In this document: piece after piece, positions 1 to 58,361 of the stretch
Position numbering within the stretch: the stretch's first letter is position 1
How the letters are laid out: every line of letters starts with the position of its first letter
Source of the DNA: a virus
Virus record (IMG/VR): IMGVR_UViG_3300046524_000088
Coordinates: 1-58,361 of that record
DNA length: 58,361 bases
Direction: 5' to 3' (one strand)
Made by a program: the position numbers and the translations under genes
Notes under the pieces: model-generated
The model's database searches: none
What the model was told of the DNA's origin: nothing
Seen by the model: the letters and a program-made list of their open reading frames with translations, nothing else

Positions 1-127
1 ACTGGATCGGCTTCTTGCTGGTCGTAGCCTGCGCTCTGTGGCTGGGCTGGGAATGCTTGGTCAGCTACTGCGACCGCCAGCCGATCGTGGAAGAGGCGCG
101 CTTCCCAGTCAACGAGACGGCCAACGT
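1..127. repeat. terminal direct repeat, left copy (circular assembly overlap)
   Basis: Bases 1-127 are identical to 58235-58361. An open reading frame continues in phase across the join, so the two ends are the same locus. A length of exactly 127 equals a commonly used maximum assembly k-mer, so this is most simply an assembly overlap of a circular or circularly permuted genome rather than a biological terminal repeat. Confidence 0.95.
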
Positions 128-365
128 CGCCGAGATCATGATGCACATGGGCCTGATGAACGAACTGCCAGATGTTCGCCGAAACCAAGGGATGCAGAAC
201 TTTCATCCGACACCGGGGTATATTGAAAAATATAACCGTGATATAACCAACGCAATTCCTCAAGAATGGCCGATTGACCCGGCACACATCGACAACCTGC
301 TGCGCCAGGCCGGCGCCAGCGATGCAGAGCGGGCCGATATCCTGCGCGGCACGAAATTTCCATGA
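1..365 (+). CDS. membrane protein, 3' part of gene split by the contig ends
   Basis: This is the C-terminal portion of a 133-residue protein whose ATG lies at 58198. The reading frame enters at base 3 and ends with TGA at 363-365. Just after the N-terminus is one hydrophobic segment (GFLLVVACALWLGWECLV), then a soluble tail of about 100 residues, so a single-pass inner-membrane protein is likely. I do not recognise the family. The stop overlaps the next start (ATGA, 362-365), showing it belongs to the rightward early operon. Confidence 0.8.
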   Translation, partial: WIGFLLVVACALWLGWECLVSYCDRQPIVEEARFPVNETANVAEIMMHMGLMNELPDVRRNQGMQNFHPTPGYIEKYNRDITNAIPQEWPIDPAHIDNLLRQAGASDAERADILRGTKFP

Positions 366-448
366 ACACCGCCCGCATTGCCCGCATCGCGGAAATCGAA
401 TACAGTTTGCTGATGCGCCGCATAAGGGCGCGATTGGAGAACCCATGA
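362..448 (+). CDS. 28-residue basic microprotein
   Basis: A tiny ORF (begins MNTARIARIAEIEYSLL) starts in the ATGA overlap with the upstream membrane protein and ends in an ATGA overlap with the gene at 445. The exact coupling on both sides is the main evidence that it is translated. It is an Arg-rich, predicted amphipathic helix without recognised motif. Function unknown. Confidence 0.55.
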   Translation: MNTARIARIAEIEYSLLMRRIRARLENP

Positions 449-627
449 ACACAGACAACATGTTGCGTGCCATCTACCGGCTGAGCCAGAAGGATGGATT
501 GAGCCACGAGGAGGTAAGTGACATCACCAACTGGATGGAACGCGCCGGACCAGAAATCGATACAACGTTGTTGCAGGAAAAGAGCCGTGAACGGATTTCG
601 GCTATTTTCAGCAGGTTCTTTGATTGA
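445..627 (+). CDS. hypothetical 60-residue protein, last gene of the rightward early operon
   Basis: Starts at ATG 445, overlapping the previous stop, and encodes a helical acidic/basic protein (begins MNTDNMLRAIYRLSQKDGL). A longer start at 274 would overlap two coupled genes and is rejected. It is the last protein gene before the non-coding element and terminator at 640-973. No domain recognised. Confidence 0.65.
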   Translation: MNTDNMLRAIYRLSQKDGLSHEEVSDITNWMERAGPEIDTTLLQEKSRERISAIFSRFFD

Positions 628-639
628 ACTGATGTAGAA

Positions 640-946
640 TCTCAATATTGTAGTAGTGCAGAGGTAAGCCCCGGTACACAAGCCGGCAATGTCAAGGCAG
701 CGGTGGCAATCAAGGACGGCGTGGGAAATCGATGACACGCATAGGCATGACGAACTGGGTGCCGGAAAGTCTCCAGTTAAAGGCAGGAAGGTGGCCACAG
801 ACCGCTCTACCGGCACAGGATGTCGGATGAAGTCGAAACACATCGCCGGGGTAGCGTCCGGCTCCTTAAGCGCAGCGGCTAGCGTACGTAGCCTACCAAT
901 CGGGCTTAGCCGACATCAGCCACGGCGGTTTAAACCAGCAGGATTT
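640..946 (+). ncRNA. non-coding structured element, copy A
   Basis: No convincing protein is encoded here, and the segment ends at a strong terminator. It shares blocks with copy B (53038-53243): GCGTCCGGCTCCTTA at 854-868 versus GCGTCTGAGGCTCCTTA, and ACCAATCGGGCTTAGCC at 895-911 versus ACCAAACCGGGATTAACC. A hairpin GATGT/ACATC (819-823/840-844) has a loop starting CGGATGAAG, like the CGGCGAAG loop of copies B and C. Another hairpin, GGCTA/TAGCC, lies near 878-893. I read it as a 3'-terminal transcript segment or independent small RNA; boundaries are approximate. Confidence 0.55.
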
Positions 947-947
947 T

Positions 948-973
948 GACCCGTTCTCCACGGGTCTTTTTTT
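948..973 (+). terminator. rho-independent terminator of the rightward early operon
   Basis: A GACCCG/CGGGTC stem (948-953, 961-966) with a 7-base loop is followed at once by seven T residues (967-973). It faces the late-operon terminator at 989-1013, so the two operons converge here. Confidence 0.9.
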
Positions 974-986
974 GTCTGCTCCAAAG

Positions 987-1015
987 AAAAATCCCCAGCC
1001 GAAGCCGGGGATTTA
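987..1015 (-). terminator. rho-independent terminator of the late operon
   Basis: Read on the minus strand, an AAATCCCC...GGGGATTT stem closes on a TTCG tetraloop and is followed by TTTTCTTT. It lies downstream of the Rz1-like gene and ends leftward late transcription. Confidence 0.85.
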
Positions 1016-1056
1016 GCGCAGTGGAAGACCACCACAAGGAGAAATCGCAGTATAGC

Positions 1057-1311
1057 CTATTTCGGCCAAGCATCCACAGTACGCCGATGAAGGATAGCGC
1101 ATGTCACATATTTCGGAATGAGTACGTCTTGCACCCAATCTTGCAGCACATCGTAATCATCCTTGACTGGCGTCTCGCCGATCGCCTCGCAGTCAATGGC
1201 CAGAGATTGGTCGAGCGGCGGCTTTGTCGGCGGCGGCGGCCGTGTCGGCGAGGTTGCGCAGCCGCACAGGGCCAGGGCGACAATCATCAGGAAGTGGGGG
1301 AGGTGGCGCAT
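1057..1311 (-). CDS. Rz1: Rz1-like outer-membrane spanin lipoprotein
   Basis: An 84-residue protein with a signal sequence and lipobox (LALCGC, acylated Cys at about residue 16), then a proline-rich segment (SPTRPPPPTKPP) typical of o-spanins. It would be lipid-anchored in the outer membrane and pair with Rz across the periplasm to fuse the membranes at lysis. Its 5' half lies out of frame within the Rz gene (1193-1576), the classic Rz/Rz1 nested arrangement. I chose the ATG at 1311 because the signal peptide then begins MRHLPHF. The C-terminal half, about 45 residues, is longer than in lambda Rz1. Confidence 0.85.
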   Translation of the reverse strand: MRHLPHFLMIVALALCGCATSPTRPPPPTKPPLDQSLAIDCEAIGETPVKDDYDVLQDWVQDVLIPKYVTCAILHRRTVDAWPK

Positions 1312-1576
1312 TTTTCTGTCCTTTGCGAATGGCAGCAAGCTGATTGAGGGCGACAGTCATATCGGTATGTGCGCCGAGTGCGGCTTCGGTCACTACCCCT
1401 GCAGCTGTCTTGTAGTCTTCGAGTGCCACCTGTGATGCTTGGGTGATCTCGTTCGCGTTGGTCAGCTTGATCTCGGAAATCTCGGCCGACTTGATGGTAT
1501 GCTCAAGCGCGAAGCCACCGGCACCTCCAATGAATAGTGCACCGACTACGAATGGCCAAGTGGGGATCGGGTTCAT
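1193..1576 (-). CDS. Rz: Rz-like inner-membrane spanin
   Basis: A 127-residue protein with one N-terminal membrane anchor (about residues 7-25, WPFVVGALFIGGAGGFAL) and a helical periplasmic domain, as expected of an i-spanin. The start overlaps the stop of the 32-residue gene upstream (ATGA). It overlaps the lipoprotein Rz1 in another frame. C-terminal residues are rich in Pro and basic residues, partly dictated by the overlapping Rz1 frame. Confidence 0.85.
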   Translation of the reverse strand: MNPIPTWPFVVGALFIGGAGGFALEHTIKSAEISEIKLTNANEITQASQVALEDYKTAAGVVTEAALGAHTDMTVALNQLAAIRKGQKNAPPPPLPDDCRPGPVRLRNLADTAAAADKAAARPISGH

Positions 1577-1671
1577 TGCGCCGACCCACGAAGTACTTTC
1601 TTGAGAATGTAGAAGGTGGCTACCGCGCCTATGACTGCGCCGATGGCGACACCGCTGAAGAATTCGATCAT
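1573..1671 (-). CDS. 32-residue single-pass membrane peptide of the lysis cassette
   Basis: The ORF MIEFFSGVAIGAVIGAVATF... is essentially one Gly/Ala-rich hydrophobic helix followed by a short Lys/Arg tail. It starts in an ATGA overlap with the 117-residue membrane protein, has AGAGGTGA upstream, and ends in an ATGA overlap with Rz. Its position suggests a lysis or holin-modulating role, but this is inferred only from context. Confidence 0.7.
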   Translation of the reverse strand: MIEFFSGVAIGAVIGAVATFYILKKVLRGSAQ

Positions 1672-2021
1672 GATTTCACCTCTGTGGTTTGCTGAACAAG
1701 AGTTGTGCTGCTTGTAGTTCCTGGCATTTCGTTTTTGCCGAATACCACTTTCACGACGAGTGGGCCAACCCATGCACCGAGCCACAGGCCAAACACACCA
1801 GCATCCAGTTTGTTCTTTATCTGAAGGTCAACGATCACCCATGTTGAGACTGCGAAGGCGATCATGAACACGGTAGCGATGCGGTCGACCTTGCCGTCGA
1901 CCATGATCAGGTCGAGCGCGTTGAATGGCGTGGCGCTGTTACGGTGAGCCACCCAGAAGGTCACAAGCAATGCCAGCACGAATACTGCCAGCACCAACAT
2001 CATGATGTCGTGCGGCGTCAT
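1668..2021 (-). CDS. three-TM membrane protein, holin candidate
   Basis: A 117-residue protein with about three hydrophobic segments (residues 6-24, 48-66, 75-93) and a short polar C-terminus. It lies between the endolysin/DUF6527 pair and the spanins, where a holin is expected. Its start overlaps the DUF6527-like stop (2018-2021). The cassette holds several membrane proteins, so which of them is the pore-forming holin cannot be told from sequence. Confidence 0.65.
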   Translation of the reverse strand: MTPHDIMMLVLAVFVLALLVTFWVAHRNSATPFNALDLIMVDGKVDRIATVFMIAFAVSTWVIVDLQIKNKLDAGVFGLWLGAWVGPLVVKVVFGKNEMPGTTSSTTLVQQTTEVKS

Positions 2022-2350
2022 TGGTGCCTCCAGTCCGGTACGTCGACGGTCTGGCCTGCCAGTACGTGCGTGCAGTCGCTCAGGAACTGAATACGTCCAT
2101 CGGTCACAAAGGAGTGGCAGACCTCGGGCGGGTCGCCCTCTTCAGGCACATAGGCGGGATCTACGGCGCGGCCGGTGCGCACATGCACCGAGGGCTGGAA
2201 GGTCGGCTTGTCGCCGCTGCCGTTGAACATCCAGCAGGCGCCGGGCCGTGCCGGATTGAGGTTGAGCGCGTGCGCGCAGTTGCAGCCAGGGCAGTGGAAG
2301 GCGACCTGGCCGTCCTGGATCACGCGCAGCTTGAGGCCTAGCGAGTTCAT
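2018..2350 (-). CDS. DUF6527-like Cys-rich protein
   Basis: A 110-residue protein with a CPGC pair (FHCPGCNCAH), further Cys/His, and the C-terminal signature CHSFVTDGRIQFLSDCTH followed by LAGQTVDVPDW. I associate that signature with the phage family DUF6527, which old annotations mislabel ammonia monooxygenase. A metal-bound fold is likely; function is unknown. I use the ATG at 2350, coupled to the endolysin stop (2347-2350); a longer upstream extension would overlap the endolysin and is rejected. Confidence 0.65.
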   Translation of the reverse strand: MNSLGLKLRVIQDGQVAFHCPGCNCAHALNLNPARPGACWMFNGSGDKPTFQPSVHVRTGRAVDPAYVPEEGDPPEVCHSFVTDGRIQFLSDCTHVLAGQTVDVPDWRHQ

Positions 2351-2784
2351 GCGATGCCCCTGGTGTAGGTGGCCGGTCCACCGCCGAAGTGGGCGGTCAG
2401 CACCTCGTTGCGCGGCGCGCCGGCGGAAAGCCCGATATGCACCCATGTTCCTTCATAAATGAGCTGGTCGAACAGGATACCTGCCTTGACGATAGCCTTG
2501 GCGGTATCGCTCGGCGTCATGCCTGGCACGATGAAGTCGGCGGCCAAACCTGTCAGGTGAGCGCTGTTTTTAGCACCTCCCACGGCGGCATTGAGCGCCA
2601 CTGATCGGTAGCCACTGGATATGACAAGCGGCACGCCGAACAGCGCGCGCACCTTCTCCAGCGTCTCGGCCACGCGCTGCAGGTTGCCGATGGTGGTGTC
2701 GTTTGGCATGTTGCTGATGCCCTTGCGCAACGCAGTAGGAGAGTCGGTGAATTCTTCCAGAGTGAAATGTTCGGTAAGCTTCAT
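2347..2784 (-). CDS. endolysin, peptidase M15 (D-Ala-D-Ala carboxypeptidase-like)
   Basis: A 145-residue zinc peptidase of the M15A type, expected to cut peptidoglycan cross-links at lysis. Visible signatures are SSGYRS (residues 56-61), the zinc motif with His76 and Asp83 (SAHLTGLAAD), and the third ligand His116 in EGTWVHIGLS. There is no signal peptide, so export depends on a holin. It sits between a candidate holin (2787-3110) and DUF6527. Length is typical for single-domain phage endolysins. Confidence 0.9.
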   Translation of the reverse strand: MKLTEHFTLEEFTDSPTALRKGISNMPNDTTIGNLQRVAETLEKVRALFGVPLVISSGYRSVALNAAVGGAKNSAHLTGLAADFIVPGMTPSDTAKAIVKAGILFDQLIYEGTWVHIGLSAGAPRNEVLTAHFGGGPATYTRGIA

Positions 2785-2786
2785 GA

Positions 2787-3110
2787 CTAATCCTCTTTAC
2801 GTAGTTCGATGCCCATCTTCTTCATGCGCTCGACAGTGATACGATGCTCCATGCGGGCAGTCTCAGTCTCAATCGATTCGCGCTGGCTCTTCTTCCATGT
2901 AAGGCGTGTCATCAAGGCTGCGCCGATGAAGCCAACCACCATAGATGCAAACGGGATTCCCTCACGGAACCAATCATAAACCGTTCCTAAAAGCCCGATG
3001 GTGAAGCTATACGAAAAACTTACCATCGCCGGCTTCGGACTTTCAATCAGCTTCTCCCCCAAGATCTGAAATAATTCTCTTGAGTCGTCTAGTATGTTCG
3101 GCCATTTCAC
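2787..3110 (-). CDS. holin candidate with charged C-terminal tail
   Basis: A 107-residue protein with two hydrophobic segments (about residues 32-47 and 53-68) and a highly charged helical C-terminus, resembling class II holins. The start is GTG at 3110, overlapping the upstream stop (GTGA). A second in-frame ATG (codon 29, MVSFSYSF) precedes the first membrane segment and could give a dual-start pair, as in some holins. It is immediately upstream of the endolysin, which is the best contextual evidence for a holin. Confidence 0.65.
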   Translation of the reverse strand: MKWPNILDDSRELFQILGEKLIESPKPAMVSFSYSFTIGLLGTVYDWFREGIPFASMVVGFIGAALMTRLTWKKSQRESIETETARMEHRITVERMKKMGIELRKED

Positions 3111-3243
3111 GAGTTTTTCTCCTTTGTAGCGTGGTTCTGATATCGATGAAAAGGGCTGCGAACCACAGCACGCCAGTTAAAATCGTTAAGATAGTGAATA
3201 ACATTACCGTCACCCACGAAGAGTAGTCGAATGGCCAAGACAT
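3043..3243 (-). CDS. 66-residue single-pass membrane protein nested across two genes
   Basis: The ORF MSWPFDYSSWVTVMLFTILT... has one strong membrane helix and a long basic tail (RRKTREMAEHTRRLKR). It overlaps the 3' end of the 150-residue membrane gene by 137 bases and the 5' end of the holin candidate by 68, in a different frame. It has an AGGGG ribosome site eight bases before its ATG. Product organisation (one TM, charged tail) suggests a holin accessory or antiholin; unproven. Confidence 0.55.
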   Translation of the reverse strand: MSWPFDYSSWVTVMLFTILTILTGVLWFAALFIDIRTTLQRRKTREMAEHTRRLKRIISDLGGEAD

Positions 3244-3559
3244 AATTGATCCCCTGAATTGCCCAGACATACGTGTCTGGGAAAGGCAAAGGCGGGGATG
3301 GGGCCAGATATAGCGTTAAACCTATGGCATTGGAAACCATTGAGGCAATGCATAGGGCCTCAACATCACGGCATAAGGTTCCATCAACAAAAATTCGGCA
3401 TACATGAAACATGATGCAATCCACAGTTGCTGCCATGCCGAAATACACCAGCGCTCCGAATTCATTGTCAGGCACATGTGGCTTGACGATAAAATCGAAG
3501 AGCTTGGCCGTAGCTAGAAAAGCTAGCCCAAGGCATATACGGCGCGGCGTGGAATTCAT
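3107..3559 (-). CDS. multi-pass membrane protein
   Basis: A 150-residue protein (begins MNSTPRRICLGLAFLATAKL) with about four hydrophobic segments. The ATG at 3559 is preferred; the longer reading through 3631 would overlap the 27-residue gene. Its stop overlaps the GTG start of the holin candidate. It is the first sizeable gene of the lysis cassette. Function unknown; a holin or membrane-modifying role is possible. Confidence 0.6.
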   Translation of the reverse strand: MNSTPRRICLGLAFLATAKLFDFIVKPHVPDNEFGALVYFGMAATVDCIMFHVCRIFVDGTLCRDVEALCIASMVSNAIGLTLYLAPSPPLPFPDTYVWAIQGINYVLAIRLLFVGDGNVIHYLNDFNWRAVVRSPFHRYQNHATKEKNS

Positions 3560-3560
3560 A

Positions 3561-3644
3561 TTACTTTTTCTTCGTCGGCGTAGTACGGCTAGGAGCTGGT
3601 GGCTTCTTTGGTGGATCACCACCAGTTGCATGTTTCTTGTTCAT
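3561..3644 (-). CDS. 27-residue Lys/Pro-rich microprotein
   Basis: The ORF MNKKHATGGDPPKKPPAPSR... is preceded by AAAAAGGATTTGAC, a good ribosome site, and ends two bases before the next gene's ATG. It is entirely polar, rich in Lys and Pro, and probably disordered. Spacing and ribosome site support translation. Function unknown. Confidence 0.5.
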   Translation of the reverse strand: MNKKHATGGDPPKKPPAPSRTTPTKKK

Positions 3645-3732
3645 GTCAAATCCTTTTTCAGAGAGTGTTGTAAGACAGCGCCATTTTATCAGCATGAGGC
3701 CGCTTTATTACCGAATGCCATCATTTCCTGCC

Positions 3733-3738
3733 TATAAT
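3733..3738 (+). promoter_or_regulatory. perfect TATAAT -10 box for a lone plus-strand gene
   Basis: TATAAT at 3733-3738 lies so that the expected transcription start (about 7 bases downstream) coincides with the A of the ATG at 3745. No good -35 is seen. This suggests a leaderless mRNA for the 57-residue membrane protein, inserted opposite to all surrounding late genes. Confidence 0.45.
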
Positions 3739-3744
3739 TCTGGC

Positions 3745-3918
3745 ATGGGAACCTTTATCTTCTGGACAATCTGGGCGCTGGTCTTTGCCTTCTACGCGCT
3801 GACAAGTCGTCGGCAGAGGCAACGCTGGGAAGCCCTCATGTGGATTTGGGCTACCATCTTCATCCTCACCGCCGAAACTCTCAACTTCTTCAACCAGGGC
3901 TATCTCACGCTCGTGTAG
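3745..3918 (+). CDS. two-TM membrane protein, antisense-oriented moron candidate
   Basis: A 57-residue protein (begins MGTFIFWTIWALVFAFYAL) with two hydrophobic segments separated by a basic RRQRQRWE loop. It is the only plus-strand gene within the 34 kb late block. It diverges from the 27-residue gene and converges on the polyvalent-protein gene, overlapping its last 14 bases. Its own TATAAT box places it under independent control. Longer in-frame starts (3637, 3694, 3715) lack good ribosome sites. Small exported or membrane morons often alter host phage sensitivity; here that is only a hypothesis. Confidence 0.55.
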   Translation: MGTFIFWTIWALVFAFYALTSRRQRQRWEALMWIWATIFILTAETLNFFNQGYLTLV

Positions 3919-6900
3919 CGAATATCCGTGCAATCTTGTCCTGCTCGATCTTCAGCCGGCGAATCGTTTCTTCCTTCTGTTGGCCCGTCAGTTCCTTGCT
4001 GTTCATCGTGCGCTGGATCTGCTGGTTGATTTTCGACTCGTTTTTCTTCAGGGACTCAACCAGATGGTACTTGGCGATCTCAGTACCATCGTCCTTCATG
4101 ATCTGCCGCGCCTTCTCGATGTCGCCGTTCTTGATGGCGTTGCGGTAGCTGGCATAGCTCTGCTCGATGTCCTGCGCGGTCGAGTACAGCATGTCCACAT
4201 AGCGGCTACTGTTGGTCGGCAGCGTCTCGGCAAAGGAGCCGGCAAAGGTCTTTATGGTGGCTGGTAGCGCCTCGCCACGGTCGATGACCGAGTGATGCAG
4301 CAGGCCGTCAACAGCGGCGGTAGCCAACGTGCCAAGTCCTGAGAAGTAGCCTTTGATCAGCGAATCGATCTGGACTGGCGAGAGTTGCTTGACGCCAGTG
4401 CCGGAAACAAGGCTGAGCGGGTCCACGATGGCGCCGGACTTCGACAGTAGGCGTGCCAGCTCCGACGTGTTGTAGGTGTAGCGGTCCTCTGGCTTTAGGC
4501 GCTGCATGGCCATGTTCTCGATTGGTCGGCCGGTGAATGCATCCTTGTTCGAGTACACGTCGATCAGCGGGCGGAAAACTTGCGGGATCGGGTTCATGGC
4601 AAGCTGACCATTCACGATGTCGCCCAACTGGTTGGCGAAGCGCTTGGCATTCGTGTTCTCGGGATCGACCATCAGCGCGGTAAGGTGCTCGATTGCCGAA
4701 CCCATGGCGCCAATCTCAAACGGACGTGGAATACGATAGGCCGTGCCGCCAACCTTAAACCACCAGTAATTGTTGCGGTCGGAGTCGGTGCGTTTCTTGA
4801 AGTCGTCGTCATCCTTGTAGGCCAGAAGCAGCGCCACGGAGGCCAGAGCCACAGCACCGATCACCGTACCCATACGGCGCGGGTCATCGTTGTAACCCCG
4901 GCCAAGCTTATACAGGCCTTGCAGCCTGGCGTTGAAGAATGGGAGAATCTGATTCAGCGCACGCACGCCAGCCCATGCACCAGACAGTCCGAAGTCCATC
5001 AGGTCACGCGCCTCAAACGAAGCCTCAAGGTGGCTCTTGCCCTCATTGCGCAGCTTCTGGTACAGCGCCGCCCGGTTCAGGTTCTCCGACAGGTCACCCA
5101 GTTCTTGGTAGCTGTGCCACAGCTTCTTGGTGAAAGTCGTCATCTTCTCGGCGGTGTTCAGGATCGTATCGTCAGCAACACCGGAATCGATCAGGCGTTT
5201 GACGTTCTCGGCGCGATTGCCTTCCATATAGGTGCCGAAGCGATAGACGCCACCGCCAGCGATCAGATCGGCCTTTGTCTGCTTGTCATGCAGCAGCGAG
5301 TAGCCGTTCTTCAGGTTCATCAGTGGGTTGTAGCCAGCATCCGATACGGCGATCGTGCTGATGGAATCGCGGATCAGGTTACGCACCTTGAATCCTGGCA
5401 TGCTGGTCACGGCAAGCGTCAGGTAATTCTTGAACTTCGACATCACCTTCATGGCTTGATTGTTGTAGCCGTTGAACTCCAGCGCGCTGATGGCCGCCAG
5501 CAGGTGCTCATCCTCTACCACATGCCAGCGATTGACTCCGTTCTCCATGTAGGAGACGGCCTTGGTACTGGCCGCTTTGCCCATCTGGCGAATCGTAGCT
5601 TCATCGGCTTCAGTCGCGGCGCCAATCTGTGTAGCGGCATCAAGCGATGCTTTCGCGGCGCGGTTCTTGGCCGATGCGGTCAACAGCGTAGACCAGTTCA
5701 TCAGCATGTTCTGCGTCAGGTCGCCCAGGTTGTTCGTGCCGCCCTTGAGCTTCTTGATGGATTTCTGGTTGACTAGGCCCGACTTGATCGATGGCCCGGT
5801 GATGCCTTCCTCCATGACACGGTAGAATGGCACGTAGAAGTCTGATGCCCAGACCTTGCGCGACTCGCCATCGATCAGGCCCGACTTCTCAGCGATGTCC
5901 AGCACCGACTTGTTCAGTTCAGCCACGTCCTTCTGCGCTTTCAGGTACACGGCTTCACGGCTCTGGCCGTCTTTCATTTGGCCTTGGTTCAGCGTGGACA
6001 AGGCGGAAATGTCCTCATTGGTGAACAGGTTCTCGCGGCCTTCCTTCTTCAACTGCTCAGCGCGGCGCCCAGCCATCCACGAGAAGAAGCGGTCATGCTC
6101 GCCGTTTAGCATCTGCATGGTTTCGATGAAGCCTTTTTTCGTAGTGTCCACCAGCATGCCGCCATCGGAGTCCAAGTGCGGGCGCCCGTACAGCATCAGT
6201 GCCTCCAGCGTGCCATCCGCGTTCTTCGCCATGCGCGCCATGACGTACGGAATCTTGCCCAACTGGTCCTTGATCGGGGCGAACTGGTCGAGGATGCCGT
6301 ACTGCAGTTTCTTCAGCGCGCCATCTTTCAGTTCGGCTACCTTCTGCTTCATGGTCTTCTCGGTGTAGATCACACCTGACTTGCGCAATGCGGCCTTCTG
6401 CGCTTCGGGAAGATCAGCGGCCCACTTTGGAATGACTTCCTCTGGTGTAGAGACTGGGGCGCGGCTTTGCAGCGCTGGCTGCATGTCTGTTTCGCTTTGG
6501 GCCAGTTTCGTTTCGATTTTAGGCGCATTCGTTTCACGGCCCTCAACCGCTGCACGTTGTTCACCGATCAGGGCACGCACATCAGCGTTTGATACCTCGG
6601 CTATAGGCTTACCAGTGATCGATGCCAGGAAGCGCTTGACGGCCTCGTAGACGCGGGCCATGGCACCGATGACGCCGTTGCGCGATGCGGCGGGAACCTT
6701 GACGCCATAGCGGTCTTCCAGCGCGGCGAAGTCGTCGGACTCAGTAGCGGCGGAAAGCTCGGCAATCGCTTCCTCGGTAGCAACCTGTTGGCTGACATTG
6801 CCGCGATCCTCTTGGATAGCCTCCGCTAATTCTTTGATGTACTTGTTGCCGCCAGCGATGTTCAGCGCTTCGTTGACGCTCTTGTCGTGGAGCATGCGCA

Positions 6901-9900
6901 GACCGGCGTGGGAGACTTCGTGCGCAGCTACCCATGCCGCACGCTCAGGCGATGCGATGTTGTCGGCGATCAGGTACACAGTCTTGGTCTGCGGATCGTA
7001 GACGCCTTCCGTACCGCTGTCGGCTTGCGCACGCTCACGCACGTCAGCCGGCAAGTCCTCAACGGACTGCACTGTGTTGACCTTGGTGAAGCCCAACCAC
7101 TTAGCACGCAGGTTGATGATGGCCTTGTTGACGGCGGTAGCAGTCAGGCCGCCAGTGATAGGCGCTTCGGACTTGAGCGGCGCTTCTTTGCGGCCGACTA
7201 CCTCATAGCGGTCATAGCCAAGATCATCGTTCGGCTCAACCGTCCATCGCGTACCAGTGTTGGCCTTGTTGCGCTCGGCTGCTTCCACCTTGGCATTGTT
7301 CTCGGACATACCTTTGCCATAGCGCCCAAGGTAGCGCTCGGTTACCTTACCGACTGGCTTGGCTGGTTCTGCTGCCGGTTCCTTCGCCTGTTTGCGTGCC
7401 TCGGCGTTTTCCTTGGCGCGGGCAATCTCAGCTTCTTGTCGGGCATACTTGTCCTCGGTAGCCTGCTGCGCTTTGGTCTGCGGCTTGTTGCGCTGGGCAG
7501 CCAGGCGCTCGTCCCGGGCTGCACGCAGGCGCGCTACTTCTTCTTGGGACTTAGTAAGCCGGGGCGCTTCTGCGCTTCCCTCTGTACGCTGTATCCGATC
7601 GCTGCTGCTTGCTTCGGAGGTTTGCCGGACGCTATCTCCTTGCCGATATTCTCCTTCAGTGCTGCTTTGCTGGCTGACTTCTTGAGTGGCATTTTGTACT
7701 CCTTTAGTGGTTGCGCCCCTTGCTTGCTCGGAGCTTGGGAAATCATGGACTTGCGCTAGCAGTTCACGGATTGGCGCATCTAGACGGATCACCTTGACAG
7801 GCTCATTGGTACCCAGCTTAGCAAGCCACTGATGATGGCCGTCGAGAATGTGGTTATCCGACGAAATCAGGATCGAGCGATCACCACCCTGATAGTCGCG
7901 GGCCTGCTGTACCTTTTCGTTGGAGAACTCGTGCTGGGTAGGTTTCAGATCACCAGCAGGAACTTCCGTGGTTTCATGAGTGATTCCACGTGCCTCAAGG
8001 AAATTGGTCAGGGCGCCGCGATGCTCGGCCTTGACCTGCGGCATCTGTTCGCGGCCAATGCCAAGAGTTCCGGACTCACGTGCGAACTCGGTCCACTTGC
8101 CATCAATCTGACGGCCAGATATCTTGGCTAGTGCAGGAGTGGCGTTCTGCGCAGTTGCATCAACCACACCTTTTCTAGCAGGTCGTGCTGGTTCTTCGGT
8201 AGTGACTTCTCCGCGATCAACAGGCTGCGTAGCAACTTCGCCTCCTGTCGTGACACGTTGTTGTACTGGCGCAGCAGCTTCAGTGCTGTTAGTGCGCTCA
8301 TCTCGAAGTCCGGGTCGTACTCCTGCTGGCTCATTTACAACCTCCTGTGCTTTCGGTGGATGGGCATCAATCAGGTCTTCAATCGTGTTCTCGCCCGTGC
8401 GGATGCTGCGCAAAGCAGCCATGCGTTCGTTGCCGGTTACGCCGGCAGCGGTCAGAACCGTCTTGGCCCGCGCTACCGAAGCATCAGTTTGCGCTTGCGT
8501 GCGCTGCTGCTGCGCTGGAATCGAGTTTTGCTGGTTCGGCGCTGCTGGCGTTTGAATCGCAGCAGGTCCGCTGCCGCTTCCTCGTGCATCCACACTACCC
8601 AGTTGTTGTCCACTTGGCTGTTCTTGTACAGCGTTCTGGATATTGCCCGCAACTGGTGCGTTGATAGCGGTGCTGCTTCGTCCAACCAAATCTTGTCGAA
8701 TTCCATTGCTCTCTCCCCGTTGTTGAGATTCAATGGTAGCAGGCGCTGGTACTTCGGCGGTTGCTGCGACGCGACGCGCTTGCGCTTCCTGCATGGCAAG
8801 CTGCATCGCGGTAGGTGCAGGCTGGTCAAAGCCCTGTGCATTGGTTACGGCATCAGCCTGTGCGACACGCTGGTCGGCAACCTGATTGAGCAACGGCGCA
8901 GTCTCGGCGGCGCGGCGCTGGTCCTCGGCGGCTTGGAACTCGGCTTGACGTTGTGTGGCTTGCTCTGTCAGGTGCTGGAGCCATGCGGCGTCGATGTCAT
9001 TGTTGCGCTGCGCCTGGAACTCGGGACTACCCTGCTCGACAGCGCGGTTGGCAGTGGCGATTGCTTCATCTACAGACTGCGCTTGCAGCACATCATTAGG
9101 CGTAACAGGCTGTGGCGTCAGGTCATTGCCTCCGAACAGACGTGCACGTGCGGCTTCCTGTTCATGCTCTGGCAAGCGGTTGATGAATGCCTCGGCATCG
9201 GAGCGCCGGCCGACTGATCCATCAGGGAAGGACAGGAACGGATCGGGCGTGTTGCCCAGTAGCAGAGGTGCAGTAGCAGGCGCCGGCGTTTCGGCGTGTG
9301 GCTTGCCGTGCAGCGCACCGCCAGCGATACCTCCGAACAGGCCGCCAGCAATCAGCCCTTGCGCGGCGTTCTCACCTACGCCGTCCAGTAACGGCTTGTC
9401 CATGGCGGCGTTCTGCCACATCTGTTCCTGAATGGATTGCGGCAGTTCCTCAAAGACGCCCTCGGATACACCGCCCTCGATCATGCGGCGGATAACTCCC
9501 TTGGAACTGGCAACCGGTGCATGGGCCTGAACCAGTGCGGTGTCGATGTCGGCGATACCCAGCTTCTCTGCGATGCGGCCACCGACAGCAGCGAATGCGC
9601 CTGTGCCGATACCGGATCCCAAGGCGGCGGCAGACTGGCCCAGCGACAGTGTGCCGTCAGCATTGGACTGGCGGATTTGCTCGGCAGTCTGGCCAGCGCC
9701 TACAGCACCCTCGCCAATCGCACCGCCAATGGTCGCGCCGATCTTTGGCGCCAGAGCAAGCGCACCGCGTCCGACAACACCACCAGCGCCCATGGACGGC
9801 AGCGACTCGACGCCAGTTTGCAGAATCGTACTTGGGTTCGACACCATAGCGCCCACAGTCGGCAGAAATCCCTTGGCGTCAGCGACGCGCTGGTTGGCTG

Positions 9901-10285
9901 CTTTCTGTGCGTCGGAGTACTGCTCGTTGAGTGCGGCCTTGGCCTCGGCAGGACGGAAACCTAGCGCCTCTGCACCCTTGCCGGCATAGCCACCAGTGAC
10001 GATATCGGCAAGACCAACAGCCGCCTCGGGCACACCAATGGCACCCTTGAGCGCGGAGATGCCCACGTCCTTGAGGCGGTCCATGGCTGTGGTTTCGGTC
10101 GGCTTGACCACCGCAGCTTGTTGCTGCTTCGGCAGAATCCCTTGCAGAATATCGCTGGCGCTGTACTTCTTGAGCGCCGCGTCGACATCGAAATCCAGTT
10201 CACCGTGCGACTTCAACCCATGAAGGATTTGGTCATCGCTGTAACCGGCATTGCGCGCTGCTGCATAATCGAAGTCGATCGACAT
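3905..10285 (-). CDS. large polyvalent (LPD38-type) ejection protein, 2126 aa
   Basis: Regions in order: an N-terminal segment; a Gly/Ala-rich hydrophobic stretch (about 70-330) like other injected phage proteins; a long Gln/Pro/Ala-rich linker (about 330-700); a ParB/sulfiredoxin-like fold (about 725-850) with HILDGHHQW at 812-820; a zincin-like metallopeptidase domain with HEVSH at 1122-1126; and a region (about 1500-1860) with [16 protein letters not shown] resembling large polyvalent protein-associated domain 38. The C-terminus is a basic helix. Polyvalent proteins are thought to be packaged and injected to protect or process incoming DNA. It lies next to the other ejection proteins. Both enzymatic domains keep key residues; activity is inferred. 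Confidence 0.8.
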
Positions 10286-10335
10286 GATATTCCTATGTAG
10301 TTATTCCACCGCACCACTTCGTACGTCTTACTTGC

Positions 10336-11460
10336 TTACAGCTTTGCCTTCGCCGCCTGCTGCTCTTGGAGCAAGCTGTTGAGGCGTGCAGCCTCTTGCT
10401 TGTCGCCTCGATTGTTTGCTGCCGCCAGAGAGCGCACGGTTGTATTGATCGCAGCATCCAGCCCCTTGACTGCCATATCCTTCGGCGACTCCTGCGTAGA
10501 TGGCGCACTACTCTGTTGCACTGGATTATCAACCGTCGTAACACCCTTGCTTGGCGTATTGCCGCCAGCAGGCTTGCCAGTGCGGAAATCGGCAGGATTG
10601 AATGGTTTGTCAGGCTTGGCGCTGTTGTCAATGCCAGCGCCGGCCAGCGCGCTACGGTACCTATTGTGTTCCGCCATGAGTTGGTCTTTCTGACCCTGCA
10701 ATACAGATTTCTGCTCTGGCGGCAACATCGGGTCAGCCATGTCTCGCTGGAGAATCTTCAGATCCGTCTCAACACCCTTCATCGCCGCTACGGTAGCTGA
10801 GCGCTGTTCACGGTCGGCCATCTGCTCGGCCCGTGCATCGTCCTTGTTGGCCCGTGCTTTGGAGAACTCAAGTTGTGCAGAGGCCAACCGGTCGAGGCGA
10901 TCTTCACGGCGCTGCTGGTATTGAAGCGTAGCCTTGTTCATCGTATCTTGTTGATCAAGGCGTTTATTCGCTGTCACATCGTTTACGTCATTCCGCTGGT
11001 TCGTCACTTCGGTCTGAAGCTGACCACGCGTTTCCTTGGCGGCATCCAGATAACCAAGCTTCTCGGCGGCGGTCGCACGGTCCTCCAGATCGCTCTGGCG
11101 AGTCGGCGTCAGCAGGCCATATGCCTTGCGCGCATCAGGCTGATTGCGCAGCACCTGAGCGTCAGCAGGCGACATGCTCGACCCACCTTCAACGCCGGAA
11201 TTGGAGGCATTGATTGCCGCCGCGTCGCGCTCGTTTTGCAAGTTCGTCGTGGCAAGGTCAATGTCTTGACCTTGTTTGATGCCAGCCTGGCGCTGACGAT
11301 TAGCTTGGGCCTCGGCGATGCGGTTGGCCTTTTCCTCGTCAAGACGCGACCGCTCGGCCATCAGCCGCTGCTCGTCAGATACGCGCTGGTCCTGTTCAGC
11401 GCTGGCTGCCAGCCCCTTGCCTGCGCCCGACAGTCCGGAAAACAAAAGCCCTAGAGCCAT
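10336..11460 (-). CDS. coiled-coil internal virion/ejection protein
   Basis: A 374-residue, almost wholly helical, Gln/Ala/Arg/Asp-rich protein, with a hydrophobic Gly-rich N-terminus (MALGLLFSGLSGAGKGLAAS) and a low-complexity Pro/Ser segment before the C-terminal helix. It contains GLLTPT at residues 115-120, a motif shared with the next three upstream proteins. Composition and place in the cluster between the tail and polyvalent genes suggest an internal virion protein ejected with the DNA. No enzymatic motif seen. Confidence 0.7.
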   Translation of the reverse strand: MALGLLFSGLSGAGKGLAASAEQDQRVSDEQRLMAERSRLDEEKANRIAEAQANRQRQAGIKQGQDIDLATTNLQNERDAAAINASNSGVEGGSSMSPADAQVLRNQPDARKAYGLLTPTRQSDLEDRATAAEKLGYLDAAKETRGQLQTEVTNQRNDVNDVTANKRLDQQDTMNKATLQYQQRREDRLDRLASAQLEFSKARANKDDARAEQMADREQRSATVAAMKGVETDLKILQRDMADPMLPPEQKSVLQGQKDQLMAEHNRYRSALAGAGIDNSAKPDKPFNPADFRTGKPAGGNTPSKGVTTVDNPVQQSSAPSTQESPKDMAVKGLDAAINTTVRSLAAANNRGDKQEAARLNSLLQEQQAAKAKL

Positions 11461-11461
11461 C

Positions 11462-12040
11462 TCACACCCCCTGCTGCGGTTGCGCCGCGCCGCCCTGCTG
11501 GCCTGCGGCGATCACCTGATTGACCTGATCCTGCTTGATGCCGAACTTCTCCAGCACTTTCTGCGTGGTCGCCTTGGTGCAGTCGGCGATCATCGTTTCG
11601 TCCAGCTTCACGCCCTTGGCCTGCTCTGCATAGTCGAGTGCTTGAGCCATAAGCGTAAGCGACGCCAACCCAGCGGCCGGCACGAACTTGTCGGCTGGCT
11701 GCTTGGCCTCGTTGTAGATGATCATCATCAGCTTGGCAATGCCATCCGAGACATTAGCTACAACGTCATCCGACACGGCAAGCTGCTGGTCCAGAAGATT
11801 TGATGTCTCCTTGGAAAACATCACGTTCATGCCGGCTACTACGATGGACTGATACATCGACTTCATCTCAGGTGGCACAGCCTGCTCGATGCCATCCTCG
11901 ATCTGTTTCAGCATCGGGTCATTGAGCGATGCCGCGCTAGCATCTTGGTTGCCTTGTGGCGTGCCGCTGGCATCCTGCGGTTGCGCCTGGTCAGTTTGTT
12001 GCGGCTGCTGTGCAGCGGTTGGGGTCAGTAGACCGGCCAT
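11462..12040 (-). CDS. internal virion/ejection protein with N-terminal GLLTPT
   Basis: A 192-residue protein beginning MAGLLTPT, followed by a Gln-rich disordered stretch (about 9-45), a helical central domain (about 50-165) and a Gln/Gly tail. It has one base between its stop and the next ATG, so the two genes are coupled. No known domain. The GLLTPT tag at its extreme N-terminus links it to the neighbouring ejection proteins. Confidence 0.65.
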   Translation of the reverse strand: MAGLLTPTAAQQPQQTDQAQPQDASGTPQGNQDASAASLNDPMLKQIEDGIEQAVPPEMKSMYQSIVVAGMNVMFSKETSNLLDQQLAVSDDVVANVSDGIAKLMMIIYNEAKQPADKFVPAAGLASLTLMAQALDYAEQAKGVKLDETMIADCTKATTQKVLEKFGIKQDQVNQVIAAGQQGGAAQPQQGV

Positions 12041-12042
12041 GA

Positions 12043-12876
12043 TTAACCTCGTGCGGTAGGAGTGAGCAAGCCGCCAGTGGCGGGCGTGTAGCCTTGGAAA
12101 CGTACGGTTGGCTGCGCATTAGCGTTGCTTTGCGCTGTGGTGTACTTCTGCTTCTCCAGGTTCAGGCGTTCGCGCTCAAGCGCCATTTTCTGTTCGGCAG
12201 ACCAACCCTCGAACAGACCGCCAGCCGCCTGACCGCCAACGGTGAGGATCTTGTTCTTGATCGACTCGGGTTGCTTGGCCCACCATGCAGAGATAGCACT
12301 AGGGCTAGTGCCGCTCGGCGCAGCGATAGCGCCAGTCCCGGCCGCCGAATCGGCGAAGTTGGCGGCAGACGAAACCGCCTGATCGCCTACAGCCAGATTG
12401 CCCGGGGCCAGCGATTGCTGCGGTGTCGAGGACAGTGCGGCAGGGATAGGGCTAGCTTGTGGCGTTGGCGTCAGCAGGCCACTCGTGGATCCAGTCGATT
12501 CCGCCGTAGCGCCCAAACCAGCAGTGGTACCGGATTCGACCGCACCCAATGAGCCAGCGGCATCCGCGCTGCCAGCCGCCGAACTGACGCCACCAAGGCC
12601 ATCAGTACCGCCAAGTGCGGCATTCTCAGCCGTCATGCTGCCTGCTGCCTCGGCAGTGCCAGCCGCTGCGCTTGCTCCACCGAATACGCTCTGAGCCACG
12701 CCAGCGACACCCGCGCCCAAGCTCATGCCGGCGCCGATCTGCGACAGCTCTTTGCTTTTGGTGACCTTGCCGACAACGGAAACGCCCACGCCGATTAGCG
12801 CAACCGTGCTGGCGGCAATGACGCCTGTTGCAACAGCGCCACCTACGATGACTGCCGCGATTGCGAGAAATGGCAT
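12043..12876 (-). CDS. internal virion/ejection protein with N-terminal membrane segment and two GLLTPT motifs
   Basis: A 277-residue protein whose first 60 residues are very hydrophobic (MPFLAIAAVIVGGAVATG...), followed by Ala/Gly/Ser-rich low complexity, a Pro-rich linker, and a C-terminal amphipathic helix (about 225-250). GLLTPT occurs at 133-138 and again at the extreme C-terminus (269-274). The design, with membrane-inserting N-terminus plus helices, resembles proteins that help form a trans-envelope ejection channel. Confidence 0.65.
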   Translation of the reverse strand: MPFLAIAAVIVGGAVATGVIAASTVALIGVGVSVVGKVTKSKELSQIGAGMSLGAGVAGVAQSVFGGASAAAGTAEAAGSMTAENAALGGTDGLGGVSSAAGSADAAGSLGAVESGTTAGLGATAESTGSTSGLLTPTPQASPIPAALSSTPQQSLAPGNLAVGDQAVSSAANFADSAAGTGAIAAPSGTSPSAISAWWAKQPESIKNKILTVGGQAAGGLFEGWSAEQKMALERERLNLEKQKYTTAQSNANAQPTVRFQGYTPATGGLLTPTARG

Positions 12877-12885
12877 GATGTACTC

Positions 12886-13260
12886 CTATTTGATGTTCAG
12901 TTTGTCCAGGCGATAGACGGTCAATGTCCCATCTATACCTGTTTCGTAAAAGCCAAGACGGCGCAGGAATCGCACCGTCTGTCCGTCGCCATCCGATCGC
13001 GTGGTCAAATAACCCAGCCGCTCCAGATTCCTTACCGCGCACTGCCTGATGACTTGGCGCATGTGGCGCAGCGCCTTGTATTTTCCTATCTGCAAGTGTA
13101 TCTCATGGCCGTGCAACAGCAGTATCCCAATTACTTCGTAACCCGCCATCACCGGCTCAATATCCCAGCCAGACAGGCTATTGCCGTACGCCTCACGCGA
13201 GATCGGCACATGCTTCATGACCTCTGCATATACCATGTCTATGCACTGGTCGCGGCGCAT
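12886..13260 (-). CDS. GNAT-fold-like internal virion protein (T7 gp13-like)
   Basis: A 124-residue protein; the ATG at 13260 is two bases from the previous stop. An acetyltransferase-like pattern is visible: VIGILLLHGHEIHLQI as the central strand pair and a C-terminal VRFLRRLGFYETG segment, as in small GNAT-like virion proteins. T7 gp13 has such a fold and sits among the internal core genes, as here. Whether it binds acetyl-CoA is doubtful because no clear pyrophosphate loop is visible. Confidence 0.55.
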   Translation of the reverse strand: MRRDQCIDMVYAEVMKHVPISREAYGNSLSGWDIEPVMAGYEVIGILLLHGHEIHLQIGKYKALRHMRQVIRQCAVRNLERLGYLTTRSDGDGQTVRFLRRLGFYETGIDGTLTVYRLDKLNIK

Positions 13261-13261
13261 G

Positions 13262-14482
13262 TTACGCCCTGTTGTCCGCAGGGTTGCCGCTGTTCGTGTC
13301 GGTCTGCGTGGTCGGGAACGTCGCTGACTGGAAGTACTTCGACAGGTCCAGTCCACTGACCGCGCCAATAGCCTTGAGCGATGCCTGCAATGCAGCAAGC
13401 TGGCTGTCTGCAGCCTGCTGCTTCGCGGTACCGTCCATGTTCTGGTTGGTCTGGATGCTCGATAGCGCTTGCACGTACTGCGCGTATTCGTTCGCCGCGC
13501 TGATGTTCGTTTGCAGCAACTGACGGTTGTCCGCTTCCAACTGAGACAGCTTGGTCTTGGAGTCGGAGTCCAGCGTTGCCAGCACCTTCTTGGTGTCGGA
13601 GTCGATCTGTTGCAATTGCAGCTTGTTCTGGTTTTCCTTATCGGAAATAGATTGCTGCGAGTTGATCTGGTTTTGAGAGATCAACTGTTGCGACTTGATT
13701 TGTTTGTCTGCCGCCGACAGCGTGGTATCCGCCTGGATACGTGCCAAGGCAGTTTGCAACGCGGCAGTGGCTTGCTGGGAAGAAGTCTGCAATGCCGCCG
13801 TGTTCGCCGCGCCAGAATTCGCCAGACTGACCTGCGTGCCAAGATTCGCATTCGTCTGGCTGGCCGTGTTCTGCGCGCCAGCATTGAACTGGCTGGCCGA
13901 GTTTGCATACTGGGCATTCGCAGCGTCTGCCGAAGCGTTGGTGCTAGCATCCTGTTGCGCGATCGGAAGCGCGCTTTGCAGAACTGCCTTTTGACCGGCG
14001 CCTACCGCAACGCTGGAGTTGAGCAGCCCGCGACGGTTAACCTGCTTGTTCGCCTCGGCCTCGGCCAGTGTGTTCAGCTTCGATCCACTTGCCGTGATAT
14101 TAGCGATCTGGTTCTGCACCGAAGATCCATCACTCATCACCTGCTTGGTCGGGTCATACGTCGTCGCGGTTGCTTGCGTTGCGGCTGCCGGCACCGTTGA
14201 ATTGGATGGCGTTAGCAGCCCAGGATTCTGACTTCCGGTAGCTGCTGGTGTGGTGGCGCCTCTCATCGGATCTGTATCTCCCCATCGTGCGCCTGCTGTA
14301 TCAGGATTTAACCAGCGGTCATACTGCTCTGGCGACAGATTCTCGCCTGTTGCATCATTGTGCATTTTCGCTGCGGGGGTCAATCCCTGCTTATACCAGT
14401 CACCGGTTACCACTTGCTGACCGTTGAATGTGGTCGTTGGCTCCTTTGCCAAGGTGTTGGCGTTCGATCCAGTCAGTGCCAT
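13262..14482 (-). CDS. long coiled-coil ejection protein, Gln/Asn/Ala-rich
   Basis: A 406-residue protein. The first 110 residues are Thr/Pro-rich and carry GLLTPS at 88-93. Residues 120-370 are an extended Ala/Gln/Asn/Ser-rich coiled coil with heptad character, and the C-terminus is polar. It is the first of the five-gene ejection cluster in transcription order. No enzymatic motif; a virion core or ejection tube component is likely. Confidence 0.65.
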   Translation of the reverse strand: MALTGSNANTLAKEPTTTFNGQQVVTGDWYKQGLTPAAKMHNDATGENLSPEQYDRWLNPDTAGARWGDTDPMRGATTPAATGSQNPGLLTPSNSTVPAAATQATATTYDPTKQVMSDGSSVQNQIANITASGSKLNTLAEAEANKQVNRRGLLNSSVAVGAGQKAVLQSALPIAQQDASTNASADAANAQYANSASQFNAGAQNTASQTNANLGTQVSLANSGAANTAALQTSSQQATAALQTALARIQADTTLSAADKQIKSQQLISQNQINSQQSISDKENQNKLQLQQIDSDTKKVLATLDSDSKTKLSQLEADNRQLLQTNISAANEYAQYVQALSSIQTNQNMDGTAKQQAADSQLAALQASLKAIGAVSGLDLSKYFQSATFPTTQTDTNSGNPADNRA

Positions 14483-14546
14483 GATGATTCCTTTATTTGT
14501 TGCAATATTTTACAGCACGATGATTGGCAGAAGTATCTAGCCGCAA

Positions 14547-15014
14547 TTAGACATCAACATTTCGGAATGCCTTGACCAGTTGGATGGATGCCAAGCTAAC
14601 GAGCCGCGCATACTCGGTCTTCACCGACGTCATCAGCTGGGCCATGTCAGTAGCTGCGGTGACGCTGGCAATCGTGGTGATGTCCAACAGGCCCTGAATC
14701 AACATGGCGCAGTTGGCTTTCTCGGCATCGAGCGCTGGCGGGTCTTGCAGATACAGGGCGGATCCATAGCCATTCAACCGAGCAAGAACCTGCGACCGCA
14801 ACTCGCGTACGCTGTCGAGATACAACCGTTTTTCCTCGTTGAAGATCGCGGCCAGATCCACATAGGGCGGCGTGAACTCGCCCGTCATGTGGTTGTAGGT
14901 GTCACCAGGATTACCTGCCGTCTCAGCTGGTACATATCCAGGCCAGTCGTTGATGTCGTCCAGTTCGTGGCAAGCTACCACTACATCGTTTTCGTTAAGC
15001 AGTGCGCAGCGCAT
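14547..15014 (-). CDS. tail-fibre assembly-like protein
   Basis: A 155-residue protein starting in a TAATG overlap with the fibre gene. Its N-terminal half (MRCALLNENDVVVA..., with NPGDTYNHMTGEFTPPYV) resembles the small domain common to fibre-assembly chaperones and short fibre proteins. Its C-terminal half is helical. Immediate coupling to the fibre gene supports a chaperone or fibre-tip role. Confidence 0.55.
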   Translation of the reverse strand: MRCALLNENDVVVACHELDDINDWPGYVPAETAGNPGDTYNHMTGEFTPPYVDLAAIFNEEKRLYLDSVRELRSQVLARLNGYGSALYLQDPPALDAEKANCAMLIQGLLDITTIASVTAATDMAQLMTSVKTEYARLVSLASIQLVKAFRNVDV

Positions 15015-16294
15015 TAGACAGTCCCCCAAATTTGAACTTCACCCCGAGCGCCAGCACCAGATGCCGCCCCAGTCTGAGTAGCACCACCAGCACCACCGGG
15101 AGCAACACCATCAACACCACTAGTCGTAGTATTTGCGGCGCCTCCATTTCCACCAATAACCGAAGTGCCAGGAGGTCGAATTGTTCCAGCTGAACTAATT
15201 GAGCCGCCAGCGGCGCCGCCAAATGTAGCAGATGGTACAACCGCACTTGAACCATCATTGGATGGGGATGCCCCACCCCATACAGTCGGGGATGCTATCG
15301 TGTCCGAGTGACCACCTTCATAGCCAGAAGGATTAGCAATATTGCCTCCTGATGATGGAATAACACCCACAAGTCCAGAGCGAATACTTCCACCTGTAGT
15401 AGCTGTTGACCCCGCATAAACGATAAACAAAGTACCAATAGAAGAGTTGTTTCCAACATTACCAGAAGCAACACCGCTAATAGCAGTACCTCCAGCACCA
15501 ACCGTAATCGTTTCTGACGTGCCAAATGCGCTTGCAGGAAGTCTGAAGTCACCACATCCTCCACCAGCTCCACCGGATGAAGCTAGAGCTAAATTATTGG
15601 TACGTTGTCCTGATGCAGCTCCGCTCCATACTAACCCGCAAAATTCTGCGTATCCAGGTGGTTTAATGAATGATCCGTTAGCCGAGAAAATACGTTTAAA
15701 CCCATGCACCACAAACGAAGTAAATGCTGAGCCATCACACTGGATCAGGCGAACTTCTCCAGGATACATGATGTAACTGGCTAGACCGTCGATCAGTTCA
15801 GCACCATTAGGGTCAAGCGTGATGTCACCAGTCCCGGAGTTTCGAATCCACGCAAACCACCCATTGCCCAGTGTCGCAGCCGCTGTGAATGTTTGCGTGA
15901 ACGTGCCAGAGGTTATGTCGATCAGCTTGGCATTGTCGGTGCCCGCCAAAATCGTGTTGGATGTCCGCGAGCTTTTCATGACCAACTGGCCCGGTGCAGC
16001 AGTCCATGAGCCAACACCGTTCAGGAACGTGGCGGAATCATTGGATAGTTTAGGCAGTAGGCCATGCGCAGAAGCGGATGCGTTATAAGTCGTTACATCC
16101 GTGAAAGCAGAGATTACCTCCAGCGATGTGCCATCAGCCTTCACCCAGATCAGTTTGTTACCGTTCCCCGTAAGCGCCGGCATGCGGTCAAAGCCCGCCA
16201 TGATCTTGTCGAACTGGGCGCGCATCTGTGCGGAAGCGCCGGCCGCATTGAATGCCGGGTAGCCATCATCGTGAACGTAGAAGTCATTGGTCAT
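15014..16294 (-). CDS. tail fibre with glycine-rich C-terminal tip
   Basis: A 426-residue protein. The N-terminal 60 residues (MTNDFYVHDDGYPAFNAAGA...) look like a virion-attachment and coiled-coil region. The middle is beta-rich. The last 200 residues are a Gly/Ser/Thr-rich domain ending GARGEVQIWGTV, typical of receptor-binding tips with glycine-rich motifs. The DNA of the glycine-rich part (about 15014-15640) is visibly more A/T-rich than its surroundings, suggesting exchange of the tip. It is followed by a coupled assembly-like gene. Confidence 0.7.
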   Translation of the reverse strand: MTNDFYVHDDGYPAFNAAGASAQMRAQFDKIMAGFDRMPALTGNGNKLIWVKADGTSLEVISAFTDVTTYNASASAHGLLPKLSNDSATFLNGVGSWTAAPGQLVMKSSRTSNTILAGTDNAKLIDITSGTFTQTFTAAATLGNGWFAWIRNSGTGDITLDPNGAELIDGLASYIMYPGEVRLIQCDGSAFTSFVVHGFKRIFSANGSFIKPPGYAEFCGLVWSGAASGQRTNNLALASSGGAGGGCGDFRLPASAFGTSETITVGAGGTAISGVASGNVGNNSSIGTLFIVYAGSTATTGGSIRSGLVGVIPSSGGNIANPSGYEGGHSDTIASPTVWGGASPSNDGSSAVVPSATFGGAAGGSISSAGTIRPPGTSVIGGNGGAANTTTSGVDGVAPGGAGGATQTGAASGAGARGEVQIWGTV

Positions 16295-16308
16295 TTGTGG
16301 CTCTCTGT

Positions 16309-18606
16309 TTAGCGCAGCAAGCGCCGCTCGGTGTAATGAATGATCGTGCTGTTGAGCGTGATCGGTTGGTAGGCATCGCTGTTACCCGAGAACAGCAGCG
16401 AGATATTCTCAGCGGTTCCGTAGAGATCGCCCTCGGCCGGCAGCAGAGATTGCCCATCCCATGTGAAGGCATCCCAGACAAATGAATCCCAGAAGCTAGA
16501 TGTCAGGCTGGACGCAAGGATCTGATTGGTATTCTGCGAAAACTCCGCGCTTCCGTAGCCGATGGACGAGGACATATTGAACGTCGAGTAGCCAAGTCCA
16601 GTTACCTCCATCGCAGCCTTGCGGAAGGTCTTCAGTTGGCGCGGGCCTTTGAAATGGTTGTACGTCAGATAGGCAAGCCAGTTGATCGGCTGCCCGTCGA
16701 ACGATGTTCCAATCTCGGCCTGTCGCACGTAGCCGTCCGACGAGCCGAAGTAAATCTCTTCGCGACCGCTGGCGCCTTCCAGCGAACTGATACAGGTCAC
16801 ATCATGCGGGAACGTCATTGTCGTCATGCCAAGCATCTTGTCGCCGGAATAGGTGACGAAAACCGCATCGCCGTCAGTGAAGAACAGGCGGTATTGGTTC
16901 TTCTTGCGCACGATGCAGGACGCGGCGGCCAATCCCACCTTGCCGTTGAGGAATGGTGTCAGCTTGTCAGAGATCAGGCTGTTGGTGAAGTTGCCAAATT
17001 TCTGTGTCGTCGCCAGCGTGGACAGGCCTTGCGTATCGAACGATAGCACGCCGTTGATAAGTTGCATGGTGAACGGTTCGCACCCGCTCTCGTAGCTGTA
17101 CGGTACGAGGTTAAAGTCATCCTCATCGTTTCCGTATAGAACGAAGGTACCGTTCTTGGTCTTAATCGCCATCGCGCCGGAAGTCTCTGATCCTGGGAGC
17201 GCCAGCATATCGGTGATGTCGTCGCCGCATGTCAGTTCACCTGCACCGAATATCGGGTTGTAGCTGTATGGTGCGCCGGGGCCGGAAAACTGCGCCGAGC
17301 TGGCGAAGGAGAGGAATAACGCGTTCTTCAGGATCTCAATACAGGTCGGAGCATCAACAGGCATACCGGTGTTAATCGGCACGAACACGGTACCGTCGAA
17401 CTCAAAGGCGCGGTTCACGCCATCGCAGCCGTACATTCGAAGCGTGCCTAACTGGCCGCCAAAGTTCCAGTTCTTGAAGTCGTAGCGGCCATTCGGCAAC
17501 AGCGTGATCGCCGTATCCGCCGTGGTCGCGTTGACCGTAGCCAAGCCACTAACCTTCAATGCCTCGCCGCTGGTGAAAGTGCCAGTCACAGAGGTAAATA
17601 CCAGACTGCCAACAGGACTATCGGACCATACGCCGTCGCGCAGCAGAACACGCTGAGCGACCGCTGTAGCACCCGACGTTGCACCGGTGACCGTATCGCC
17701 ATCCTCGATCTCTACAGCGATTAGATGAGCCGTATGCACGCCCGACTGCGTGCCGGTCGTGTTGATCGCTGTTCCGCCTGAAGTAGCAGAAAGCTGGAAG
17801 TCATTCACGCCAGCGCTGACCACGTAGTAATCAACGCCAGCTGTGAAACCGGTAGGCAACGCACCCGTGGTTGACAGATCAACCTGCTGCCCGTTCACAA
17901 GTCCATGGGCCGTCCACGAGATCACCCCGGGCGAAGCAATGGTGATCGTCACTGTAGACGATCGCTGTGCAAACGCAATCTCGCGGCCCAGTGCGACAGC
18001 TACCCAGCCTGCAACGGAATCCTTGTACATCGCCGCCGACATGCTTCCTACGGCGTTGCGGAATGCGTAGACGTTGCCGCCGTACTGGTGCACGCCGAGG
18101 ATAGCGCCATCACCAGGAACCTTATCAATCAGCGCCCGGTAGACGTTTGCGGCCAGCGCAGTATAGGAGGCGTCAAGTGCTGGAGTAGCGGCCGAGCCAG
18201 GAGCCTGAGCGCCGGCCGACGTGCCGACCACCGTAGCACCCACCTTCAGCGATGCAGCCGTGAACACGCCTGTAATCTTGGTCAGCACCAGAACGGTCGC
18301 GCTCTCGATGGCAATCACGGTACCGAAGACCGTGGCTGCAGCATTGGTCACCACGTCGCCGACGACCACAGCAGACGACAGTGTTACGGACAGCCGCGCA
18401 TACGTCGCCGAGGATGGGCGCGCAAGGCCGCTGTACCGCTCGTAACCGGCGCAAGTCGCATAGCCACCACGTACGCCAATCTCTACATTCACGCCATAGC
18501 GCAGACCGCCGTCGAACATCTCGATTGGAGGCGTGACCTGATCCAGACCGCCGACGAATGGGAAGTACTGGGTTTTGACAGGAGGAAGTTGAACTTTAAT
18601 TGCCAT
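16309..18606 (-). CDS. tail nozzle protein (T7 gp12-like, large) with Ig/FCCH-like insertions
   Basis: A 765-residue beta-rich protein beginning MAIKVQLPPVKTQYFPFVGG, with GLRYGVNVEIGVRGGYATC near the start, typical of nozzle or stabilisation proteins of short-tailed phages. Three repeat-like insertions are visible: about 85-135, about 230-310 (VISWTAHGLVNGQQVDLSTT, an FCCH-like signature seen in phage structural proteins) and about 315-375. I use the ATG at 18606 rather than the TTG six codons upstream. It lies next to the adaptor gene, as expected. Confidence 0.7.
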   Translation of the reverse strand: MAIKVQLPPVKTQYFPFVGGLDQVTPPIEMFDGGLRYGVNVEIGVRGGYATCAGYERYSGLARPSSATYARLSVTLSSAVVVGDVVTNAAATVFGTVIAIESATVLVLTKITGVFTAASLKVGATVVGTSAGAQAPGSAATPALDASYTALAANVYRALIDKVPGDGAILGVHQYGGNVYAFRNAVGSMSAAMYKDSVAGWVAVALGREIAFAQRSSTVTITIASPGVISWTAHGLVNGQQVDLSTTGALPTGFTAGVDYYVVSAGVNDFQLSATSGGTAINTTGTQSGVHTAHLIAVEIEDGDTVTGATSGATAVAQRVLLRDGVWSDSPVGSLVFTSVTGTFTSGEALKVSGLATVNATTADTAITLLPNGRYDFKNWNFGGQLGTLRMYGCDGVNRAFEFDGTVFVPINTGMPVDAPTCIEILKNALFLSFASSAQFSGPGAPYSYNPIFGAGELTCGDDITDMLALPGSETSGAMAIKTKNGTFVLYGNDEDDFNLVPYSYESGCEPFTMQLINGVLSFDTQGLSTLATTQKFGNFTNSLISDKLTPFLNGKVGLAAASCIVRKKNQYRLFFTDGDAVFVTYSGDKMLGMTTMTFPHDVTCISSLEGASGREEIYFGSSDGYVRQAEIGTSFDGQPINWLAYLTYNHFKGPRQLKTFRKAAMEVTGLGYSTFNMSSSIGYGSAEFSQNTNQILASSLTSSFWDSFVWDAFTWDGQSLLPAEGDLYGTAENISLLFSGNSDAYQPITLNSTIIHYTERRLLR

Positions 18607-18616
18607 CTTGTTCTCG

Positions 18617-19306
18617 TTAGGCAAGCGGCAAACGGTGGTTCATACGCGGCAACTGCGTACGTTCCATACGATTCATCATTTTCTTGTAGAGGCGATCACC
18701 GTCCTGCATGACCTCTACCGCACCAGTGAAGCGGCCATATTTGACCATCGCCAAATAGACGGCCAGCGAATGAAACTCTGCCGGGTATCGTGGCGTGTCA
18801 GCATCAAGTGCCATCTTCGTGACAGAGCGCTGGTACTTGCCTGATATACGATACACATCCATTGGCAACGGGCCAATCAACAATTCCATAGCATCGCCCA
18901 CTGTGTAATGGATTGGTCGGCTGTTGGTCTGTGGTCCAGTGTTGTACATCCAGTCCCACGCTTCATAATCGATATACCCAAGTTCGCCTTCGTCAGTGAC
19001 TCCGGCCGACAGCAGATAGCACTTGATCGTACGCTCACGCCACACGCGCAGATCGGTTACTGGAACAATGCAGTCAGCGGCGGCATATGAACCATCGCCA
19101 ACTACCGTGTTCAACGTGAACGTGTTTGCCATGAAGCGCCAGTTGTCATGCTCCTGCTGTAGCTCCATGTCCGCATCGGCTATCCACTTGACCAGGCGTG
19201 CATATTCGCCAGTCTGACCGACTACGGTAGTCGGGCCAGTGCCGGCCGCCCTGACCTCTACGGCAAGGGCTTGCACAAGCTGCAGGAAGGTCTGGGCGAC
19301 GGCCAT
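18617..19306 (-). CDS. head-tail adaptor / tail-tube A-like protein
   Basis: A 229-residue protein beginning MAVAQTFLQLVQALAVEVRA, with a helical N-terminal domain (WIADADMELQQEHDNWRFM), a beta-rich middle and a helical C-terminus (EFHSLAVYLAMVKYGRF). This organisation and its place directly before the nozzle match the T7 gp11/P22 gp4 type of adaptor that docks on the portal. The assignment relies on family resemblance remembered, not searched. Confidence 0.65.
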   Translation of the reverse strand: MAVAQTFLQLVQALAVEVRAAGTGPTTVVGQTGEYARLVKWIADADMELQQEHDNWRFMANTFTLNTVVGDGSYAAADCIVPVTDLRVWRERTIKCYLLSAGVTDEGELGYIDYEAWDWMYNTGPQTNSRPIHYTVGDAMELLIGPLPMDVYRISGKYQRSVTKMALDADTPRYPAEFHSLAVYLAMVKYGRFTGAVEVMQDGDRLYKKMMNRMERTQLPRMNHRLPLA

Positions 19307-19311
19307 GACAG

Positions 19312-19881
19312 TTAGCCCAGTTCAGCCAGCACGGCGCGCTGCCACGATGGCCCCAGCGGGTTCAGATCGCGGGTGATGGCGAAGTCGTACTTGATCGACG
19401 TGAATGGAACTTGCACGATCTGCCGGATGCCTTCCTCGTCAAAGACATCCTTCTGCGAGTAGCGGGTTTGCTTCATGCGTAGCAGACGGTCCACGAAGTA
19501 GCGTGGCACGGTCTTGGTCTCACCACGGCGGAACAGTTCCAGCCGACCATTGATGTTGATTTCGAAAATCTGCTCGGCTTGCGGATCGGTCGTGACGCCG
19601 ATACGGATCTCGACCGGTTCAGCCATGAAGGCCATCATCGAGATGTAGTCGTCGTCCATCGGCTGATCGGTGACTTGCGCCAGAACAACCTTGTCCAGCG
19701 CCTCGCTGGCGGGGCCGGTGCTGCGCATGGTTCGCTCAGGTACGCCGCCGATTTCCTGATCGGACACCATACTCTCGCCAGTTGGCGCAGCAACGTAGGA
19801 GGCGGCCATTGCCGGCGCTACCGTAGCAGCGGTTGCCAAGGTGGCAGCAGTGGCGATTTTCTTTGCGTATTGACGTGTCAT
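19312..19881 (-). CDS. virion-region protein with signal-peptide-like N-terminus
   Basis: A 189-residue protein. The first 27 residues (MTRQYAKKIATAATLATAAT and on to VAPAMAAS) look like a Sec signal with an AMA cleavage site, unusual inside a structural operon. The rest is soluble and conserved-looking (EPVEIRIGVTTDPQAEQIFE). It lies between the HNH gene and the adaptor. I do not recognise its function; it may instead be a virion protein with an amphipathic N-terminus. Confidence 0.5.
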   Translation of the reverse strand: MTRQYAKKIATAATLATAATVAPAMAASYVAAPTGESMVSDQEIGGVPERTMRSTGPASEALDKVVLAQVTDQPMDDDYISMMAFMAEPVEIRIGVTTDPQAEQIFEININGRLELFRRGETKTVPRYFVDRLLRMKQTRYSQKDVFDEEGIRQIVQVPFTSIKYDFAITRDLNPLGPSWQRAVLAELG

Positions 19882-19902
19882 GCTGAAACTCCTTGAAGGG
19901 GT

Positions 19903-19918
19903 GCCGCCAGAAGGCGGC
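19903..19918 (-). other. intercistronic hairpin
   Basis: GCCGCC/GGCGGC with a four-base loop, in the gap between the HNH gene and the 189-residue gene. There is no T tract, so RNA stabilisation or processing is more likely than termination. Confidence 0.5.
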
Positions 19919-19929
19919 CATGTGTTTAA

Positions 19930-20628
19930 TTACCTAAAATTCTTTTTTCTAGGTAACTTTTTTGCTGCGATCATTTTATCTCGTGTCTCTGGTGTAGCCC
20001 AGGCTTTTATTCTTCCCCTGGCAAGAGCTTCTAATTGCTTTTGTTTAGCATCTTCTGATAACTCTCGTCTATTTCTAGACTGTTCTGTTGGGGTGGCCCA
20101 TCTTACATTCCCCAACTTGTAATCCCCATCTTTGTCTGGATATCGATCCAATGTCTTACCATCTGGGCGCTCTCCGACATCTAGCAAAAACTTGGAAAAT
20201 CCATCCTCTCCAAGCCACTGTTCACAAATACCGATCCCACGCCCACCATACAGATGGTAGTTTGGTGCTTTAGGATTCAAACATCGCTGCTTCATTGAAG
20301 CCCATGTTTTGTATGTTCTAGAGGTGACACGCTTACCATCATCATTCAATCCTGCCGCATGACCGTGTTTTTGATTCTCTTTATTAAATTCAGCCATTAC
20401 TTCTTTTTGAAAGCAACCGCAGGAATTTGTTTGACCTTTTCTCAGTGCTAGACTAAGGGCAATGCATGTCCCTCCACAGTCACAAACACATCTCCAATGT
20501 GTTCTCTTTGGTTTTAAGAAAACTCGCTCAACAACGGTTAATCTTGAAAACCTCTGTCCTACCAAATCGATAACCCTATTAGGATTATTCGCAAGCAGTG
20601 CCGCGATTCGTATTTTCTTTCCATCCAT
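19930..20628 (-). CDS. free-standing HNH-family homing endonuclease
   Basis: A 232-residue protein, A/T-rich compared with its neighbours. The N-terminal part has a zinc-finger-like region (WRCVCDCGG and NSCGC). The C-terminal part has the signature GRGIGICEQWL, then TLDRYPDKDGDYKLGNVRWA and QSRNRR, typical of phage-borne HNH endonucleases inserted between structural genes. It interrupts the capsid-tail operon. Its ribosome site is enclosed by an inverted repeat (20633-20683), a known device to limit expression of such genes. Confidence 0.75.
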   Translation of the reverse strand: MDGKKIRIAALLANNPNRVIDLVGQRFSRLTVVERVFLKPKRTHWRCVCDCGGTCIALSLALRKGQTNSCGCFQKEVMAEFNKENQKHGHAAGLNDDGKRVTSRTYKTWASMKQRCLNPKAPNYHLYGGRGIGICEQWLGEDGFSKFLLDVGERPDGKTLDRYPDKDGDYKLGNVRWATPTEQSRNRRELSEDAKQKQLEALARGRIKAWATPETRDKMIAAKKLPRKKNFR

Positions 20629-20632
20629 TATC

Positions 20633-20683
20633 GATACTCCATTAAATTAAGAAATTACCATAATTCAATTTTAATGGAGTATC
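20633..20683 (-). promoter_or_regulatory. perfect 14-bp inverted repeat masking the HNH ribosome site
   Basis: GATACTCCATTAAA (20633-20646) is exactly complementary to TTTAATGGAGTATC (20670-20683). On the minus-strand transcript the 3' arm contains GGAG, eight bases before the HNH ATG. Long read-through transcripts would fold and hide the site. T4 homing endonuclease genes such as I-TevI use this arrangement. Confidence 0.75.
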
Positions 20684-20701
20684 TTGTTTTGCAACAGCCT
20701 T

Positions 20702-21283
20702 TTATGCTACTGAATCTGAGAAGGGTGAAATTTCTGACCCACTTTGGGTAACGAAGCCACGCACGGCCCACGCGGTAGCGCTGATGTCTTCGAACTCCAC
20801 CCAGTCACCGATATCCACGCCGCCGGTCGTGGTGCCGTTCAGCGTGAAGGTGTCGTCGGTAGTGCCGGCGCGCCAAGTGCGAGGGGCATCGGTAGCGGAG
20901 TCAGTGGTCGATGCACCGATCACAGTACCCTGCATGACATCCGTACCAACTACGGACTTGATGATGTAACCGGACGTATTCACCTCACCAACCACGAAGC
21001 GGTAACGAGCACCGCCGCCAGTTGCGGCAGGCAGTGTATAGGTTGCGGCAGCGCCAGCCACGGTCAGCAGACAAGTGCGGCCCTCGTGCAACTTCTCCGT
21101 GATGGAGCCGGTAGCGATCAGAGTAACTACGCGACGCGCTAGGTCAGCCATGCGGCCCAGCGCTTGGACAGGGAACGTGTATTCGGTGCCGCTGTCGATG
21201 GTGTAAACGATGCTGGCCGCTTTGCGGAACTTGAGGAACATTTCGACAACAGCGGTTTTGAAATGACGAGTAAGCAGAGACAT
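20702..21283 (-). CDS. capsid-region structural protein (hypothetical)
   Basis: A 193-residue protein. The ATG at 21283 has GGAG upstream (TGGAGTTACATC). The first 25 residues are helical (MSLLTRHFKTAVVEMFL), and the rest is beta-rich and Thr/Gly-rich (ATYTLPAATGGGARYRFVVG). It lies two genes downstream of the capsid gene, as small decoration or head-fibre proteins often do. Family unknown. Confidence 0.55.
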   Translation of the reverse strand: MSLLTRHFKTAVVEMFLKFRKAASIVYTIDSGTEYTFPVQALGRMADLARRVVTLIATGSITEKLHEGRTCLLTVAGAAATYTLPAATGGGARYRFVVGEVNTSGYIIKSVVGTDVMQGTVIGASTTDSATDAPRTWRAGTTDDTFTLNGTTTGGVDIGDWVEFEDISATAWAVRGFVTQSGSEISPFSDSVA

Positions 21284-21363
21284 GATGTAACTCCATTTGT
21301 TTGATTGGTAGCCCCGAAGGGCCACCGGTTTTGATGCTCTCTTGATTTACGAACAGGCCGGGA

Positions 21364-21861
21364 TTACGAGGTCTGTGGACGTTCAGGCAGCACGCCACAT
21401 GGAACCACTGCCGAAGCCGTAACACCGGAGGCAGTCCAGCTAGACGATCCCATGGTCCAGGCTGCCGCCGATGGCGCAGTACGCACCAGCAGATAGCCCA
21501 GAGTCATGAAGTCATCTGGTAGCACAGGGAACTGCGGAGCATTGATGAATGCGCCGACAGTGGTGGTCACGCCGGTAACGGTCGGCTCGATGGTGCCTTG
21601 GCAAACTTGGATCGTGCTGTCGGCCTTGGTGCCGAAGACCAGCACGGTCGCCTTGTTCACGCCCAGCGACGGGAATGCAACGCCGGTGTTGGCGTCGGTA
21701 GTTGGCGTGGCCGTGTTGGTCTGTGCTGCCAGACCGGTGACGTACTTGCCGCCGATCATGCCGGCGGTAGTTGCCGTGGTGGTGTAGGTGCTAGTGGTGC
21801 CTTTGGTCAGCCCACTATTCACCGTACCCATGGTAATGCCGCGATACTTGATTTGGTCCAT
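21364..21861 (-). CDS. capsid decoration-like protein
   Basis: A 165-residue, Thr/Gly/Ala-rich, beta-strand protein beginning MDQIKYRGITMGTVNSG, with AAGGAAAG upstream. It directly follows the major capsid gene in transcription, the usual place of a head decoration or stabilisation protein. No motif specific to one family is visible. Confidence 0.55.
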   Translation of the reverse strand: MDQIKYRGITMGTVNSGLTKGTTSTYTTTATTAGMIGGKYVTGLAAQTNTATPTTDANTGVAFPSLGVNKATVLVFGTKADSTIQVCQGTIEPTVTGVTTTVGAFINAPQFPVLPDDFMTLGYLLVRTAPSAAAWTMGSSSWTASGVTASAVVPCGVLPERPQTS

Positions 21862-21887
21862 GATTCTTTCCTTTAAAGTTTCGAGAT

Positions 21888-21905
21888 ATCCCGCCTAAGC
21901 GGGAC
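21888..21905 (-). other. hairpin downstream of the major capsid gene
   Basis: CCCGC/GCGGG with a four-base loop immediately after the capsid stop, without a T tract. It could protect the abundant capsid mRNA from 3' decay. Confidence 0.5.
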
Positions 21906-21911
21906 ACCGTA

Positions 21912-22955
21912 TTACGACAGGTTGGTGATGCCAGCCTCGATCACGCCGATCCAGCCAGGATTGGTGACGACAGCGGCCGACCAGAACATGGCGCCAACAT
22001 AGCCGCGCTGACCGAATGGGTCATCCTTGGTCTTCTGCTTGGCAGGGATGTGCGTCACATCGAAGTTGGCATTCAGCGCCACGTCGTTCACGCACTCTTC
22101 CGCGCAGACGATGAACGGGTACACGTCGATATTGGTACCGGTGGTCGAGTACAGACCGGTGGAGGCCACGGTGGCGCCAGCATCCTGATAGGCAGCCAGT
22201 TCAGGCGAGGTGATGAAGCGGAAGTTGTTGCAACTCCCGAATTCGTACTCGTTGATCGGCTGACGGTTCGCGTACTTCGCAATCGGCACGAAGTCTTCCA
22301 GGCGACGGATGTCATGCTCACCATCGGTATGGCAGAACACGAAGTACGATGCCTCGATGGCCGACGTGTCGTAGGCTGGGCCGGGGGCAAGAATCTTGGT
22401 CTTCATCTTGCCGTGGTTCGACTTCAGCGTGCGGGACATCAGCGACAGCGCGTTGTACGTGATCGTGGTCGACACGGTAGCGCGGGTGGTGCCGCCTGCA
22501 TATTGCACTGTGCTGGCCGCCTTCATGACACCGTAGCGGATCATCTCGCGGACCAGCGGCATGCGCTCGGCAGTCTGCATCTTCTGATCGTTCGGGATGT
22601 CGTCCTCGTGCAGGTCGGCGGCCTTGTCGGTGTAGCTATACAGGCAGGCGTACTGCTGGATAACGACAGTCACATCGCGGTAGGTCAGCGATTCGGCACG
22701 AGGCGTCACGCCCTCTTGCACCTGATGCGCGGCAGTGTTCACCGACCAGCGGTTGATCGTGTTGGAATTGGTCGTGGCACCGCCGGTTGGAATGCGCGCA
22801 CGGTAGATGATGTTATCGCCGCGATTCTTTGGGAACGGCTTCATCGAGCAGCCGATGGCCAAGACTTCGACCGGTTCGGCGATGGCGAGCATCTCGCCCT
22901 TGATGATATTAATCCGTCCCGCTGGACTGCCGTAAGTTTGAATGTTCTGAGTCAT
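21912..22955 (-). CDS. major capsid protein, N4-gp56 family
   Basis: A 347-residue protein beginning MTQNIQTYGSPAGRINIIKG, with features of the N4-gp56-like HK97-fold capsid family: TYRDVTVVIQQYACLYSYTDKA and the C-terminal DPFGQRGYVGAMFWSAAVV. The codon-1 alternative is a GTG lying inside the AAAGGTGAG ribosome site, so the ATG at 22955 is chosen. It follows the scaffold gene, as expected. Confidence 0.85.
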   Translation of the reverse strand: MTQNIQTYGSPAGRINIIKGEMLAIAEPVEVLAIGCSMKPFPKNRGDNIIYRARIPTGGATTNSNTINRWSVNTAAHQVQEGVTPRAESLTYRDVTVVIQQYACLYSYTDKAADLHEDDIPNDQKMQTAERMPLVREMIRYGVMKAASTVQYAGGTTRATVSTTITYNALSLMSRTLKSNHGKMKTKILAPGPAYDTSAIEASYFVFCHTDGEHDIRRLEDFVPIAKYANRQPINEYEFGSCNNFRFITSPELAAYQDAGATVASTGLYSTTGTNIDVYPFIVCAEECVNDVALNANFDVTHIPAKQKTKDDPFGQRGYVGAMFWSAAVVTNPGWIGVIEAGITNLS

Positions 22956-22960
22956 GATAC

Positions 22961-23899
22961 TCACCTTTTATTTGATTGCCGGAAGTTGCTTTTGCTGGCT
23001 ACCTTGTTGTAGCCAAACATCATCTCTTCTTCCGGCGTCAACTTCGATTGGGTAGCGGCAGGTGCGGGTACGCCTGTTGGCGTCACTGCACTTGCCAGTC
23101 TTCCCTGCTTTTTCTGCTGGGCGCGCTGTGCGTCCTTGAACTCCGACAGGTAGCGCGACGCCAGCACCGGGTTGTCGGTGTAGGTGATCACGTTCTGCAA
23201 GTCGGCCGGCTTGGTGCTCACCCACGTCGCAAACTCTGGGGAGTCCTTGACGGTGGCGAAGTCCGGATGTTCAGCCTTCAGCGCGACGACCGAATCGTTA
23301 TAACGACGGTCATCTGCTTCCTTTTGCAACCGCTTGGCGCTGGCTTCGATCTGTTCGTTGATCTGCTCCTGCGTCATGCCAGGTTGCTCGGATGCACGGT
23401 TGCCAGCTTTCGCTACGGCTTTCAAGGCCACAGCCAGCGGGCCGCCCAGTTCTGGGAAATCCTCGGCTACCTTGTCCGCACCTTGCATTGCGGCGGTCAA
23501 CTCATCGTCAACGGGCGCTGGTTCGGGGGCTGGCTTCGGTTCCAACTGTTTCAACTTACGGTTGATGTCTCCGATTTCGCCGTGCAACTTTCGGACGGCA
23601 ACGGGGTCACCATTGGACGCTATGGCGCGAACTTCTTCCTTGAAGGCAGCAAGCTTTTCCTCCAGTAGCTGAGCAGCATCTTTTGGCTGTTCCGCTACTG
23701 GCTGAGTTTGCCCACCATCCTCTTGAGCATTGCTCGGTACATCGTTGGCCGGGATGCTTTCCGGCTGAGCCGTCTGGTTCTGCGGTACGTCAGCAGGGAG
23801 CGTGTTACCGCTGCGTGCGTTATACCCGGCCATCATCGCCGCCATTGCTTCGGCGTCGGTCTGTTCCGTTTCGGCTCCGGTTTCTGTTACATCGCTCAT
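22961..23899 (-). CDS. capsid scaffolding protein
   Basis: A 312-residue, acidic, Gln/Ala/Pro-rich protein with a disordered N-terminal 75 residues, a helical core (about 80-270) and a C-terminal LTPEEEMMFGYNKVASKSNF followed by a basic end. High helix and charge content, low complexity, and location between portal and capsid identify it as the scaffold. AGGAG lies nine bases before the ATG. Confidence 0.8.
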   Translation of the reverse strand: MSDVTETGAETEQTDAEAMAAMMAGYNARSGNTLPADVPQNQTAQPESIPANDVPSNAQEDGGQTQPVAEQPKDAAQLLEEKLAAFKEEVRAIASNGDPVAVRKLHGEIGDINRKLKQLEPKPAPEPAPVDDELTAAMQGADKVAEDFPELGGPLAVALKAVAKAGNRASEQPGMTQEQINEQIEASAKRLQKEADDRRYNDSVVALKAEHPDFATVKDSPEFATWVSTKPADLQNVITYTDNPVLASRYLSEFKDAQRAQQKKQGRLASAVTPTGVPAPAATQSKLTPEEEMMFGYNKVASKSNFRQSNKR

Positions 23900-23921
23900 C
23901 GCGTCTTACTCCTAAAAATCA

Positions 23922-23944
23922 CCAGCCTTTCGACTGGCTAAATC
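23922..23944 (-). other. GAAA-tetraloop hairpin before the scaffold gene
   Basis: On the minus strand, CCAGTC-GAAA-GGCTGG is followed by TGATTTTTAGG. The short U run suggests weak termination or pausing between the packaging genes and the capsid genes, which could set different levels for portal and capsid. The hairpin itself is at 23922-23937; the feature start covers the arms only. Confidence 0.4.
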
Positions 23945-23957
23945 GACAGGGGGAGGA

Positions 23958-24176
23958 TTAACCTGCGCCTGCCACGTTCTTTGCGTCTGGCTCACCGAGC
24001 GCGATCAACTTCTTGATCGCGTCGATTTGCCAGCACAGAGCAATACGTTCGCTCTCTTGAATGCTCGGTACTTCCAGCCTGTTGCGATAAGTTGCCAGCA
24101 ACGGCTTGTAATGTTTCATCAGCTTCTGCCACGTCTCGCTCTGGCATTCATGCGGTGTCAGGATCATCTTGCTCAT
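23958..24176 (-). CDS. small conserved-looking protein after the portal gene
   Basis: A 72-residue protein beginning MSKMILTPHECQSETWQKLM, helical, with a start two bases after the portal stop. Many short-tailed phages have a small gene between portal and scaffold. No domain is recognised. Confidence 0.6.
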   Translation of the reverse strand: MSKMILTPHECQSETWQKLMKHYKPLLATYRNRLEVPSIQESERIALCWQIDAIKKLIALGEPDAKNVAGAG

Positions 24177-24178
24177 GG

Positions 24179-26602
24179 CTACGCCTGATACGCTTCACCG
24201 GCTGGCGCACGCCCTGCCGGCTCAGTAGGCGGCGTCATAACCTGCGGCGATGGGTTCGCATGCTTGTGCAAGTCGGCGGCCGTGGCAACGCTCGACAATT
24301 CTTTTTGTGTCTGGAGCTTCATCGTGGTCGCGGCCAGCATTGCCTTGATGTCGGCGAAGGACATGTTCTGCTTGCCTTGCTGCTCCTGCTGATCAAGTTG
24401 TGCAGTAAGCTCAGCCATGGCGCGCTGGAACTGGCGATCACGTTCCGACTCTTGCGCATCAAACTGCTGCTGCGCCGCGATCTTGGCTTGATCACCCTGT
24501 TGCGAAAGCTGGATGTCTTTCTGTTTGGAGTCAGCCATGATCTTGGCGGCGGTAATGCGTGGATCTTCCGGCGGTGGCGTATTCTGCATGCGCTCCAGAT
24601 CCTCCTTGGAGTACTGGAAGTTCTTCGGATCGAAGCGACGGCTGCGCAGGTATTCCTCGGCGGTCTTCTTCGGATCGAGGCCATAGGCTGGATTCAGACA
24701 CATCGCCATGATCTGACTGAGTTCCTGGCCTTGGATGTCGCGCTCAACCAGCGCCGACGAACCACGCGCCACGATCTGGTAGTCACCCTTGGCATCGTCA
24801 TCCTTGCCGTATTCCATCAACCATGTGTAGTAGCGACGCACATGCGGCTCAGTGATCGAGGAATCGAACAGACGGGCAATGCGGCGCAGAACAGAGTTGG
24901 CATTGTTGTTGAGGATCGTCATGCCGCCAACCGTCTCAGGTGCAGCGCCTTGCTGACCTTGCAACAACGCCGGCAAGCCGGTTACATCCTCGGCCATCTT
25001 CATGCCGAACTGAACGATTGCCATCAGTTCCTTTTCCAGCATCGGAATGACGGTGGCGGTCAGTGGTGCGCCGGCTGCTGGGTTGCCCGTTGATTCGTCC
25101 GACTCGATGAAAAACTTGAGCGGCACCACTTCCATGATGCCGTCTTCTGGCTCTACGCCACGACGTAGAGTCAGCAGTGGGCCAGAGGCAAGGCCGGCGT
25201 TGTCCATCATGTTGCGGGTGGCGGCCGTCACGATACGCTGCGGCGTGCGCATCTGGCGTGCAACGCCCATGCCCCACGGCATGCCAGGGCGGCGCTTCCA
25301 TGGGATCACGTCGTACGGGAACTGGCCATCATCCAGCGGATTGAGCGCGGCCTTGATCGGACGGTTGTTGACCATGGTGATGATTGCCGGGAAAGACTTC
25401 TCCATCGGCAAGTCTTCGCAGTCGCAACCAGCAGCCATGAGTTCATCCACTGTCACGTCGCCGTAGAAGTACCAGATTTCGAACTGGTTGTTGGCGGCGA
25501 ACGCGTTGCTCAACAGGTTACGGTTGTCGGACTCTTGCTGACGTGCTGGGCCTTCGCGCAGGCAGGCAATGATCTGGTCTTCCAAGTAGCCAGGCACGCC
25601 GATCAATTCTTCCAGCTTCTTACGCGTCAGGCGGTCACGCTCAAACACATAGGAGCCATTGTGGATCGACTCGCCGCAAGCTGGATCCGGGAACAAGTCC
25701 CAAGGGTCGACGCGGCGCGATGCCGGCTTGATTTCCTCTACGATGATCAGTTCGTAGACATTGCTCTGTGGATTCTGGCGCCACTGACGCGATACGCGCT
25801 TGACAGGGAATGGCCCCTTGACCACGCCTGAACCCAGCTTGGCGGCGTCATCAATCACCTTGCGCAACTCAGCATGGTACTGGCACTCGTCCAGCCAGTC
25901 GTCAATCTGAAGCTGTGCCTTGCCAGCCTTGCGCTTGGCCTCGGCTACCATCGCATCAAACTTGGCCTTGGCCTGGCTGAGCGCCATCACTGCGCCATCG
26001 GGCATCTGGACTTGCGGCTCTGGCTCGGCCGGCTGTTGCGGCTGTCCCTGAACTGGCATCGGAGCACCTGGAACTTGAGCCATGCCCATGTCGGTTGACT
26101 GAGGCATGCCCTGCTGCGGCATAGGAGCGGCGGCTGGCTGCGGCGTAATAGGCGCGCCCTTTGCTTTACCCATCAGCGCATCCAGTCCTTCGAACATGTC
26201 GGGGATCGGTGTCGCCTCGACGGCGAAATTGCGGTCATCGGTAGGCAATAGCATGTCGCCCACGCGGGCAGCGGCAGCATCTACGAACGGCTGGGTAATG
26301 TTGGGGAAGACGGTCGATCCGCGAACAGGGAGGCGCTGCTCTGCGTTGACGCTACCTTGGGTCAGTGGCTTGGAGGTGACGTAAGCGAACTCATGGCGGT
26401 TCGCATCATCGTAGCCGGAATAAAATTCCTCGTCTTCCAGCATCATTTGCTCGATGCCAGATGTACTCTTGGCATCGACAGCAGAGCGACGTTTCTGTGC
26501 AAGCGTTGAACCGAGCGCCTGCAAAATGCCTAGGCGGCGCTCCTCGTCGTTCTCAGGCGCGACATCATAGCCGCCCTGCATAGTTTGCTGCACTGCTTCC
26601 AT
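24179..26602 (-). CDS. portal protein
   Basis: An 807-residue portal. The core has VFPNITQPFVDAAAARVGDM, DPWDLFPDPACGES, PYDVIPWKRRPGMPWGMGVA and the long clip/stem helices. An insertion at about 155-200 is Pro/Gln/Met-rich. The C-terminus (about 690-807) is a long Gln-rich coiled coil suited to a barrel inside the head. It is preceded by GAGGATG and lies between terminase and scaffold. It is longer than the T7 type portal, mainly through these two regions. Confidence 0.85.
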   Translation of the reverse strand: MEAVQQTMQGGYDVAPENDEERRLGILQALGSTLAQKRRSAVDAKSTSGIEQMMLEDEEFYSGYDDANRHEFAYVTSKPLTQGSVNAEQRLPVRGSTVFPNITQPFVDAAAARVGDMLLPTDDRNFAVEATPIPDMFEGLDALMGKAKGAPITPQPAAAPMPQQGMPQSTDMGMAQVPGAPMPVQGQPQQPAEPEPQVQMPDGAVMALSQAKAKFDAMVAEAKRKAGKAQLQIDDWLDECQYHAELRKVIDDAAKLGSGVVKGPFPVKRVSRQWRQNPQSNVYELIIVEEIKPASRRVDPWDLFPDPACGESIHNGSYVFERDRLTRKKLEELIGVPGYLEDQIIACLREGPARQQESDNRNLLSNAFAANNQFEIWYFYGDVTVDELMAAGCDCEDLPMEKSFPAIITMVNNRPIKAALNPLDDGQFPYDVIPWKRRPGMPWGMGVARQMRTPQRIVTAATRNMMDNAGLASGPLLTLRRGVEPEDGIMEVVPLKFFIESDESTGNPAAGAPLTATVIPMLEKELMAIVQFGMKMAEDVTGLPALLQGQQGAAPETVGGMTILNNNANSVLRRIARLFDSSITEPHVRRYYTWLMEYGKDDDAKGDYQIVARGSSALVERDIQGQELSQIMAMCLNPAYGLDPKKTAEEYLRSRRFDPKNFQYSKEDLERMQNTPPPEDPRITAAKIMADSKQKDIQLSQQGDQAKIAAQQQFDAQESERDRQFQRAMAELTAQLDQQEQQGKQNMSFADIKAMLAATTMKLQTQKELSSVATAADLHKHANPSPQVMTPPTEPAGRAPAGEAYQA

Positions 26603-26699
26603 GACATCCTCATTTGGACGCAGCGGCGGGAGTATGACCCGCTTCCCCTAGAGGAACCCTGTTGGGCGCTGCAAAATGAATTACTTCTCAACATCGCGG

Positions 26700-26705
26700 A
26701 TTATA
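26700..26705 (-). promoter_or_regulatory. candidate -10 box upstream of the portal gene
   Basis: Minus-strand TATAAT followed by CCG, in the 157-base gap between the terminase stop and the portal start. The same 9-mer TATAATCCG occurs in the promoter at 34777-34782. No good -35 is visible at 17 bases. It may drive portal-capsid transcription independently of the terminase. Confidence 0.45.
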
Positions 26706-26759
26706 CTCGGTTAATTCTTTACTGAGTGCAAACCATCGGTGGTGTCAACTGTTATTTGG

Positions 26760-29387
26760 CTAGTAGCCCATACCCGGATCACTTGGGCGGCGTGGCACTG
26801 TGCGTGCAGGCTTCTTCTTCGGTGGTTTAACTGGCTCGGCAAACGTCAGGCCCAGAGAGTCAGCCTTGTCCGGCGAGCGCAAGCCGCGCTTCTTCATGTC
26901 CTCCTTCTTCTCCATCTTCAGCCTGTTGCTGCTGTCATAGCTGTATTTGATCTGGGTAAGGTCGGCCTGTAGTTCATCGTCGTCAGGAACATCGGCAGGC
27001 GCTTTCTCAAGCCACTCCTTCGTCTCGCCCCACATTTCAGCGCGCTTGTTGTAGTACTTCACCTCATCAATGGGCGAGCTGCCGCTGTTCACCTGGACCA
27101 AGTGGCACGTATCCTCAACGAGCAATTCCTCCAGACGATCGTACACACCAGCACCAAGCCCGCCGACGTCAACCGCACATTGGTCAGCATTGATTTCCTT
27201 GATCGCCTTGTAGACCAAGCCAGCCACTTCCATTGTGCTGCGCTTCTCGTACGAGCGGATCCAGTGAACCTTGCGTCCCTGACGGAAGCAAATCGATGTA
27301 CGATCCTCACCGAAGCGAGCAGGATCGACGCCTAGCTTTTTATGCCCTAGCGCCTCGGCCGTCGCATTCCGGGCATCAACCACAAGTTGCGCGGGAATAT
27401 AGGGGTCATGGCCGGACATCTGGAACGCCTCGGCAGCGGTAGCCGGATACTCTTGCTTGAACAGCAATTCCCCCAAGTCGGCAATCTTGAACCGGCGCCA
27501 GGCCATTTGTTCCATGGTCAGTTCGTACGATTCCTTGTACTTCTCTTCATCGCTGGTCAGCACGAAGTCTGCCGTCACCTCGCGGCTGTATTCCTCCTGC
27601 CAGTACCACGGCACGAAGATAGCGATGTAGTCTGACTGTCCAGCCACAGCCTTTTGCCATTCCTTGTGGAAATAGTTGCCAAGTCCATTTGCTGTGGATT
27701 CCTTGATGATCTCGGTCCCTGCTTCATCTGGAACGGCTTGCAGCACACCAGCAGAGTGATCCTCCGCATTAGGCCAGAAGCCCACCTCGCTGTTATGCGT
27801 CGCTCCATGCACGATGCAATAGGAATGATCGGGGTCATCTATTTCAAAGTCCATGACATCGCCAAGCACAGCCGGCCCGACCGAAAGCACTGGAACCCAT
27901 GCGAACCCATCATTAATGACCACAGACCCATAGTTCCCGCTTCGTTTCCGTGGAGGCATAGACCAACCTATCTCGGCAGAAAGCCTATCGACACCATCGC
28001 CACAGAGCCTGAGCGTCCATTGATCCTTCTCGTCACGACCATTGCGGACAGCGCCGGCACGATAGGCGATGCACGACCAGCCGTACCCAAGTGAGGCGAG
28101 AGCATCGCGCATACCTACCGTTATAGCACTTCGGATACTCGGCGCTGAAATCCTGCGATCACCCGGGCGCGAGCTACTATGACCATCCCCCGCCAGATAT
28201 CCATGCACAAGACCGCGCACAAATTCAGCGCCGCAGTTGCTCCACGCTTCGGGTAGCCTCTTTCCGTCAAGCTCTCCACACATCGAACGGACAAACGTAG
28301 CAAAAGACTTGCCGTAAGTCGTCACAGTCACAGTCTTGCTATCAACCCTAGGAGCAATCTTCACCGATCTAAACATGTGCGCTAGCGGCTTTAACCATTC
28401 GATGGTCCGCTCTACCTCGCGCTCATGGACAGTGAATGTGACACCCGAAGGAACGCCGCTTGGCCGCTGCCTCACGATGCAACCTTCCGCCAAGTACAAA
28501 CCAAGCACTTTGCCAAGGTCATAACTTGGTGCCACGCAGTCCGGACCAACCTCGCGAGAGCCGCCACCTTGCGGGCGAATTGCATCTGGCAACCTGAACG
28601 GCCATGACTGACGGCTATCGGTGATCGTTGCGACTGGATACCCTATGAACTCGGATTCTCCGAACTGGTCAACACGTTTCCATCCGTCACGAGTCCAAAA
28701 CCTATGCTCGTCTGTAGCCTTCAGCGGCATCCCGCTAATTCCCTTGACTACGATATCGCGTAGTGCTTTCTGTTGATGGCTGATGAATGACACGCTTGCA
28801 AGCGCACCTGTACGAGTGCGCACCAAGTCCCCAACGCTGAAATCTCTCATTGGAGTAAGTCCACCGGCAGCATCAATGATGTAAGTCTCAGGCGACAGGC
28901 AACCATGGAAATACTGAATGGTCGAGCCACGACCTACTGCTGTGCTGCCGGCTGTGCCGACCTTGTAGCCAGAGTCCAGCAGATCAAATGATAGTTCTTT
29001 GGCATTGGCTGCCCCTGTATGTGGCCGCACCAGTTCTGGGCAATGCTCATGGTAGCGGTCAACCAGTTCGAACAGATTGTTTGTCGCCTCACCCTCGTGC
29101 GTCAGGATGAAGGCCCTAACACCCTTGCGGTGGCTCACCTTCCAGTAATATCTGCCCTCGACGTAGGTTGAGCATCCTTGCTGTCGGCCTTTCAGGATGA
29201 TCGCCCGAACCTTGCCGGTATTGGCTAGCTGCTCCTCGATACATGCATGAATATGATGCTGGGCCGTGTTCATCTCGAATGGCAACACCTTGCCGGCCTT
29301 CGTACGGATCTTCAGGCACTTCTGAGCGTAGTGTATGAAATCGTCTTTCAAGCGCTGGCGAATGGCGCGTTCGCGGTCATCCATCAT
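26760..29387 (-). CDS. terL: terminase large subunit interrupted by an intein
   Basis: An 875-residue precursor; excising the intein leaves a 505-residue terminase. The ATPase part has KGRQQGCST (residues 66-74) as a variant Walker A loop. Splicing would rebuild YFHG-SEVGFW, the motif next to Walker B. The C-terminal nuclease shows acidic residues in GVDPARFGEDRTSICF, CAVDVGGLGAG and SPDKADSLGL. It powers DNA packaging through the portal. The start overlaps the small-subunit stop. The intein lies in the ATPase core, so packaging would depend on splicing. Confidence 0.9.
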   Translation of the reverse strand: MMDDRERAIRQRLKDDFIHYAQKCLKIRTKAGKVLPFEMNTAQHHIHACIEEQLANTGKVRAIILKGRQQGCSTYVEGRYYWKVSHRKGVRAFILTHEGEATNNLFELVDRYHEHCPELVRPHTGAANAKELSFDLLDSGYKVGTAGSTAVGRGSTIQYFHGCLSPETYIIDAAGGLTPMRDFSVGDLVRTRTGALASVSFISHQQKALRDIVVKGISGMPLKATDEHRFWTRDGWKRVDQFGESEFIGYPVATITDSRQSWPFRLPDAIRPQGGGSREVGPDCVAPSYDLGKVLGLYLAEGCIVRQRPSGVPSGVTFTVHEREVERTIEWLKPLAHMFRSVKIAPRVDSKTVTVTTYGKSFATFVRSMCGELDGKRLPEAWSNCGAEFVRGLVHGYLAGDGHSSSRPGDRRISAPSIRSAITVGMRDALASLGYGWSCIAYRAGAVRNGRDEKDQWTLRLCGDGVDRLSAEIGWSMPPRKRSGNYGSVVINDGFAWVPVLSVGPAVLGDVMDFEIDDPDHSYCIVHGATHNSEVGFWPNAEDHSAGVLQAVPDEAGTEIIKESTANGLGNYFHKEWQKAVAGQSDYIAIFVPWYWQEEYSREVTADFVLTSDEEKYKESYELTMEQMAWRRFKIADLGELLFKQEYPATAAEAFQMSGHDPYIPAQLVVDARNATAEALGHKKLGVDPARFGEDRTSICFRQGRKVHWIRSYEKRSTMEVAGLVYKAIKEINADQCAVDVGGLGAGVYDRLEELLVEDTCHLVQVNSGSSPIDEVKYYNKRAEMWGETKEWLEKAPADVPDDDELQADLTQIKYSYDSSNRLKMEKKEDMKKRGLRSPDKADSLGLTFAEPVKPPKKKPARTVPRRPSDPGMGY
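27792..28901 (-). mobile_element. intein with LAGLIDADG homing endonuclease in terL
   Basis: A 370-residue insert from Cys163 to Asn532 of the precursor. Splicing block A begins CLSPETYI. Block B is GMPLKATDEHRFW with the Thr..His pair. LAGLIDADG motifs are LGLYLAEGC and VHGYLAGDG. Blocks F/G are DFEIDDPDHSYCIVHGATHN, followed by extein Ser as the +1 nucleophile. All splicing residues (Cys1, penultimate His, Asn, +1 Ser) are present, so splicing is expected. Boundaries follow from restoring a continuous terminase sequence. Confidence 0.92.
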
Positions 29388-30043
29388 TCCAGATCATCCA
29401 ATGACTTCTCGTGCACCATCTTGCCGTTGATAGTCAACTTGTCATTGAGCATGCCAGCATGACGCATCAGCAACTGGAGATAGCCCTCCTTGCTCTGCAT
29501 CTTAACCTCCAGCCCATCCTTGGTTTGTTTCACGCCAGCATAAAGCGCCTTGGCCGCCGGGCTTAGATTTCGAGTGTCCTTGACGATGGTCTTGCTCACA
29601 CCGTCCCCAAAGCACTCAGGACAATCAGCATTCGGCGCCAGCCGCTCATCGTATCCAATGCCGCCGCGTTCATCAAAAGCAGTTTCGGCCAACCATGCCT
29701 CCTGTTCCTTCTCCATCTCGTTCGCGGTGTACTGATAACGATACCCTTCACCCCAACAGAACCGGCAGCAATGCCGGCGATGCTCGACTAGTTCATTGGC
29801 ATCGGCCGCAAGCATGTTGACCAGCACGCGGATAACATCGTCTTGGCTGACCTCTACGCGGGCTAGTCGATCAGCTTGCCGCTTTGCAATTTCTTCTGCA
29901 ATGGCAGGTTTGGTCAGGTTCTCTGTAGCAATTACCTTGGCGCTGCGGGGATTGTAGCCGGCGCGTATCGCGGCCTGTGTGCCATTCAGATCGATCAGGT
30001 ATTCGTCTACGAAGGCCAGTTGCTTGGCGGTCAGGCTACTCAT
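29384..30043 (-). CDS. terS: terminase small subunit
   Basis: A 219-residue protein of the Terminase_2 type: MSSLTAKQLAFVDEYLIDLN, then GTQAAIRAGYNPRSAKVIAT, then ENLTKPAIAEEI is the N-terminal DNA-binding HTH. A zinc-finger-like insert with CCRFCWGEGY and CPECFGDG lies at about 91-145. The C-terminus is an oligomerisation or motor-binding tail. The stop overlaps the terL start. GAGGTAAGC precedes the ATG. Confidence 0.85.
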   Translation of the reverse strand: MSSLTAKQLAFVDEYLIDLNGTQAAIRAGYNPRSAKVIATENLTKPAIAEEIAKRQADRLARVEVSQDDVIRVLVNMLAADANELVEHRRHCCRFCWGEGYRYQYTANEMEKEQEAWLAETAFDERGGIGYDERLAPNADCPECFGDGVSKTIVKDTRNLSPAAKALYAGVKQTKDGLEVKMQSKEGYLQLLMRHAGMLNDKLTINGKMVHEKSLDDLE

Positions 30044-30048
30044 GATGC

Positions 30049-30135
30049 TTACCTCATTGGCGGGGTTTGAAGGCAGCCATTCAAAACTTTGTTCGGCCTA
30101 CTTTTCTCTAGAGTGCAGAATCCGGAGACTAGCAT
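30049..30135 (-). CDS. possible 28-residue leader peptide before terS
   Basis: The ORF MLVSGFCTLEKSRPNKVLNG... starts eight bases after AAGGA and ends just before the terS ribosome site. It fills an otherwise empty gap. No homology is recognised; support is only the ribosome site and position. Confidence 0.35.
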   Translation of the reverse strand: MLVSGFCTLEKSRPNKVLNGCLQTPPMR

Positions 30136-30158
30136 GTCTATTCCTTACTTTTTCCAGA

Positions 30159-30392
30159 CTATTTGCTACCTGATTCTATCTTCCACTGAATATAGTTCAC
30201 TACGTTAGCGATGTTCCCAGCCTGCCCGAACATGTTCTTGCCGCAGGATTCGCACGTGCAGCCCTGTGTCATATCCTTGGTGGTGTAGTCGATGCGCAGG
30301 GGCTTGGCGCTGAGGAAGTTGACGCCTACCTCTGGCTTGTCGATCGTGAGCCACGCGGGGCGGCCACAGGAAGGGTGGAGGTAGGCGTACAT
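30159..30392 (-). CDS. small zinc-ribbon-like protein, paralogue of 30839-31036
   Basis: A 77-residue protein beginning MYAYLHPSCGRPAWLTIDKP, with a second pair CTCESCG. The start MYAYLHPSCGRPAW parallels MLTYIHQACGKPAF of the protein encoded at 30839-31036. Both have an N-terminal Cys-Gly and a C-terminal Cys pair, suggesting one bound zinc. The two flank the Ntn-hydrolase gene. Function unknown. Confidence 0.65.
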   Translation of the reverse strand: MYAYLHPSCGRPAWLTIDKPEVGVNFLSAKPLRIDYTTKDMTQGCTCESCGKNMFGQAGNIANVVNYIQWKIESGSK

Positions 30393-30394
30393 AG

Positions 30395-30829
30395 TCAGCC
30401 TTCCAGCGTCAACGTGTCAATGCCGTTGCCGCAGCTTGTATCGAGTGCACAAGCCACTGTCACCGCAGTGTGGGCATCATGCCCCAAATACATGGCAGCC
30501 AAAGCATAGTCACGCCCTGAGCCACGGGCATAGAACTTGTCCTCGATCGTCTCTGGATGCTCGTTGTCATAAGTGTACATCAGAATCTTGCGGTCATTCG
30601 TGATGAACATGGAACCAGCACCGCGCTCTTCGGTGGATTTGGGGAACTTGCCAATGGGGCGATCAGCCTTGAACCACTCCAGAAGCTCGGCGGCGTGAGC
30701 GCCACAACCAGCGAACCCTACGAGACCGCCAGGAACGCGATGGATCTTCGTTGCGGTCGTAGGATACCCAGCATTGGTAGCGCGCTTATCGGCGGCGAAG
30801 GTAATCCCATCCCATGCAAGTACTGTCAT
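30395..30829 (-). CDS. HslV/proteasome-like Ntn hydrolase
   Basis: A 144-residue protein beginning MTVLAWDGITFAADKRATNA. Removal of Met1 would expose Thr2 as the N-terminal nucleophile. Asp14 and Lys28 (in TTATKIHRV) match the HslV catalytic Asp17 and Lys33, and RGSGRDYALAAMYLG resembles the GSG/YA region of the family. Phages of several groups carry such proteasome-like proteins; a role in virion maturation or host interaction is possible but unproven. It lies between two paralogous zinc-ribbon genes, upstream of the terminase genes. Confidence 0.7.
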   Translation of the reverse strand: MTVLAWDGITFAADKRATNAGYPTTATKIHRVPGGLVGFAGCGAHAAELLEWFKADRPIGKFPKSTEERGAGSMFITNDRKILMYTYDNEHPETIEDKFYARGSGRDYALAAMYLGHDAHTAVTVACALDTSCGNGIDTLTLEG

Positions 30830-30838
30830 AGCGCTCTC

Positions 30839-31036
30839 CTAGATCATCGTGCGGATGTTACAGGTATGCAGCGGAACAGGCTCCCCACAACTGTCACAGC
30901 GTGGGATACTGAACGGCTCAACAGGGTGATAGTTCAGATGCAACACTTCTTTAGATTGAGCTGGCAATTCTGGACGAGGCCAGCGCGTCAGCATGAAGGC
31001 TGGCTTGCCGCACGCCTGGTGGATGTAGGTAAGCAT
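30839..31036 (-). CDS. small zinc-ribbon-like protein, paralogue of 30159-30392
   Basis: A 65-residue protein beginning MLTYIHQACGKPAFMLT with a second pair CDSCG. The ATG at 31036 overlaps the upstream stop. Similar in plan to the product of 30159-30392, consistent with duplication around the Ntn-hydrolase gene. Confidence 0.65.
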   Translation of the reverse strand: MLTYIHQACGKPAFMLTRWPRPELPAQSKEVLHLNYHPVEPFSIPRCDSCGEPVPLHTCNIRTMI

Positions 31037-31311
31037 CACTTCGTCCTTTGCACGGACTTGACCATGCGCTTGAGGACTTCAACGGGGATGCGCGACTGCT
31101 TGGCCATCTTGCGGAACTGGGCCTTCTTGGCCTTGGCTGCTTCGACGGCGGTGTTATGCGCGTCGATCTGCTGGCGGTGCTGGACTTCCTGCAACACGTG
31201 GGCCGGCGCATTGGCGATCAGGTTCTCCATGCCCTTGAGCTGGGCGCGCAGAGCTTCCTGGTTGAGTTGAAACGGCTGATTGACGATCATGCCAGCCTCC
31301 ACTTGTTCCAT
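31036..31311 (-). CDS. helical hypothetical protein
   Basis: A 91-residue, highly charged, helical protein (begins MEQVEAGMIVNQPFQLNQEA) with a basic C-terminus (VEVLKRMVKSVQRTK). It overlaps the gene on each side by a few bases. No family recognised. Confidence 0.6.
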   Translation of the reverse strand: MEQVEAGMIVNQPFQLNQEALRAQLKGMENLIANAPAHVLQEVQHRQQIDAHNTAVEAAKAKKAQFRKMAKQSRIPVEVLKRMVKSVQRTK

Positions 31312-31541
31312 TCGTGTTGATCGATGGCGCCGATAGACGCTACGATGGCGGGGCCGGTGAAGCGGCGATTCTTGGAAACTTCATTCTGGATGCTCTTGGC
31401 GGTCAGGATGTTGCCCTCTTGGCGCATTTCGGCCATTAGCCTACGCTTATAGGCTTCGGTCTCTGGCAGCCCATGTCTGAGAGCGGTTGCATGCTCTCGC
31501 ATTTCCACAAGAGCTTTCAAAGTGTCCATTCGATCTTGCAT
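31287..31541 (-). CDS. helical hypothetical protein
   Basis: An 84-residue protein (MQDRMDTLKALVEMREHATA...), predicted helical, starting in a TGATG overlap with the previous stop. It overlaps the next gene by 25 bases. No family recognised. Confidence 0.6.
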   Translation of the reverse strand: MQDRMDTLKALVEMREHATALRHGLPETEAYKRRLMAEMRQEGNILTAKSIQNEVSKNRRFTGPAIVASIGAIDQHEWNKWRLA

Positions 31542-31936
31542 CACATTCCCCCGCTGAACACCTTGCGTACTGGCAGACCGCCGCGCTTGGCGCCGATACC
31601 GCCTTGTCCGTAGCCCTGCATCATCTGGTCTTGGGCGGTTCCTTGATCTGGCGGCATCTGTCCTTGGTTCTGGATGATCTGCTTGACCATGCTCATAGCG
31701 TCTTCCAGCGAGGCAACGGGAACGCCCTTGTCATCGTCTTGGCCTTCACCCATGTCGCCCTGATCGGCACCCATCTGGCCCTGTATGTCGCCGCCCTGCT
31801 CCTCAGAGTTCTCGTCGTCCATCGTCTCGACGTTGACCGATGTCGGCCGGCCGTCAGCGCCAACGTAGATCTCGATGCAGTAGCCGCCTTGCTGACTGTC
31901 CTGCTGCTCCATACCGCCAGATTGCATGTTGTCCAT
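31541..31936 (-). CDS. Gln/Gly/Asp-rich low-complexity protein, first gene of the packaging operon
   Basis: A 131-residue protein beginning MDNMQSGGMEQQDSQQGG with a central beta-like segment (CIEIYVGADGRPTSVNVE), then acidic low complexity. AAGGGAAAT precedes the ATG at 31936. The C-terminus is basic (IGAKRGGLPVRKVFSGGM). Similar acidic proteins occur near terminases, but no function is assigned. Confidence 0.6.
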   Translation of the reverse strand: MDNMQSGGMEQQDSQQGGYCIEIYVGADGRPTSVNVETMDDENSEEQGGDIQGQMGADQGDMGEGQDDDKGVPVASLEDAMSMVKQIIQNQGQMPPDQGTAQDQMMQGYGQGGIGAKRGGLPVRKVFSGGM

Positions 31937-31977
31937 GATATTTCCCTTGTGTGATTTGGTGTTTCCTGACCTAAATG

Positions 31978-31986
31978 ATTGTACCA
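31978..31986 (-). promoter_or_regulatory. extended -10 promoter for the packaging/late operon
   Basis: Minus-strand TGGTACAAT is a TGnTACAAT extended -10, immediately after the tailspike terminator and 40 bases before the first gene of the packaging operon. No separate -35 is visible. Confidence 0.5.
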
Positions 31987-32022
31987 AGAAAAAAGCCGCC
32001 AGTCGTTGAGAATGGCGGCTTT
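31987..32022 (-). terminator. rho-independent terminator of the tailspike operon
   Basis: Minus-strand AAAGCCGCC/GGCGGCTTT stem with a 13-base loop, followed by six T residues. It isolates the tailspike unit from the packaging operon. Confidence 0.85.
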
Positions 32023-32074
32023 GCCGAGACTTCTACATGCAAAAACCTGATTGTGCATCAGGAAGCGTCCATCA

Positions 32075-32146
32075 TGGGGATACTGGACTAACCGTTGCCG
32101 AATTCCAGTAATACACGGCGGCGTAGGTTACGTCATAAGACTCCGG
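32075..32146 (-). other. in-frame open extension downstream of the tailspike stop
   Basis: Reading on through the TGA at 32147-32149 gives PESYDVTYAAVYYWNSATV... for 24 codons before another TGA. The peptide looks protein-like and the stop is followed by C, a leaky context. It may be stop readthrough or a relic of a longer ancestral spike. Confidence 0.35.
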
Positions 32147-34318
32147 TCATGTTAAAACCTGAGTCAGCACCGTGATACTGATCGACGCGCTGTTCCATGC
32201 GCCCACCGCGTCAAAATACAAGGTCTGGCTGGCGCTTGTGCTGAAAAACTGTTTCAACAGTGAATCAGCGGGAACAAAGACGGTAGCATTGGCCCCCACG
32301 GCAACCGTAGCCAGCACATCGGTGCCGCCTGCTGTCGTCCCGATCTTCAGGCCGCCTGTGATCGCGTTGGCCGTTGAGTTGGCGATAGCGATCCCGGTGA
32401 TGACTTTGTTCGCGGACAACGCCAGCGTGAACGCGGCGGTTTGCTGCGCTTGCGCCGTGGGCGTGAGCTTATCGTCAAGCGAGGTAAGGAACCTGTTACC
32501 GCTGCGCTTGTTAATTCCGCCTGCTCCAGTTGAAAACCCGGAAGCTACCCCGTCAACGCTGCAATTGTCTACGTTGACGGTAAAACCTGCCTTTGCGTTG
32601 CTTATTCCGAAACCTGCACTGGCGTTCATACCGATTCGTACACCGCTCATTTCAAGCGTCGATAAATTGCTTGCTGCGCTGGTAATAGAAACGCCACCAC
32701 CGGTATTATCAACGCCACCAGCGACGCTAAGGAAAATATTACGCAGATAATATGCTGCTTGTGTCGAACCATCAAATACGATACCGTAGAATTCGCTGTT
32801 GCATCGGAGTTGGCAGCCTTCGGCGTAGGTGTTGTTGTACAGGCACCGCGTCACCGCTTCAATCGTTCCGCCCAGCACGGTGCTGCAACCGCCAACGCCG
32901 GTATTCAGATTACCGGTAGTGGTTGGGTTGATAACGGAACTGAAGCCATTTACCCCGTAACCAACCTGCAATGAACCCATGTTATTGCAGGTGTCGTTTT
33001 CGCTGTTATTTCCGCTATACGTCATTCCGGGGTGATTCGCGGCAGTCTCGATATTCCGAATAACGGAGGTGGCGACGCTATTCGAAGATGCGTATGCATC
33101 GACAATATTCCCGCGAGATTTAATGTCGTAACATTTATTCGAAGCGTCGGAGCTATTCCCGAATCGAATTACTTCTGACGAGAATGCCCGATCTTCTATT
33201 GTATTTGTTTCCCATATCACTTCATAAACTGCGGCATTTACGCCGGCATTGACTGGCTCGCCAGTGTTGTGCAGCGGGAACGTTGACAACAGCGATACGT
33301 GCTGTATCGGGTTGGCTGTACCATCGTCAAGCGTCGCCAAGCCCTTCGTGTCCATGTGGTGGATCTTGACTTTGCGAGTGATACCATTGACGCCATAGAC
33401 CGCGATTACCTCGTCGGTAGCCGTCTGCCGGAACTGACCCCCCTTGATTTCGATGTTTTCGGTAGCATAGCTATCGATCACCGATGCTGACAGCGATATG
33501 CCGGCGTTTGACGTGGTGCACAAGTTACGCACCCAGATGGCTGACCCAGTTTTTCCCTGAGTCAGGTTGTCTGCCTTGACATTGTCGATAACAACGTTTT
33601 TCACTCCAGCGTAAAGATCGAGACAGGTATCACATGAGACAGGTCGGCCGACAACACCACCAGTCCCAGTCAGGCTAGTGGTATTAATCGGCAGCGTCAC
33701 TGTGTTGACGCCAGTCGCGGTACCCACAAAGCCGTTGATGGCGCTTGCGATTGTACCCGTCACGCCGCTAACCATGGCCGGATCGCCGATGGTTATGCCG
33801 TGGGCGTTCGCCGTGATGGTGGTCGTGGCACCACCAGCGATAGACGAAATAGCCGTCGTGGCGCTAGTAGACAGCCCTCGGTTAGCTGTGATGTCTAGAT
33901 TCTGGAACAGGCCCTCACGTACATTTCCCATGCCGAGCAAGCTTTTTCCTGCGTTGAGCGTGTTGCGTGTGATCTTAATGTCCCGCAGCGATAAAGAATC
34001 TGCGGTCGAAACAAACCCGGTAGCGAAATTCGGATTGATTAGGGCAAACTGATTATTGAAGCCACTGAACGTGAACGACGGCAGCAGGACCAATTCCGTC
34101 TCGCCCAGGAAGCCATCCCAGTGCTGGAATGTGCATGTTGCTCCTAGTGCGATTTGCTTCGGCGGTAACAAAAGGTGTTTTCCGGCCGCGATGGCCTGCA
34201 AACTCAAACGGTTGATAAGGGCGGAATCGTCGTTGATCCCGTCAAAAAATCCACCACGCGCCTCGATGTAACCGAGGGAGACGTAGGGCGCACTCGGTGG
34301 AATAGCTGGAATCGCCAT
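32147..34318 (-). CDS. tailspike, right-handed beta-helix (pectate-lyase-like)
   Basis: A 723-residue protein. The start at 34318 has GGGAGC upstream. The N-terminus ends with GYIEARGGFFDGINDDSALI, the typical entry into phage pectate-lyase-fold spikes; the middle has regular beta-helix turns (IEIKGGQFR, VKIHHMDTKG). An Ig/FCCH-like insert (TTTITANAHGITIGDPAMVS) lies at about 165-230. The C-terminal domain (TAAFTLALSANKVITGIAIA...) is a beta-rich tip. It probably binds or degrades surface polysaccharide. The same frame remains open for 24 codons after the TGA stop. Confidence 0.75.
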   Translation of the reverse strand: MAIPAIPPSAPYVSLGYIEARGGFFDGINDDSALINRLSLQAIAAGKHLLLPPKQIALGATCTFQHWDGFLGETELVLLPSFTFSGFNNQFALINPNFATGFVSTADSLSLRDIKITRNTLNAGKSLLGMGNVREGLFQNLDITANRGLSTSATTAISSIAGGATTTITANAHGITIGDPAMVSGVTGTIASAINGFVGTATGVNTVTLPINTTSLTGTGGVVGRPVSCDTCLDLYAGVKNVVIDNVKADNLTQGKTGSAIWVRNLCTTSNAGISLSASVIDSYATENIEIKGGQFRQTATDEVIAVYGVNGITRKVKIHHMDTKGLATLDDGTANPIQHVSLLSTFPLHNTGEPVNAGVNAAVYEVIWETNTIEDRAFSSEVIRFGNSSDASNKCYDIKSRGNIVDAYASSNSVATSVIRNIETAANHPGMTYSGNNSENDTCNNMGSLQVGYGVNGFSSVINPTTTGNLNTGVGGCSTVLGGTIEAVTRCLYNNTYAEGCQLRCNSEFYGIVFDGSTQAAYYLRNIFLSVAGGVDNTGGGVSITSAASNLSTLEMSGVRIGMNASAGFGISNAKAGFTVNVDNCSVDGVASGFSTGAGGINKRSGNRFLTSLDDKLTPTAQAQQTAAFTLALSANKVITGIAIANSTANAITGGLKIGTTAGGTDVLATVAVGANATVFVPADSLLKQFFSTSASQTLYFDAVGAWNSASISITVLTQVLT

Positions 34319-34319
34319 G

Positions 34320-34748
34320 TTAGCTCCCGATGATAGTGAAGATATCGCCAGTCTGACCGTTGCAATAAATCTGGTTTGCATTGGTGACGGTGCTGGAGAC
34401 GGAATAGGGAGCAGCCTCACCGGGTTCCAGAATGTAGCCTGCATTTGCACCTGACGCACCCGCGACTGCATTGGTCACTGCGGAATTTGGCGCTGTCGTC
34501 TGTCGTAAGGCGCTGTTTCCTGCGAAGGATTTGACGATGGCGCCGTTCTTGATGGCATGTGATGGAAACGCAACTGCGGTGCCGCCAGCGGCAATGATGA
34601 TCTGATCGCAAAATGTGGTTGAACCACCGCCACCCGCGCCACTGGGATTAGACCCCGGCAAATATTTATCGGTCACGTCGTCATAGTACTGGTCTACGAT
34701 GATATGCCCGTTGGCATCGACAAGCTGCTGCGCGGTGGTTGCTGACAT
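34320..34748 (-). CDS. small structural protein coupled to the tailspike
   Basis: A 142-residue protein beginning MSATTAQQLVDANGHIIVDQ, with a Gly/Ser hinge (SGAGGGGS, about residues 36-43) and a beta-rich Thr/Ala/Asn domain ending TGDIFTIIGS. It lies one base upstream of the tailspike and shares its promoter. It may be a spike adaptor or head-surface protein. Confidence 0.55.
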   Translation of the reverse strand: MSATTAQQLVDANGHIIVDQYYDDVTDKYLPGSNPSGAGGGGSTTFCDQIIIAAGGTAVAFPSHAIKNGAIVKSFAGNSALRQTTAPNSAVTNAVAGASGANAGYILEPGEAAPYSVSSTVTNANQIYCNGQTGDIFTIIGS

Positions 34749-34776
34749 GGCAAACTCCTAGTTGAGATTGACTCGG

Positions 34777-34782
34777 ATTATA
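34777..34782 (-). promoter_or_regulatory. -10 box of the tailspike operon promoter
   Basis: Perfect minus-strand TATAAT followed by CCG, 28 bases before the first gene of the tailspike operon. The -35 region (TTTTCT-like) is weak, which would fit activation late in infection. It shares TATAATCCG with the box at 26700-26705. Confidence 0.55.
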
Positions 34783-34876
34783 CCGCTAGTTCCTACCAGA
34801 AAATTATGCGTGAGTCACTTCTTTTCGATGCATGGAAATCAATTTCCTCGGATCGTTGCTTTTTTATCTTTTCTTC

Positions 34877-34905
34877 TTGTGTTCGTCTGAGTGTTGATTT
34901 ATATT
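34877..34905 (+). promoter_or_regulatory. sigma70-type early promoter
   Basis: TTGTGT (34877-34882), a 17-base spacer and TATATT (34900-34905), facing the first early gene at 34973. It diverges from the tailspike promoter. The leader that follows carries a 14-base block repeated before the gene at 57038. Confidence 0.7.
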
Positions 34906-34939
34906 GAACACATGGCGACAACACATCGTCAGCAGGCTT

Positions 34940-34953
34940 AGCGCAACGGGCGC
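34940..34953 (+). repeat. leader repeat AGCGCAACGGGCGC, copy 1
   Basis: Identical in 14 of 14 bases to 57005-57018. Both copies lie in 5' leaders just before a GGAGAAGA ribosome site, and both leaders have CACATGG upstream. GCGC/GCGC can pair around the AACGG loop. Confidence 0.7.
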
Positions 34954-34972
34954 AGAAAAACAGGAGAAGAAT

Positions 34973-35137
34973 ATGAGCATTGAACAAAAAGGCGTACTGA
35001 TCGGCCAAATTATCACCCACCTGAAGTTCCATGCACAGGAACACAAAAAGGCGTTTGACGAAGGCAACACATTCTTCTCGCTGGCCTTCAAATCTGATGC
35101 TGAACTGAAGCGCATTGCAAAACTGGCAGGTTGCTAA
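34973..35137 (+). CDS. small early protein
   Basis: A 54-residue protein (MSIEQKGVLIGQIITHLKFH...), preceded by AGGAGAAGAAT. It is the first gene after the early promoter and likely among the first expressed. Helical; no family recognised. Takeover functions are typical of such genes but not shown here. Confidence 0.65.
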   Translation: MSIEQKGVLIGQIITHLKFHAQEHKKAFDEGNTFFSLAFKSDAELKRIAKLAGC

Positions 35138-35143
35138 ATCAAA

Positions 35144-35160
35144 CCCGCCAGTTTGGCGGG
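35144..35160 (+). other. hairpin between early genes
   Basis: CCCGCCA/TGGCGGG with a three-base loop and no T tract; the next ribosome site follows within 10 bases. RNA stability or partial termination is possible. Confidence 0.55.
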
Positions 35161-35179
35161 CTACTTGGAGAACAATAAA

Positions 35180-35353
35180 ATGAATCCTTTCCTCATCGCA
35201 GCCGTAGTCCTCGCCCTGTTCAGTGGCACGTTTTTCTTTATCGAGATCCGCCGCACGCTGAAAGAAAAGCGCATGGCCGCGCTGGAGTTCAAATTCCGCA
35301 CCTGCCAGATAACGCATGAAGAAATGGACGTGCTGGAGCGGTTGCGCAGCTGA
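35180..35353 (+). CDS. 57-residue single-pass membrane protein
   Basis: MNPFLIAAVVLALFSGTFFF... is one N-terminal membrane helix followed by a basic, then acidic, cytoplasmic tail (EIRRTLKEKR...). GGAG lies upstream at good spacing. Early position suggests a host-interaction protein; no family recognised. Confidence 0.65.
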   Translation: MNPFLIAAVVLALFSGTFFFIEIRRTLKEKRMAALEFKFRTCQITHEEMDVLERLRS

Positions 35354-35376
35354 TGCAATCGAAATTTTTCACCCAT

Positions 35377-35398
35377 AGCCGCGCTTGACGCGGCTTTC
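35377..35398 (+). terminator. weak terminator-like hairpin
   Basis: AGCCGCG/CGCGGCT stem with a five-base loop, followed by TTTCCC. The short T run suggests partial termination before the 232-residue gene. Confidence 0.5.
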
Positions 35399-35444
35399 CC
35401 ATTGAGAGGCTAGCCAACCGGCTAGAGAAACCTGAAAGCAGACC

Positions 35445-36143
35445 ATGGCACGACCAATTGAAACACCAATCACGGAAAATGATGGCAGTGCCATCGGCGG
35501 AACAGTCACCACCCATCCATCTTTCGCGCAAATCTCCGCTAGCCGCGTATCGGGTATGGCAAATCTGTACGGATCTGACTTCAATCATCAGAATTTCATC
35601 ACGATCCGCATTGCACCTAGCATGCTGCGCCGGACCCTCTCCAACGACTGGCCGAGCGCGAGTGTTGATACCTTAATTGAGGTCGAATTGAGTGAAGCCC
35701 AGTGGGCTACGTTCGTATCCAGCTTGAATGTTGGAGGCGGTCCCCAATGTACCCTGCGTCGGTACAACGGAAAATCCATCCCCGGACTTCCCGAGCCAGA
35801 GAGACGAGAGAAACAGTTCAAAGGAGAGGCTACCTACCGCATGCAAAAGGCAATCGATGACATCGAGGCATTGCGCCAAGAAATTAACGCCTCGAAGCTG
35901 TCTCAGAAGGATAAGAATGTGCTGCTGTCGAAGGCAAGTTCGATCCATGGGAACATCAGCGGAAACATCGCCTTCGTCCTCGACCAGTTCGGCGAGCACA
36001 TGGAGAAGACTGTAGAGAAAGCGAAGATCGAAATCAACGCCTACGCTACCAACACGCTGATGCGTGCAGGGCTAGATGCTCTGGGTGCAACTAAGCCTAC
36101 GCTGGAACTGTCCTACGCAGAATCTGAAGATATTAAGGAATAA
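35445..36143 (+). CDS. conserved phage protein of unknown function
   Basis: A 232-residue protein. The N-terminal half has the recurrent phage signature SFAQISASRVSG, LYGSDFNHQNFITIRI and LSEAQWATFVSSLNVGGG. The C-terminal half is a long coiled coil (EALRQEINASKLSQKDKNV...). I have seen this pattern in early regions of other phages, always without function. It might be a DNA- or protein-binding adaptor. Confidence 0.65.
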   Translation: MARPIETPITENDGSAIGGTVTTHPSFAQISASRVSGMANLYGSDFNHQNFITIRIAPSMLRRTLSNDWPSASVDTLIEVELSEAQWATFVSSLNVGGGPQCTLRRYNGKSIPGLPEPERREKQFKGEATYRMQKAIDDIEALRQEINASKLSQKDKNVLLSKASSIHGNISGNIAFVLDQFGEHMEKTVEKAKIEINAYATNTLMRAGLDALGATKPTLELSYAESEDIKE

Positions 36144-36162
36144 GAACTTAGCCAAAGAATAG

Positions 36163-36185
36163 AAGCCCGCTGCATGCGGGCTTTT
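36163..36185 (+). terminator. rho-independent terminator
   Basis: AAGCCCGC/GCGGGCTT stem, five-base loop TGCAT, followed by TTTT. It follows the 232-residue gene and may reduce expression of the HTH gene downstream. Confidence 0.75.
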
Positions 36186-36230
36186 CCACTGAGAAGGTAC
36201 GGCGCCGCCGACCAAGACAAGGAGATACGC

Positions 36231-36470
36231 ATGGACCATCCTGACATGAACCCGATTCTGGACCGCATCATGGTCGAGAAGGGCCTGAAAAACGATGCCG
36301 CACTGTCGCGCTTGCTGGATTGGTCACCGCCAGTAATCAGCAAACTGCGCCATGACAAGTTGCCGATCGGTCCGTCCACCATCCTGACGCTGGTGGAGCT
36401 GGGCGGCATTCCGTTGGAAGATATCCGCGCCGTGGTGCCGCGCCAGCGGTTAGGCCATGTCACCGCTTGA
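36231..36470 (+). CDS. HTH regulator, paralogue of the one at 47579
   Basis: A 79-residue protein (MDHPDMNPILDRIMVEKGLK...) with an HTH region LKNDAALSRLLDWSPPVISK followed by LRHDKLPIG. The regulator at 47579 shares LKNDAAL, VISK and RH in register, so the two are duplicates or related acquisitions. AAGGAG lies before the ATG. A Cro- or CI-like DNA-binding role is likely; target unknown. Confidence 0.7.
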   Translation: MDHPDMNPILDRIMVEKGLKNDAALSRLLDWSPPVISKLRHDKLPIGPSTILTLVELGGIPLEDIRAVVPRQRLGHVTA

Positions 36471-36720
36471 TCTTCCAGTTATCGGCCCGAACGTGCTGCC
36501 GCCTCTGAGCGACTTCACGGTTCGGGTCGTACCGGTTCTGCTGCTGGAATACTTGGCAGCGCATGGCCACGATGATGCCGCTCCTTCTTGGCATGACGCC
36601 GATGCAATCGAAGTGACCTATCGAGGCTTCTCATTATGGAACGGTGCACTCAGCGTCTACCGCAAGAACATTGATGCCAACATGGAAGCGGTGCGAGAGT
36701 TTCTCGGCTATCCCAAGTAG
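36457..36720 (+). CDS. hypothetical 87-residue protein
   Basis: Starts 14 bases inside the HTH gene in another frame, so translation is probably coupled. MSPLDLPVIGPNVLPPLSDF... is a soluble alpha/beta protein without recognised motif. It is the last plus-strand gene before the convergent terminator. Confidence 0.6.
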   Translation: MSPLDLPVIGPNVLPPLSDFTVRVVPVLLLEYLAAHGHDDAAPSWHDADAIEVTYRGFSLWNGALSVYRKNIDANMEAVREFLGYPK

Positions 36721-36737
36721 CCCAGCATACAGACGTG

Positions 36738-36776
36738 AAAAAGCCCGGCACCAATTCAAGTGTCGGGCTTTTCTTT
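36738..36776. terminator. bidirectional terminator between converging operons
   Basis: AAAAGCCCGGCAC (36739-36751) pairs with GTGTCGGGCTTTT (36760-36772), with A runs on one side and TTTTCTTTT on the other, so it can stop both the rightward early operon and the leftward accessory operon. Confidence 0.85.
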
Positions 36777-36797
36777 TGGCGGTGACTTGGGTTCAGG

Positions 36798-37208
36798 CTA
36801 ATTCGTGTCGGACTGGCTGATGAGCTTGGAGATCAGCGTGCAGTTGTCGTTCGACACCTCCGGCGCGCGTCCGGCCCAGGCGATCACGGTCTGGTAGTTC
36901 TGGCATTTGAAGTTAGCGCCCTTGGTGTTGATGTACAGGAACGGCGTCACGGACAGATAGTTGCGCCACAACGGATTCGCCTGCAGCTTGGATAGGCTGA
37001 TAGTGCCGCTGTGCTTCACGCCGTCGTAGTCGATGATGTACGGGTCGTTCTGGGCGAAGTTGATGTAGCGCGCCGTCTCCAGGTCGACCAGTTCCTGCTT
37101 GCCTTGAAGGCGGAACTGGCTGTTGAGGATGGCGGTCTGCTGCTGGGCGAAGGCTTGGCCGATGCAGGCAGCGAGTGCGAAAGCGACGATCAGTTTGATG
37201 CTTTTCAT
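36798..37208 (-). CDS. exported periplasmic protein (moron candidate)
   Basis: A 136-residue protein with a clear Sec signal peptide: MKSIKLIVAFALAACIGQAF and cleavage after AFA. The mature part has a Cys pair (FKCQNYQ and NDNCTL) likely to form a disulfide in the periplasm. AAGGAG precedes the ATG at 37208. It is the last gene of the accessory operon. A lysogenic-conversion or superinfection role is conceivable but not indicated by any motif. Confidence 0.65.
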   Translation of the reverse strand: MKSIKLIVAFALAACIGQAFAQQQTAILNSQFRLQGKQELVDLETARYINFAQNDPYIIDYDGVKHSGTISLSKLQANPLWRNYLSVTPFLYINTKGANFKCQNYQTVIAWAGRAPEVSNDNCTLISKLISQSDTN

Positions 37209-37276
37209 GGGATGCTCCTTGGTGATGCTGCGCAAGCCGGCGCAGCGGCGGTATAGTGCTCTTTGGTAGTGGCGGA

Positions 37277-37762
37277 TTACGGTACCAGCACCCAGTCGTC
37301 GGCCAGCGTGTCGCCGATGCTTGGCGACCATGTGCTGACAGTTTCATCCGCGCCTTTGATGGCGATGTAGGGGTTATACGGCACGATGCCATCGGCACCA
37401 AAGTAGGACTTTGCCGCTCCAGTCTGCGCCGGGTAGCTGTTGCCGGGGACCAGGTAGACGAACAGGCCCTTACCGTTCCAGCCTGCGCGTGCCAGCTTGA
37501 GTCCCTTCTTCAGCGCCTCAATCGCCAAGCCGAACGACAGTCCATCGGTGGAGCGATATGCAGCTTCGAACTGCTCCTTTGGCGACCAGCTCACATAGCC
37601 AGCGTGCGATGGAACGTTCGGCTTTCCGCCGTCCAGATATTCGACCAGATAGCCATCATCCTCGCCGTTCTCGTCGGCGGGCAGCGTCCAGCCACGGAAA
37701 GCATTGTAAGCGGCGCTGGTCATTGCTTCCGCGTTGATAATCTTGGTGCCGATATATTGCAT
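37277..37762 (-). CDS. Tad2-like (DUF2829) protein, candidate Thoeris anti-defence
   Basis: A 161-residue protein in two parts. The N-terminal part (about 1-72) has YIGTKIINAEAMTSAAYNAF, GYLVEYLDGG and GYVSWSPKEQFEAAYR, a domain often preceding DUF2829. The C-terminal part (about 75-161) matches DUF2829: FGLAIEALKKGLKLARAGWN, PYIAIKGADE and WSPSIGDTLADDWVLV. DUF2829 contains Tad2, which sequesters signalling nucleotides of Thoeris and, in some homologues, of CBASS. The small-domain match is strong; anti-defence activity here is inference. Confidence 0.75.
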   Translation of the reverse strand: MQYIGTKIINAEAMTSAAYNAFRGWTLPADENGEDDGYLVEYLDGGKPNVPSHAGYVSWSPKEQFEAAYRSTDGLSFGLAIEALKKGLKLARAGWNGKGLFVYLVPGNSYPAQTGAAKSYFGADGIVPYNPYIAIKGADETVSTWSPSIGDTLADDWVLVP

Positions 37763-37811
37763 GGTATTTCCTTTTCAGTTGTTCCAGCGTCCGGCTGGCG
37801 CGGTACTGCGG

Positions 37812-38612
37812 TTATTGTTTCTCGACCTGCTGCGCATGGTCCATGCCGCTCAGCGCTGCTTTCAGGTACGCAACCGGCACGGCAAGCTGCCCTTCTGCAT
37901 CGCCCAATTCTGGCGGAAGGCGGACATCGTTCATTTCGCAGTGATAGATTTGCTGCTCGATGGCGTGTTTCAGAGCCGCATCGCGCCCGCTGTCCTGCGC
38001 TACCTTAGCGGCAGCGGGAGGGGCTGTGTAGGGAGTAACGCGAGACAGCAACTTATCGCCGTAGACCGAAGCATTCACTGTAGGGCCTGTTTGGCGTAAC
38101 ACTTCATGCCATGCGTTGCCGTCGTGCAGTCGCACCAGAATATCGCTGCCAGCGCTATCAAGCCAAACTGCACATACGGCCATGCTCGGATGTTCCGGCA
38201 CCGGCACCGCCTCTACGCTGGCGCGACCCGCTGCAAACGCTTGTCGTGCTACCACTTCGCCAATGGTCTGACCCATCGTCGGCCACCACTCCTCGAAGGA
38301 TATCGCCTTTACGCTGGCGCGCTGGGCGATGGCGGCGCGGATCGCGCTGAAGTCCTCTTGCAACTGCTTGACGGCGTTGCGCGTGTCGGCGAAATCACGA
38401 TGGCAGAGCGCGAAGCCTAAGCCCATGTCGAACGTCGTCAACAGCGTTTCCAGATCATCCACCGCCCCCACTGGCGCAGCCTGTACCTGCGATGCCAGCG
38501 CGGCGCGGAGATCAGCGATTTCATCGTCCTTGAACTGGTCTTCGCGTTTTGCTTTTGTGCCGGTGGCGAAGTGTTCGCGCTGCCGCTCCTGCCATGTCTT
38601 GATCGTTTCCAT
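37812..38612 (-). CDS. Ea22-like accessory protein
   Basis: A 266-residue Ala/Glu/Arg-rich protein: helical N-terminal half (METIKTWQERQREHFATGTK...), a recurring phrase of this phage protein type (SFEEWWPTMGQTIGEVVARQ...FAAGRASVE), and a helical C-terminus. Such modular accessory proteins, often called Ea22-like, are frequent in phages of Proteobacteria and have no settled function. AGGAG precedes the ATG. Confidence 0.55.
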   Translation of the reverse strand: METIKTWQERQREHFATGTKAKREDQFKDDEIADLRAALASQVQAAPVGAVDDLETLLTTFDMGLGFALCHRDFADTRNAVKQLQEDFSAIRAAIAQRASVKAISFEEWWPTMGQTIGEVVARQAFAAGRASVEAVPVPEHPSMAVCAVWLDSAGSDILVRLHDGNAWHEVLRQTGPTVNASVYGDKLLSRVTPYTAPPAAAKVAQDSGRDAALKHAIEQQIYHCEMNDVRLPPELGDAEGQLAVPVAYLKAALSGMDHAQQVEKQ

Positions 38613-38626
38613 GGTGCTGCTCCTAT

Positions 38627-38827
38627 TTATGTGGTTGACAGCGCGGCGATTGCAGCAGCTCGGCAGTTATCGCATAGCACGAGGCGTCCACCTTGCAGCG
38701 CATTGTAGGCGGCGTGGTCTAGGTTGACGAAAGTCCATTCGAACTGGTCGGTACTGCGTCCGCACCACGTTTGGTTTTTCTTGTCGGCATGCGTATGCTG
38801 CACACATTTGACGTAGTCAGGTCTCAT
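38627..38827 (-). CDS. small zinc-binding-like protein
   Basis: A 66-residue protein with CVQHTH, WCGR and CDNCR, a plausible single zinc site. AGGAATCATC precedes the ATG. The motif T(F/W)VNLDHAAYNALQGGRLV looks conserved, but I cannot name a family. Confidence 0.6.
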   Translation of the reverse strand: MRPDYVKCVQHTHADKKNQTWCGRSTDQFEWTFVNLDHAAYNALQGGRLVLCDNCRAAAIAALSTT

Positions 38828-38857
38828 GATGATTCCTATTTGTTGAGGGCGCGGATG

Positions 38858-39430
38858 CTAAGCTGTATAGCTCATCAAAGCTACATAGACGCGAGGATCA
38901 ATCGCACTTTGATGCTTCTTCGCTAGCTCTTTGATGATTGATTCCTTTGCTACGTTATAGGCTAAAGATGCCTGCTCAGCAGTATCAAAATACCCTAGAT
39001 GCACGCCTTTGCCATTTCGTGACACTTCCGCGCAAAATTGGCGCTCTATTTTCCTTGGAACTTTGCGAACGCCAAGCGGCAAATCATTTGGCATATCTCT
39101 CCTGCGAACGCAACCAGTTAACGCTTTGTTTATCTCTCGCGGCACAAACGCACAGGTATCTGGTCCGTAGACTCGATTGCCCCTCACCAGAATATCTTTG
39201 TCTATCTCAAATCCTTGCGATGATGCTCCTATCTGTTCAAGTGCCCACGTGGCAAAATCAGCGAATCGATGAAAGCGAGAATCAATAGTGCAGCCGATAT
39301 AATCTTTTCGCTGGTGCTTCTTGTGATAGCAGCGCTGAAACATATGTGTCCAAACGATGTATAGAGGGTGGCGGGCGCATGTGATTGGACCAGTACCGTC
39401 GAATACCTTGAAAGAGCACCAGTCATTCAT
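38858..39430 (-). CDS. HNH/AP2-type homing endonuclease
   Basis: A 190-residue protein with the N-terminal pattern HPLYIVWTHMFQRCYHKKHQ, FHRFADFATWALEQ, ILVRGNRVYGPDTCAFVP (the HNH-like zinc/metal region) and a C-terminal AP2-like DNA-binding domain (VHLGYFDTAEQASLAYNVAK, KELAKKHQ). Such genes are selfish insertions in many phages. It overlaps the preceding gene by eight bases and sits inside the accessory operon. Somewhat more A/T-rich than its neighbours. Confidence 0.8.
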   Translation of the reverse strand: MNDWCSFKVFDGTGPITCARHPLYIVWTHMFQRCYHKKHQRKDYIGCTIDSRFHRFADFATWALEQIGASSQGFEIDKDILVRGNRVYGPDTCAFVPREINKALTGCVRRRDMPNDLPLGVRKVPRKIERQFCAEVSRNGKGVHLGYFDTAEQASLAYNVAKESIIKELAKKHQSAIDPRVYVALMSYTA

Positions 39431-40433
39431 TTTTACCGCTCCTGCCCTCGGCCAGACCGGCAGCGCGGCCTTGCTGGTATGCCCAATCTGTATCTTCAGG
39501 CCGGGAATGTTGTGCCACCGCGCCAGCGTTCCCGGCAGCGGCTGGCTGGCTCAGCGGTTCAGCCTGCGCGAGCAATGGCTGGGCTGCTACCAAACGCACA
39601 ATGCGTTCAAAGTACGCCAGCTCAGGAGGCGCTGCACCGTACTTAATAGACTCATCAGGGAACAGCTTGCCAAGCTCGGCAAGAATCCACTCCAGACGTG
39701 CCAGAGGTGTGCCGGCGTCGGGCTGCGCCGCTTGCGCATGCTGCTGTGGGGAGGCGAGAGCGGCCTTGACCAGCGATAGCGCGTGCCAGTCCTCTTCAGG
39801 GCAGCCGAAGTGCCGCAGGATGTCCAGCACCGTGCCGCGCTGCGTGCGCGCTTCCATGGCGTGCTGCTGGGCCTGTTGAACGGCGTTTTCCTTGGCGAGA
39901 CATGCCACCCCCAGTTGTTCGCGCAATGCATCACGCTGCGCTGTCACTTCGTTCAGTGCGTCTGCTTGCTCGTCAATCTTGTTGCCGTCCTCGCGCTGCC
40001 GACCGTGCAGGGCCAGGATATCGACGGCAGCCTGCTCAAGCTTTTCTTCTGCGCCAATCGCCCGCATCTGCATCGCCTCGTATGCCGGTTGCAGGAAGGC
40101 CAGCGCTGCGGCGCGTGCTTGCGCTACGGCGGCGGCAGTATGGGCGTCGATGTGGGCAATCAGCGCATCGGCCGCAGCACCCGCTGCGCCACCCTGTTCC
40201 GCGTTACCCCATGCGGCTAGCAGATCAGTGAATTTCCGTGTCTCCACCGTCACTACTGGCGCAGAAGGTGCTTCCACCGCATCGTGGTACTTCTGCGACA
40301 TTTCGAAAGCGCGGGCCTCAGCTTCTGACTTCTCAGTTTTCAACGTCTTGGAATAGGCCAGCAACGCATTCCATGTGTCTTTATGCATGGTCTGATACTC
40401 GGCGTAGTCCTGTTCCAGCTTTTCAAGATCCAT
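39423..40433 (-). CDS. coiled-coil accessory protein
   Basis: A 336-residue, Ala/Gln/Glu-rich helical protein. MDLEKLEQDYAEYQTMHKDT starts at 40433 with AAGGAG upstream. Its tail (WAYQQGRAAGLAEGRSG) resembles Ea22-type modular proteins. The longer reading frame start overlaps two small genes and is rejected. Function unknown. Confidence 0.55.
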   Translation of the reverse strand: MDLEKLEQDYAEYQTMHKDTWNALLAYSKTLKTEKSEAEARAFEMSQKYHDAVEAPSAPVVTVETRKFTDLLAAWGNAEQGGAAGAAADALIAHIDAHTAAAVAQARAAALAFLQPAYEAMQMRAIGAEEKLEQAAVDILALHGRQREDGNKIDEQADALNEVTAQRDALREQLGVACLAKENAVQQAQQHAMEARTQRGTVLDILRHFGCPEEDWHALSLVKAALASPQQHAQAAQPDAGTPLARLEWILAELGKLFPDESIKYGAAPPELAYFERIVRLVAAQPLLAQAEPLSQPAAAGNAGAVAQHSRPEDTDWAYQQGRAAGLAEGRSGKNE

Positions 40434-40584
40434 CGTGTTCTCCTTGGGTCTGCGCGGCGATCTTCTGCAAGTGCCTGTAAATCGTGGAGCGGGACACGCC
40501 AGCCTTGCGGGCCGCTTCACTGATCGAATTCTTCTTCAGCAATGAAATTGCCTTCTTAAGCGCGGCTGACGTGCGGCCGGTCAT
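40423..40584 (-). CDS. 53-residue HTH protein
   Basis: MTGRTSAALKKAISLLKKNS... contains SEAARKAGVSRSTIYRHLQK, a Fis/resolvase-type helix-turn-helix that fills most of the protein. The start overlaps the preceding stop (ATGA) and the end overlaps the next start by 11 bases. Probably a DNA-binding regulator acting on phage or host genes. Confidence 0.7.
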   Translation of the reverse strand: MTGRTSAALKKAISLLKKNSISEAARKAGVSRSTIYRHLQKIAAQTQGEHDGS

Positions 40585-40712
40585 TTGAAGAAACTCCCGA
40601 TGTAACCTGTAAAAGCGTCCCAGGTTTTGCGAGCAGTGCCGAATTGCTTGCCGCACCAGAAGCCAGAAACAAAAACGCCCACGACGAAGGTGAGCAGGAT
40701 GATGTCGAACAT
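40581..40712 (-). CDS. 43-residue single-pass membrane protein
   Basis: MFDIILLTFVVGVFVSGFWC... is one membrane helix and a short basic/aromatic tail. AAAGGAAA precedes the ATG and the stop overlaps the HTH start. Too short for routine prediction but well supported by spacing. Confidence 0.6.
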   Translation of the reverse strand: MFDIILLTFVVGVFVSGFWCGKQFGTARKTWDAFTGYIGSFFK

Positions 40713-40762
40713 GATTTTCCTTTAGCGGCGGCACAGGATGCATGCCGCCGCAGTGATGGAGA

Positions 40763-41374
40763 TTAGTCGTTGATGGCGTGCACGATCAGATCGGCCGTGG
40801 TTGGGAAGGAGTCCGCTTCAGCGACGGTCTTCGCGTCCACGATGTCGAACTTGGCGCCGGTCAGGTCATCGTCCAGTTGCTTCAGGTAGGCGGCTGCACC
40901 AGCATCGTCGCCGACTTGGATGAACAGGAACGTCAGGGCATCGTCGGTTTCCTGGCTGTTGGCTTGGTCGATGATGACCTTGGCCGCTGCCGCCTTGTCG
41001 TCCGGCACGCCGTCGGTGAATACGACGATGAAATCCTTCTTGTCGGACTTGCCGGCCAACTTCAGGGCTGCGGTCAGGGCTTCAGCCAGAGGCGTCGAGC
41101 CGCGTGGCTGATTGCTGGCGAACACGTCACGGATGTTGGTGCTGGTCACGCCGTCATTGCTGACGATGCTGCCGCCACTGAACAGTACGAGGCCCAGTCC
41201 ATCGCTGTCGATCTGCTCCACGTCACGGACAAAGGTCATCGCGCTTTCTTGCACGGCCTGCCAGCGAGTGACGGACGAGCCAGCCTTGACTGGCTCAGCC
41301 ATAGAGCCGGATTTGTCGATCACGATGATGAAGTCGTACTCACCTAGTTTTGCCAGAATTTCAGGAGTTGCCAT
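40763..41374 (-). CDS. VWA-domain protein with intact MIDAS
   Basis: A 203-residue protein that is one von Willebrand factor A domain. The metal-ion site is complete: DKSGS (Asp20, Ser22, Ser24), Thr94 in RGSTPLAEAL, and Asp121 in FTDGVPDD. No signal peptide, so it acts in the cytoplasm or virion. VWA proteins usually mediate metal-dependent protein binding, often with AAA partners, but none is seen here. AAGGA precedes the ATG; a short inverted repeat lies in its leader (41396-41424). Confidence 0.8.
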   Translation of the reverse strand: MATPEILAKLGEYDFIIVIDKSGSMAEPVKAGSSVTRWQAVQESAMTFVRDVEQIDSDGLGLVLFSGGSIVSNDGVTSTNIRDVFASNQPRGSTPLAEALTAALKLAGKSDKKDFIVVFTDGVPDDKAAAAKVIIDQANSQETDDALTFLFIQVGDDAGAAAYLKQLDDDLTGAKFDIVDAKTVAEADSFPTTADLIVHAIND

Positions 41375-41395
41375 TTTATTTCCTTAAAAGAAATA

Positions 41396-41424
41396 CCGGA
41401 CTTTGCTATTTGCGCGGTGTCCGG
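41396..41424 (-). promoter_or_regulatory. inverted repeat in the VWA gene leader
   Basis: CCGGAC (41396-41401) and GTCCGG (41419-41424) are complementary and about 20 bases upstream of the VWA start. It could be an operator or a leader hairpin; without further copies its role is open. Confidence 0.35.
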
Positions 41425-41477
41425 CGAAACCGCTTGGAGGACTTCACTGTAAATCATGGTGAAGCATAACGCAACAA

Positions 41478-41690
41478 CTATTTGTTGCAAGATGCTACAT
41501 TTAATTCAAGCTGCCGAGTGTCGACAGGCTTTAGTACGTAGATCAAGTTGCTGTATTCACAATCAGGCAACTTTGCCAGCACCGCCACGCGTGCAACCTC
41601 ATGGCAGACAGAGGAATGCTCATGCTCCCATATGCAGCCACGGCATGACTTGCCCGGTGCTGTGGTTACTTGCGTGTCGGCTGGCCGCAT
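41478..41690 (-). CDS. Cys-rich small protein
   Basis: A 70-residue protein with SCRGCIWEHEHSSVCHE, then LPDCE, giving four or five metal-binding candidates in a short helix-loop fold. It lies just downstream of the exonuclease gene. Similar Cys-rich miniproteins are common in phage early operons. Function unknown. Confidence 0.55.
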   Translation of the reverse strand: MRPADTQVTTAPGKSCRGCIWEHEHSSVCHEVARVAVLAKLPDCEYSNLIYVLKPVDTRQLELNVASCNK

Positions 41691-41701
41691 AGTTGCTCCG
41701 G

Positions 41702-42733
41702 TTAAAACTTCGCCTGCACATCCGCAACGTGCCGCTGTATGGCTGCGCAGATACGAGGGAAATCAGCGTCTTGGTACAGCTTGCCGGGCTGGCCCTTGGC
41801 GGTGCCATGCGCGAAGCCAAGAGACGCCAGGAACTCAGCCGTCACGTTGAAGCCGAGTCTGTCAACGATGACGCCCAGCTTGAGCGTAGGCGGTGCCTCC
41901 GCAGGCGCCAGCGTGACGGCTAGCGATGCCTGCTCTTCTGGAGTGAATTCCAGCACCTCCGGATCAATGATGATCTGGATGCGTGTGTCGGGCGCTGGAA
42001 TCACGGCCTCCGCTATCATGGCGTCAGCAATGGCTGCGCTGTCGGGCTGGGGTGCTGGATCTGGTGCGGCTTCGTTCATGGCTGGCTTTCTCGTTGGGTT
42101 GAACGCGAGGAACATCTGCACTTTTGCTTCGACTTCAGCGAGGAAATTCAGCACGTCTTCTTCCAACTGGTCGATGTATTTCTGGTTCCGCATGATGCGG
42201 GTCTTGTAGAGCTTGAGGTGTGCGGCGTCGCCTTGCATGCGCGGGTCGTATGAGCAGAAGTCGATCCACTCAAGGTCCATCACCCACATTTGCCCATAGA
42301 CTTGCGGCTCATGGTTTTCCGGCATGCCGTTGGCCCACGTTGCAAGGTGCACGGCGCTGTTGAACGGGCATTTAATTTCAATGCCGCCAGTAGCTCCTAC
42401 GCGGCCGTCAGACGATGCGCCAACCCATTTATGCACCTTGTGCTTGGCAAAGCCGACTTCGCGCACCATGGCCCCGGCATTCGTTTCGTAGGCTGCGCGT
42501 GCATATGGCTCAGCATCGGTTCCCCATTGCATAGCGTAGCTGCTGGCCGATTCGATTGGTTCGCCGGTCAGGCGCTCAACCACCAATTCCATCAGGTAGT
42601 CTTCGCGGGCCTTCAGCGGCTTGCCGTCGCGCTTGCTGATGGCCAAGATATCGATGAACCGGCTTGCGGTAGCGTGACCAGCACGCTGCTGGAGCCAAGA
42701 CAGCCCACCTTGGTCGGATTGGCGCTCAAGCAT
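41702..42733 (-). CDS. YqaJ-family (lambda Exo-like) 5'-3' exonuclease
   Basis: A 343-residue protein. The nuclease core keeps the PD-(D/E)XK residues: Asp109 (ASSDGRVG), Glu119 and Lys121 (GIEIKCPF), plus Glu75 (WGTDAEPYARA) and the Gln motif PQVYGQMWV. It resects duplex ends to 3' overhangs for the annealase. The C-terminal 130 residues are an extra Pro/Ala-rich and small globular extension not needed for nuclease activity. Its start overlaps the bet stop, forming the Red-like pair. Confidence 0.88.
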   Translation of the reverse strand: MLERQSDQGGLSWLQQRAGHATASRFIDILAISKRDGKPLKAREDYLMELVVERLTGEPIESASSYAMQWGTDAEPYARAAYETNAGAMVREVGFAKHKVHKWVGASSDGRVGATGGIEIKCPFNSAVHLATWANGMPENHEPQVYGQMWVMDLEWIDFCSYDPRMQGDAAHLKLYKTRIMRNQKYIDQLEEDVLNFLAEVEAKVQMFLAFNPTRKPAMNEAAPDPAPQPDSAAIADAMIAEAVIPAPDTRIQIIIDPEVLEFTPEEQASLAVTLAPAEAPPTLKLGVIVDRLGFNVTAEFLASLGFAHGTAKGQPGKLYQDADFPRICAAIQRHVADVQAKF

Positions 42734-43496
42734 CGGAACCCCCTTTTACAGCATCAGCCGCGTCGGCACGCTTTTTCAGCGTCGGCATGTTCGGCACCAG
42801 CGCTTGACGCTGCTCCTCGGTGATCGCAGCCCAAGCTGTCTCCAAATCCACCAAGCCGCCATCAGCGACCGTTTCAAGGTGCGCCAGTATGTCGGCATGC
42901 ACTTCGGTGAATTCGACCGTCATGGCCTGTTCTGCGATGTCTGCTGGGTTGCGGCGCTGTGGGCGCTGGTTGCCGCCGGCTACCGGCACTTCCATGATGC
43001 GCTCAGCCTCGTCCAGGTCGAAGATGCCGACATAGCCGAAGGCCAGGCGCGCGCACTGAATCATGGCCTTGTGGCGAAGCATACGCTTCGGGTGAGATTG
43101 CCATGGCTTGACAGGCCGCTTACACTCGCTGAGCCATTCAGTAACCTTTACCGGGTGGCTGCGGTCCTTGCGGTGCATGATGCAGGTGCACGACTCTTCA
43201 TCCTGCTGGAAGTCCATGCCGTCGAACTGTGGGTGGCTGTTGATGATGCGCGACCAGCCGTCGACGCCAACCACTGGCACAATCCCGTTGTTCTGGTCGG
43301 GGAAGGCATAGATTTCCTTGGTCCAGGGATTCAAGCCATATTGCTGGGCCACGATCAGCAGTGCGGACATTTGCGCGTCCGATACATTGCCCTTGAAAGC
43401 CGTAGCTTTCAGGACCGTCGTCAGGTCATCGGATTCCGGGATGCCAAAGGTTTCAGCCAGTTGCGAGACTTGCTTTACTACGAGCGCGTTGCTCAT
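42726..43496 (-). CDS. bet: single-strand annealing recombinase Bet (Red-beta family)
   Basis: A 256-residue protein with family signatures LKATAFKGNVSDAQMSALLI, QYGLNPWTKEIYAFPDQN, GIVPVVGVDGWSRIIN and the C-terminal KAMIQCARLAFGY. It anneals complementary strands produced by the exonuclease encoded next to it; together they repair and recombine phage genomes. Upstream lies a long non-coding element (copy C). Confidence 0.92.
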   Translation of the reverse strand: MSNALVVKQVSQLAETFGIPESDDLTTVLKATAFKGNVSDAQMSALLIVAQQYGLNPWTKEIYAFPDQNNGIVPVVGVDGWSRIINSHPQFDGMDFQQDEESCTCIMHRKDRSHPVKVTEWLSECKRPVKPWQSHPKRMLRHKAMIQCARLAFGYVGIFDLDEAERIMEVPVAGGNQRPQRRNPADIAEQAMTVEFTEVHADILAHLETVADGGLVDLETAWAAITEEQRQALVPNMPTLKKRADAADAVKGGSDA

Positions 43497-43509
43497 TTGA
43501 TGCCTTTCT

Positions 43510-43526
43510 GCTGTGACTATGACAGC
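43510..43526. promoter_or_regulatory. palindromic operator candidate upstream of bet
   Basis: GCTGT (43510-43514) and ACAGC (43522-43526) form a 17-base imperfect palindrome directly upstream of the bet ribosome site (AAAGG). A repressor bound here could block the recombination genes. Confidence 0.4.
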
Positions 43527-43554
43527 TATTAGGTTTTAAAGAAGTTAGAGGTAG

Positions 43555-43800
43555 TGCTTACTGTTACTGCTGTTCTTGGTATATCCAAGAGGCTTGAGCG
43601 GTCCCCAGTCTTAGCTAGGGAACCTTCAACAATGATCCAGTGAGGAATCGCATTGCCCCGACAGCCATTTCGCGTGAGTGGTGCTATCTTCGCCGCCACT
43701 TTGTCCGGTATTTCACACGCTATGCCACAGTCCCGGTGTTCACTTAGCGCCCTGTTGCTTGCAGTCCCGGCGGTTAAGCTAGTCGATGGTGCAGAAACGC
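43555..43800 (-). ncRNA. non-coding structured element, copy C, upstream of bet
   Basis: About 440 bases between 43497 and 43942 have no convincing gene. Read on the minus strand, this part aligns with copy B: GGACTGCAAGCAACAGGGC (43767-43749), GTGAAC, then a hairpin AGTGG/CCACT around CGGCGAAGATAGCA (43700-43677), then CGAAATGGCTGTCG (43672-43659). A further stem, GGTTCCC/GGGGACC, lies near 43624-43600. In copy B the first stem is ATCGG/CCGAT around CGGCGAAGAAAGCA, so pairing is kept while bases change. It follows a terminator and may be a bet leader or a free RNA. Confidence 0.65.
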
Positions 43801-43876
43801 AAAAAGGGTCTAACCTTCTGCTTTCACCTGGGCGAACAGGTTGTGCTCTCAGCACAGAAAACAGAAGGTTAGACCC
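43801..43876 (-). terminator. long-stem, branched terminator
   Basis: GGGTCTAACCTTCTG (43806-43820) is exactly complementary to CAGAAGGTTAGACCC (43862-43876). On the minus strand the 15-bp stem is followed by TTTTT. The 41-base loop holds two more hairpins, GTGCT/AGCAC and ACCTG/CAGGT. It ends the upstream accessory operon before element C and bet. Confidence 0.75.
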
Positions 43877-43942
43877 TCTATCTCGTCAATGTTCGCCCAT
43901 CGACAGAACGGATAATGCCACACTACATTGGCATTTGGCAAA

Positions 43943-44017
43943 TCATTTCCTACGAACAGCCACCAAAAGAGCCGCAAGCAACACGCCCGACCACGCGAGG
44001 TAGATCAGGTCACTCAT
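43943..44017 (-). CDS. 24-residue membrane microprotein
   Basis: MSDLIYLAWSGVLLAALLVA... is one hydrophobic helix ending in RRK. The start lies in an overlap with the stop of the preceding gene, and AAGG lies nine bases upstream. Only position and composition support it. Confidence 0.45.
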   Translation of the reverse strand: MSDLIYLAWSGVLLAALLVAVRRK

Positions 44018-44198
44018 CGGACTGGGCCTTGAGGCGGCGCATGGCTTCGCAGTGCACAGCCAGCTCATCGGGCTTGAACGGTACGCCGAGTTCGGTCCAC
44101 TCTTCGCGCACCTTCTCCAGCATCGCCTGGTACGCTTCGCTGTCGCGCTCCTGCTTCAGGTCGCGGGACTCGCCGAAGAGGTTGCGGTCGGCGGTCAT
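44010..44198 (-). CDS. hypothetical 62-residue protein
   Basis: MTADRNLFGESRDLKQERDS... is a charged helical protein. The ATG at 44198 overlaps the preceding stop and has GGAG five bases upstream; the GTG six bases earlier is less likely. No family recognised. Confidence 0.6.
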   Translation of the reverse strand: MTADRNLFGESRDLKQERDSEAYQAMLEKVREEWTELGVPFKPDELAVHCEAMRRLKAQSDE

Positions 44199-44653
44199 GG
44201 CCACTCCAAGCCGTCGTCCTTGAACCCAGCCACAGGATATGGCGGCAGAGGTACTGGCGCAGCATTGTTGACGCCGTACAGAATCTTCTGGAACAATGCG
44301 ATGCGGTCAGACTTGACTAGCAAGTTCAATCGCTTGGCTTCGGCGGTAGCTTCCATGAACTTGTCGAAGAACGATTCCGATGCGGTAGCGATGACGTTGA
44401 TATGGCCCAGCGTGTATGACTGGAAGCTGCCGGGATCGCCGATCAAGCAGCCGCCAGCATGGATACGACTGCCGCCGAGTTCGAAGCCCTTACCGCAAAT
44501 GAGCACGTCTTCGAATTGAGCAAAATCTCCCGGCTGAAGAAATACAAGCCAGTCCTCATCGGTATCCATTGGAGGCGGGTTGCATGTGACACGGCTTCCA
44601 ACCGGCTCGATGCGCTCGACAGCGCCCTTCAGATATTCGATCAGGTCGCTCAT
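44195..44653 (-). CDS. nucleotidyltransferase-like phage protein (tentative)
   Basis: A 152-residue protein with VGSRVTCNPPPMDTDEDWLV, reminiscent of the GS...DxD region of small nucleotidyltransferases, followed by IHAGGCLIGDPGSFQSYTLG and an FDKFMEATAEAKRLNLLVKS helix. It resembles a recurrent phage family I cannot name with certainty. If the acidic residues are catalytic it would transfer nucleotides to a substrate; this is inference. Confidence 0.5.
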   Translation of the reverse strand: MSDLIEYLKGAVERIEPVGSRVTCNPPPMDTDEDWLVFLQPGDFAQFEDVLICGKGFELGGSRIHAGGCLIGDPGSFQSYTLGHINVIATASESFFDKFMEATAEAKRLNLLVKSDRIALFQKILYGVNNAAPVPLPPYPVAGFKDDGLEWP

Positions 44654-45333
44654 TTCTGCGCCTCCTGTGTTGGTGGTAGCGATGCAAGAGCAGCGCGAGA
44701 CTTTGCGATGGATGCCTTGGTGTTATCGTATGCCTCTGGCACCGGGACGAATTCAGGATAGCGGCCAAACCAGCTAACCATTTCAGTCAGCGCCTCCACC
44801 AGCGCAGCATTAGGGCTAGCAGCGGCAAGGATGGCGCGGGCGAATCGCAACTGTGAGGACTGCATGTGCATGTCGTCGCTGTAGTTGAACGTGTCTCGGT
44901 AGACATCGGCAATCTCGCCATCCGTCAGCGCTGCTTTAGGCGCGGCCTGCTGGGATGCAGCGATAGCGGCGCGGGCTTTCCACACGTTCCATTCGTTGCG
45001 GATACCGACGTGGTTATATTGGTCGCCAATGCCACGAGTAAACAGTTCGTCGTCGGCGTCCCAGTTGCCGCCATCCTCACGAACAGCCCAAGCTTCAAAC
45101 TCCGCCCGCTCATCGGCTGGCGCACTTCTGGCGACTGAGGAAGCGGCGAGGGCGGCGCGGATGACTCCGGTAGCGCCGGTCAACTCCGATACCATCTGGC
45201 CGGTGCGGGCATCGATTGCGCTGGCATAGTCCCATTCTTCCGGGCCGACTTGCTGCATGTTGATGCACAGCGAAAGTTCGGCGCTGATTTCATCAACGCG
45301 AGTACATGCAGCTTCGATTTTTTGGGTGGTCAT
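44650..45333 (-). CDS. Ea22-like accessory protein
   Basis: A 227-residue protein (MTTQKIEAACTRVDEISAEL...) with an Ala-rich helical domain, a central segment FEAWAVREDGGNWDADDELF and a C-terminal helix ending PPTQEAQK. GAAGGAAT precedes the ATG at 45333, one base after the previous stop. Similar in style to the proteins encoded at 37812, 39423 and 45335. Confidence 0.55.
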   Translation of the reverse strand: MTTQKIEAACTRVDEISAELSLCINMQQVGPEEWDYASAIDARTGQMVSELTGATGVIRAALAASSVARSAPADERAEFEAWAVREDGGNWDADDELFTRGIGDQYNHVGIRNEWNVWKARAAIAASQQAAPKAALTDGEIADVYRDTFNYSDDMHMQSSQLRFARAILAAASPNAALVEALTEMVSWFGRYPEFVPVPEAYDNTKASIAKSRAALASLPPTQEAQK

Positions 45334-45334
45334 T

Positions 45335-45982
45335 TTATTCCTTCGTGGCGTTGTATGCAGAGCATGGATCGATCTGCAAAATTTCATGGATGCTTGGGGA
45401 AAGCTGGTACACGATATTCCACAACGCGCCCTCGTATTTGCTGTTGTCATTGAAATAGAGCGCGGCTACAGCTTCGTTCAGCGCCGCATCACGCTCCACC
45501 TCGCCAGCCGGCGCTGCGCTGCCTGCTTCGGGTAGTGGGGAAGCGCGATGGCCGATAACAGCGATTGCGAGGTCGCACAGTTCGTCCAGCAGATCGTTGC
45601 AATCAGCTGCTGGGTACAGATCACATTCGCGCATGTAGCCCGTCAGGCCAGACGCCAGTGAATCGCGCAGCACTTCACGCAACTCTGGAGATGGCTGCGC
45701 TACTTCGGATGGCTGGGCAGCGACAGGTCCAGCATACAGCGGTGCGCCGTGTGGCAATGAAAGCATCGACTGGCCCGACACGCCCACAGAACCACTGGAA
45801 TAGTGGTTGATGTGGCCGACAGGCTTCGACTCCACGTAGTCGCGCACCACGCCCTCCGCCACGCCCAGCTCACCGCCAAGCTGATTCCATACGCGCTCGT
45901 CTTTGCAGTCGGCGGCGTCTATCAGCTTCACAGCGGATATAAGGCGGCGAAGGGCTTCCAGTGGGGTGATAGTGGCGATCAT
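45335..45982 (-). CDS. Ea22-like accessory protein
   Basis: A 215-residue protein, MIATITPLEALRRLISAVKL..., with AERDAALNEAVAAL-like helical repeats and a Pro/Ala linker (PLYAGPVAAQPSEVAQPSPE). The start overlaps the previous stop (ATGA). No function assigned; modular proteins of this kind often vary between related phages. Confidence 0.55.
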   Translation of the reverse strand: MIATITPLEALRRLISAVKLIDAADCKDERVWNQLGGELGVAEGVVRDYVESKPVGHINHYSSGSVGVSGQSMLSLPHGAPLYAGPVAAQPSEVAQPSPELREVLRDSLASGLTGYMRECDLYPAADCNDLLDELCDLAIAVIGHRASPLPEAGSAAPAGEVERDAALNEAVAALYFNDNSKYEGALWNIVYQLSPSIHEILQIDPCSAYNATKE

Positions 45983-46440
45983 GCCGGAACCTCATCAGCC
46001 TTGATATTGCCCGCCAACCAAGCGCGCATTTGTTCCCATCGCTGAGCGCCGGCCATCGGATTCTTGATGCGCTTTGCATGAGATTCTCCGGGAGGCGTGA
46101 TCCACTCCCAATCGCGTGCATATTCATCATTCATGTACATGATTTCTTGAGATAGGCATGCCGCTATATCGAACTTCGTACCAAGCGTTTCGTGGTCATA
46201 GGTATCGATCTGCGTTAGATCAAACCCGCGTGCGCGCCCGACAACACCCAGCGTGCAAAACTGGCCTTCAGTTTCCAGCTCACCGGAAACCAACTCTTTC
46301 ACAGGCATTGCATTCAGCGCCGCTAGGGCCTCTTTGAGAAACGCCTGACCTCGCTTTCCACGGATGGCTGAGGCAACACGGCCCCGCCATTTAATCAGGC
46401 TCCAATTGTCTAAATCGTCAGAATAACCGGAACGGCTCAT
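45979..46440 (-). CDS. conserved phage protein of unknown function
   Basis: A 153-residue protein, MSRSGYSDDLDNWSLIKWRG, with VASAIRGKRGQAFLKEALAA, LNAMPVKELVSGEL and EIMYMNDE, a pattern recurring in many phages without known function. GGAGGAAGT precedes the ATG. Confidence 0.65.
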   Translation of the reverse strand: MSRSGYSDDLDNWSLIKWRGRVASAIRGKRGQAFLKEALAALNAMPVKELVSGELETEGQFCTLGVVGRARGFDLTQIDTYDHETLGTKFDIAACLSQEIMYMNDEYARDWEWITPPGESHAKRIKNPMAGAQRWEQMRAWLAGNIKADEVPA

Positions 46441-46473
46441 ACTTCCTCCAGATGCTGGGTAGACCAGCGTAAA

Positions 46474-47034
46474 TTAATCGGTGTAGGCGATGTACTTGAA
46501 GCGCCCAGGTTTGCCATCTTGTGGCCGGGAATGGTATTCGAATCGACCGCCGAATGTTCCTTGGATCGCTTCCACCAATTCTTCAGTCGTAGTGCCTTCG
46601 GGGTAAATTCCTTCTTTTATCATGCTGGCATTGCTATGCGAAGCCCAGCGCCAATCAATGCGAGTAGGGTCAAGTGGACGAGGCTCCCATGATTTGTAGA
46701 CGCCAGTCGAGCGCTCAACCTTAACCACATAATCGTTGATGGTGGTCTGATAAACTTCCTCGTCATCCGCCTCTTCCCATCCGCAATCAGGGCAGAAGTT
46801 ACGCGGCGCTGTGCATGCGCTGCATGGTGCTGAAAGATGGCATGAGCAGTTATCTGCGCGGCGCGTATCGATGATGCCGGCGCAATGATTGCGGCAGCAG
46901 TCAGAGCCTTCTTCGTAGCCGTGCTTGCCCTCCACTCCGAAGAAATCGCGCATCCATGAATTTGTCTTGGCGACCAATTCAGGTGATTGGATGCGCGCAA
47001 ATTCCGCGCTGACTTGCATTCTTGGCGCGTTCAT
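46474..47034 (-). CDS. Cys-rich zinc-binding-like protein
   Basis: A 186-residue protein (MNAPRMQVSAEFARIQSPEL...). The central part is rich in Cys: SDCCRNHCAGI, NCSCHLSAPCSACTAPRNFC and CPDCGW, enough for two or more zinc sites. The C-terminal part is an alpha/beta region. The ATG at 47034 overlaps the microprotein stop. Function unknown. Confidence 0.6.
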   Translation of the reverse strand: MNAPRMQVSAEFARIQSPELVAKTNSWMRDFFGVEGKHGYEEGSDCCRNHCAGIIDTRRADNCSCHLSAPCSACTAPRNFCPDCGWEEADDEEVYQTTINDYVVKVERSTGVYKSWEPRPLDPTRIDWRWASHSNASMIKEGIYPEGTTTEELVEAIQGTFGGRFEYHSRPQDGKPGRFKYIAYTD

Positions 47035-47141
47035 GACATCCCCCATCCCGCAGCGAAAGCCACGACCACGATAACGAGCAGCCAGCGGGCGACCGTGGAC
47101 GACTTCGGGCGCGTGGTGGAGAGTGGGCGGGCGCTGGTCAT
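47031..47141 (-). CDS. 36-residue membrane microprotein
   Basis: MTSARPLSTTRPKSSTVARW... is a short polar N-terminus followed by one hydrophobic helix (LLVIVVVVAFAAGWG). Start and stop each lie in ATGA overlaps with the neighbours. Well supported by coupling though very short. Confidence 0.6.
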   Translation of the reverse strand: MTSARPLSTTRPKSSTVARWLLVIVVVAFAAGWGMS

Positions 47142-47398
47142 GCTGCACGCCCAAACGGAAGACCTGCAGCTTTCAGTGCAGCAGTAGCGCGCTCGGCGGT
47201 TTCAGCTCCGAAGTTCTTCCCTTCGATGATCTGGCCGCCATGAAAAGACGGATCGCAAATGCGCAACTCGTCGGCCTCAATGATGTCCAGCAGCGCCTTT
47301 ACCGAATCGTCAGTATCTTCGACGCGATACGAAGGGTACAGCTTTTGCAGGAAGCCCAGTGCGTTGCGGCGGTCACAAGTAGCGAATGCAAAGCTCAT
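47138..47398 (-). CDS. hypothetical protein, first gene of the leftward accessory operon
   Basis: An 86-residue protein (MSFAFATCDRRNALGFLQKL...) with AAAGGAGA before the ATG. It lies 55 bases after the predicted transcription start, so is probably expressed strongly and early. The longer upstream extension of this frame overlaps the divergent regulator and is rejected. Confidence 0.65.
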   Translation of the reverse strand: MSFAFATCDRRNALGFLQKLYPSYRVEDTDDSVKALLDIIEADELRICDPSFHGGQIIEGKNFGAETAERATAALKAAGLPFGRAA

Positions 47399-47459
47399 GT
47401 ATTTCTCCTTTGTGTTGGTGGTGTAGTAGTGGGGAAGCGGTTGCGATCCGATGAACACA

Positions 47460-47488
47460 ACTATATCCATAGATACACACAACATCAA
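47460..47488 (-). promoter_or_regulatory. sigma70-type promoter of the leftward accessory operon
   Basis: On the minus strand, TTGATG (47488-47483), 17 bases, TATAGT (47465-47460), transcription start near 47453. It is back-to-back with the promoter at 47511-47539. Confidence 0.7.
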
Positions 47489-47510
47489 GCGTTTTTTGTA
47501 AATATATGGC

Positions 47511-47539
47511 TTGAAGGAAACCGAAAGATGCTCTACTAT
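47511..47539 (+). promoter_or_regulatory. promoter of the rightward early operon
   Basis: TTGAAG (47511-47516), 17 bases, TACTAT (47534-47539), with start near 47546, inside the dyad at 47542-47565. It drives the HTH regulator and the long early operon. Confidence 0.6.
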
Positions 47540-47541
47540 TA

Positions 47542-47565
47542 GGTCATCCGCTTTCGGATATGACC
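47542..47565. promoter_or_regulatory. operator-like dyad at the early promoter start
   Basis: GGTCAT (47542-47547) and ATGACC (47560-47565) with inner CCG/CGG form a near-perfect 24-base dyad over the expected transcription start. The gene it precedes encodes an HTH protein, so autoregulation is the obvious hypothesis. Confidence 0.5.
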
Positions 47566-47578
47566 AATGGAGCAACCA

Positions 47579-47803
47579 ATGAGCAAAGACCAAAAAGACA
47601 ATTCCGGGCAGCTGTTCGATCATCTGATTAAGTCCCGCAAGCTGAAGAATGACGCCGCGCTGGGCCGCATGCTCAACCTCAAGCCGGCCGTCATCAGCAA
47701 GATCCGCCACGGGCGCTTGAACGTCAGCGCGCAGATCGTCATCGACATCCATCTGGCGACGGATATGCCGGTACGCGACATCATGGCGTTGTTGCCAGAG
47801 TAA
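47579..47803 (+). CDS. HTH regulator at the divergent promoter
   Basis: A 74-residue protein (MSKDQKDNSGQLFDHLIKSR...) with an HTH region LKNDAALGRMLNLKPAVISK and IRHGRLNVSA. The ATG at 47579 has GGAG six bases upstream; the ATG at 47567 lacks a ribosome site. Related to the regulator at 36231. Position between back-to-back promoters with a dyad suggests a Cro-like switch protein. Confidence 0.75.
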   Translation: MSKDQKDNSGQLFDHLIKSRKLKNDAALGRMLNLKPAVISKIRHGRLNVSAQIVIDIHLATDMPVRDIMALLPE

Positions 47804-47806
47804 GCC

Positions 47807-48280
47807 ATGCGCCAGCCCTACGACAAGCGGGTAATCATGGTCCGTTCTGGTGAGCAGATAGCACGTCTGCATGCCATTGTTGATCGGTTACCACTGGACG
47901 AAGATCGTCCAATCCGCGTGACGTTTGACGATCCGTTGCCAGCTAAGAGCCGCGATCAAGAGGCGCTTTACCATGTGCTGATTGGTGACATCGCAGAACA
48001 GTACGAGCATGCGGGCCGCAAGTGGGACTCGGACTCGATGAAGCGGATTCTGATTGACCAATTCCGCAAAGATACCGCCAAGGATCCTGACATCGCGCAC
48101 CTATGGGCAAGCATGGGTCAGTTTGAAATGGCTCCGTCATTCGATGGGCTGGGCGTTGTGATGCTTGGCGCGCAATCCCGTAAGTTTCCGATGAAACTCG
48201 CATCGGTATTCGTTGAATGGCTCTACGCACTGGGCGCAGAGTTGAATATCAAGTGGTCCGAACCTAAGAGGAAATCATGA
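47807..48280 (+). CDS. ninB: NinB-like recombination protein
   Basis: A 157-residue protein with SRDQEALYHVLIGDIAEQ, then WDSDSMKRILIDQF and the C-terminal KFPMKLASVFVEWLYALGAE, the organisation of the NinB family of lambda-like phages, which binds single-stranded DNA and aids recombination. It is coupled to the HTH gene and starts the recombination/DNA-modification part of the early operon. Confidence 0.8.
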   Translation: MRQPYDKRVIMVRSGEQIARLHAIVDRLPLDEDRPIRVTFDDPLPAKSRDQEALYHVLIGDIAEQYEHAGRKWDSDSMKRILIDQFRKDTAKDPDIAHLWASMGQFEMAPSFDGLGVVMLGAQSRKFPMKLASVFVEWLYALGAELNIKWSEPKRKS

Positions 48281-48516
48281 AAACCATGGAAGACCAAGCG
48301 CATCGCGTGGCTATCCGCTGCTTTGACACGCATGCACCGCTGCCCGAAGTTGCGCCAACTGAAGCACGCCATGTCGCCGGACAGGCTGCGATGCGTGATC
48401 CACGCGCCGCGCAGCTTCTGGCGCTGTTCGAAATGAGCGACGAACGTGGCCGTGTAACCCTGCTTGCATTCGCGGGCATCCACGCTGCACGCTACCCCAA
48501 TAAGGAGAAAGCATAA
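48277..48516 (+). CDS. hypothetical 79-residue protein
   Basis: Starts in an ATGA overlap with ninB and has AGAGGAAATC upstream. Helical, Ala/Arg-rich (VAGQAAMRDPRAAQLLALFE). No family recognised. Confidence 0.6.
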   Translation: MKTMEDQAHRVAIRCFDTHAPLPEVAPTEARHVAGQAAMRDPRAAQLLALFEMSDERGRVTLLAFAGIHAARYPNKEKA

Positions 48517-48992
48517 TGCCACTCGCAAGATCAAGCGGTAACAACGCTAAGCGCATTGAGGCGGTGAAGCAAACTATCAGCTATATCCAATTAGCTGGGG
48601 GGGGGCTTTCCGTGCGTGACTTGGCCGACCTGCTCAAGGTGTCCGATTCCACGGTCAAGGGCTATCTGTGGGCAATGCTCGACGGCCAGATCGTCACGCG
48701 TAAGGTGCACAAGGATGACGCAAAGCATCCCACTGCACGCTACACCGTCACAGCAAACGAGCAACAAATCCGCGACTTCATAGAGACGCTAAAGTTCGAC
48801 CCATCGAAGACGCTCCAGCCTCGACCACGCGCCCCGAAATCACCAGAACAACGCATGGCGCAAGACCCAGGGCGCCGCTTCCATATCGCAGGCGATGACG
48901 AGCCGGTCAAGATTCGGATATCGCGGCAAAAGCTGCCTGATCCAGATCCATTGCTTGCTGCATTCTACGGCATGACTATGGAGGTCGCTTGA
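48516..48992 (+). CDS. winged-helix DNA-binding protein
   Basis: A 158-residue protein. Residues about 15-70 form a winged HTH: SVRDLADLLKVSDSTVKGYL followed by WAMLDGQIVTRK, like MarR/replication-type wings. The C-terminal half is basic and Pro-rich (PRPRAPKSPEQRMAQDPGRR). AAGGAG lies upstream; the start overlaps the previous stop (TAATG). A run of nine G at 48597-48605 lies inside the frame. Confidence 0.6.
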   Translation: MPLARSSGNNAKRIEAVKQTISYIQLAGGGLSVRDLADLLKVSDSTVKGYLWAMLDGQIVTRKVHKDDAKHPTARYTVTANEQQIRDFIETLKFDPSKTLQPRPRAPKSPEQRMAQDPGRRFHIAGDDEPVKIRISRQKLPDPDPLLAAFYGMTMEVA

Positions 48993-49852
48993 ATGAGCTG
49001 GATATTCAGTCAGGCGCTAGTACAGGACTTCGTGAACTCGCACTCTTCGCCGGAGCAGGCGGCGGAATTCTCGGCGGCCATCTGCTTGGATGGCGGACAA
49101 TTTGCGCAGTTGAACGTGATGCCTACGCCGCACAAGTTCTGGCGCAACGACAAAATGATCGAATCCTCAAACCTTTCCCGATTTGGTCTGACGTTACAAC
49201 TTTTGACGGACGACCATGGCGAGGAGTTGTTAACGTCGTTTCTGGCGGTTTCCCATGCCAAGATATCAGCGTTGCCGGTGCCGGCGCAGGACTCGACGGA
49301 GCGCGTAGCGGATTATGGTCTGAGTTCAAACGCATTGTTCGCGACGTTGAACCCGACTACGTGTATGTGGAAAACAGCCCAGCACTCACTTTTCGAGGAC
49401 TTGGAGTTGTGCTCAGTGACTTGGCCGAATTGGGGTTCGATGCGGAATGGGGAATCGTTTCAGCGGCCGATACCGATGCTCCCCATCTTCGAGACCGTAT
49501 CTGGATCATGGCCTACGCCCAACGCAAGGGATTGGAAAGGACCGCCGGGAAAGGCTTGCATGGAGAGGGGGGGGAGGCAATCATCGCTGCCAGTCGCAGT
49601 AAAGAAATGGCCAACGCCATGCGCCAGCGCCAGCAAGGGATCATCGCCGGCTTCGCTGATGAGAAAAAGCGGCAGAAGCAGGGCCAACGATCGGATCGAT
49701 CACGCAGTCATGGCTTCGGACGGTGGCCAACTGAACCCGATGTGGGTCGAGTGGCTAATGGGGTGGCCCATCGGGTGGACCGAATTAAAGCCCTTGGCAA
49801 TGGACAAGTTCCAAGAGTGGCAGCAACAGCATGGGAGATACTCAGCCGATGA
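48989..49852 (+). CDS. DNA cytosine-5 methyltransferase
   Basis: A 287-residue enzyme with all key motifs: ALFAGAGGG (AdoMet loop, about 18-26), SGGFPCQDIS with catalytic Cys90, VENS (Glu128), LRDRIW and the C-terminal ALGNGQVP. It methylates cytosine in duplex DNA, most likely protecting phage DNA from host restriction. The target-recognition region is short and basic. Its frame opens with TTG at 48989, only four bases after GGAGG. A second protein-like frame covers the whole gene (48993-49859). Confidence 0.85.
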   Translation: MNELDIQSGASTGLRELALFAGAGGGILGGHLLGWRTICAVERDAYAAQVLAQRQNDRILKPFPIWSDVTTFDGRPWRGVVNVVSGGFPCQDISVAGAGAGLDGARSGLWSEFKRIVRDVEPDYVYVENSPALTFRGLGVVLSDLAELGFDAEWGIVSAADTDAPHLRDRIWIMAYAQRKGLERTAGKGLHGEGGEAIIAASRSKEMANAMRQRQQGIIAGFADEKKRQKQGQRSDRSRSHGFGRWPTEPDVGRVANGVAHRVDRIKALGNGQVPRVAATAWEILSR

Positions 49853-49859
49853 ATCGTAG
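48993..49859 (+). CDS. second full-length frame overprinting the methyltransferase
   Basis: A 288-residue open frame, +1 to the methyltransferase, starts with ATG at 48993, eight bases after GGAGG, the better-placed start of the two. Its sequence is protein-like and matches a recurrent phage family: MSWIFSQALVQDF, AQLNVMPTPHKFWRNDKM, then SSNLSRFGLTLQLLT, NARDWKGPPGK and LNPMWVEWLMGWPIGWTEL. That family is common near phage methyltransferases and of unknown function. Both frames therefore seem selected, an extreme same-strand overlap. Confidence 0.7.
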   Translation: MSWIFSQALVQDFVNSHSSPEQAAEFSAAICLDGGQFAQLNVMPTPHKFWRNDKMIESSNLSRFGLTLQLLTDDHGEELLTSFLAVSHAKISALPVPAQDSTERVADYGLSSNALFATLNPTTCMWKTAQHSLFEDLELCSVTWPNWGSMRNGESFQRPIPMLPIFETVSGSWPTPNARDWKGPPGKACMERGGRQSSLPVAVKKWPTPCASASKGSSPASLMRKSGRSRANDRIDHAVMASDGGQLNPMWVEWLMGWPIGWTELKPLAMDKFQEWQQQHGRYSADES

Positions 49860-50274
49860 CCCTATGAAGCCAGGTACTAAGCGGCTTACGAGAAAGCCGT
49901 TCGTATCGAAGCCGGCCGCCAGCGGTAAGCCGGCGCCGCGCGCGAAGCGGTCGACGCTGAAGCCGAAGAAAATACCGCCGACCGCCGCTGAATCGCGGTG
50001 GATGGGAGCGGTGGCGGAACTGGGTTGCATCGTGTGCCTGAAGTTCCACCAGGTGAAGACGCCCTGCGCCGTGCACCACATCGTTGAAGGTAGCCGGCGC
50101 GTCGGGCACATGTTCACGATCGGCTTGTGCGATCCAGGCCATCATCAGAACACGCCGACGTCGCAGAAGATCAGCCGGCACCCTAACAAGAAGCGCTTCG
50201 AAAAATCCTACGGCAGCGAGTATGAGTTGCTGGAATACACGCAAGAAATCATCAACCAGAAAGGCAGCACATGA
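49849..50274 (+). CDS. ref: Ref-like HNH nuclease (RecA-dependent)
   Basis: A 141-residue protein with a long basic N-terminus (about 1-45; TLKPKKIPP) and a C-terminal HNH domain: GCIVCLKFHQVKTPCAVHHI, EGSRRVGH and TIGLCDPGHH. This matches the P1 Ref type, which cuts DNA at RecA-made displacement loops. It starts in an ATGA overlap with the methyltransferase stop. Confidence 0.75.
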   Translation: MNRSPMKPGTKRLTRKPFVSKPAASGKPAPRAKRSTLKPKKIPPTAAESRWMGAVAELGCIVCLKFHQVKTPCAVHHIVEGSRRVGHMFTIGLCDPGHHQNTPTSQKISRHPNKKRFEKSYGSEYELLEYTQEIINQKGST

Positions 50275-50771
50275 ACATTTTGGCGATCGATCTCGGTACG
50301 CAATTAGGCTGGGCTCTGACTAAGCGCGATGGCAGCGTGCACAGCGGGACAGTAAATTTTGCACCAGCCAAGCATGGCGGCCATGGTGGTAAGTTCCTGG
50401 CGCTGATGAAGCATCTGAACGAGGTTCGTGATGCGCACGGCGAGGTGCATGCTGTCTACTACGAGGACATCAAGATGCACAAGGGCGTGCTTGCTGCACA
50501 TGCTTATGGGGGCTTCCTGGCTATCCTGCAAGCGTGGTGCCACATCAACGGCAAGCCGCTATACGGCGTCGGCTTCGGCGCTATCAAGAAGGGTTGGACC
50601 GGCAAGGGCAATGCGGACAAGGCGCTGATGATCGCCTGCGCCAAACAGCGCGGCTTCGCGCCAGCCGACGACAATGAAGCGGATGCGCTGGCCATCCTGT
50701 CACTGGCATGTACCGAAGAGGGCAAGCCGTTTCCTCTGCCGACTAACAAGCCTCAAGGAGCGTTGCTATGA
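50271..50771 (+). CDS. RuvC-like Holliday junction resolvase
   Basis: A 166-residue RNase H-fold nuclease: Asp7 in MNILAIDLGT, Glu65 in YYEDIKMHKG, and the C-terminal acidic pair in DDNEADALAIL (about 133-141). It resolves branched recombination or replication intermediates before packaging. Coupled to ref by an ATGA overlap. Confidence 0.85.
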   Translation: MNILAIDLGTQLGWALTKRDGSVHSGTVNFAPAKHGGHGGKFLALMKHLNEVRDAHGEVHAVYYEDIKMHKGVLAAHAYGGFLAILQAWCHINGKPLYGVGFGAIKKGWTGKGNADKALMIACAKQRGFAPADDNEADALAILSLACTEEGKPFPLPTNKPQGALL

Positions 50772-50980
50772 TTCTTCTTGATGAAATCATGCATCGCCAA
50801 TACTGCGCGGAATGCCATTGCAGGCTGTACGCAATGCAGTCCCGCAAGACCGGAGTATGCACAGAATGCACACCAGGCTTTGATGAGAATACAGAGGACC
50901 TGGACCTGGAAGAACGACTTGACTCTGCATTATCCGACGAACAATCCGCTGTCGAAATCCCGAAGGAGAACCAGCTTTGA
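50768..50980 (+). CDS. small zinc-finger-like protein
   Basis: A 70-residue protein with CAECHCRLYAMQ and GVCTEC, a four-Cys zinc site, followed by an acidic tail. Starts within the RuvC stop (ATGA). Function unknown. Confidence 0.65.
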   Translation: MILLDEIMHRQYCAECHCRLYAMQSRKTGVCTECTPGFDENTEDLDLEERLDSALSDEQSAVEIPKENQL

Positions 50981-51258
50981 AAACCCTACACCTGAACCTC
51001 AAGGCCGAATACTTCGACGCGATCGTGGCCGGTACCAAGCTGTTCGAATACCGCCGCCGCACGCCGTTCTGGAAGCGCATCATCGAGGGCAACGACTTCG
51101 ACCAGGTGCTGGTGAAGTCCGGCTATCCGCCAGCCGGTGACCCGAATCGGCACAGCGCGCGCAAGTGGCAGGGCTACGAGCTGCAGACCATCACGCATCC
51201 TCACTTCGGTGATGCGCCGGTCGAGGTCTACGCTATACGGGTGGGGGTGGCGCTGTGA
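50977..51258 (+). CDS. ASCH-domain protein
   Basis: A 93-residue protein starting with TTG at 50977, preceded by AAGGAG at good spacing. LHLNLKAEYFDAIVAGTKLF, EYRRRTPFWKRII and FDQVLVKSGYP are typical of phage ASCH domains, which bind RNA or modified nucleobases. Specific role unknown. Confidence 0.75.
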   Translation: MKTLHLNLKAEYFDAIVAGTKLFEYRRRTPFWKRIIEGNDFDQVLVKSGYPPAGDPNRHSARKWQGYELQTITHPHFGDAPVEVYAIRVGVAL

Positions 51259-51755
51259 ACGAAGCCATTACTGCACCGGTGCTGCTGCCCGGCCTGTCGA
51301 AATATCAGATCCGCGCAGATGGTGAAGTAGTTTCGCTGTGGAGCAAAGAACCTAAAATTCTGCGCGGCGGCGATGACAAAGACGGCTACCGCAAGTTCGT
51401 ACTGATCGGCGATGACGGAAAGCGCCGGTATGTTCGTCGCGCTTCGCTGGTGTGCACTGCATTCCATGGGCCAAGACCGGATGGCATGCTGGTCCGGCAT
51501 CGTGACGGCTCGCGGCAAAACGACAGCAAGGAAAATCTTTCGTGGGCGACGCAGTCCGAAAACTGCCAGGACAAGCTGGAGCATGGGACCGCACAGCGAG
51601 GCACCAAAAATGGCAACTGCATCACCAGCGAGGAAATGGCGCGTGCGGTAAAAGGTATGCTCCATCTGCCAACATCAAAAATTGTGAAACTTTTACCTGT
51701 TTCGAAATTCGTTGTCAACAACATACGTTCTGGAACGTCATGGACATGGCTATGA
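51255..51755 (+). CDS. HNH endonuclease (NUMOD4-type)
   Basis: A 166-residue protein starting with GTG in a GTGA overlap. YQIRADGEVVSLWSKEPK is a NUMOD4-like region; the HNH core is VCTAFHGPRPDGMLVRHRDG and NLSWATQSENCQDK, followed by HGTAQRGTKNG. This is a free-standing homing endonuclease pattern. It overlaps the methyltransferase gene downstream. Confidence 0.8.
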   Translation: MNEAITAPVLLPGLSKYQIRADGEVVSLWSKEPKILRGGDDKDGYRKFVLIGDDGKRRYVRRASLVCTAFHGPRPDGMLVRHRDGSRQNDSKENLSWATQSENCQDKLEHGTAQRGTKNGNCITSEEMARAVKGMLHLPTSKIVKLLPVSKFVVNNIRSGTSWTWL

Positions 51756-52525
51756 TTACAACCGATGTAAAAATTGGAAGCTGCCGCCTAATACTTGGCG
51801 ATTGCCGTGAAATTTTGCCGATGCTGCAGGAAGGGTTCGCCGACATGATCTGTTGCGATCCTCCGTATGGCGACACCTCGCTGGAGTGGGATAGCATCGT
51901 GGCAGGCTGGTTGCCGGCGGTAGCACGCGCATTGAAGCCGAATGGGTCGCTATGGGTCTTTGGCAGCATGCGATTTCTGGCGCCTCTTTTTGCCGAGGCC
52001 GAAGCACTGGGCTTCAAGTACAGCCAAGACGTCGTATGGCGCAAGCAGAACGGCACAGGCTTTCACGCTGACCGTTTCCGCCGTGTACATGAGCATGCCG
52101 TCTTGTTCTATCGCGGTCGGTGGCAGGACGTTTATCACGACACCCAGTACACCGCTGACGCTACGGCGCGCACGGTGCGGAGAAAACAGCGCGCTCAGCA
52201 CTGGGGTGACATTGATGCCGGCCACTACGTCAGCGAGGACGGCGGCCCGCGCATGATGCAGTCGGTGCTGGAGGTGCGCAACGAACATGGTCGAGCAATC
52301 CACCCAACGCAGAAGCCGGTAGAACTGCTGCGCCCACTGATCCGATATTCCTGCCCGCCAGGCGGAGTCGTGCTGGATCCATTCTTCGGCTCGGCCAGCT
52401 CTGGCGAGGCATCGATGCTGGAGGCGCGCGGTTTCGTTGGAATCGAGAATGACCCGATTTATTTCGGTTGCGGTACAGATCGCCTTGATCTTGTGCTGAA
52501 CCCGATTCAGGCCTCGCTGCTCTAG
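51752..52525 (+). CDS. beta-class DNA methyltransferase (N6-adenine or N4-cytosine)
   Basis: A 257-residue enzyme. The catalytic motif DPPYG (36-40) comes first, the AdoMet motif LDPFFGSASSGEA near the C-terminus, with HPTQKPVELL between, the beta-class order. It probably protects phage DNA against restriction. Several in-frame ATGs (51740, 51746, 51752) are possible; 51752 overlaps the HNH stop. Confidence 0.85.
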   Translation: MITTDVKIGSCRLILGDCREILPMLQEGFADMICCDPPYGDTSLEWDSIVAGWLPAVARALKPNGSLWVFGSMRFLAPLFAEAEALGFKYSQDVVWRKQNGTGFHADRFRRVHEHAVLFYRGRWQDVYHDTQYTADATARTVRRKQRAQHWGDIDAGHYVSEDGGPRMMQSVLEVRNEHGRAIHPTQKPVELLRPLIRYSCPPGGVVLDPFFGSASSGEASMLEARGFVGIENDPIYFGCGTDRLDLVLNPIQASLL

Positions 52526-52552
52526 CGCACCATCAACCACCGAAAGGGAAAT

Positions 52553-52762
52553 ATGAAAATCATCCACCAAGGCACCGACCCCGATACCATTCCGCAGGTC
52601 GGCACATGCACGCACTGCCGCACGCAAGTCGAGTTCCTGCCGCATGAGGCAACCTTCCGCAGCGACCAGCGTGACGGTGACTACTACGAACTCGGATGCC
52701 CAACATGCAAACATCTGATCACGGTTGCCAAGCGCCGTCCCAATTTTTACGAAGACCATTGA
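52553..52762 (+). CDS. small zinc-ribbon protein
   Basis: A 69-residue protein with CTHCRTQVEF and CPTCKHL, a classic two-CxxC zinc ribbon (MKIIHQGTDPDTIPQVGTCT...). AAAGGGAAA precedes the ATG. Nucleic-acid binding is likely; function unknown. Confidence 0.7.
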   Translation: MKIIHQGTDPDTIPQVGTCTHCRTQVEFLPHEATFRSDQRDGDYYELGCPTCKHLITVAKRRPNFYEDH

Positions 52763-52773
52763 CCATACCGACT

Positions 52774-52807
52774 AGCGCAAACCGTGGCTTTCCTGCTGAT
52801 TTGCGCT
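52774..52807 (+). other. inverted repeat in the intergenic region
   Basis: AGCGCAAA (52774-52781) and TTTGCGCT (52800-52807) pair perfectly, 12 bases after the zinc-ribbon gene. No U tract follows; it may stabilise the upstream mRNA or mark a processing site. Confidence 0.5.
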
Positions 52808-52897
52808 ATACCAATGTAATTCAGAAAGAATTTCCTTGACGTATGTGCGGAAACACACGTAGAGTTCGGTTGTCGATACCTGCAAGTTGAGACGGAA

Positions 52898-53002
52898 ATG
52901 TTTGATCGGGATGAAGCCCCAAGTTTTTCAGAGTGCCGCAAAAAGGTGTTTAACGTGACCCGATCCACGTTGACCACTTGGTTTGCAGACCCGGCACCCT
53001 AA
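52898..53002 (+). CDS. possible 34-residue HTH-like miniprotein
   Basis: The ORF MFDRDEAPSFSECRKKVFNV... ends exactly at the stem of the following terminator. The segment NVTRSTLTTWFAD resembles a helix-turn-helix recognition part. The frame is open further upstream but without ATG. Support is moderate: composition, position and a nearby GGA. Confidence 0.4.
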   Translation: MFDRDEAPSFSECRKKVFNVTRSTLTTWFADPAP

Positions 53003-53021
53003 AGAATTTGGGGCTTTTTTT
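52997..53021 (+). terminator. rho-independent terminator inside the early operon
   Basis: CCCTAAA/TTTGGGG stem (52997-53003, 53007-53013) followed by C and seven T. It separates the modification genes from element B and the replication genes. Confidence 0.75.
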
Positions 53022-53037
53022 CGTCTTATGGTTTTGA

Positions 53038-53243
53038 CCCCTCGTCTGTCGGTAGTGCAAATCGACAGGGCAGACTGGGGATAGGTGAACTGGTTGTCAG
53101 GGATGGAATACACCACATATCGGCGGCGAAGAAAGCACCGATTCCCGAAAAGGCTTTCGCGTCTGAGGCTCCTTATACGGGTATCAGTAAAGGACGTTTC
53201 TCTTAGTCTAGGGCTACGTCCCTTCACCAAACCGGGATTAACC
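53038..53243 (+). ncRNA. non-coding structured element, copy B
   Basis: The 243 bases between the terminator and the gene at 53246 lack a convincing ORF. Stems visible in order: GTCTG/CAGAC with CTGTCG/CGACAG as the alternative (about 53045-53075); ATCGG/CCGAT (53119-53123, 53138-53142) around CGGCGAAGAAAGCA; GGACGT/ACGTCC near 53192-53222. Blocks are shared with copy C on the minus strand and copy A at 640-946. It could be the leader of the 53246 gene or an independent RNA. Confidence 0.65.
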
Positions 53244-53245
53244 AA

Positions 53246-53470
53246 ATGAAAACAATAGAGAAGAACATACCTCTACCAAGCAAGGTTTTAGGAAAGCAAA
53301 CCCAGTATCCTTTTAAGGATATGAGCATCGGTGATTCCTTCCTGTGCGAGGTCGGAGCAAAGCAAAACCGTCTCACCTCGATCAATAGCCGTGCTGGCAA
53401 ACGACTGGGTATGAAATTCACTAGTCGTATCGTTGAAGATGGTCGTATTCGTGTGTGGAGAATCGAATGA
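53246..53470 (+). CDS. conserved small phage protein (DUF7303-like)
   Basis: A 74-residue protein with YPFKDMSIGDSFLCE, GKRLGMKFTSRIVE and RIRVWRIE, a pattern I associate with a widespread small phage family. It follows element B directly; the ribosome site (GGGATT) is weak, which would allow control by the upstream RNA fold. Confidence 0.6.
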   Translation: MKTIEKNIPLPSKVLGKQTQYPFKDMSIGDSFLCEVGAKQNRLTSINSRAGKRLGMKFTSRIVEDGRIRVWRIE

Positions 53471-53673
53471 GTGCCGCCAAACGCCGCATCAAGCGGAAGA
53501 TAGCGCAGCTGGTGCGCATGGACAGCCAGTCGAAGCGAATGTCTCCGCAGCGCATGGCAACGTTCTGGGTGCTGGCAATTGTCCCGCTGGCCCGGCTGAT
53601 CATTGCGCGCGGCCAAGGCTGGCGCCTGATCACCGCTGTGTTTGCCCGTATTGGGAATCGAGGTGTCGCATGA
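53467..53673 (+). CDS. small basic membrane-associated protein
   Basis: A 68-residue protein, MSAAKRRIKRKIAQLVRMDS..., with a very basic N-terminus and one hydrophobic helix (MATFWVLAIVPLARLIIARG). Coupled by ATGA to its neighbours. Function unknown. Confidence 0.6.
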   Translation: MSAAKRRIKRKIAQLVRMDSQSKRMSPQRMATFWVLAIVPLARLIIARGQGWRLITAVFARIGNRGVA

Positions 53674-54161
53674 CCACGTTTCGGACAGAAGGCGCTCTTG
53701 TTGGCGCGGCAAACGAGGCCAGGGCTTTAACTGCGCTTGTTTGTGCTTACCTTGACCTGTGGCGGAAGCATGCTAACGGCGTATATGGGATTACTATTCC
53801 TCGCGAGGAATTCAATGTGATTTTCCGCGCGCCAACTGAAAAAGGCGTCGATTTCAAGATCATCTACACCAGGACTCATTCGAGGGAAGTGGCTGAATAT
53901 TACGACGTTGATAGCGACTACTTCAGCGAAAGCTGGGGGTCGAGCAATATCTCTGGATATCGCATCGAGCACAGCACCAGCATTTACGAAGATGGGCTGA
54001 TGATCCCGTATGGAGCGCTGCTGAAGTCTAAAGAGGACATGGAAAAAAGCATAATCGATTCGGCTGAGCGATACAAAAAAGAACAGGCCGAAGCAGAGCG
54101 CCAGCGCCAGATCAAAGAGGCTGAAGCGCGACTTCGTGAACTACGGGGAGATGCAACATGA
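53670..54161 (+). CDS. hypothetical protein with C-terminal coiled coil
   Basis: A 163-residue protein (MTTFRTEGALVGAANEARAL...) with an alpha/beta N-terminal part (GITIPREEFNVIFRAPTEKG) and a C-terminal charged coiled coil (KKEQAEAERQRQIKEAEARL). Starts in an ATGA overlap. It precedes the replication genes. No family recognised. Confidence 0.6.
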   Translation: MTTFRTEGALVGAANEARALTALVCAYLDLWRKHANGVYGITIPREEFNVIFRAPTEKGVDFKIIYTRTHSREVAEYYDVDSDYFSESWGSSNISGYRIEHSTSIYEDGLMIPYGALLKSKEDMEKSIIDSAERYKKEQAEAERQRQIKEAEARLRELRGDAT

Positions 54162-54700
54162 CCACCGACCACATGGACCTGCGCGCCGCTGCGTCTCCTG
54201 ATTCAATCGAATTAGGAGGAAAAGTTTTTGTATCCCCGATAGCGATTGCCGAACTGCTGGCCGCCTACGATTCCCTGGTAGCCGCCGGCAGCAAGCCGAA
54301 GAAGGCAACCGGCTACAGCCCCGAATTTGAAGAGGCGTGGAGCGAATACCCAACGCGGCCCGGCAACAGCAAGGCGGCGGCTTGGAAGGCGTGGCAAGCG
54401 CGCCTGAAGGCCAAGGTATCGCCGGAAACGCTGGTCGAGGGCGTGCGCAAGTATGCGGCCTACTGCAACGCCAAGGGAACCGAGGCCGAATTCGTCAAGA
54501 TGGCGTCGACGTTCTTCGGGCCGGCCGAGCACTACGCCGCCGACTGGGCGCTGCCACGTGAGGTTGTGCGCCGCCAGCTGCCCGACCGACGCGAGCAGAA
54601 GAAGGCCGACGCCAACGCCGAGGCGCTGCGTATCCTGGACGGCATCCCGCCGATGGGCGGCGACATCATCGACATGGAGGACTGCAATGCACGCCAATGA
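54158..54700 (+). CDS. phage replication (O-like) protein
   Basis: A 180-residue protein. The central part FEEAWSEYPTRPGNSKAAAW and KAWQARLKAK, then VRKYAAYCNAKGTEAEFVKM and ASTFFGP, match a domain found in many phage replication initiators or helicase-recruiting proteins. The N-terminal 55 residues are too short to contain a typical origin-binding wHTH, so DNA binding may depend on a partner. Coupled to the next gene, forming an O/P-like pair. Confidence 0.6.
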   Translation: MTTDHMDLRAAASPDSIELGGKVFVSPIAIAELLAAYDSLVAAGSKPKKATGYSPEFEEAWSEYPTRPGNSKAAAWKAWQARLKAKVSPETLVEGVRKYAAYCNAKGTEAEFVKMASTFFGPAEHYAADWALPREVVRRQLPDRREQKKADANAEALRILDGIPPMGGDIIDMEDCNARQ

Positions 54701-55409
54701 CCGCATGAGGTTCTTCGAACTGCTGGATCACACCTGCGAGTCGATCAATATGCGCGAGCCTATGACCGGTGGCGCCAAGGCGATCATCTTTGACGACCTA
54801 GCCGCCTTCCCGTTCGAAGTGGTCAAGCTGGCGCTTCAGGCCCACCGCAAAGACCCGCAGCGCGGACAATGGCAACCGAACACCGCGCATATCGAATGGC
54901 AGATCAGGCGGCGCATGCCGGTTCAGTGGGTGGCCGCCGATGAAGCCTGGGGGCTGATACCCAAATGGCAGGCGCCGGGCAAGCTGGCCACGCCAAGCGG
55001 GGCTGTAGACGACTGGCGCGCCGCTGGCTGGCCTCTGTGCCTGATGAACCAGGTGACAGCCGAGGCGATCAAGGCGGCGGCGCCGATGATGGAGCGCAAG
55101 CGCCCCGACGAGGTGTCCGCCCGCATGGCCTTCAAAGGCGCATACGATCGCGGCGTCGAGCGCGAGAAGCTGGCCGGCCGCGCGCCGATGTGGTTTATCT
55201 CGGGCGACGTGGGCGACGAAGGCCGTCGCGAAGATTTGCAGCAGGAAGCCGCCCGGCTGGGATACCTGACCGTGCAGGGCCTGCCGTTTGCGCCGCCGGC
55301 CGCCGCGCCGCAGCTCGGCCACACCACCACCGCAGATCGCGCCAAGTTCAAAGAGGCGCTGGCCGGCCTGAAGATGAAATCCCTTCCATCACCAGGAGCA
55401 GAGGAATGA
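54687..55409 (+). CDS. phage replication (P-like, helicase-loading) protein
   Basis: A 240-residue protein. The N-terminal part (MHANDRMRFFELLDHTCESI..., FDDLAAFPFEVVKLALQAHR, IEWQIRRRMPVQWVAADEAW) resembles phage proteins that bring the host helicase to the origin. GGAGG precedes the ATG at 54687, inside the previous gene's end. Since no phage helicase or polymerase is present, a loader for the host DnaB is the natural role; this is inference. Confidence 0.6.
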   Translation: MHANDRMRFFELLDHTCESINMREPMTGGAKAIIFDDLAAFPFEVVKLALQAHRKDPQRGQWQPNTAHIEWQIRRRMPVQWVAADEAWGLIPKWQAPGKLATPSGAVDDWRAAGWPLCLMNQVTAEAIKAAAPMMERKRPDEVSARMAFKGAYDRGVEREKLAGRAPMWFISGDVGDEGRREDLQQEAARLGYLTVQGLPFAPPAAAPQLGHTTTADRAKFKEALAGLKMKSLPSPGAEE

Positions 55410-55594
55410 ACACGCAAAATTGGACCCCACTGGACCCGAACGACCCCGCAACGTTCCCACCTGAAGGCGAAGTGGTCGACACGATGGACAGCGGCGGCCA
55501 CGTCCAGCAACTGCTGCGCCAGCGCAATCTGTTCTGGTTTCCGGACATGAGCATGTACGTGTACTACGTGCCGAAATTCTGGAAAAAGCCATGA
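55406..55594 (+). CDS. hypothetical 62-residue protein
   Basis: MNTQNWTPLDPNDPATFPPE... is a Pro/Trp/Tyr-rich small protein. Starts in an ATGA overlap and ends in another. It resembles a half of DUF551-type proteins (VVDTMDSGGHVQQL, LFWFPDMSMYVYYVP), as the next gene does. Confidence 0.6.
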   Translation: MNTQNWTPLDPNDPATFPPEGEVVDTMDSGGHVQQLLRQRNLFWFPDMSMYVYYVPKFWKKP

Positions 55595-55989
55595 GCGACG
55601 AAACCACAATCCGCGACGACGTGATGGCGGTTTTCGCCGGCGCCGGCTTCGAGGTGCGCGACACCGGCCACCAGTTCGCCATCACCGGTACCGTCGACAG
55701 TGCCGCTGTGCTGCTGGAGCATCTGCTGGAAAATTCACCGAGCGCCTGGGTCAAGGTCAGCGACGAGTTGCCCGAGCTGCTTCACCGCGACGATCAACTG
55801 GTGCGCATCGGAGCGCGCATCATCCCGCCATGCACCAGCAGCGACAACGTGCTGGTGGCACTTAACGGCGGCGGCGTACGCATCGACCAAGCCGCCCGGC
55901 TCGACGGCAGTGATGTCGTGGTCTGGTGCACCTACGGTGATCGCGTCACGCACTGGCAACCACTACCCCTACCACCAGAGGCAGAATGA
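55591..55989 (+). CDS. DUF551-like protein
   Basis: A 132-residue protein. Residues about 50-130 show the DUF551 pattern: WVKVSDELPELLHRD, NVLVALNGGGVRID, VVWCTYGDRVTHWQPLPLPP. The domain is common in phage accessory genes and has no known function. The first 45 residues are an extra alpha/beta region. Confidence 0.7.
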   Translation: MSDETTIRDDVMAVFAGAGFEVRDTGHQFAITGTVDSAAVLLEHLLENSPSAWVKVSDELPELLHRDDQLVRIGARIIPPCTSSDNVLVALNGGGVRIDQAARLDGSDVVVWCTYGDRVTHWQPLPLPPEAE

Positions 55990-56354
55990 TGGACTACGAC
56001 GATGACAACGCGGACTACTGGCGCGCACGCGCTGTGAACTTGCAATACGCCGACAAGGGCTTTCGGCTTTGCGACACATGCGAGGGCATCGGTGTGACGA
56101 TGATCGCTCGCATGACCGGATCTGGTCACACAGAATGCGAAGAATACTGCCCTGATTGCGGCGGCGATGGGCAGGTCGAAATCAAACTGAAGGCCAGCGT
56201 CAGCCGCAACAAGAGCGAAGGCTGGTACGCCGGTCACAAGCCTTGGTTTTGGGGTTGCCCGCGCACGCGCACTAAGGATATCAGCTACAGCCTGAAGTTT
56301 TTCAACGCTGATACGAAGCCATTACTGGAAGGTACTTATCATGCCAGAGATTGA
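55986..56354 (+). CDS. DnaJ-type zinc-finger protein
   Basis: A 122-residue protein with CDTCEGIG and CPDCGGDG, two CxxCxGxG repeats as in the DnaJ zinc domain, probably holding one zinc. The C-terminal part is a beta-rich basic region. Coupled by ATGA overlap. Function unknown. Confidence 0.65.
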   Translation: MMDYDDDNADYWRARAVNLQYADKGFRLCDTCEGIGVTMIARMTGSGHTECEEYCPDCGGDGQVEIKLKASVSRNKSEGWYAGHKPWFWGCPRTRTKDISYSLKFFNADTKPLLEGTYHARD

Positions 56355-56562
56355 ACTGAAACCATGCCCGTTCTGCGGCGGTCGGGTAAAGCTTGAAAAG
56401 GCCTTCGAGCATGACCACCAAATCTTTGGCCGGCGCCAGTTCTGGGGAGTCGTCTGCCGCAATACGATCAACTTCGGCAGATCGTGCTGCATGGAGCAGG
56501 TGCCATCTGCATCCGAAGAGACTGCGGCGGCGCGCTGGAATATGCGGGATGGAAAGCCATGA
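56341..56562 (+). CDS. Lar-like restriction alleviation protein
   Basis: A 73-residue protein: MPEIELKPCPFCGGRVKLEK opens like the Lar family, and the C-terminal SASEETAAARWNMRDG matches its WN-R end. Lar of Rac prophage relieves type I restriction by stimulating modification; here the role is inferred from family likeness. It overlaps the previous gene by 14 bases. Confidence 0.65.
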   Translation: MPEIELKPCPFCGGRVKLEKAFEHDHQIFGRRQFWGVVCRNTINFGRSCCMEQVPSASEETAAARWNMRDGKP

Positions 56563-56942
56563 GCGATCATTCCATCTACTGCGCCGCAAATGGCTGCAAC
56601 ATGCTCGGGACAAACTCCAGCAGCACGCAAGGCTGGGACCACGGTGCGCAATATTATTGCTTCCTGCACTTTGGCTGCAAGCCCGGCACCGCGCACGCGA
56701 TCACCGCCGAGTTGCAGCGCCTGTCCTGGCTGGTGAAGATCACGCAGCGCGTGCGCGCCCATGCCGGTAGCAAGGAATGGGACACGGTCGAGGCGACAGC
56801 CAACAAGGAGATCATGCTGAACCAGTCCAGCCACCTGCTGCGCGGCGATCACGAAAGCCTGCCGAAGTGGCTGGCCCGTCTGGAAGACACGCTGCGCATT
56901 GCCTGCGCTGAAACCGATACCCAGCAGCCGCTGGACGTTTGA
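56559..56942 (+). CDS. Cys-rich hypothetical protein
   Basis: A 127-residue protein with CAANGCNMLG, then YYCFLHFGC, a possible zinc site in the first 45 residues, followed by helices (LVKITQRVRAHAGS...LPKWLARLEDTLRIAC). Starts in an ATGA overlap with the Lar-like stop. A recurrent phage gene type of unknown function. Confidence 0.6.
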   Translation: MSDHSIYCAANGCNMLGTNSSSTQGWDHGAQYYCFLHFGCKPGTAHAITAELQRLSWLVKITQRVRAHAGSKEWDTVEATANKEIMLNQSSHLLRGDHESLPKWLARLEDTLRIACAETDTQQPLDV

Positions 56943-56962
56943 AAACAGCATGTAAATAATAC

Positions 56963-56991
56963 TTGTGTTTGGTATGATTATGGTACATACT
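56963..56991 (+). promoter_or_regulatory. internal early promoter
   Basis: TTGTGT, 17 bases, CATACT is one reading; alternatively TGGTATGAT (56970-56978) is an extended -10. GTATG/CATAC forms a small dyad over it. It precedes the gene at 57038 and resembles the promoter region at 34877, including TTGTGTT and CACATGG. Confidence 0.55.
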
Positions 56992-57004
56992 GATTCACAT
57001 GGGC

Positions 57005-57018
57005 AGCGCAACGGGCGC
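57005..57018 (+). repeat. leader repeat AGCGCAACGGGCGC, copy 2
   Basis: Exact copy of 34940-34953 in the leader of the gene at 57038. See copy 1. Confidence 0.7.
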
Positions 57019-57037
57019 GGCGGAATTGGAGAAGATC

Positions 57038-57334
57038 ATGGAAATCATCAAGGGCGGCAAATACACAGTTCTCGGCAGTACCGATTACCCAGTGTGTGAC
57101 TGCTGTGGCAAAACCAATCTAACTCGCGCTGTCGGGCTGGAAAGCGAAGCCGGTGAAATCCTGAACGTCGGCGTCATTTGCGCTTCCAAGTTGCTGCGTC
57201 AGAACTATCAAGGCAAGAACCTGAAAGTTTCCAGCGTCGCAGTCTTGTCGATGGGCCAAGCGGCCAAGCGCAGCAAGGAATGGAAAGACCGCAACGGCTA
57301 CGGGTCAGCCAGCTTCCAACTGGTCGCTGCATGA
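57038..57334 (+). CDS. zinc-binding-like conserved small protein
   Basis: A 98-residue protein (MEIIKGGKYTVLGSTDYPVC...) with CDCCGKTNLTRAVGL and a later Cys, as in a small family of phage proteins carrying one zinc. GGAGAAG precedes the ATG at 57038. It has its own promoter and leader, so it is probably expressed strongly. Confidence 0.65.
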   Translation: MEIIKGGKYTVLGSTDYPVCDCCGKTNLTRAVGLESEAGEILNVGVICASKLLRQNYQGKNLKVSSVAVLSMGQAAKRSKEWKDRNGYGSASFQLVAA

Positions 57335-57528
57335 GAGCCAAGACCATCCACCAGTGCCCCGCCTGTGAGCGGGGCTATGAAACGCGGGAGCAGGCCCGTC
57401 ACTGTGGCTGCCCAGATAGGACTGTCGAAAAATGGGAATGCCCATCGTGTGGTAACTGGTGGGAACCTAAATGGCGCACAGTTTGCTGCGGCAAGGGCCG
57501 CGACGAATCACATGAAGCCGCCACCTAA
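57331..57528 (+). CDS. double zinc-ribbon protein
   Basis: A 65-residue protein: CPACERGY, then HCGCPD, CPSCGNW and VCCGKG, enough for two zinc sites. Coupled to the previous gene by ATGA. Function unknown. Confidence 0.65.
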   Translation: MRAKTIHQCPACERGYETREQARHCGCPDRTVEKWECPSCGNWWEPKWRTVCCGKGRDESHEAAT

Positions 57529-57553
57529 ATCAACCCCGCCAAGCAGCACGCAG

Positions 57554-57575
57554 GCCGCCCATGAGGCGGCTTTGT
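57554..57575 (+). terminator. weak terminator-like hairpin
   Basis: GCCGCC/GGCGGC (57554-57559, 57565-57570) around CATGA, followed by TTTGT. Short T run, so partial termination at most. Confidence 0.45.
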
Positions 57576-57597
57576 CGTCAGCAACCAAGGAGGGTAA

Positions 57598-57786
57598 ATG
57601 CCAACACCTGAAGAAATCGCAGCAGCACGCAATGCCGCCGGCCTCACGCAGACGCAAGCGGCAGCGTTGGTCTACCGTCAGCGCCTCGCATGGCTGAAAT
57701 GGGAATCGGGCGCACCGATTGACATGGCTTGCTGGGAGCTGTTCCTCATAAAAACACGTAAAGCGCGCCGACAGTCTGGCGTTTGA
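57598..57786 (+). CDS. small XRE-like HTH protein
   Basis: A 62-residue protein: IAAARNAAGLTQTQAAALVY and LAWLKWESGAPIDMACWELF form an XRE-type HTH with a WE motif in the usual place. AAGGAGGG precedes the ATG. Probably a DNA-binding regulator. Confidence 0.7.
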   Translation: MPTPEEIAAARNAAGLTQTQAAALVYRQRLAWLKWESGAPIDMACWELFLIKTRKARRQSGV

Positions 57787-57807
57787 CCACCACCAAGGAG
57801 AAAGAAG

Positions 57808-58188
57808 ATGAATGAACAATTGCAACAAGCACTGCTTGCTATCCTCACCCAGACGGTAGATGCCGTGAAGGCCGGTACGACATTCCTCATGGCCCAATTG
57901 CCGGACGTGATCCAGCAACTGCTGATCTGGAAGGCTACACAGAGTGCCATCTGGTGCGGTTTTTGGTTGCTGATGAGTGTGATTATTTTGCTCATCATCC
58001 GTCATTACTGGAAGCCGCGTGAATATTATGATGGATATTGGGATACCTTGGGACCATTTGGAATATTCCCTTTCATCTTCTGTTTGAATTTCGCCATGAT
58101 CGCAATGACCAACTACGAATGGCTCCAGATACTCATTGCGCCCAAGATATACCTCATCGAATACGCTGCATCACTCGTCAAGAAATAA
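57808..58188 (+). CDS. multi-pass membrane protein
   Basis: A 126-residue protein with hydrophobic segments at about 45-65 and 84-102. The N-terminal helix (MNEQLQQALLAILTQTVDAV...) is amphipathic. A recurrent phage gene beginning this way often lies near lysis or early genes. AAGGAGAAAGAAG precedes the ATG. Confidence 0.65.
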   Translation: MNEQLQQALLAILTQTVDAVKAGTTFLMAQLPDVIQQLLIWKATQSAIWCGFWLLMSVIILLIIRHYWKPREYYDGYWDTLGPFGIFPFIFCLNFAMIAMTNYEWLQILIAPKIYLIEYAASLVKK

Positions 58189-58197
58189 GGGTCTATT

Positions 58198-58361
58198 ATG
58201 AACTTGAACCAATTCGCTATTGAGACGTTCCCCGACTGGATCGGCTTCTTGCTGGTCGTAGCCTGCGCTCTGTGGCTGGGCTGGGAATGCTTGGTCAGCT
58301 ACTGCGACCGCCAGCCGATCGTGGAAGAGGCGCGCTTCCCAGTCAACGAGACGGCCAACGT
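58198..58361 (+). CDS. membrane protein, 5' part of gene split by the contig ends
   Basis: ATG at 58198 opens MNLNQFAIETFPDWIGFLLV..., which continues in frame at base 128 of the window (after the repeat) and ends at 365, for 133 residues in all. AAGGG lies upstream. See the 3' part at 1-365. Confidence 0.8.
   Translation, partial: MNLNQFAIETFPDWIGFLLVVACALWLGWECLVSYCDRQPIVEEARFPVNETAN
58235..58361. repeat. terminal direct repeat, right copy
   Basis: Exact duplicate of bases 1-127; collapsing it gives a circular map of about 58,234 bp. Confidence 0.95.

Follow-up and report, generated by a model that had tools for sequence, protein, structure and literature searches.

In phage lambda, the nut sites are short boxA/boxB elements that need N, with nutL in the bet/exo operon and nutR before the replication genes. 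In phages P4 and P1, the CI and C4 RNAs control termination in the leader: the early leaders contain terminators and pairing RNAs and lie beside replication genes. RNAs of the HK022 put type suppress termination through the zinc-binding domain of the RNA polymerase beta′ subunit. HK022 has two put RNAs, putL and putR, which lie downstream of PL and PR, are similar in sequence, act without any phage protein and make the polymerase ignore terminators (PMC9378689).

The window analyzed here is a stretch of viral DNA of 58,361 nt (IMG/VR record IMGVR_UViG_3300046524_000088). Positions 1-127 recur at 58235-58361 as a direct terminal repeat of 127 bp, so that the window probably represents an entire phage genome, circular or terminally redundant, of about 58.2 kb. 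A 2126-aa ORF (3905-10285, minus strand) matches methyltransferase and DarB-like antirestriction profiles weakly, and the product is possibly an injected giant protein.

A sequence-only reading had picked out three related structured elements in this genome, called A, B and C below (Table 1). For B and C the relationship holds: they are homologous structured RNAs, diverged copies of one RNA, RF02932, whose family and structure we regard as nearly certain. That reading had found no named family that fits, but Rfam holds one, RF02932 (Betaproteobacteria-1 RNA), whose model of 120 positions is matched from 1 to 120 by B with 63.7 bits (window 53041-53162) and by C with 58.1 bits (43656-43779); both scores, but none for A, are above the gathering cut-off of 49.4 bits. 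The sequence blocks quoted as common to B and C are present where they had been placed, and the B–C local alignment score is 77, compared with 25.6 ± 5.1 in 300 shuffles of B, none of which scored as high. In the alignment, the identity of B with C is 55%, and that with the copy in another virus (L261) is 79%; because B is closer to the copies of other viruses than to C, the pair does not reflect a recent duplication. Rfam files the family under Gene; sRNA, and it was reportedly first described by Weinberg in 2017. A literature search by family name or RF02932 returned nothing relevant, and as far as we could find this is an orphan family.

Table 1. Positions in the window of the RNAs, their leaders and the neighboring genes.
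Feature	Position	Strand	Basis or remark
Promoter-like site before the B leader, TTGACG-18-TAGAGT	52836..52865	+	one found, 0.6 expected; weak
Leader of B: long hairpin and T-run, crossing helices GATCGGG/CCCGATC; CTGCAAGTTGAG/CTTGGTTTGCAG	52866..53021	+	fold -57.7 kcal/mol
Terminator of the B leader plus T-run	52997-53013	+	within the B leader
Element B, full-length RF02932-type RNA	53034..53238	+	P1, PKa, P2, P3, P4, P5, P6, P7, CACCAAA end; R1 103.9 bits (in training set)
3′ domain of B beyond the Rfam model (P6 with GGCUCC, AAAGG, P7, CACCAAA)	53163..53231	+	aligned, conserved in 64 relatives
X1 of B (ACGGGTAT), P6 loop	53177..53184	+	read from sequence; 5/8 identical to X2
X2 of B (CCGGGATT), past the 3′ end	53232..53239	+	read from sequence
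74-aa ORF downstream of B	53246..53470	+	weak phrog_10287
Replication protein gene after the 74-aa ORF	54158-54700	+	phrog_26426, E 1.4e-34
Promoter-like site before the C leader, TTGCCA-18-CATTAT	43912..43941	-	weak consensus match
Leader of C: long hairpin (AGAGGGTCTAACCTTCTGT/GCAGAAGGTTAGACCCTTT) plus T-run, crossing helix TGGGCGAACA/TGTTCGCCCA	43801..43910	-	fold -59.6 kcal/mol
Element C, full-length RF02932-type RNA	43583..43785	-	R1 89.0 bits (in training set); Rfam 58.1 bits
X1 of C (CTGGATCA)	43633..43640	-	read from sequence
X2 of C (TTGGATAT)	43581..43588	-	read from sequence
Bet-like ssDNA annealing protein gene, downstream of C	42726..43496	-	phrog_252, E 1.5e-84
Exonuclease gene after the Bet-like gene	41702-42733	-	downstream of C
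Element A, separate RNA candidate	640..946	+	conserved block about 780-866; terminator 948-966

The RNA is about 200 nt long, and the Rfam model falls short of it by about 80 nt: what it lacks is a conserved 3′ domain consisting of P6 with GGCUCC, AAGG, P7 and then CACCAAA. An alignment of 64 members (A1) served to build, on this longer RNA, an extended model of 201 positions (R1; scores in Table 1). The Rfam model comprises three hairpins (the structure line of the match gives P1, P2 and P5 only) and ends at the P5 region; compared with that model rather than with the original description, the RNA here adds, besides the 3′ domain, the crossing helices PKa, P3 and P4 and a direct repeat, X. 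PKa crosses P1 and P2, P3 crosses P2 and P5, and P4 crosses P5.

PKa, P2, P4, P5, P6 and the outer pairs of P7 can be counted by column in A1. PKa (columns 54-57/81-84) is 97% paired, with changes from CG to UA and from AU to GC or UA. P4 is the covarying stem that had been noted from B and C alone (ATCGG/CCGAT versus AGTGG/CCACT); it is paired in all 64 relatives (100%), and its variable first pair is GC in 42, CG in 10, AU in 8 and UA in 4. Since the P4/P5 core supplied the motif by which most members were collected, its invariant letters are partly selected, but the varying pairs are not. Over the pair cells tested in A1, 94.4% are paired, 247 cells are changed on both sides as opposed to 70 ± 6 in shuffles, and the covariation score is 0.475, compared with 0.176 when shuffled and no more than 0.122 when the partners are slid. 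Column counts were unsuitable for P1 and P3, which align too poorly, so each member's own strands were tested against swapped strands, giving pairing scores of 9.25 versus 5.69 ± 0.17 for P1 and 6.19 versus 4.40 ± 0.13 for P3; the P7 helix has a z of 12.5. The sequence-only reading had argued for a functional structured RNA present more than once in a phage; with covariation across 64 relatives above every control, and with the Rfam matches, that case is borne out for B and C.

One further signal is also of the identity type, with the same letter on both sides, and is consistent with competition between two strands. The x in CGxGU after P5 (A1 column 160) and the x in CURxGU of P7 (column 238) are the same letter in 94%, versus 55% when shuffled (G-G 43, A-A 12, C-C 5), and an alternative helix, J5/6:P7-5′, has a z of 6.1. 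Since the 5′ strand of P7 is the known partner of these letters, J5/6 can compete for it with the 3′ strand.

Motif scans of IMG/VR together with family searches yielded at least 129 distinct loci, mostly in viral records, and most occurrences of the RNA are in betaproteobacterial phages and prophages. Among named phage and plasmid records, searched with another member as query, the sole close relative is in Acidovorax phage AP1, directly after the primase gene. A match over the cut-off was found in 5 of 399 genomes sampled from the order of a Rubrivivax MAG (G011), which fits a prophage element; matches in a loose motif scan of bacterial genomes were mostly due to chance. When 50 other virus records, many of them fragments, were checked with the extended model, each had exactly one copy, so the two copies in this genome are unusual.

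B and C head gene runs on opposite strands, with replication genes following B and bet/exo following C. Each is directly behind a terminator, C ahead of the Bet-like gene and B ahead of the ORF at 53246, just as had been read from the sequence. At other loci, the same-strand upstream neighbor is a primase in 29 of 84 and a short HTH-like protein in 14 of 84, while the largest cluster of downstream neighbors, replication-protein-like, accounts for 12 of 97; the clusters were named by reading sequences and the ORFs called by a simple rule, with the primase assignment backed separately.

Upstream of the RNA, a terminator with a stem of at least 8 bp lies within about 85 nt in 72 of the 122 loci with enough upstream sequence, as opposed to 5 of 122 after shuffling. 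The stretch before the terminator hairpin is complementary to the hairpin loop (10.37 versus 7.76 ± 0.17 swapped; z 17 in a second test), which gives the order a-b-a′-b′ with b:b′ as the terminator; both B and C carry such a leader, whose arrangement could be that of an attenuator or of a pseudoknotted terminator. Promoter-like sites are found upstream in 40 of the 122 loci versus 27 of 122 shuffled. The leaders of eight loci matched no relevant family in Rfam, and where a primase gene lies upstream the leader is, by reading, often missing. The idea that the leader pairs with the RF02932 RNA was considered and dropped, nothing convincing having emerged from 25 tests, of which the largest z was 3.2 (linker-core).

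The repeat X is an 8-nt word that follows CUCC-N in the P6 loop (X1) and recurs after CACC-N just past the 3′ end of the RNA (X2). The word varies between members (AAGGAGAA, AAGGGAAG and AAAGCAAA, among others) yet matches within each: agreement at the 8 positions is 61-88% for a member's own pair and 29-58% for swapped members, and the local alignment score is 6.69 for own and 5.11 for swapped pairs, with 5.52 as the best of 5000 permutations. Within the window the repeat is weaker (ACGGGTAT/CCGGGATT in B, CTGGATCA/TTGGATAT in C). We know of no described RNA family with identity-type covariation of this kind. X as one strand of a cis helix was rejected, no complement being present in 15 stretches tested between -400 and +520.

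X might work through RNA–DNA pairing. X1 has the sequence of the non-template strand at X2 and is therefore able to anneal to the template strand at that site, where it would form an R-loop or compete with the polymerase's RNA–DNA hybrid of about 9 bp, and could so prime replication or arrest and release the polymerase. The agreement of X1 with X2 beyond any permutation, the missing cis complement in the regions tested, the fact that template DNA is the only strand certain to be complementary to X, and the neighboring replication and recombination genes all speak for such pairing, but the argument proceeds by exclusion and X may have another binding partner; we consider it doubtful. Nor do we think it likely that RF02932 is a new kind of phage RNA for the control of transcription or replication that combines several pseudoknots, gating by its own pseudoknotted terminator and anchoring of the 8-nt word of the P6 loop to template DNA at the 3′ boundary. 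A reading in which the similarity is due to chance or coding and there is no RNA could draw on the fact that the first comparison involved three sequences only; the covariation tests refute it and the Rfam matches also count against it, so that it is barely conceivable.

The reading we prefer, tentatively and with rather less than even confidence, is that the RF02932 RNA is a cis-acting nascent RNA that controls the polymerase. It would be transcribed in the 5′ region of a phage operon, in the order probable promoter, attenuator-like terminator, RNA and genes (replication genes after B, recombination genes after C), and while nascent it would act in cis on its own RNA polymerase, allowing readthrough of pauses or terminators in a long operon, with the upstream terminator gating entry. 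The put RNA in HK022, and N at nut in lambda, perform this task. Transcription in this order, the action in cis and the polymerase as target are parts that we infer. The nut- and put-like positions favor this reading, and in the sequences of the loci inspected the 3′ end of the RNA is not immediately followed by an obvious terminator, which would suit a cis element. Against it, an antiterminator would be expected to have an excess of terminators downstream, yet the terminator-like sites within those operons are in no clear excess (8 versus 5.6 ± 2.7; 14 versus 13.4). The leader terminator, being upstream of the RNA, cannot be one that it suppresses. The single copies in the 50 other records, many of which are fragments, are also unlike the put pair, fold and size differ from put, and the direct repeat X is unaccounted for. 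It is also possible, if rather improbable, that cleavage of the operon transcript yields a stable, trans-acting phage RNA of 200 nt whose target is a protein or RNA of the host or the phage, and which might serve to capture a host factor. The very strong constraint on the structure, with its several crossing helices, the sharply defined ends (CACCAAA and X2), as in stable RNPs, the occurrence in different gene contexts and the Rfam class Gene; sRNA would all suit such an RNA, but in the loci inspected it sits inside or at the head of operons and no dedicated terminator was seen after it. Finally, the RNA could be a cis leader, such as a riboswitch or a protein-binding leader, by which the following gene is regulated at the level of translation or transcription. 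A leader riboregulator had been among the original guesses, and it fits the leader-like position directly before genes, the alternative helix J5/6:P7-5′ and the conserved attenuator-like terminator upstream. That terminator is a second conserved structure, which the sequence-only reading had not set apart from the element. Since the next gene is not conserved (12 of 97 in the largest downstream cluster) and the conserved terminators lie upstream rather than between RNA and gene, we judge this unlikely.

Element A looks like a separate and very rare structured-RNA candidate rather than a third copy of the RF02932 RNA. It has no match to RF02932 at E <= 5 in a search of the whole window or at E <= 10 within 400-1100, no match to the extended model, and a predicted fold no more stable than its shuffles (z = +0.81), and the three-member family was dropped on these grounds. 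The short words said to be common to A and B do occur in both, but A itself stays outside the family. Distant kinship is possible: the similarity of A to the family is reached by 5 of 776 segments of the window, 4 of which are B and C themselves, and the A–B pairwise score by 2 of 300 shuffles. The only relative of A that we found is an RNA of one other virus, in two IMG/VR contigs (L396 and L397) that are identical over the stretch compared, with which it has the block AAGGCAGG-AGGTGGCC-CAGACCGC-CTACC ... GGATGAAGTCGAAACACA--GCCGGGGTAGCGTCCGGC in common; at up to 3 mismatches, this block is absent from the 399 sampled genomes of the same order as G011. In L396 the relative lies on the minus strand at about 4024-4092, upstream of a gene that, by reading, resembles ERF-type annealing proteins, a placement that parallels that of C upstream of bet. 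Just downstream of it is a stretch like a tRNA 3′ end (GGTTCGATTCC...GCGCCA), without a full tRNA call, which is possibly a phage attachment core. Searches for a tRNA, tmRNA or known Rfam identity of A or its L396 relative found none.

With RF02932 placed in phage operons, its 3′ end corrected, and the crossing helices, the X repeat and the upstream attenuator added, the RNA becomes directly testable, and if it does anchor to DNA it would represent a new mode of RNA action. Like the P4 and P1 systems of CI and C4, it belongs to an early operon leader with terminators next to replication genes; in contrast to them, no convincing complementarity to the leader was found for it, nor any Rfam match to C4. 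With putL and putR of HK022, B and C have in common that two related copies occur in one phage, one per operon, at the heads of early-type transcripts, and, on the reading preferred here, that they act in cis. As for one copy per early promoter, B and C head opposite-strand runs, the promoters are weak consensus matches only, and the 50 other records have single copies. In contrast to put, with about 70 nt and two stem-loops, the RF02932 RNA has about 200 nt and crossing helices, and should it prove to be a processive antiterminator it would far exceed put in size and intricacy. The arrangement in this genome also resembles that of nutL and nutR in lambda, with the left copy (C) in the bet/exo operon and the right copy (B) before the replication genes.
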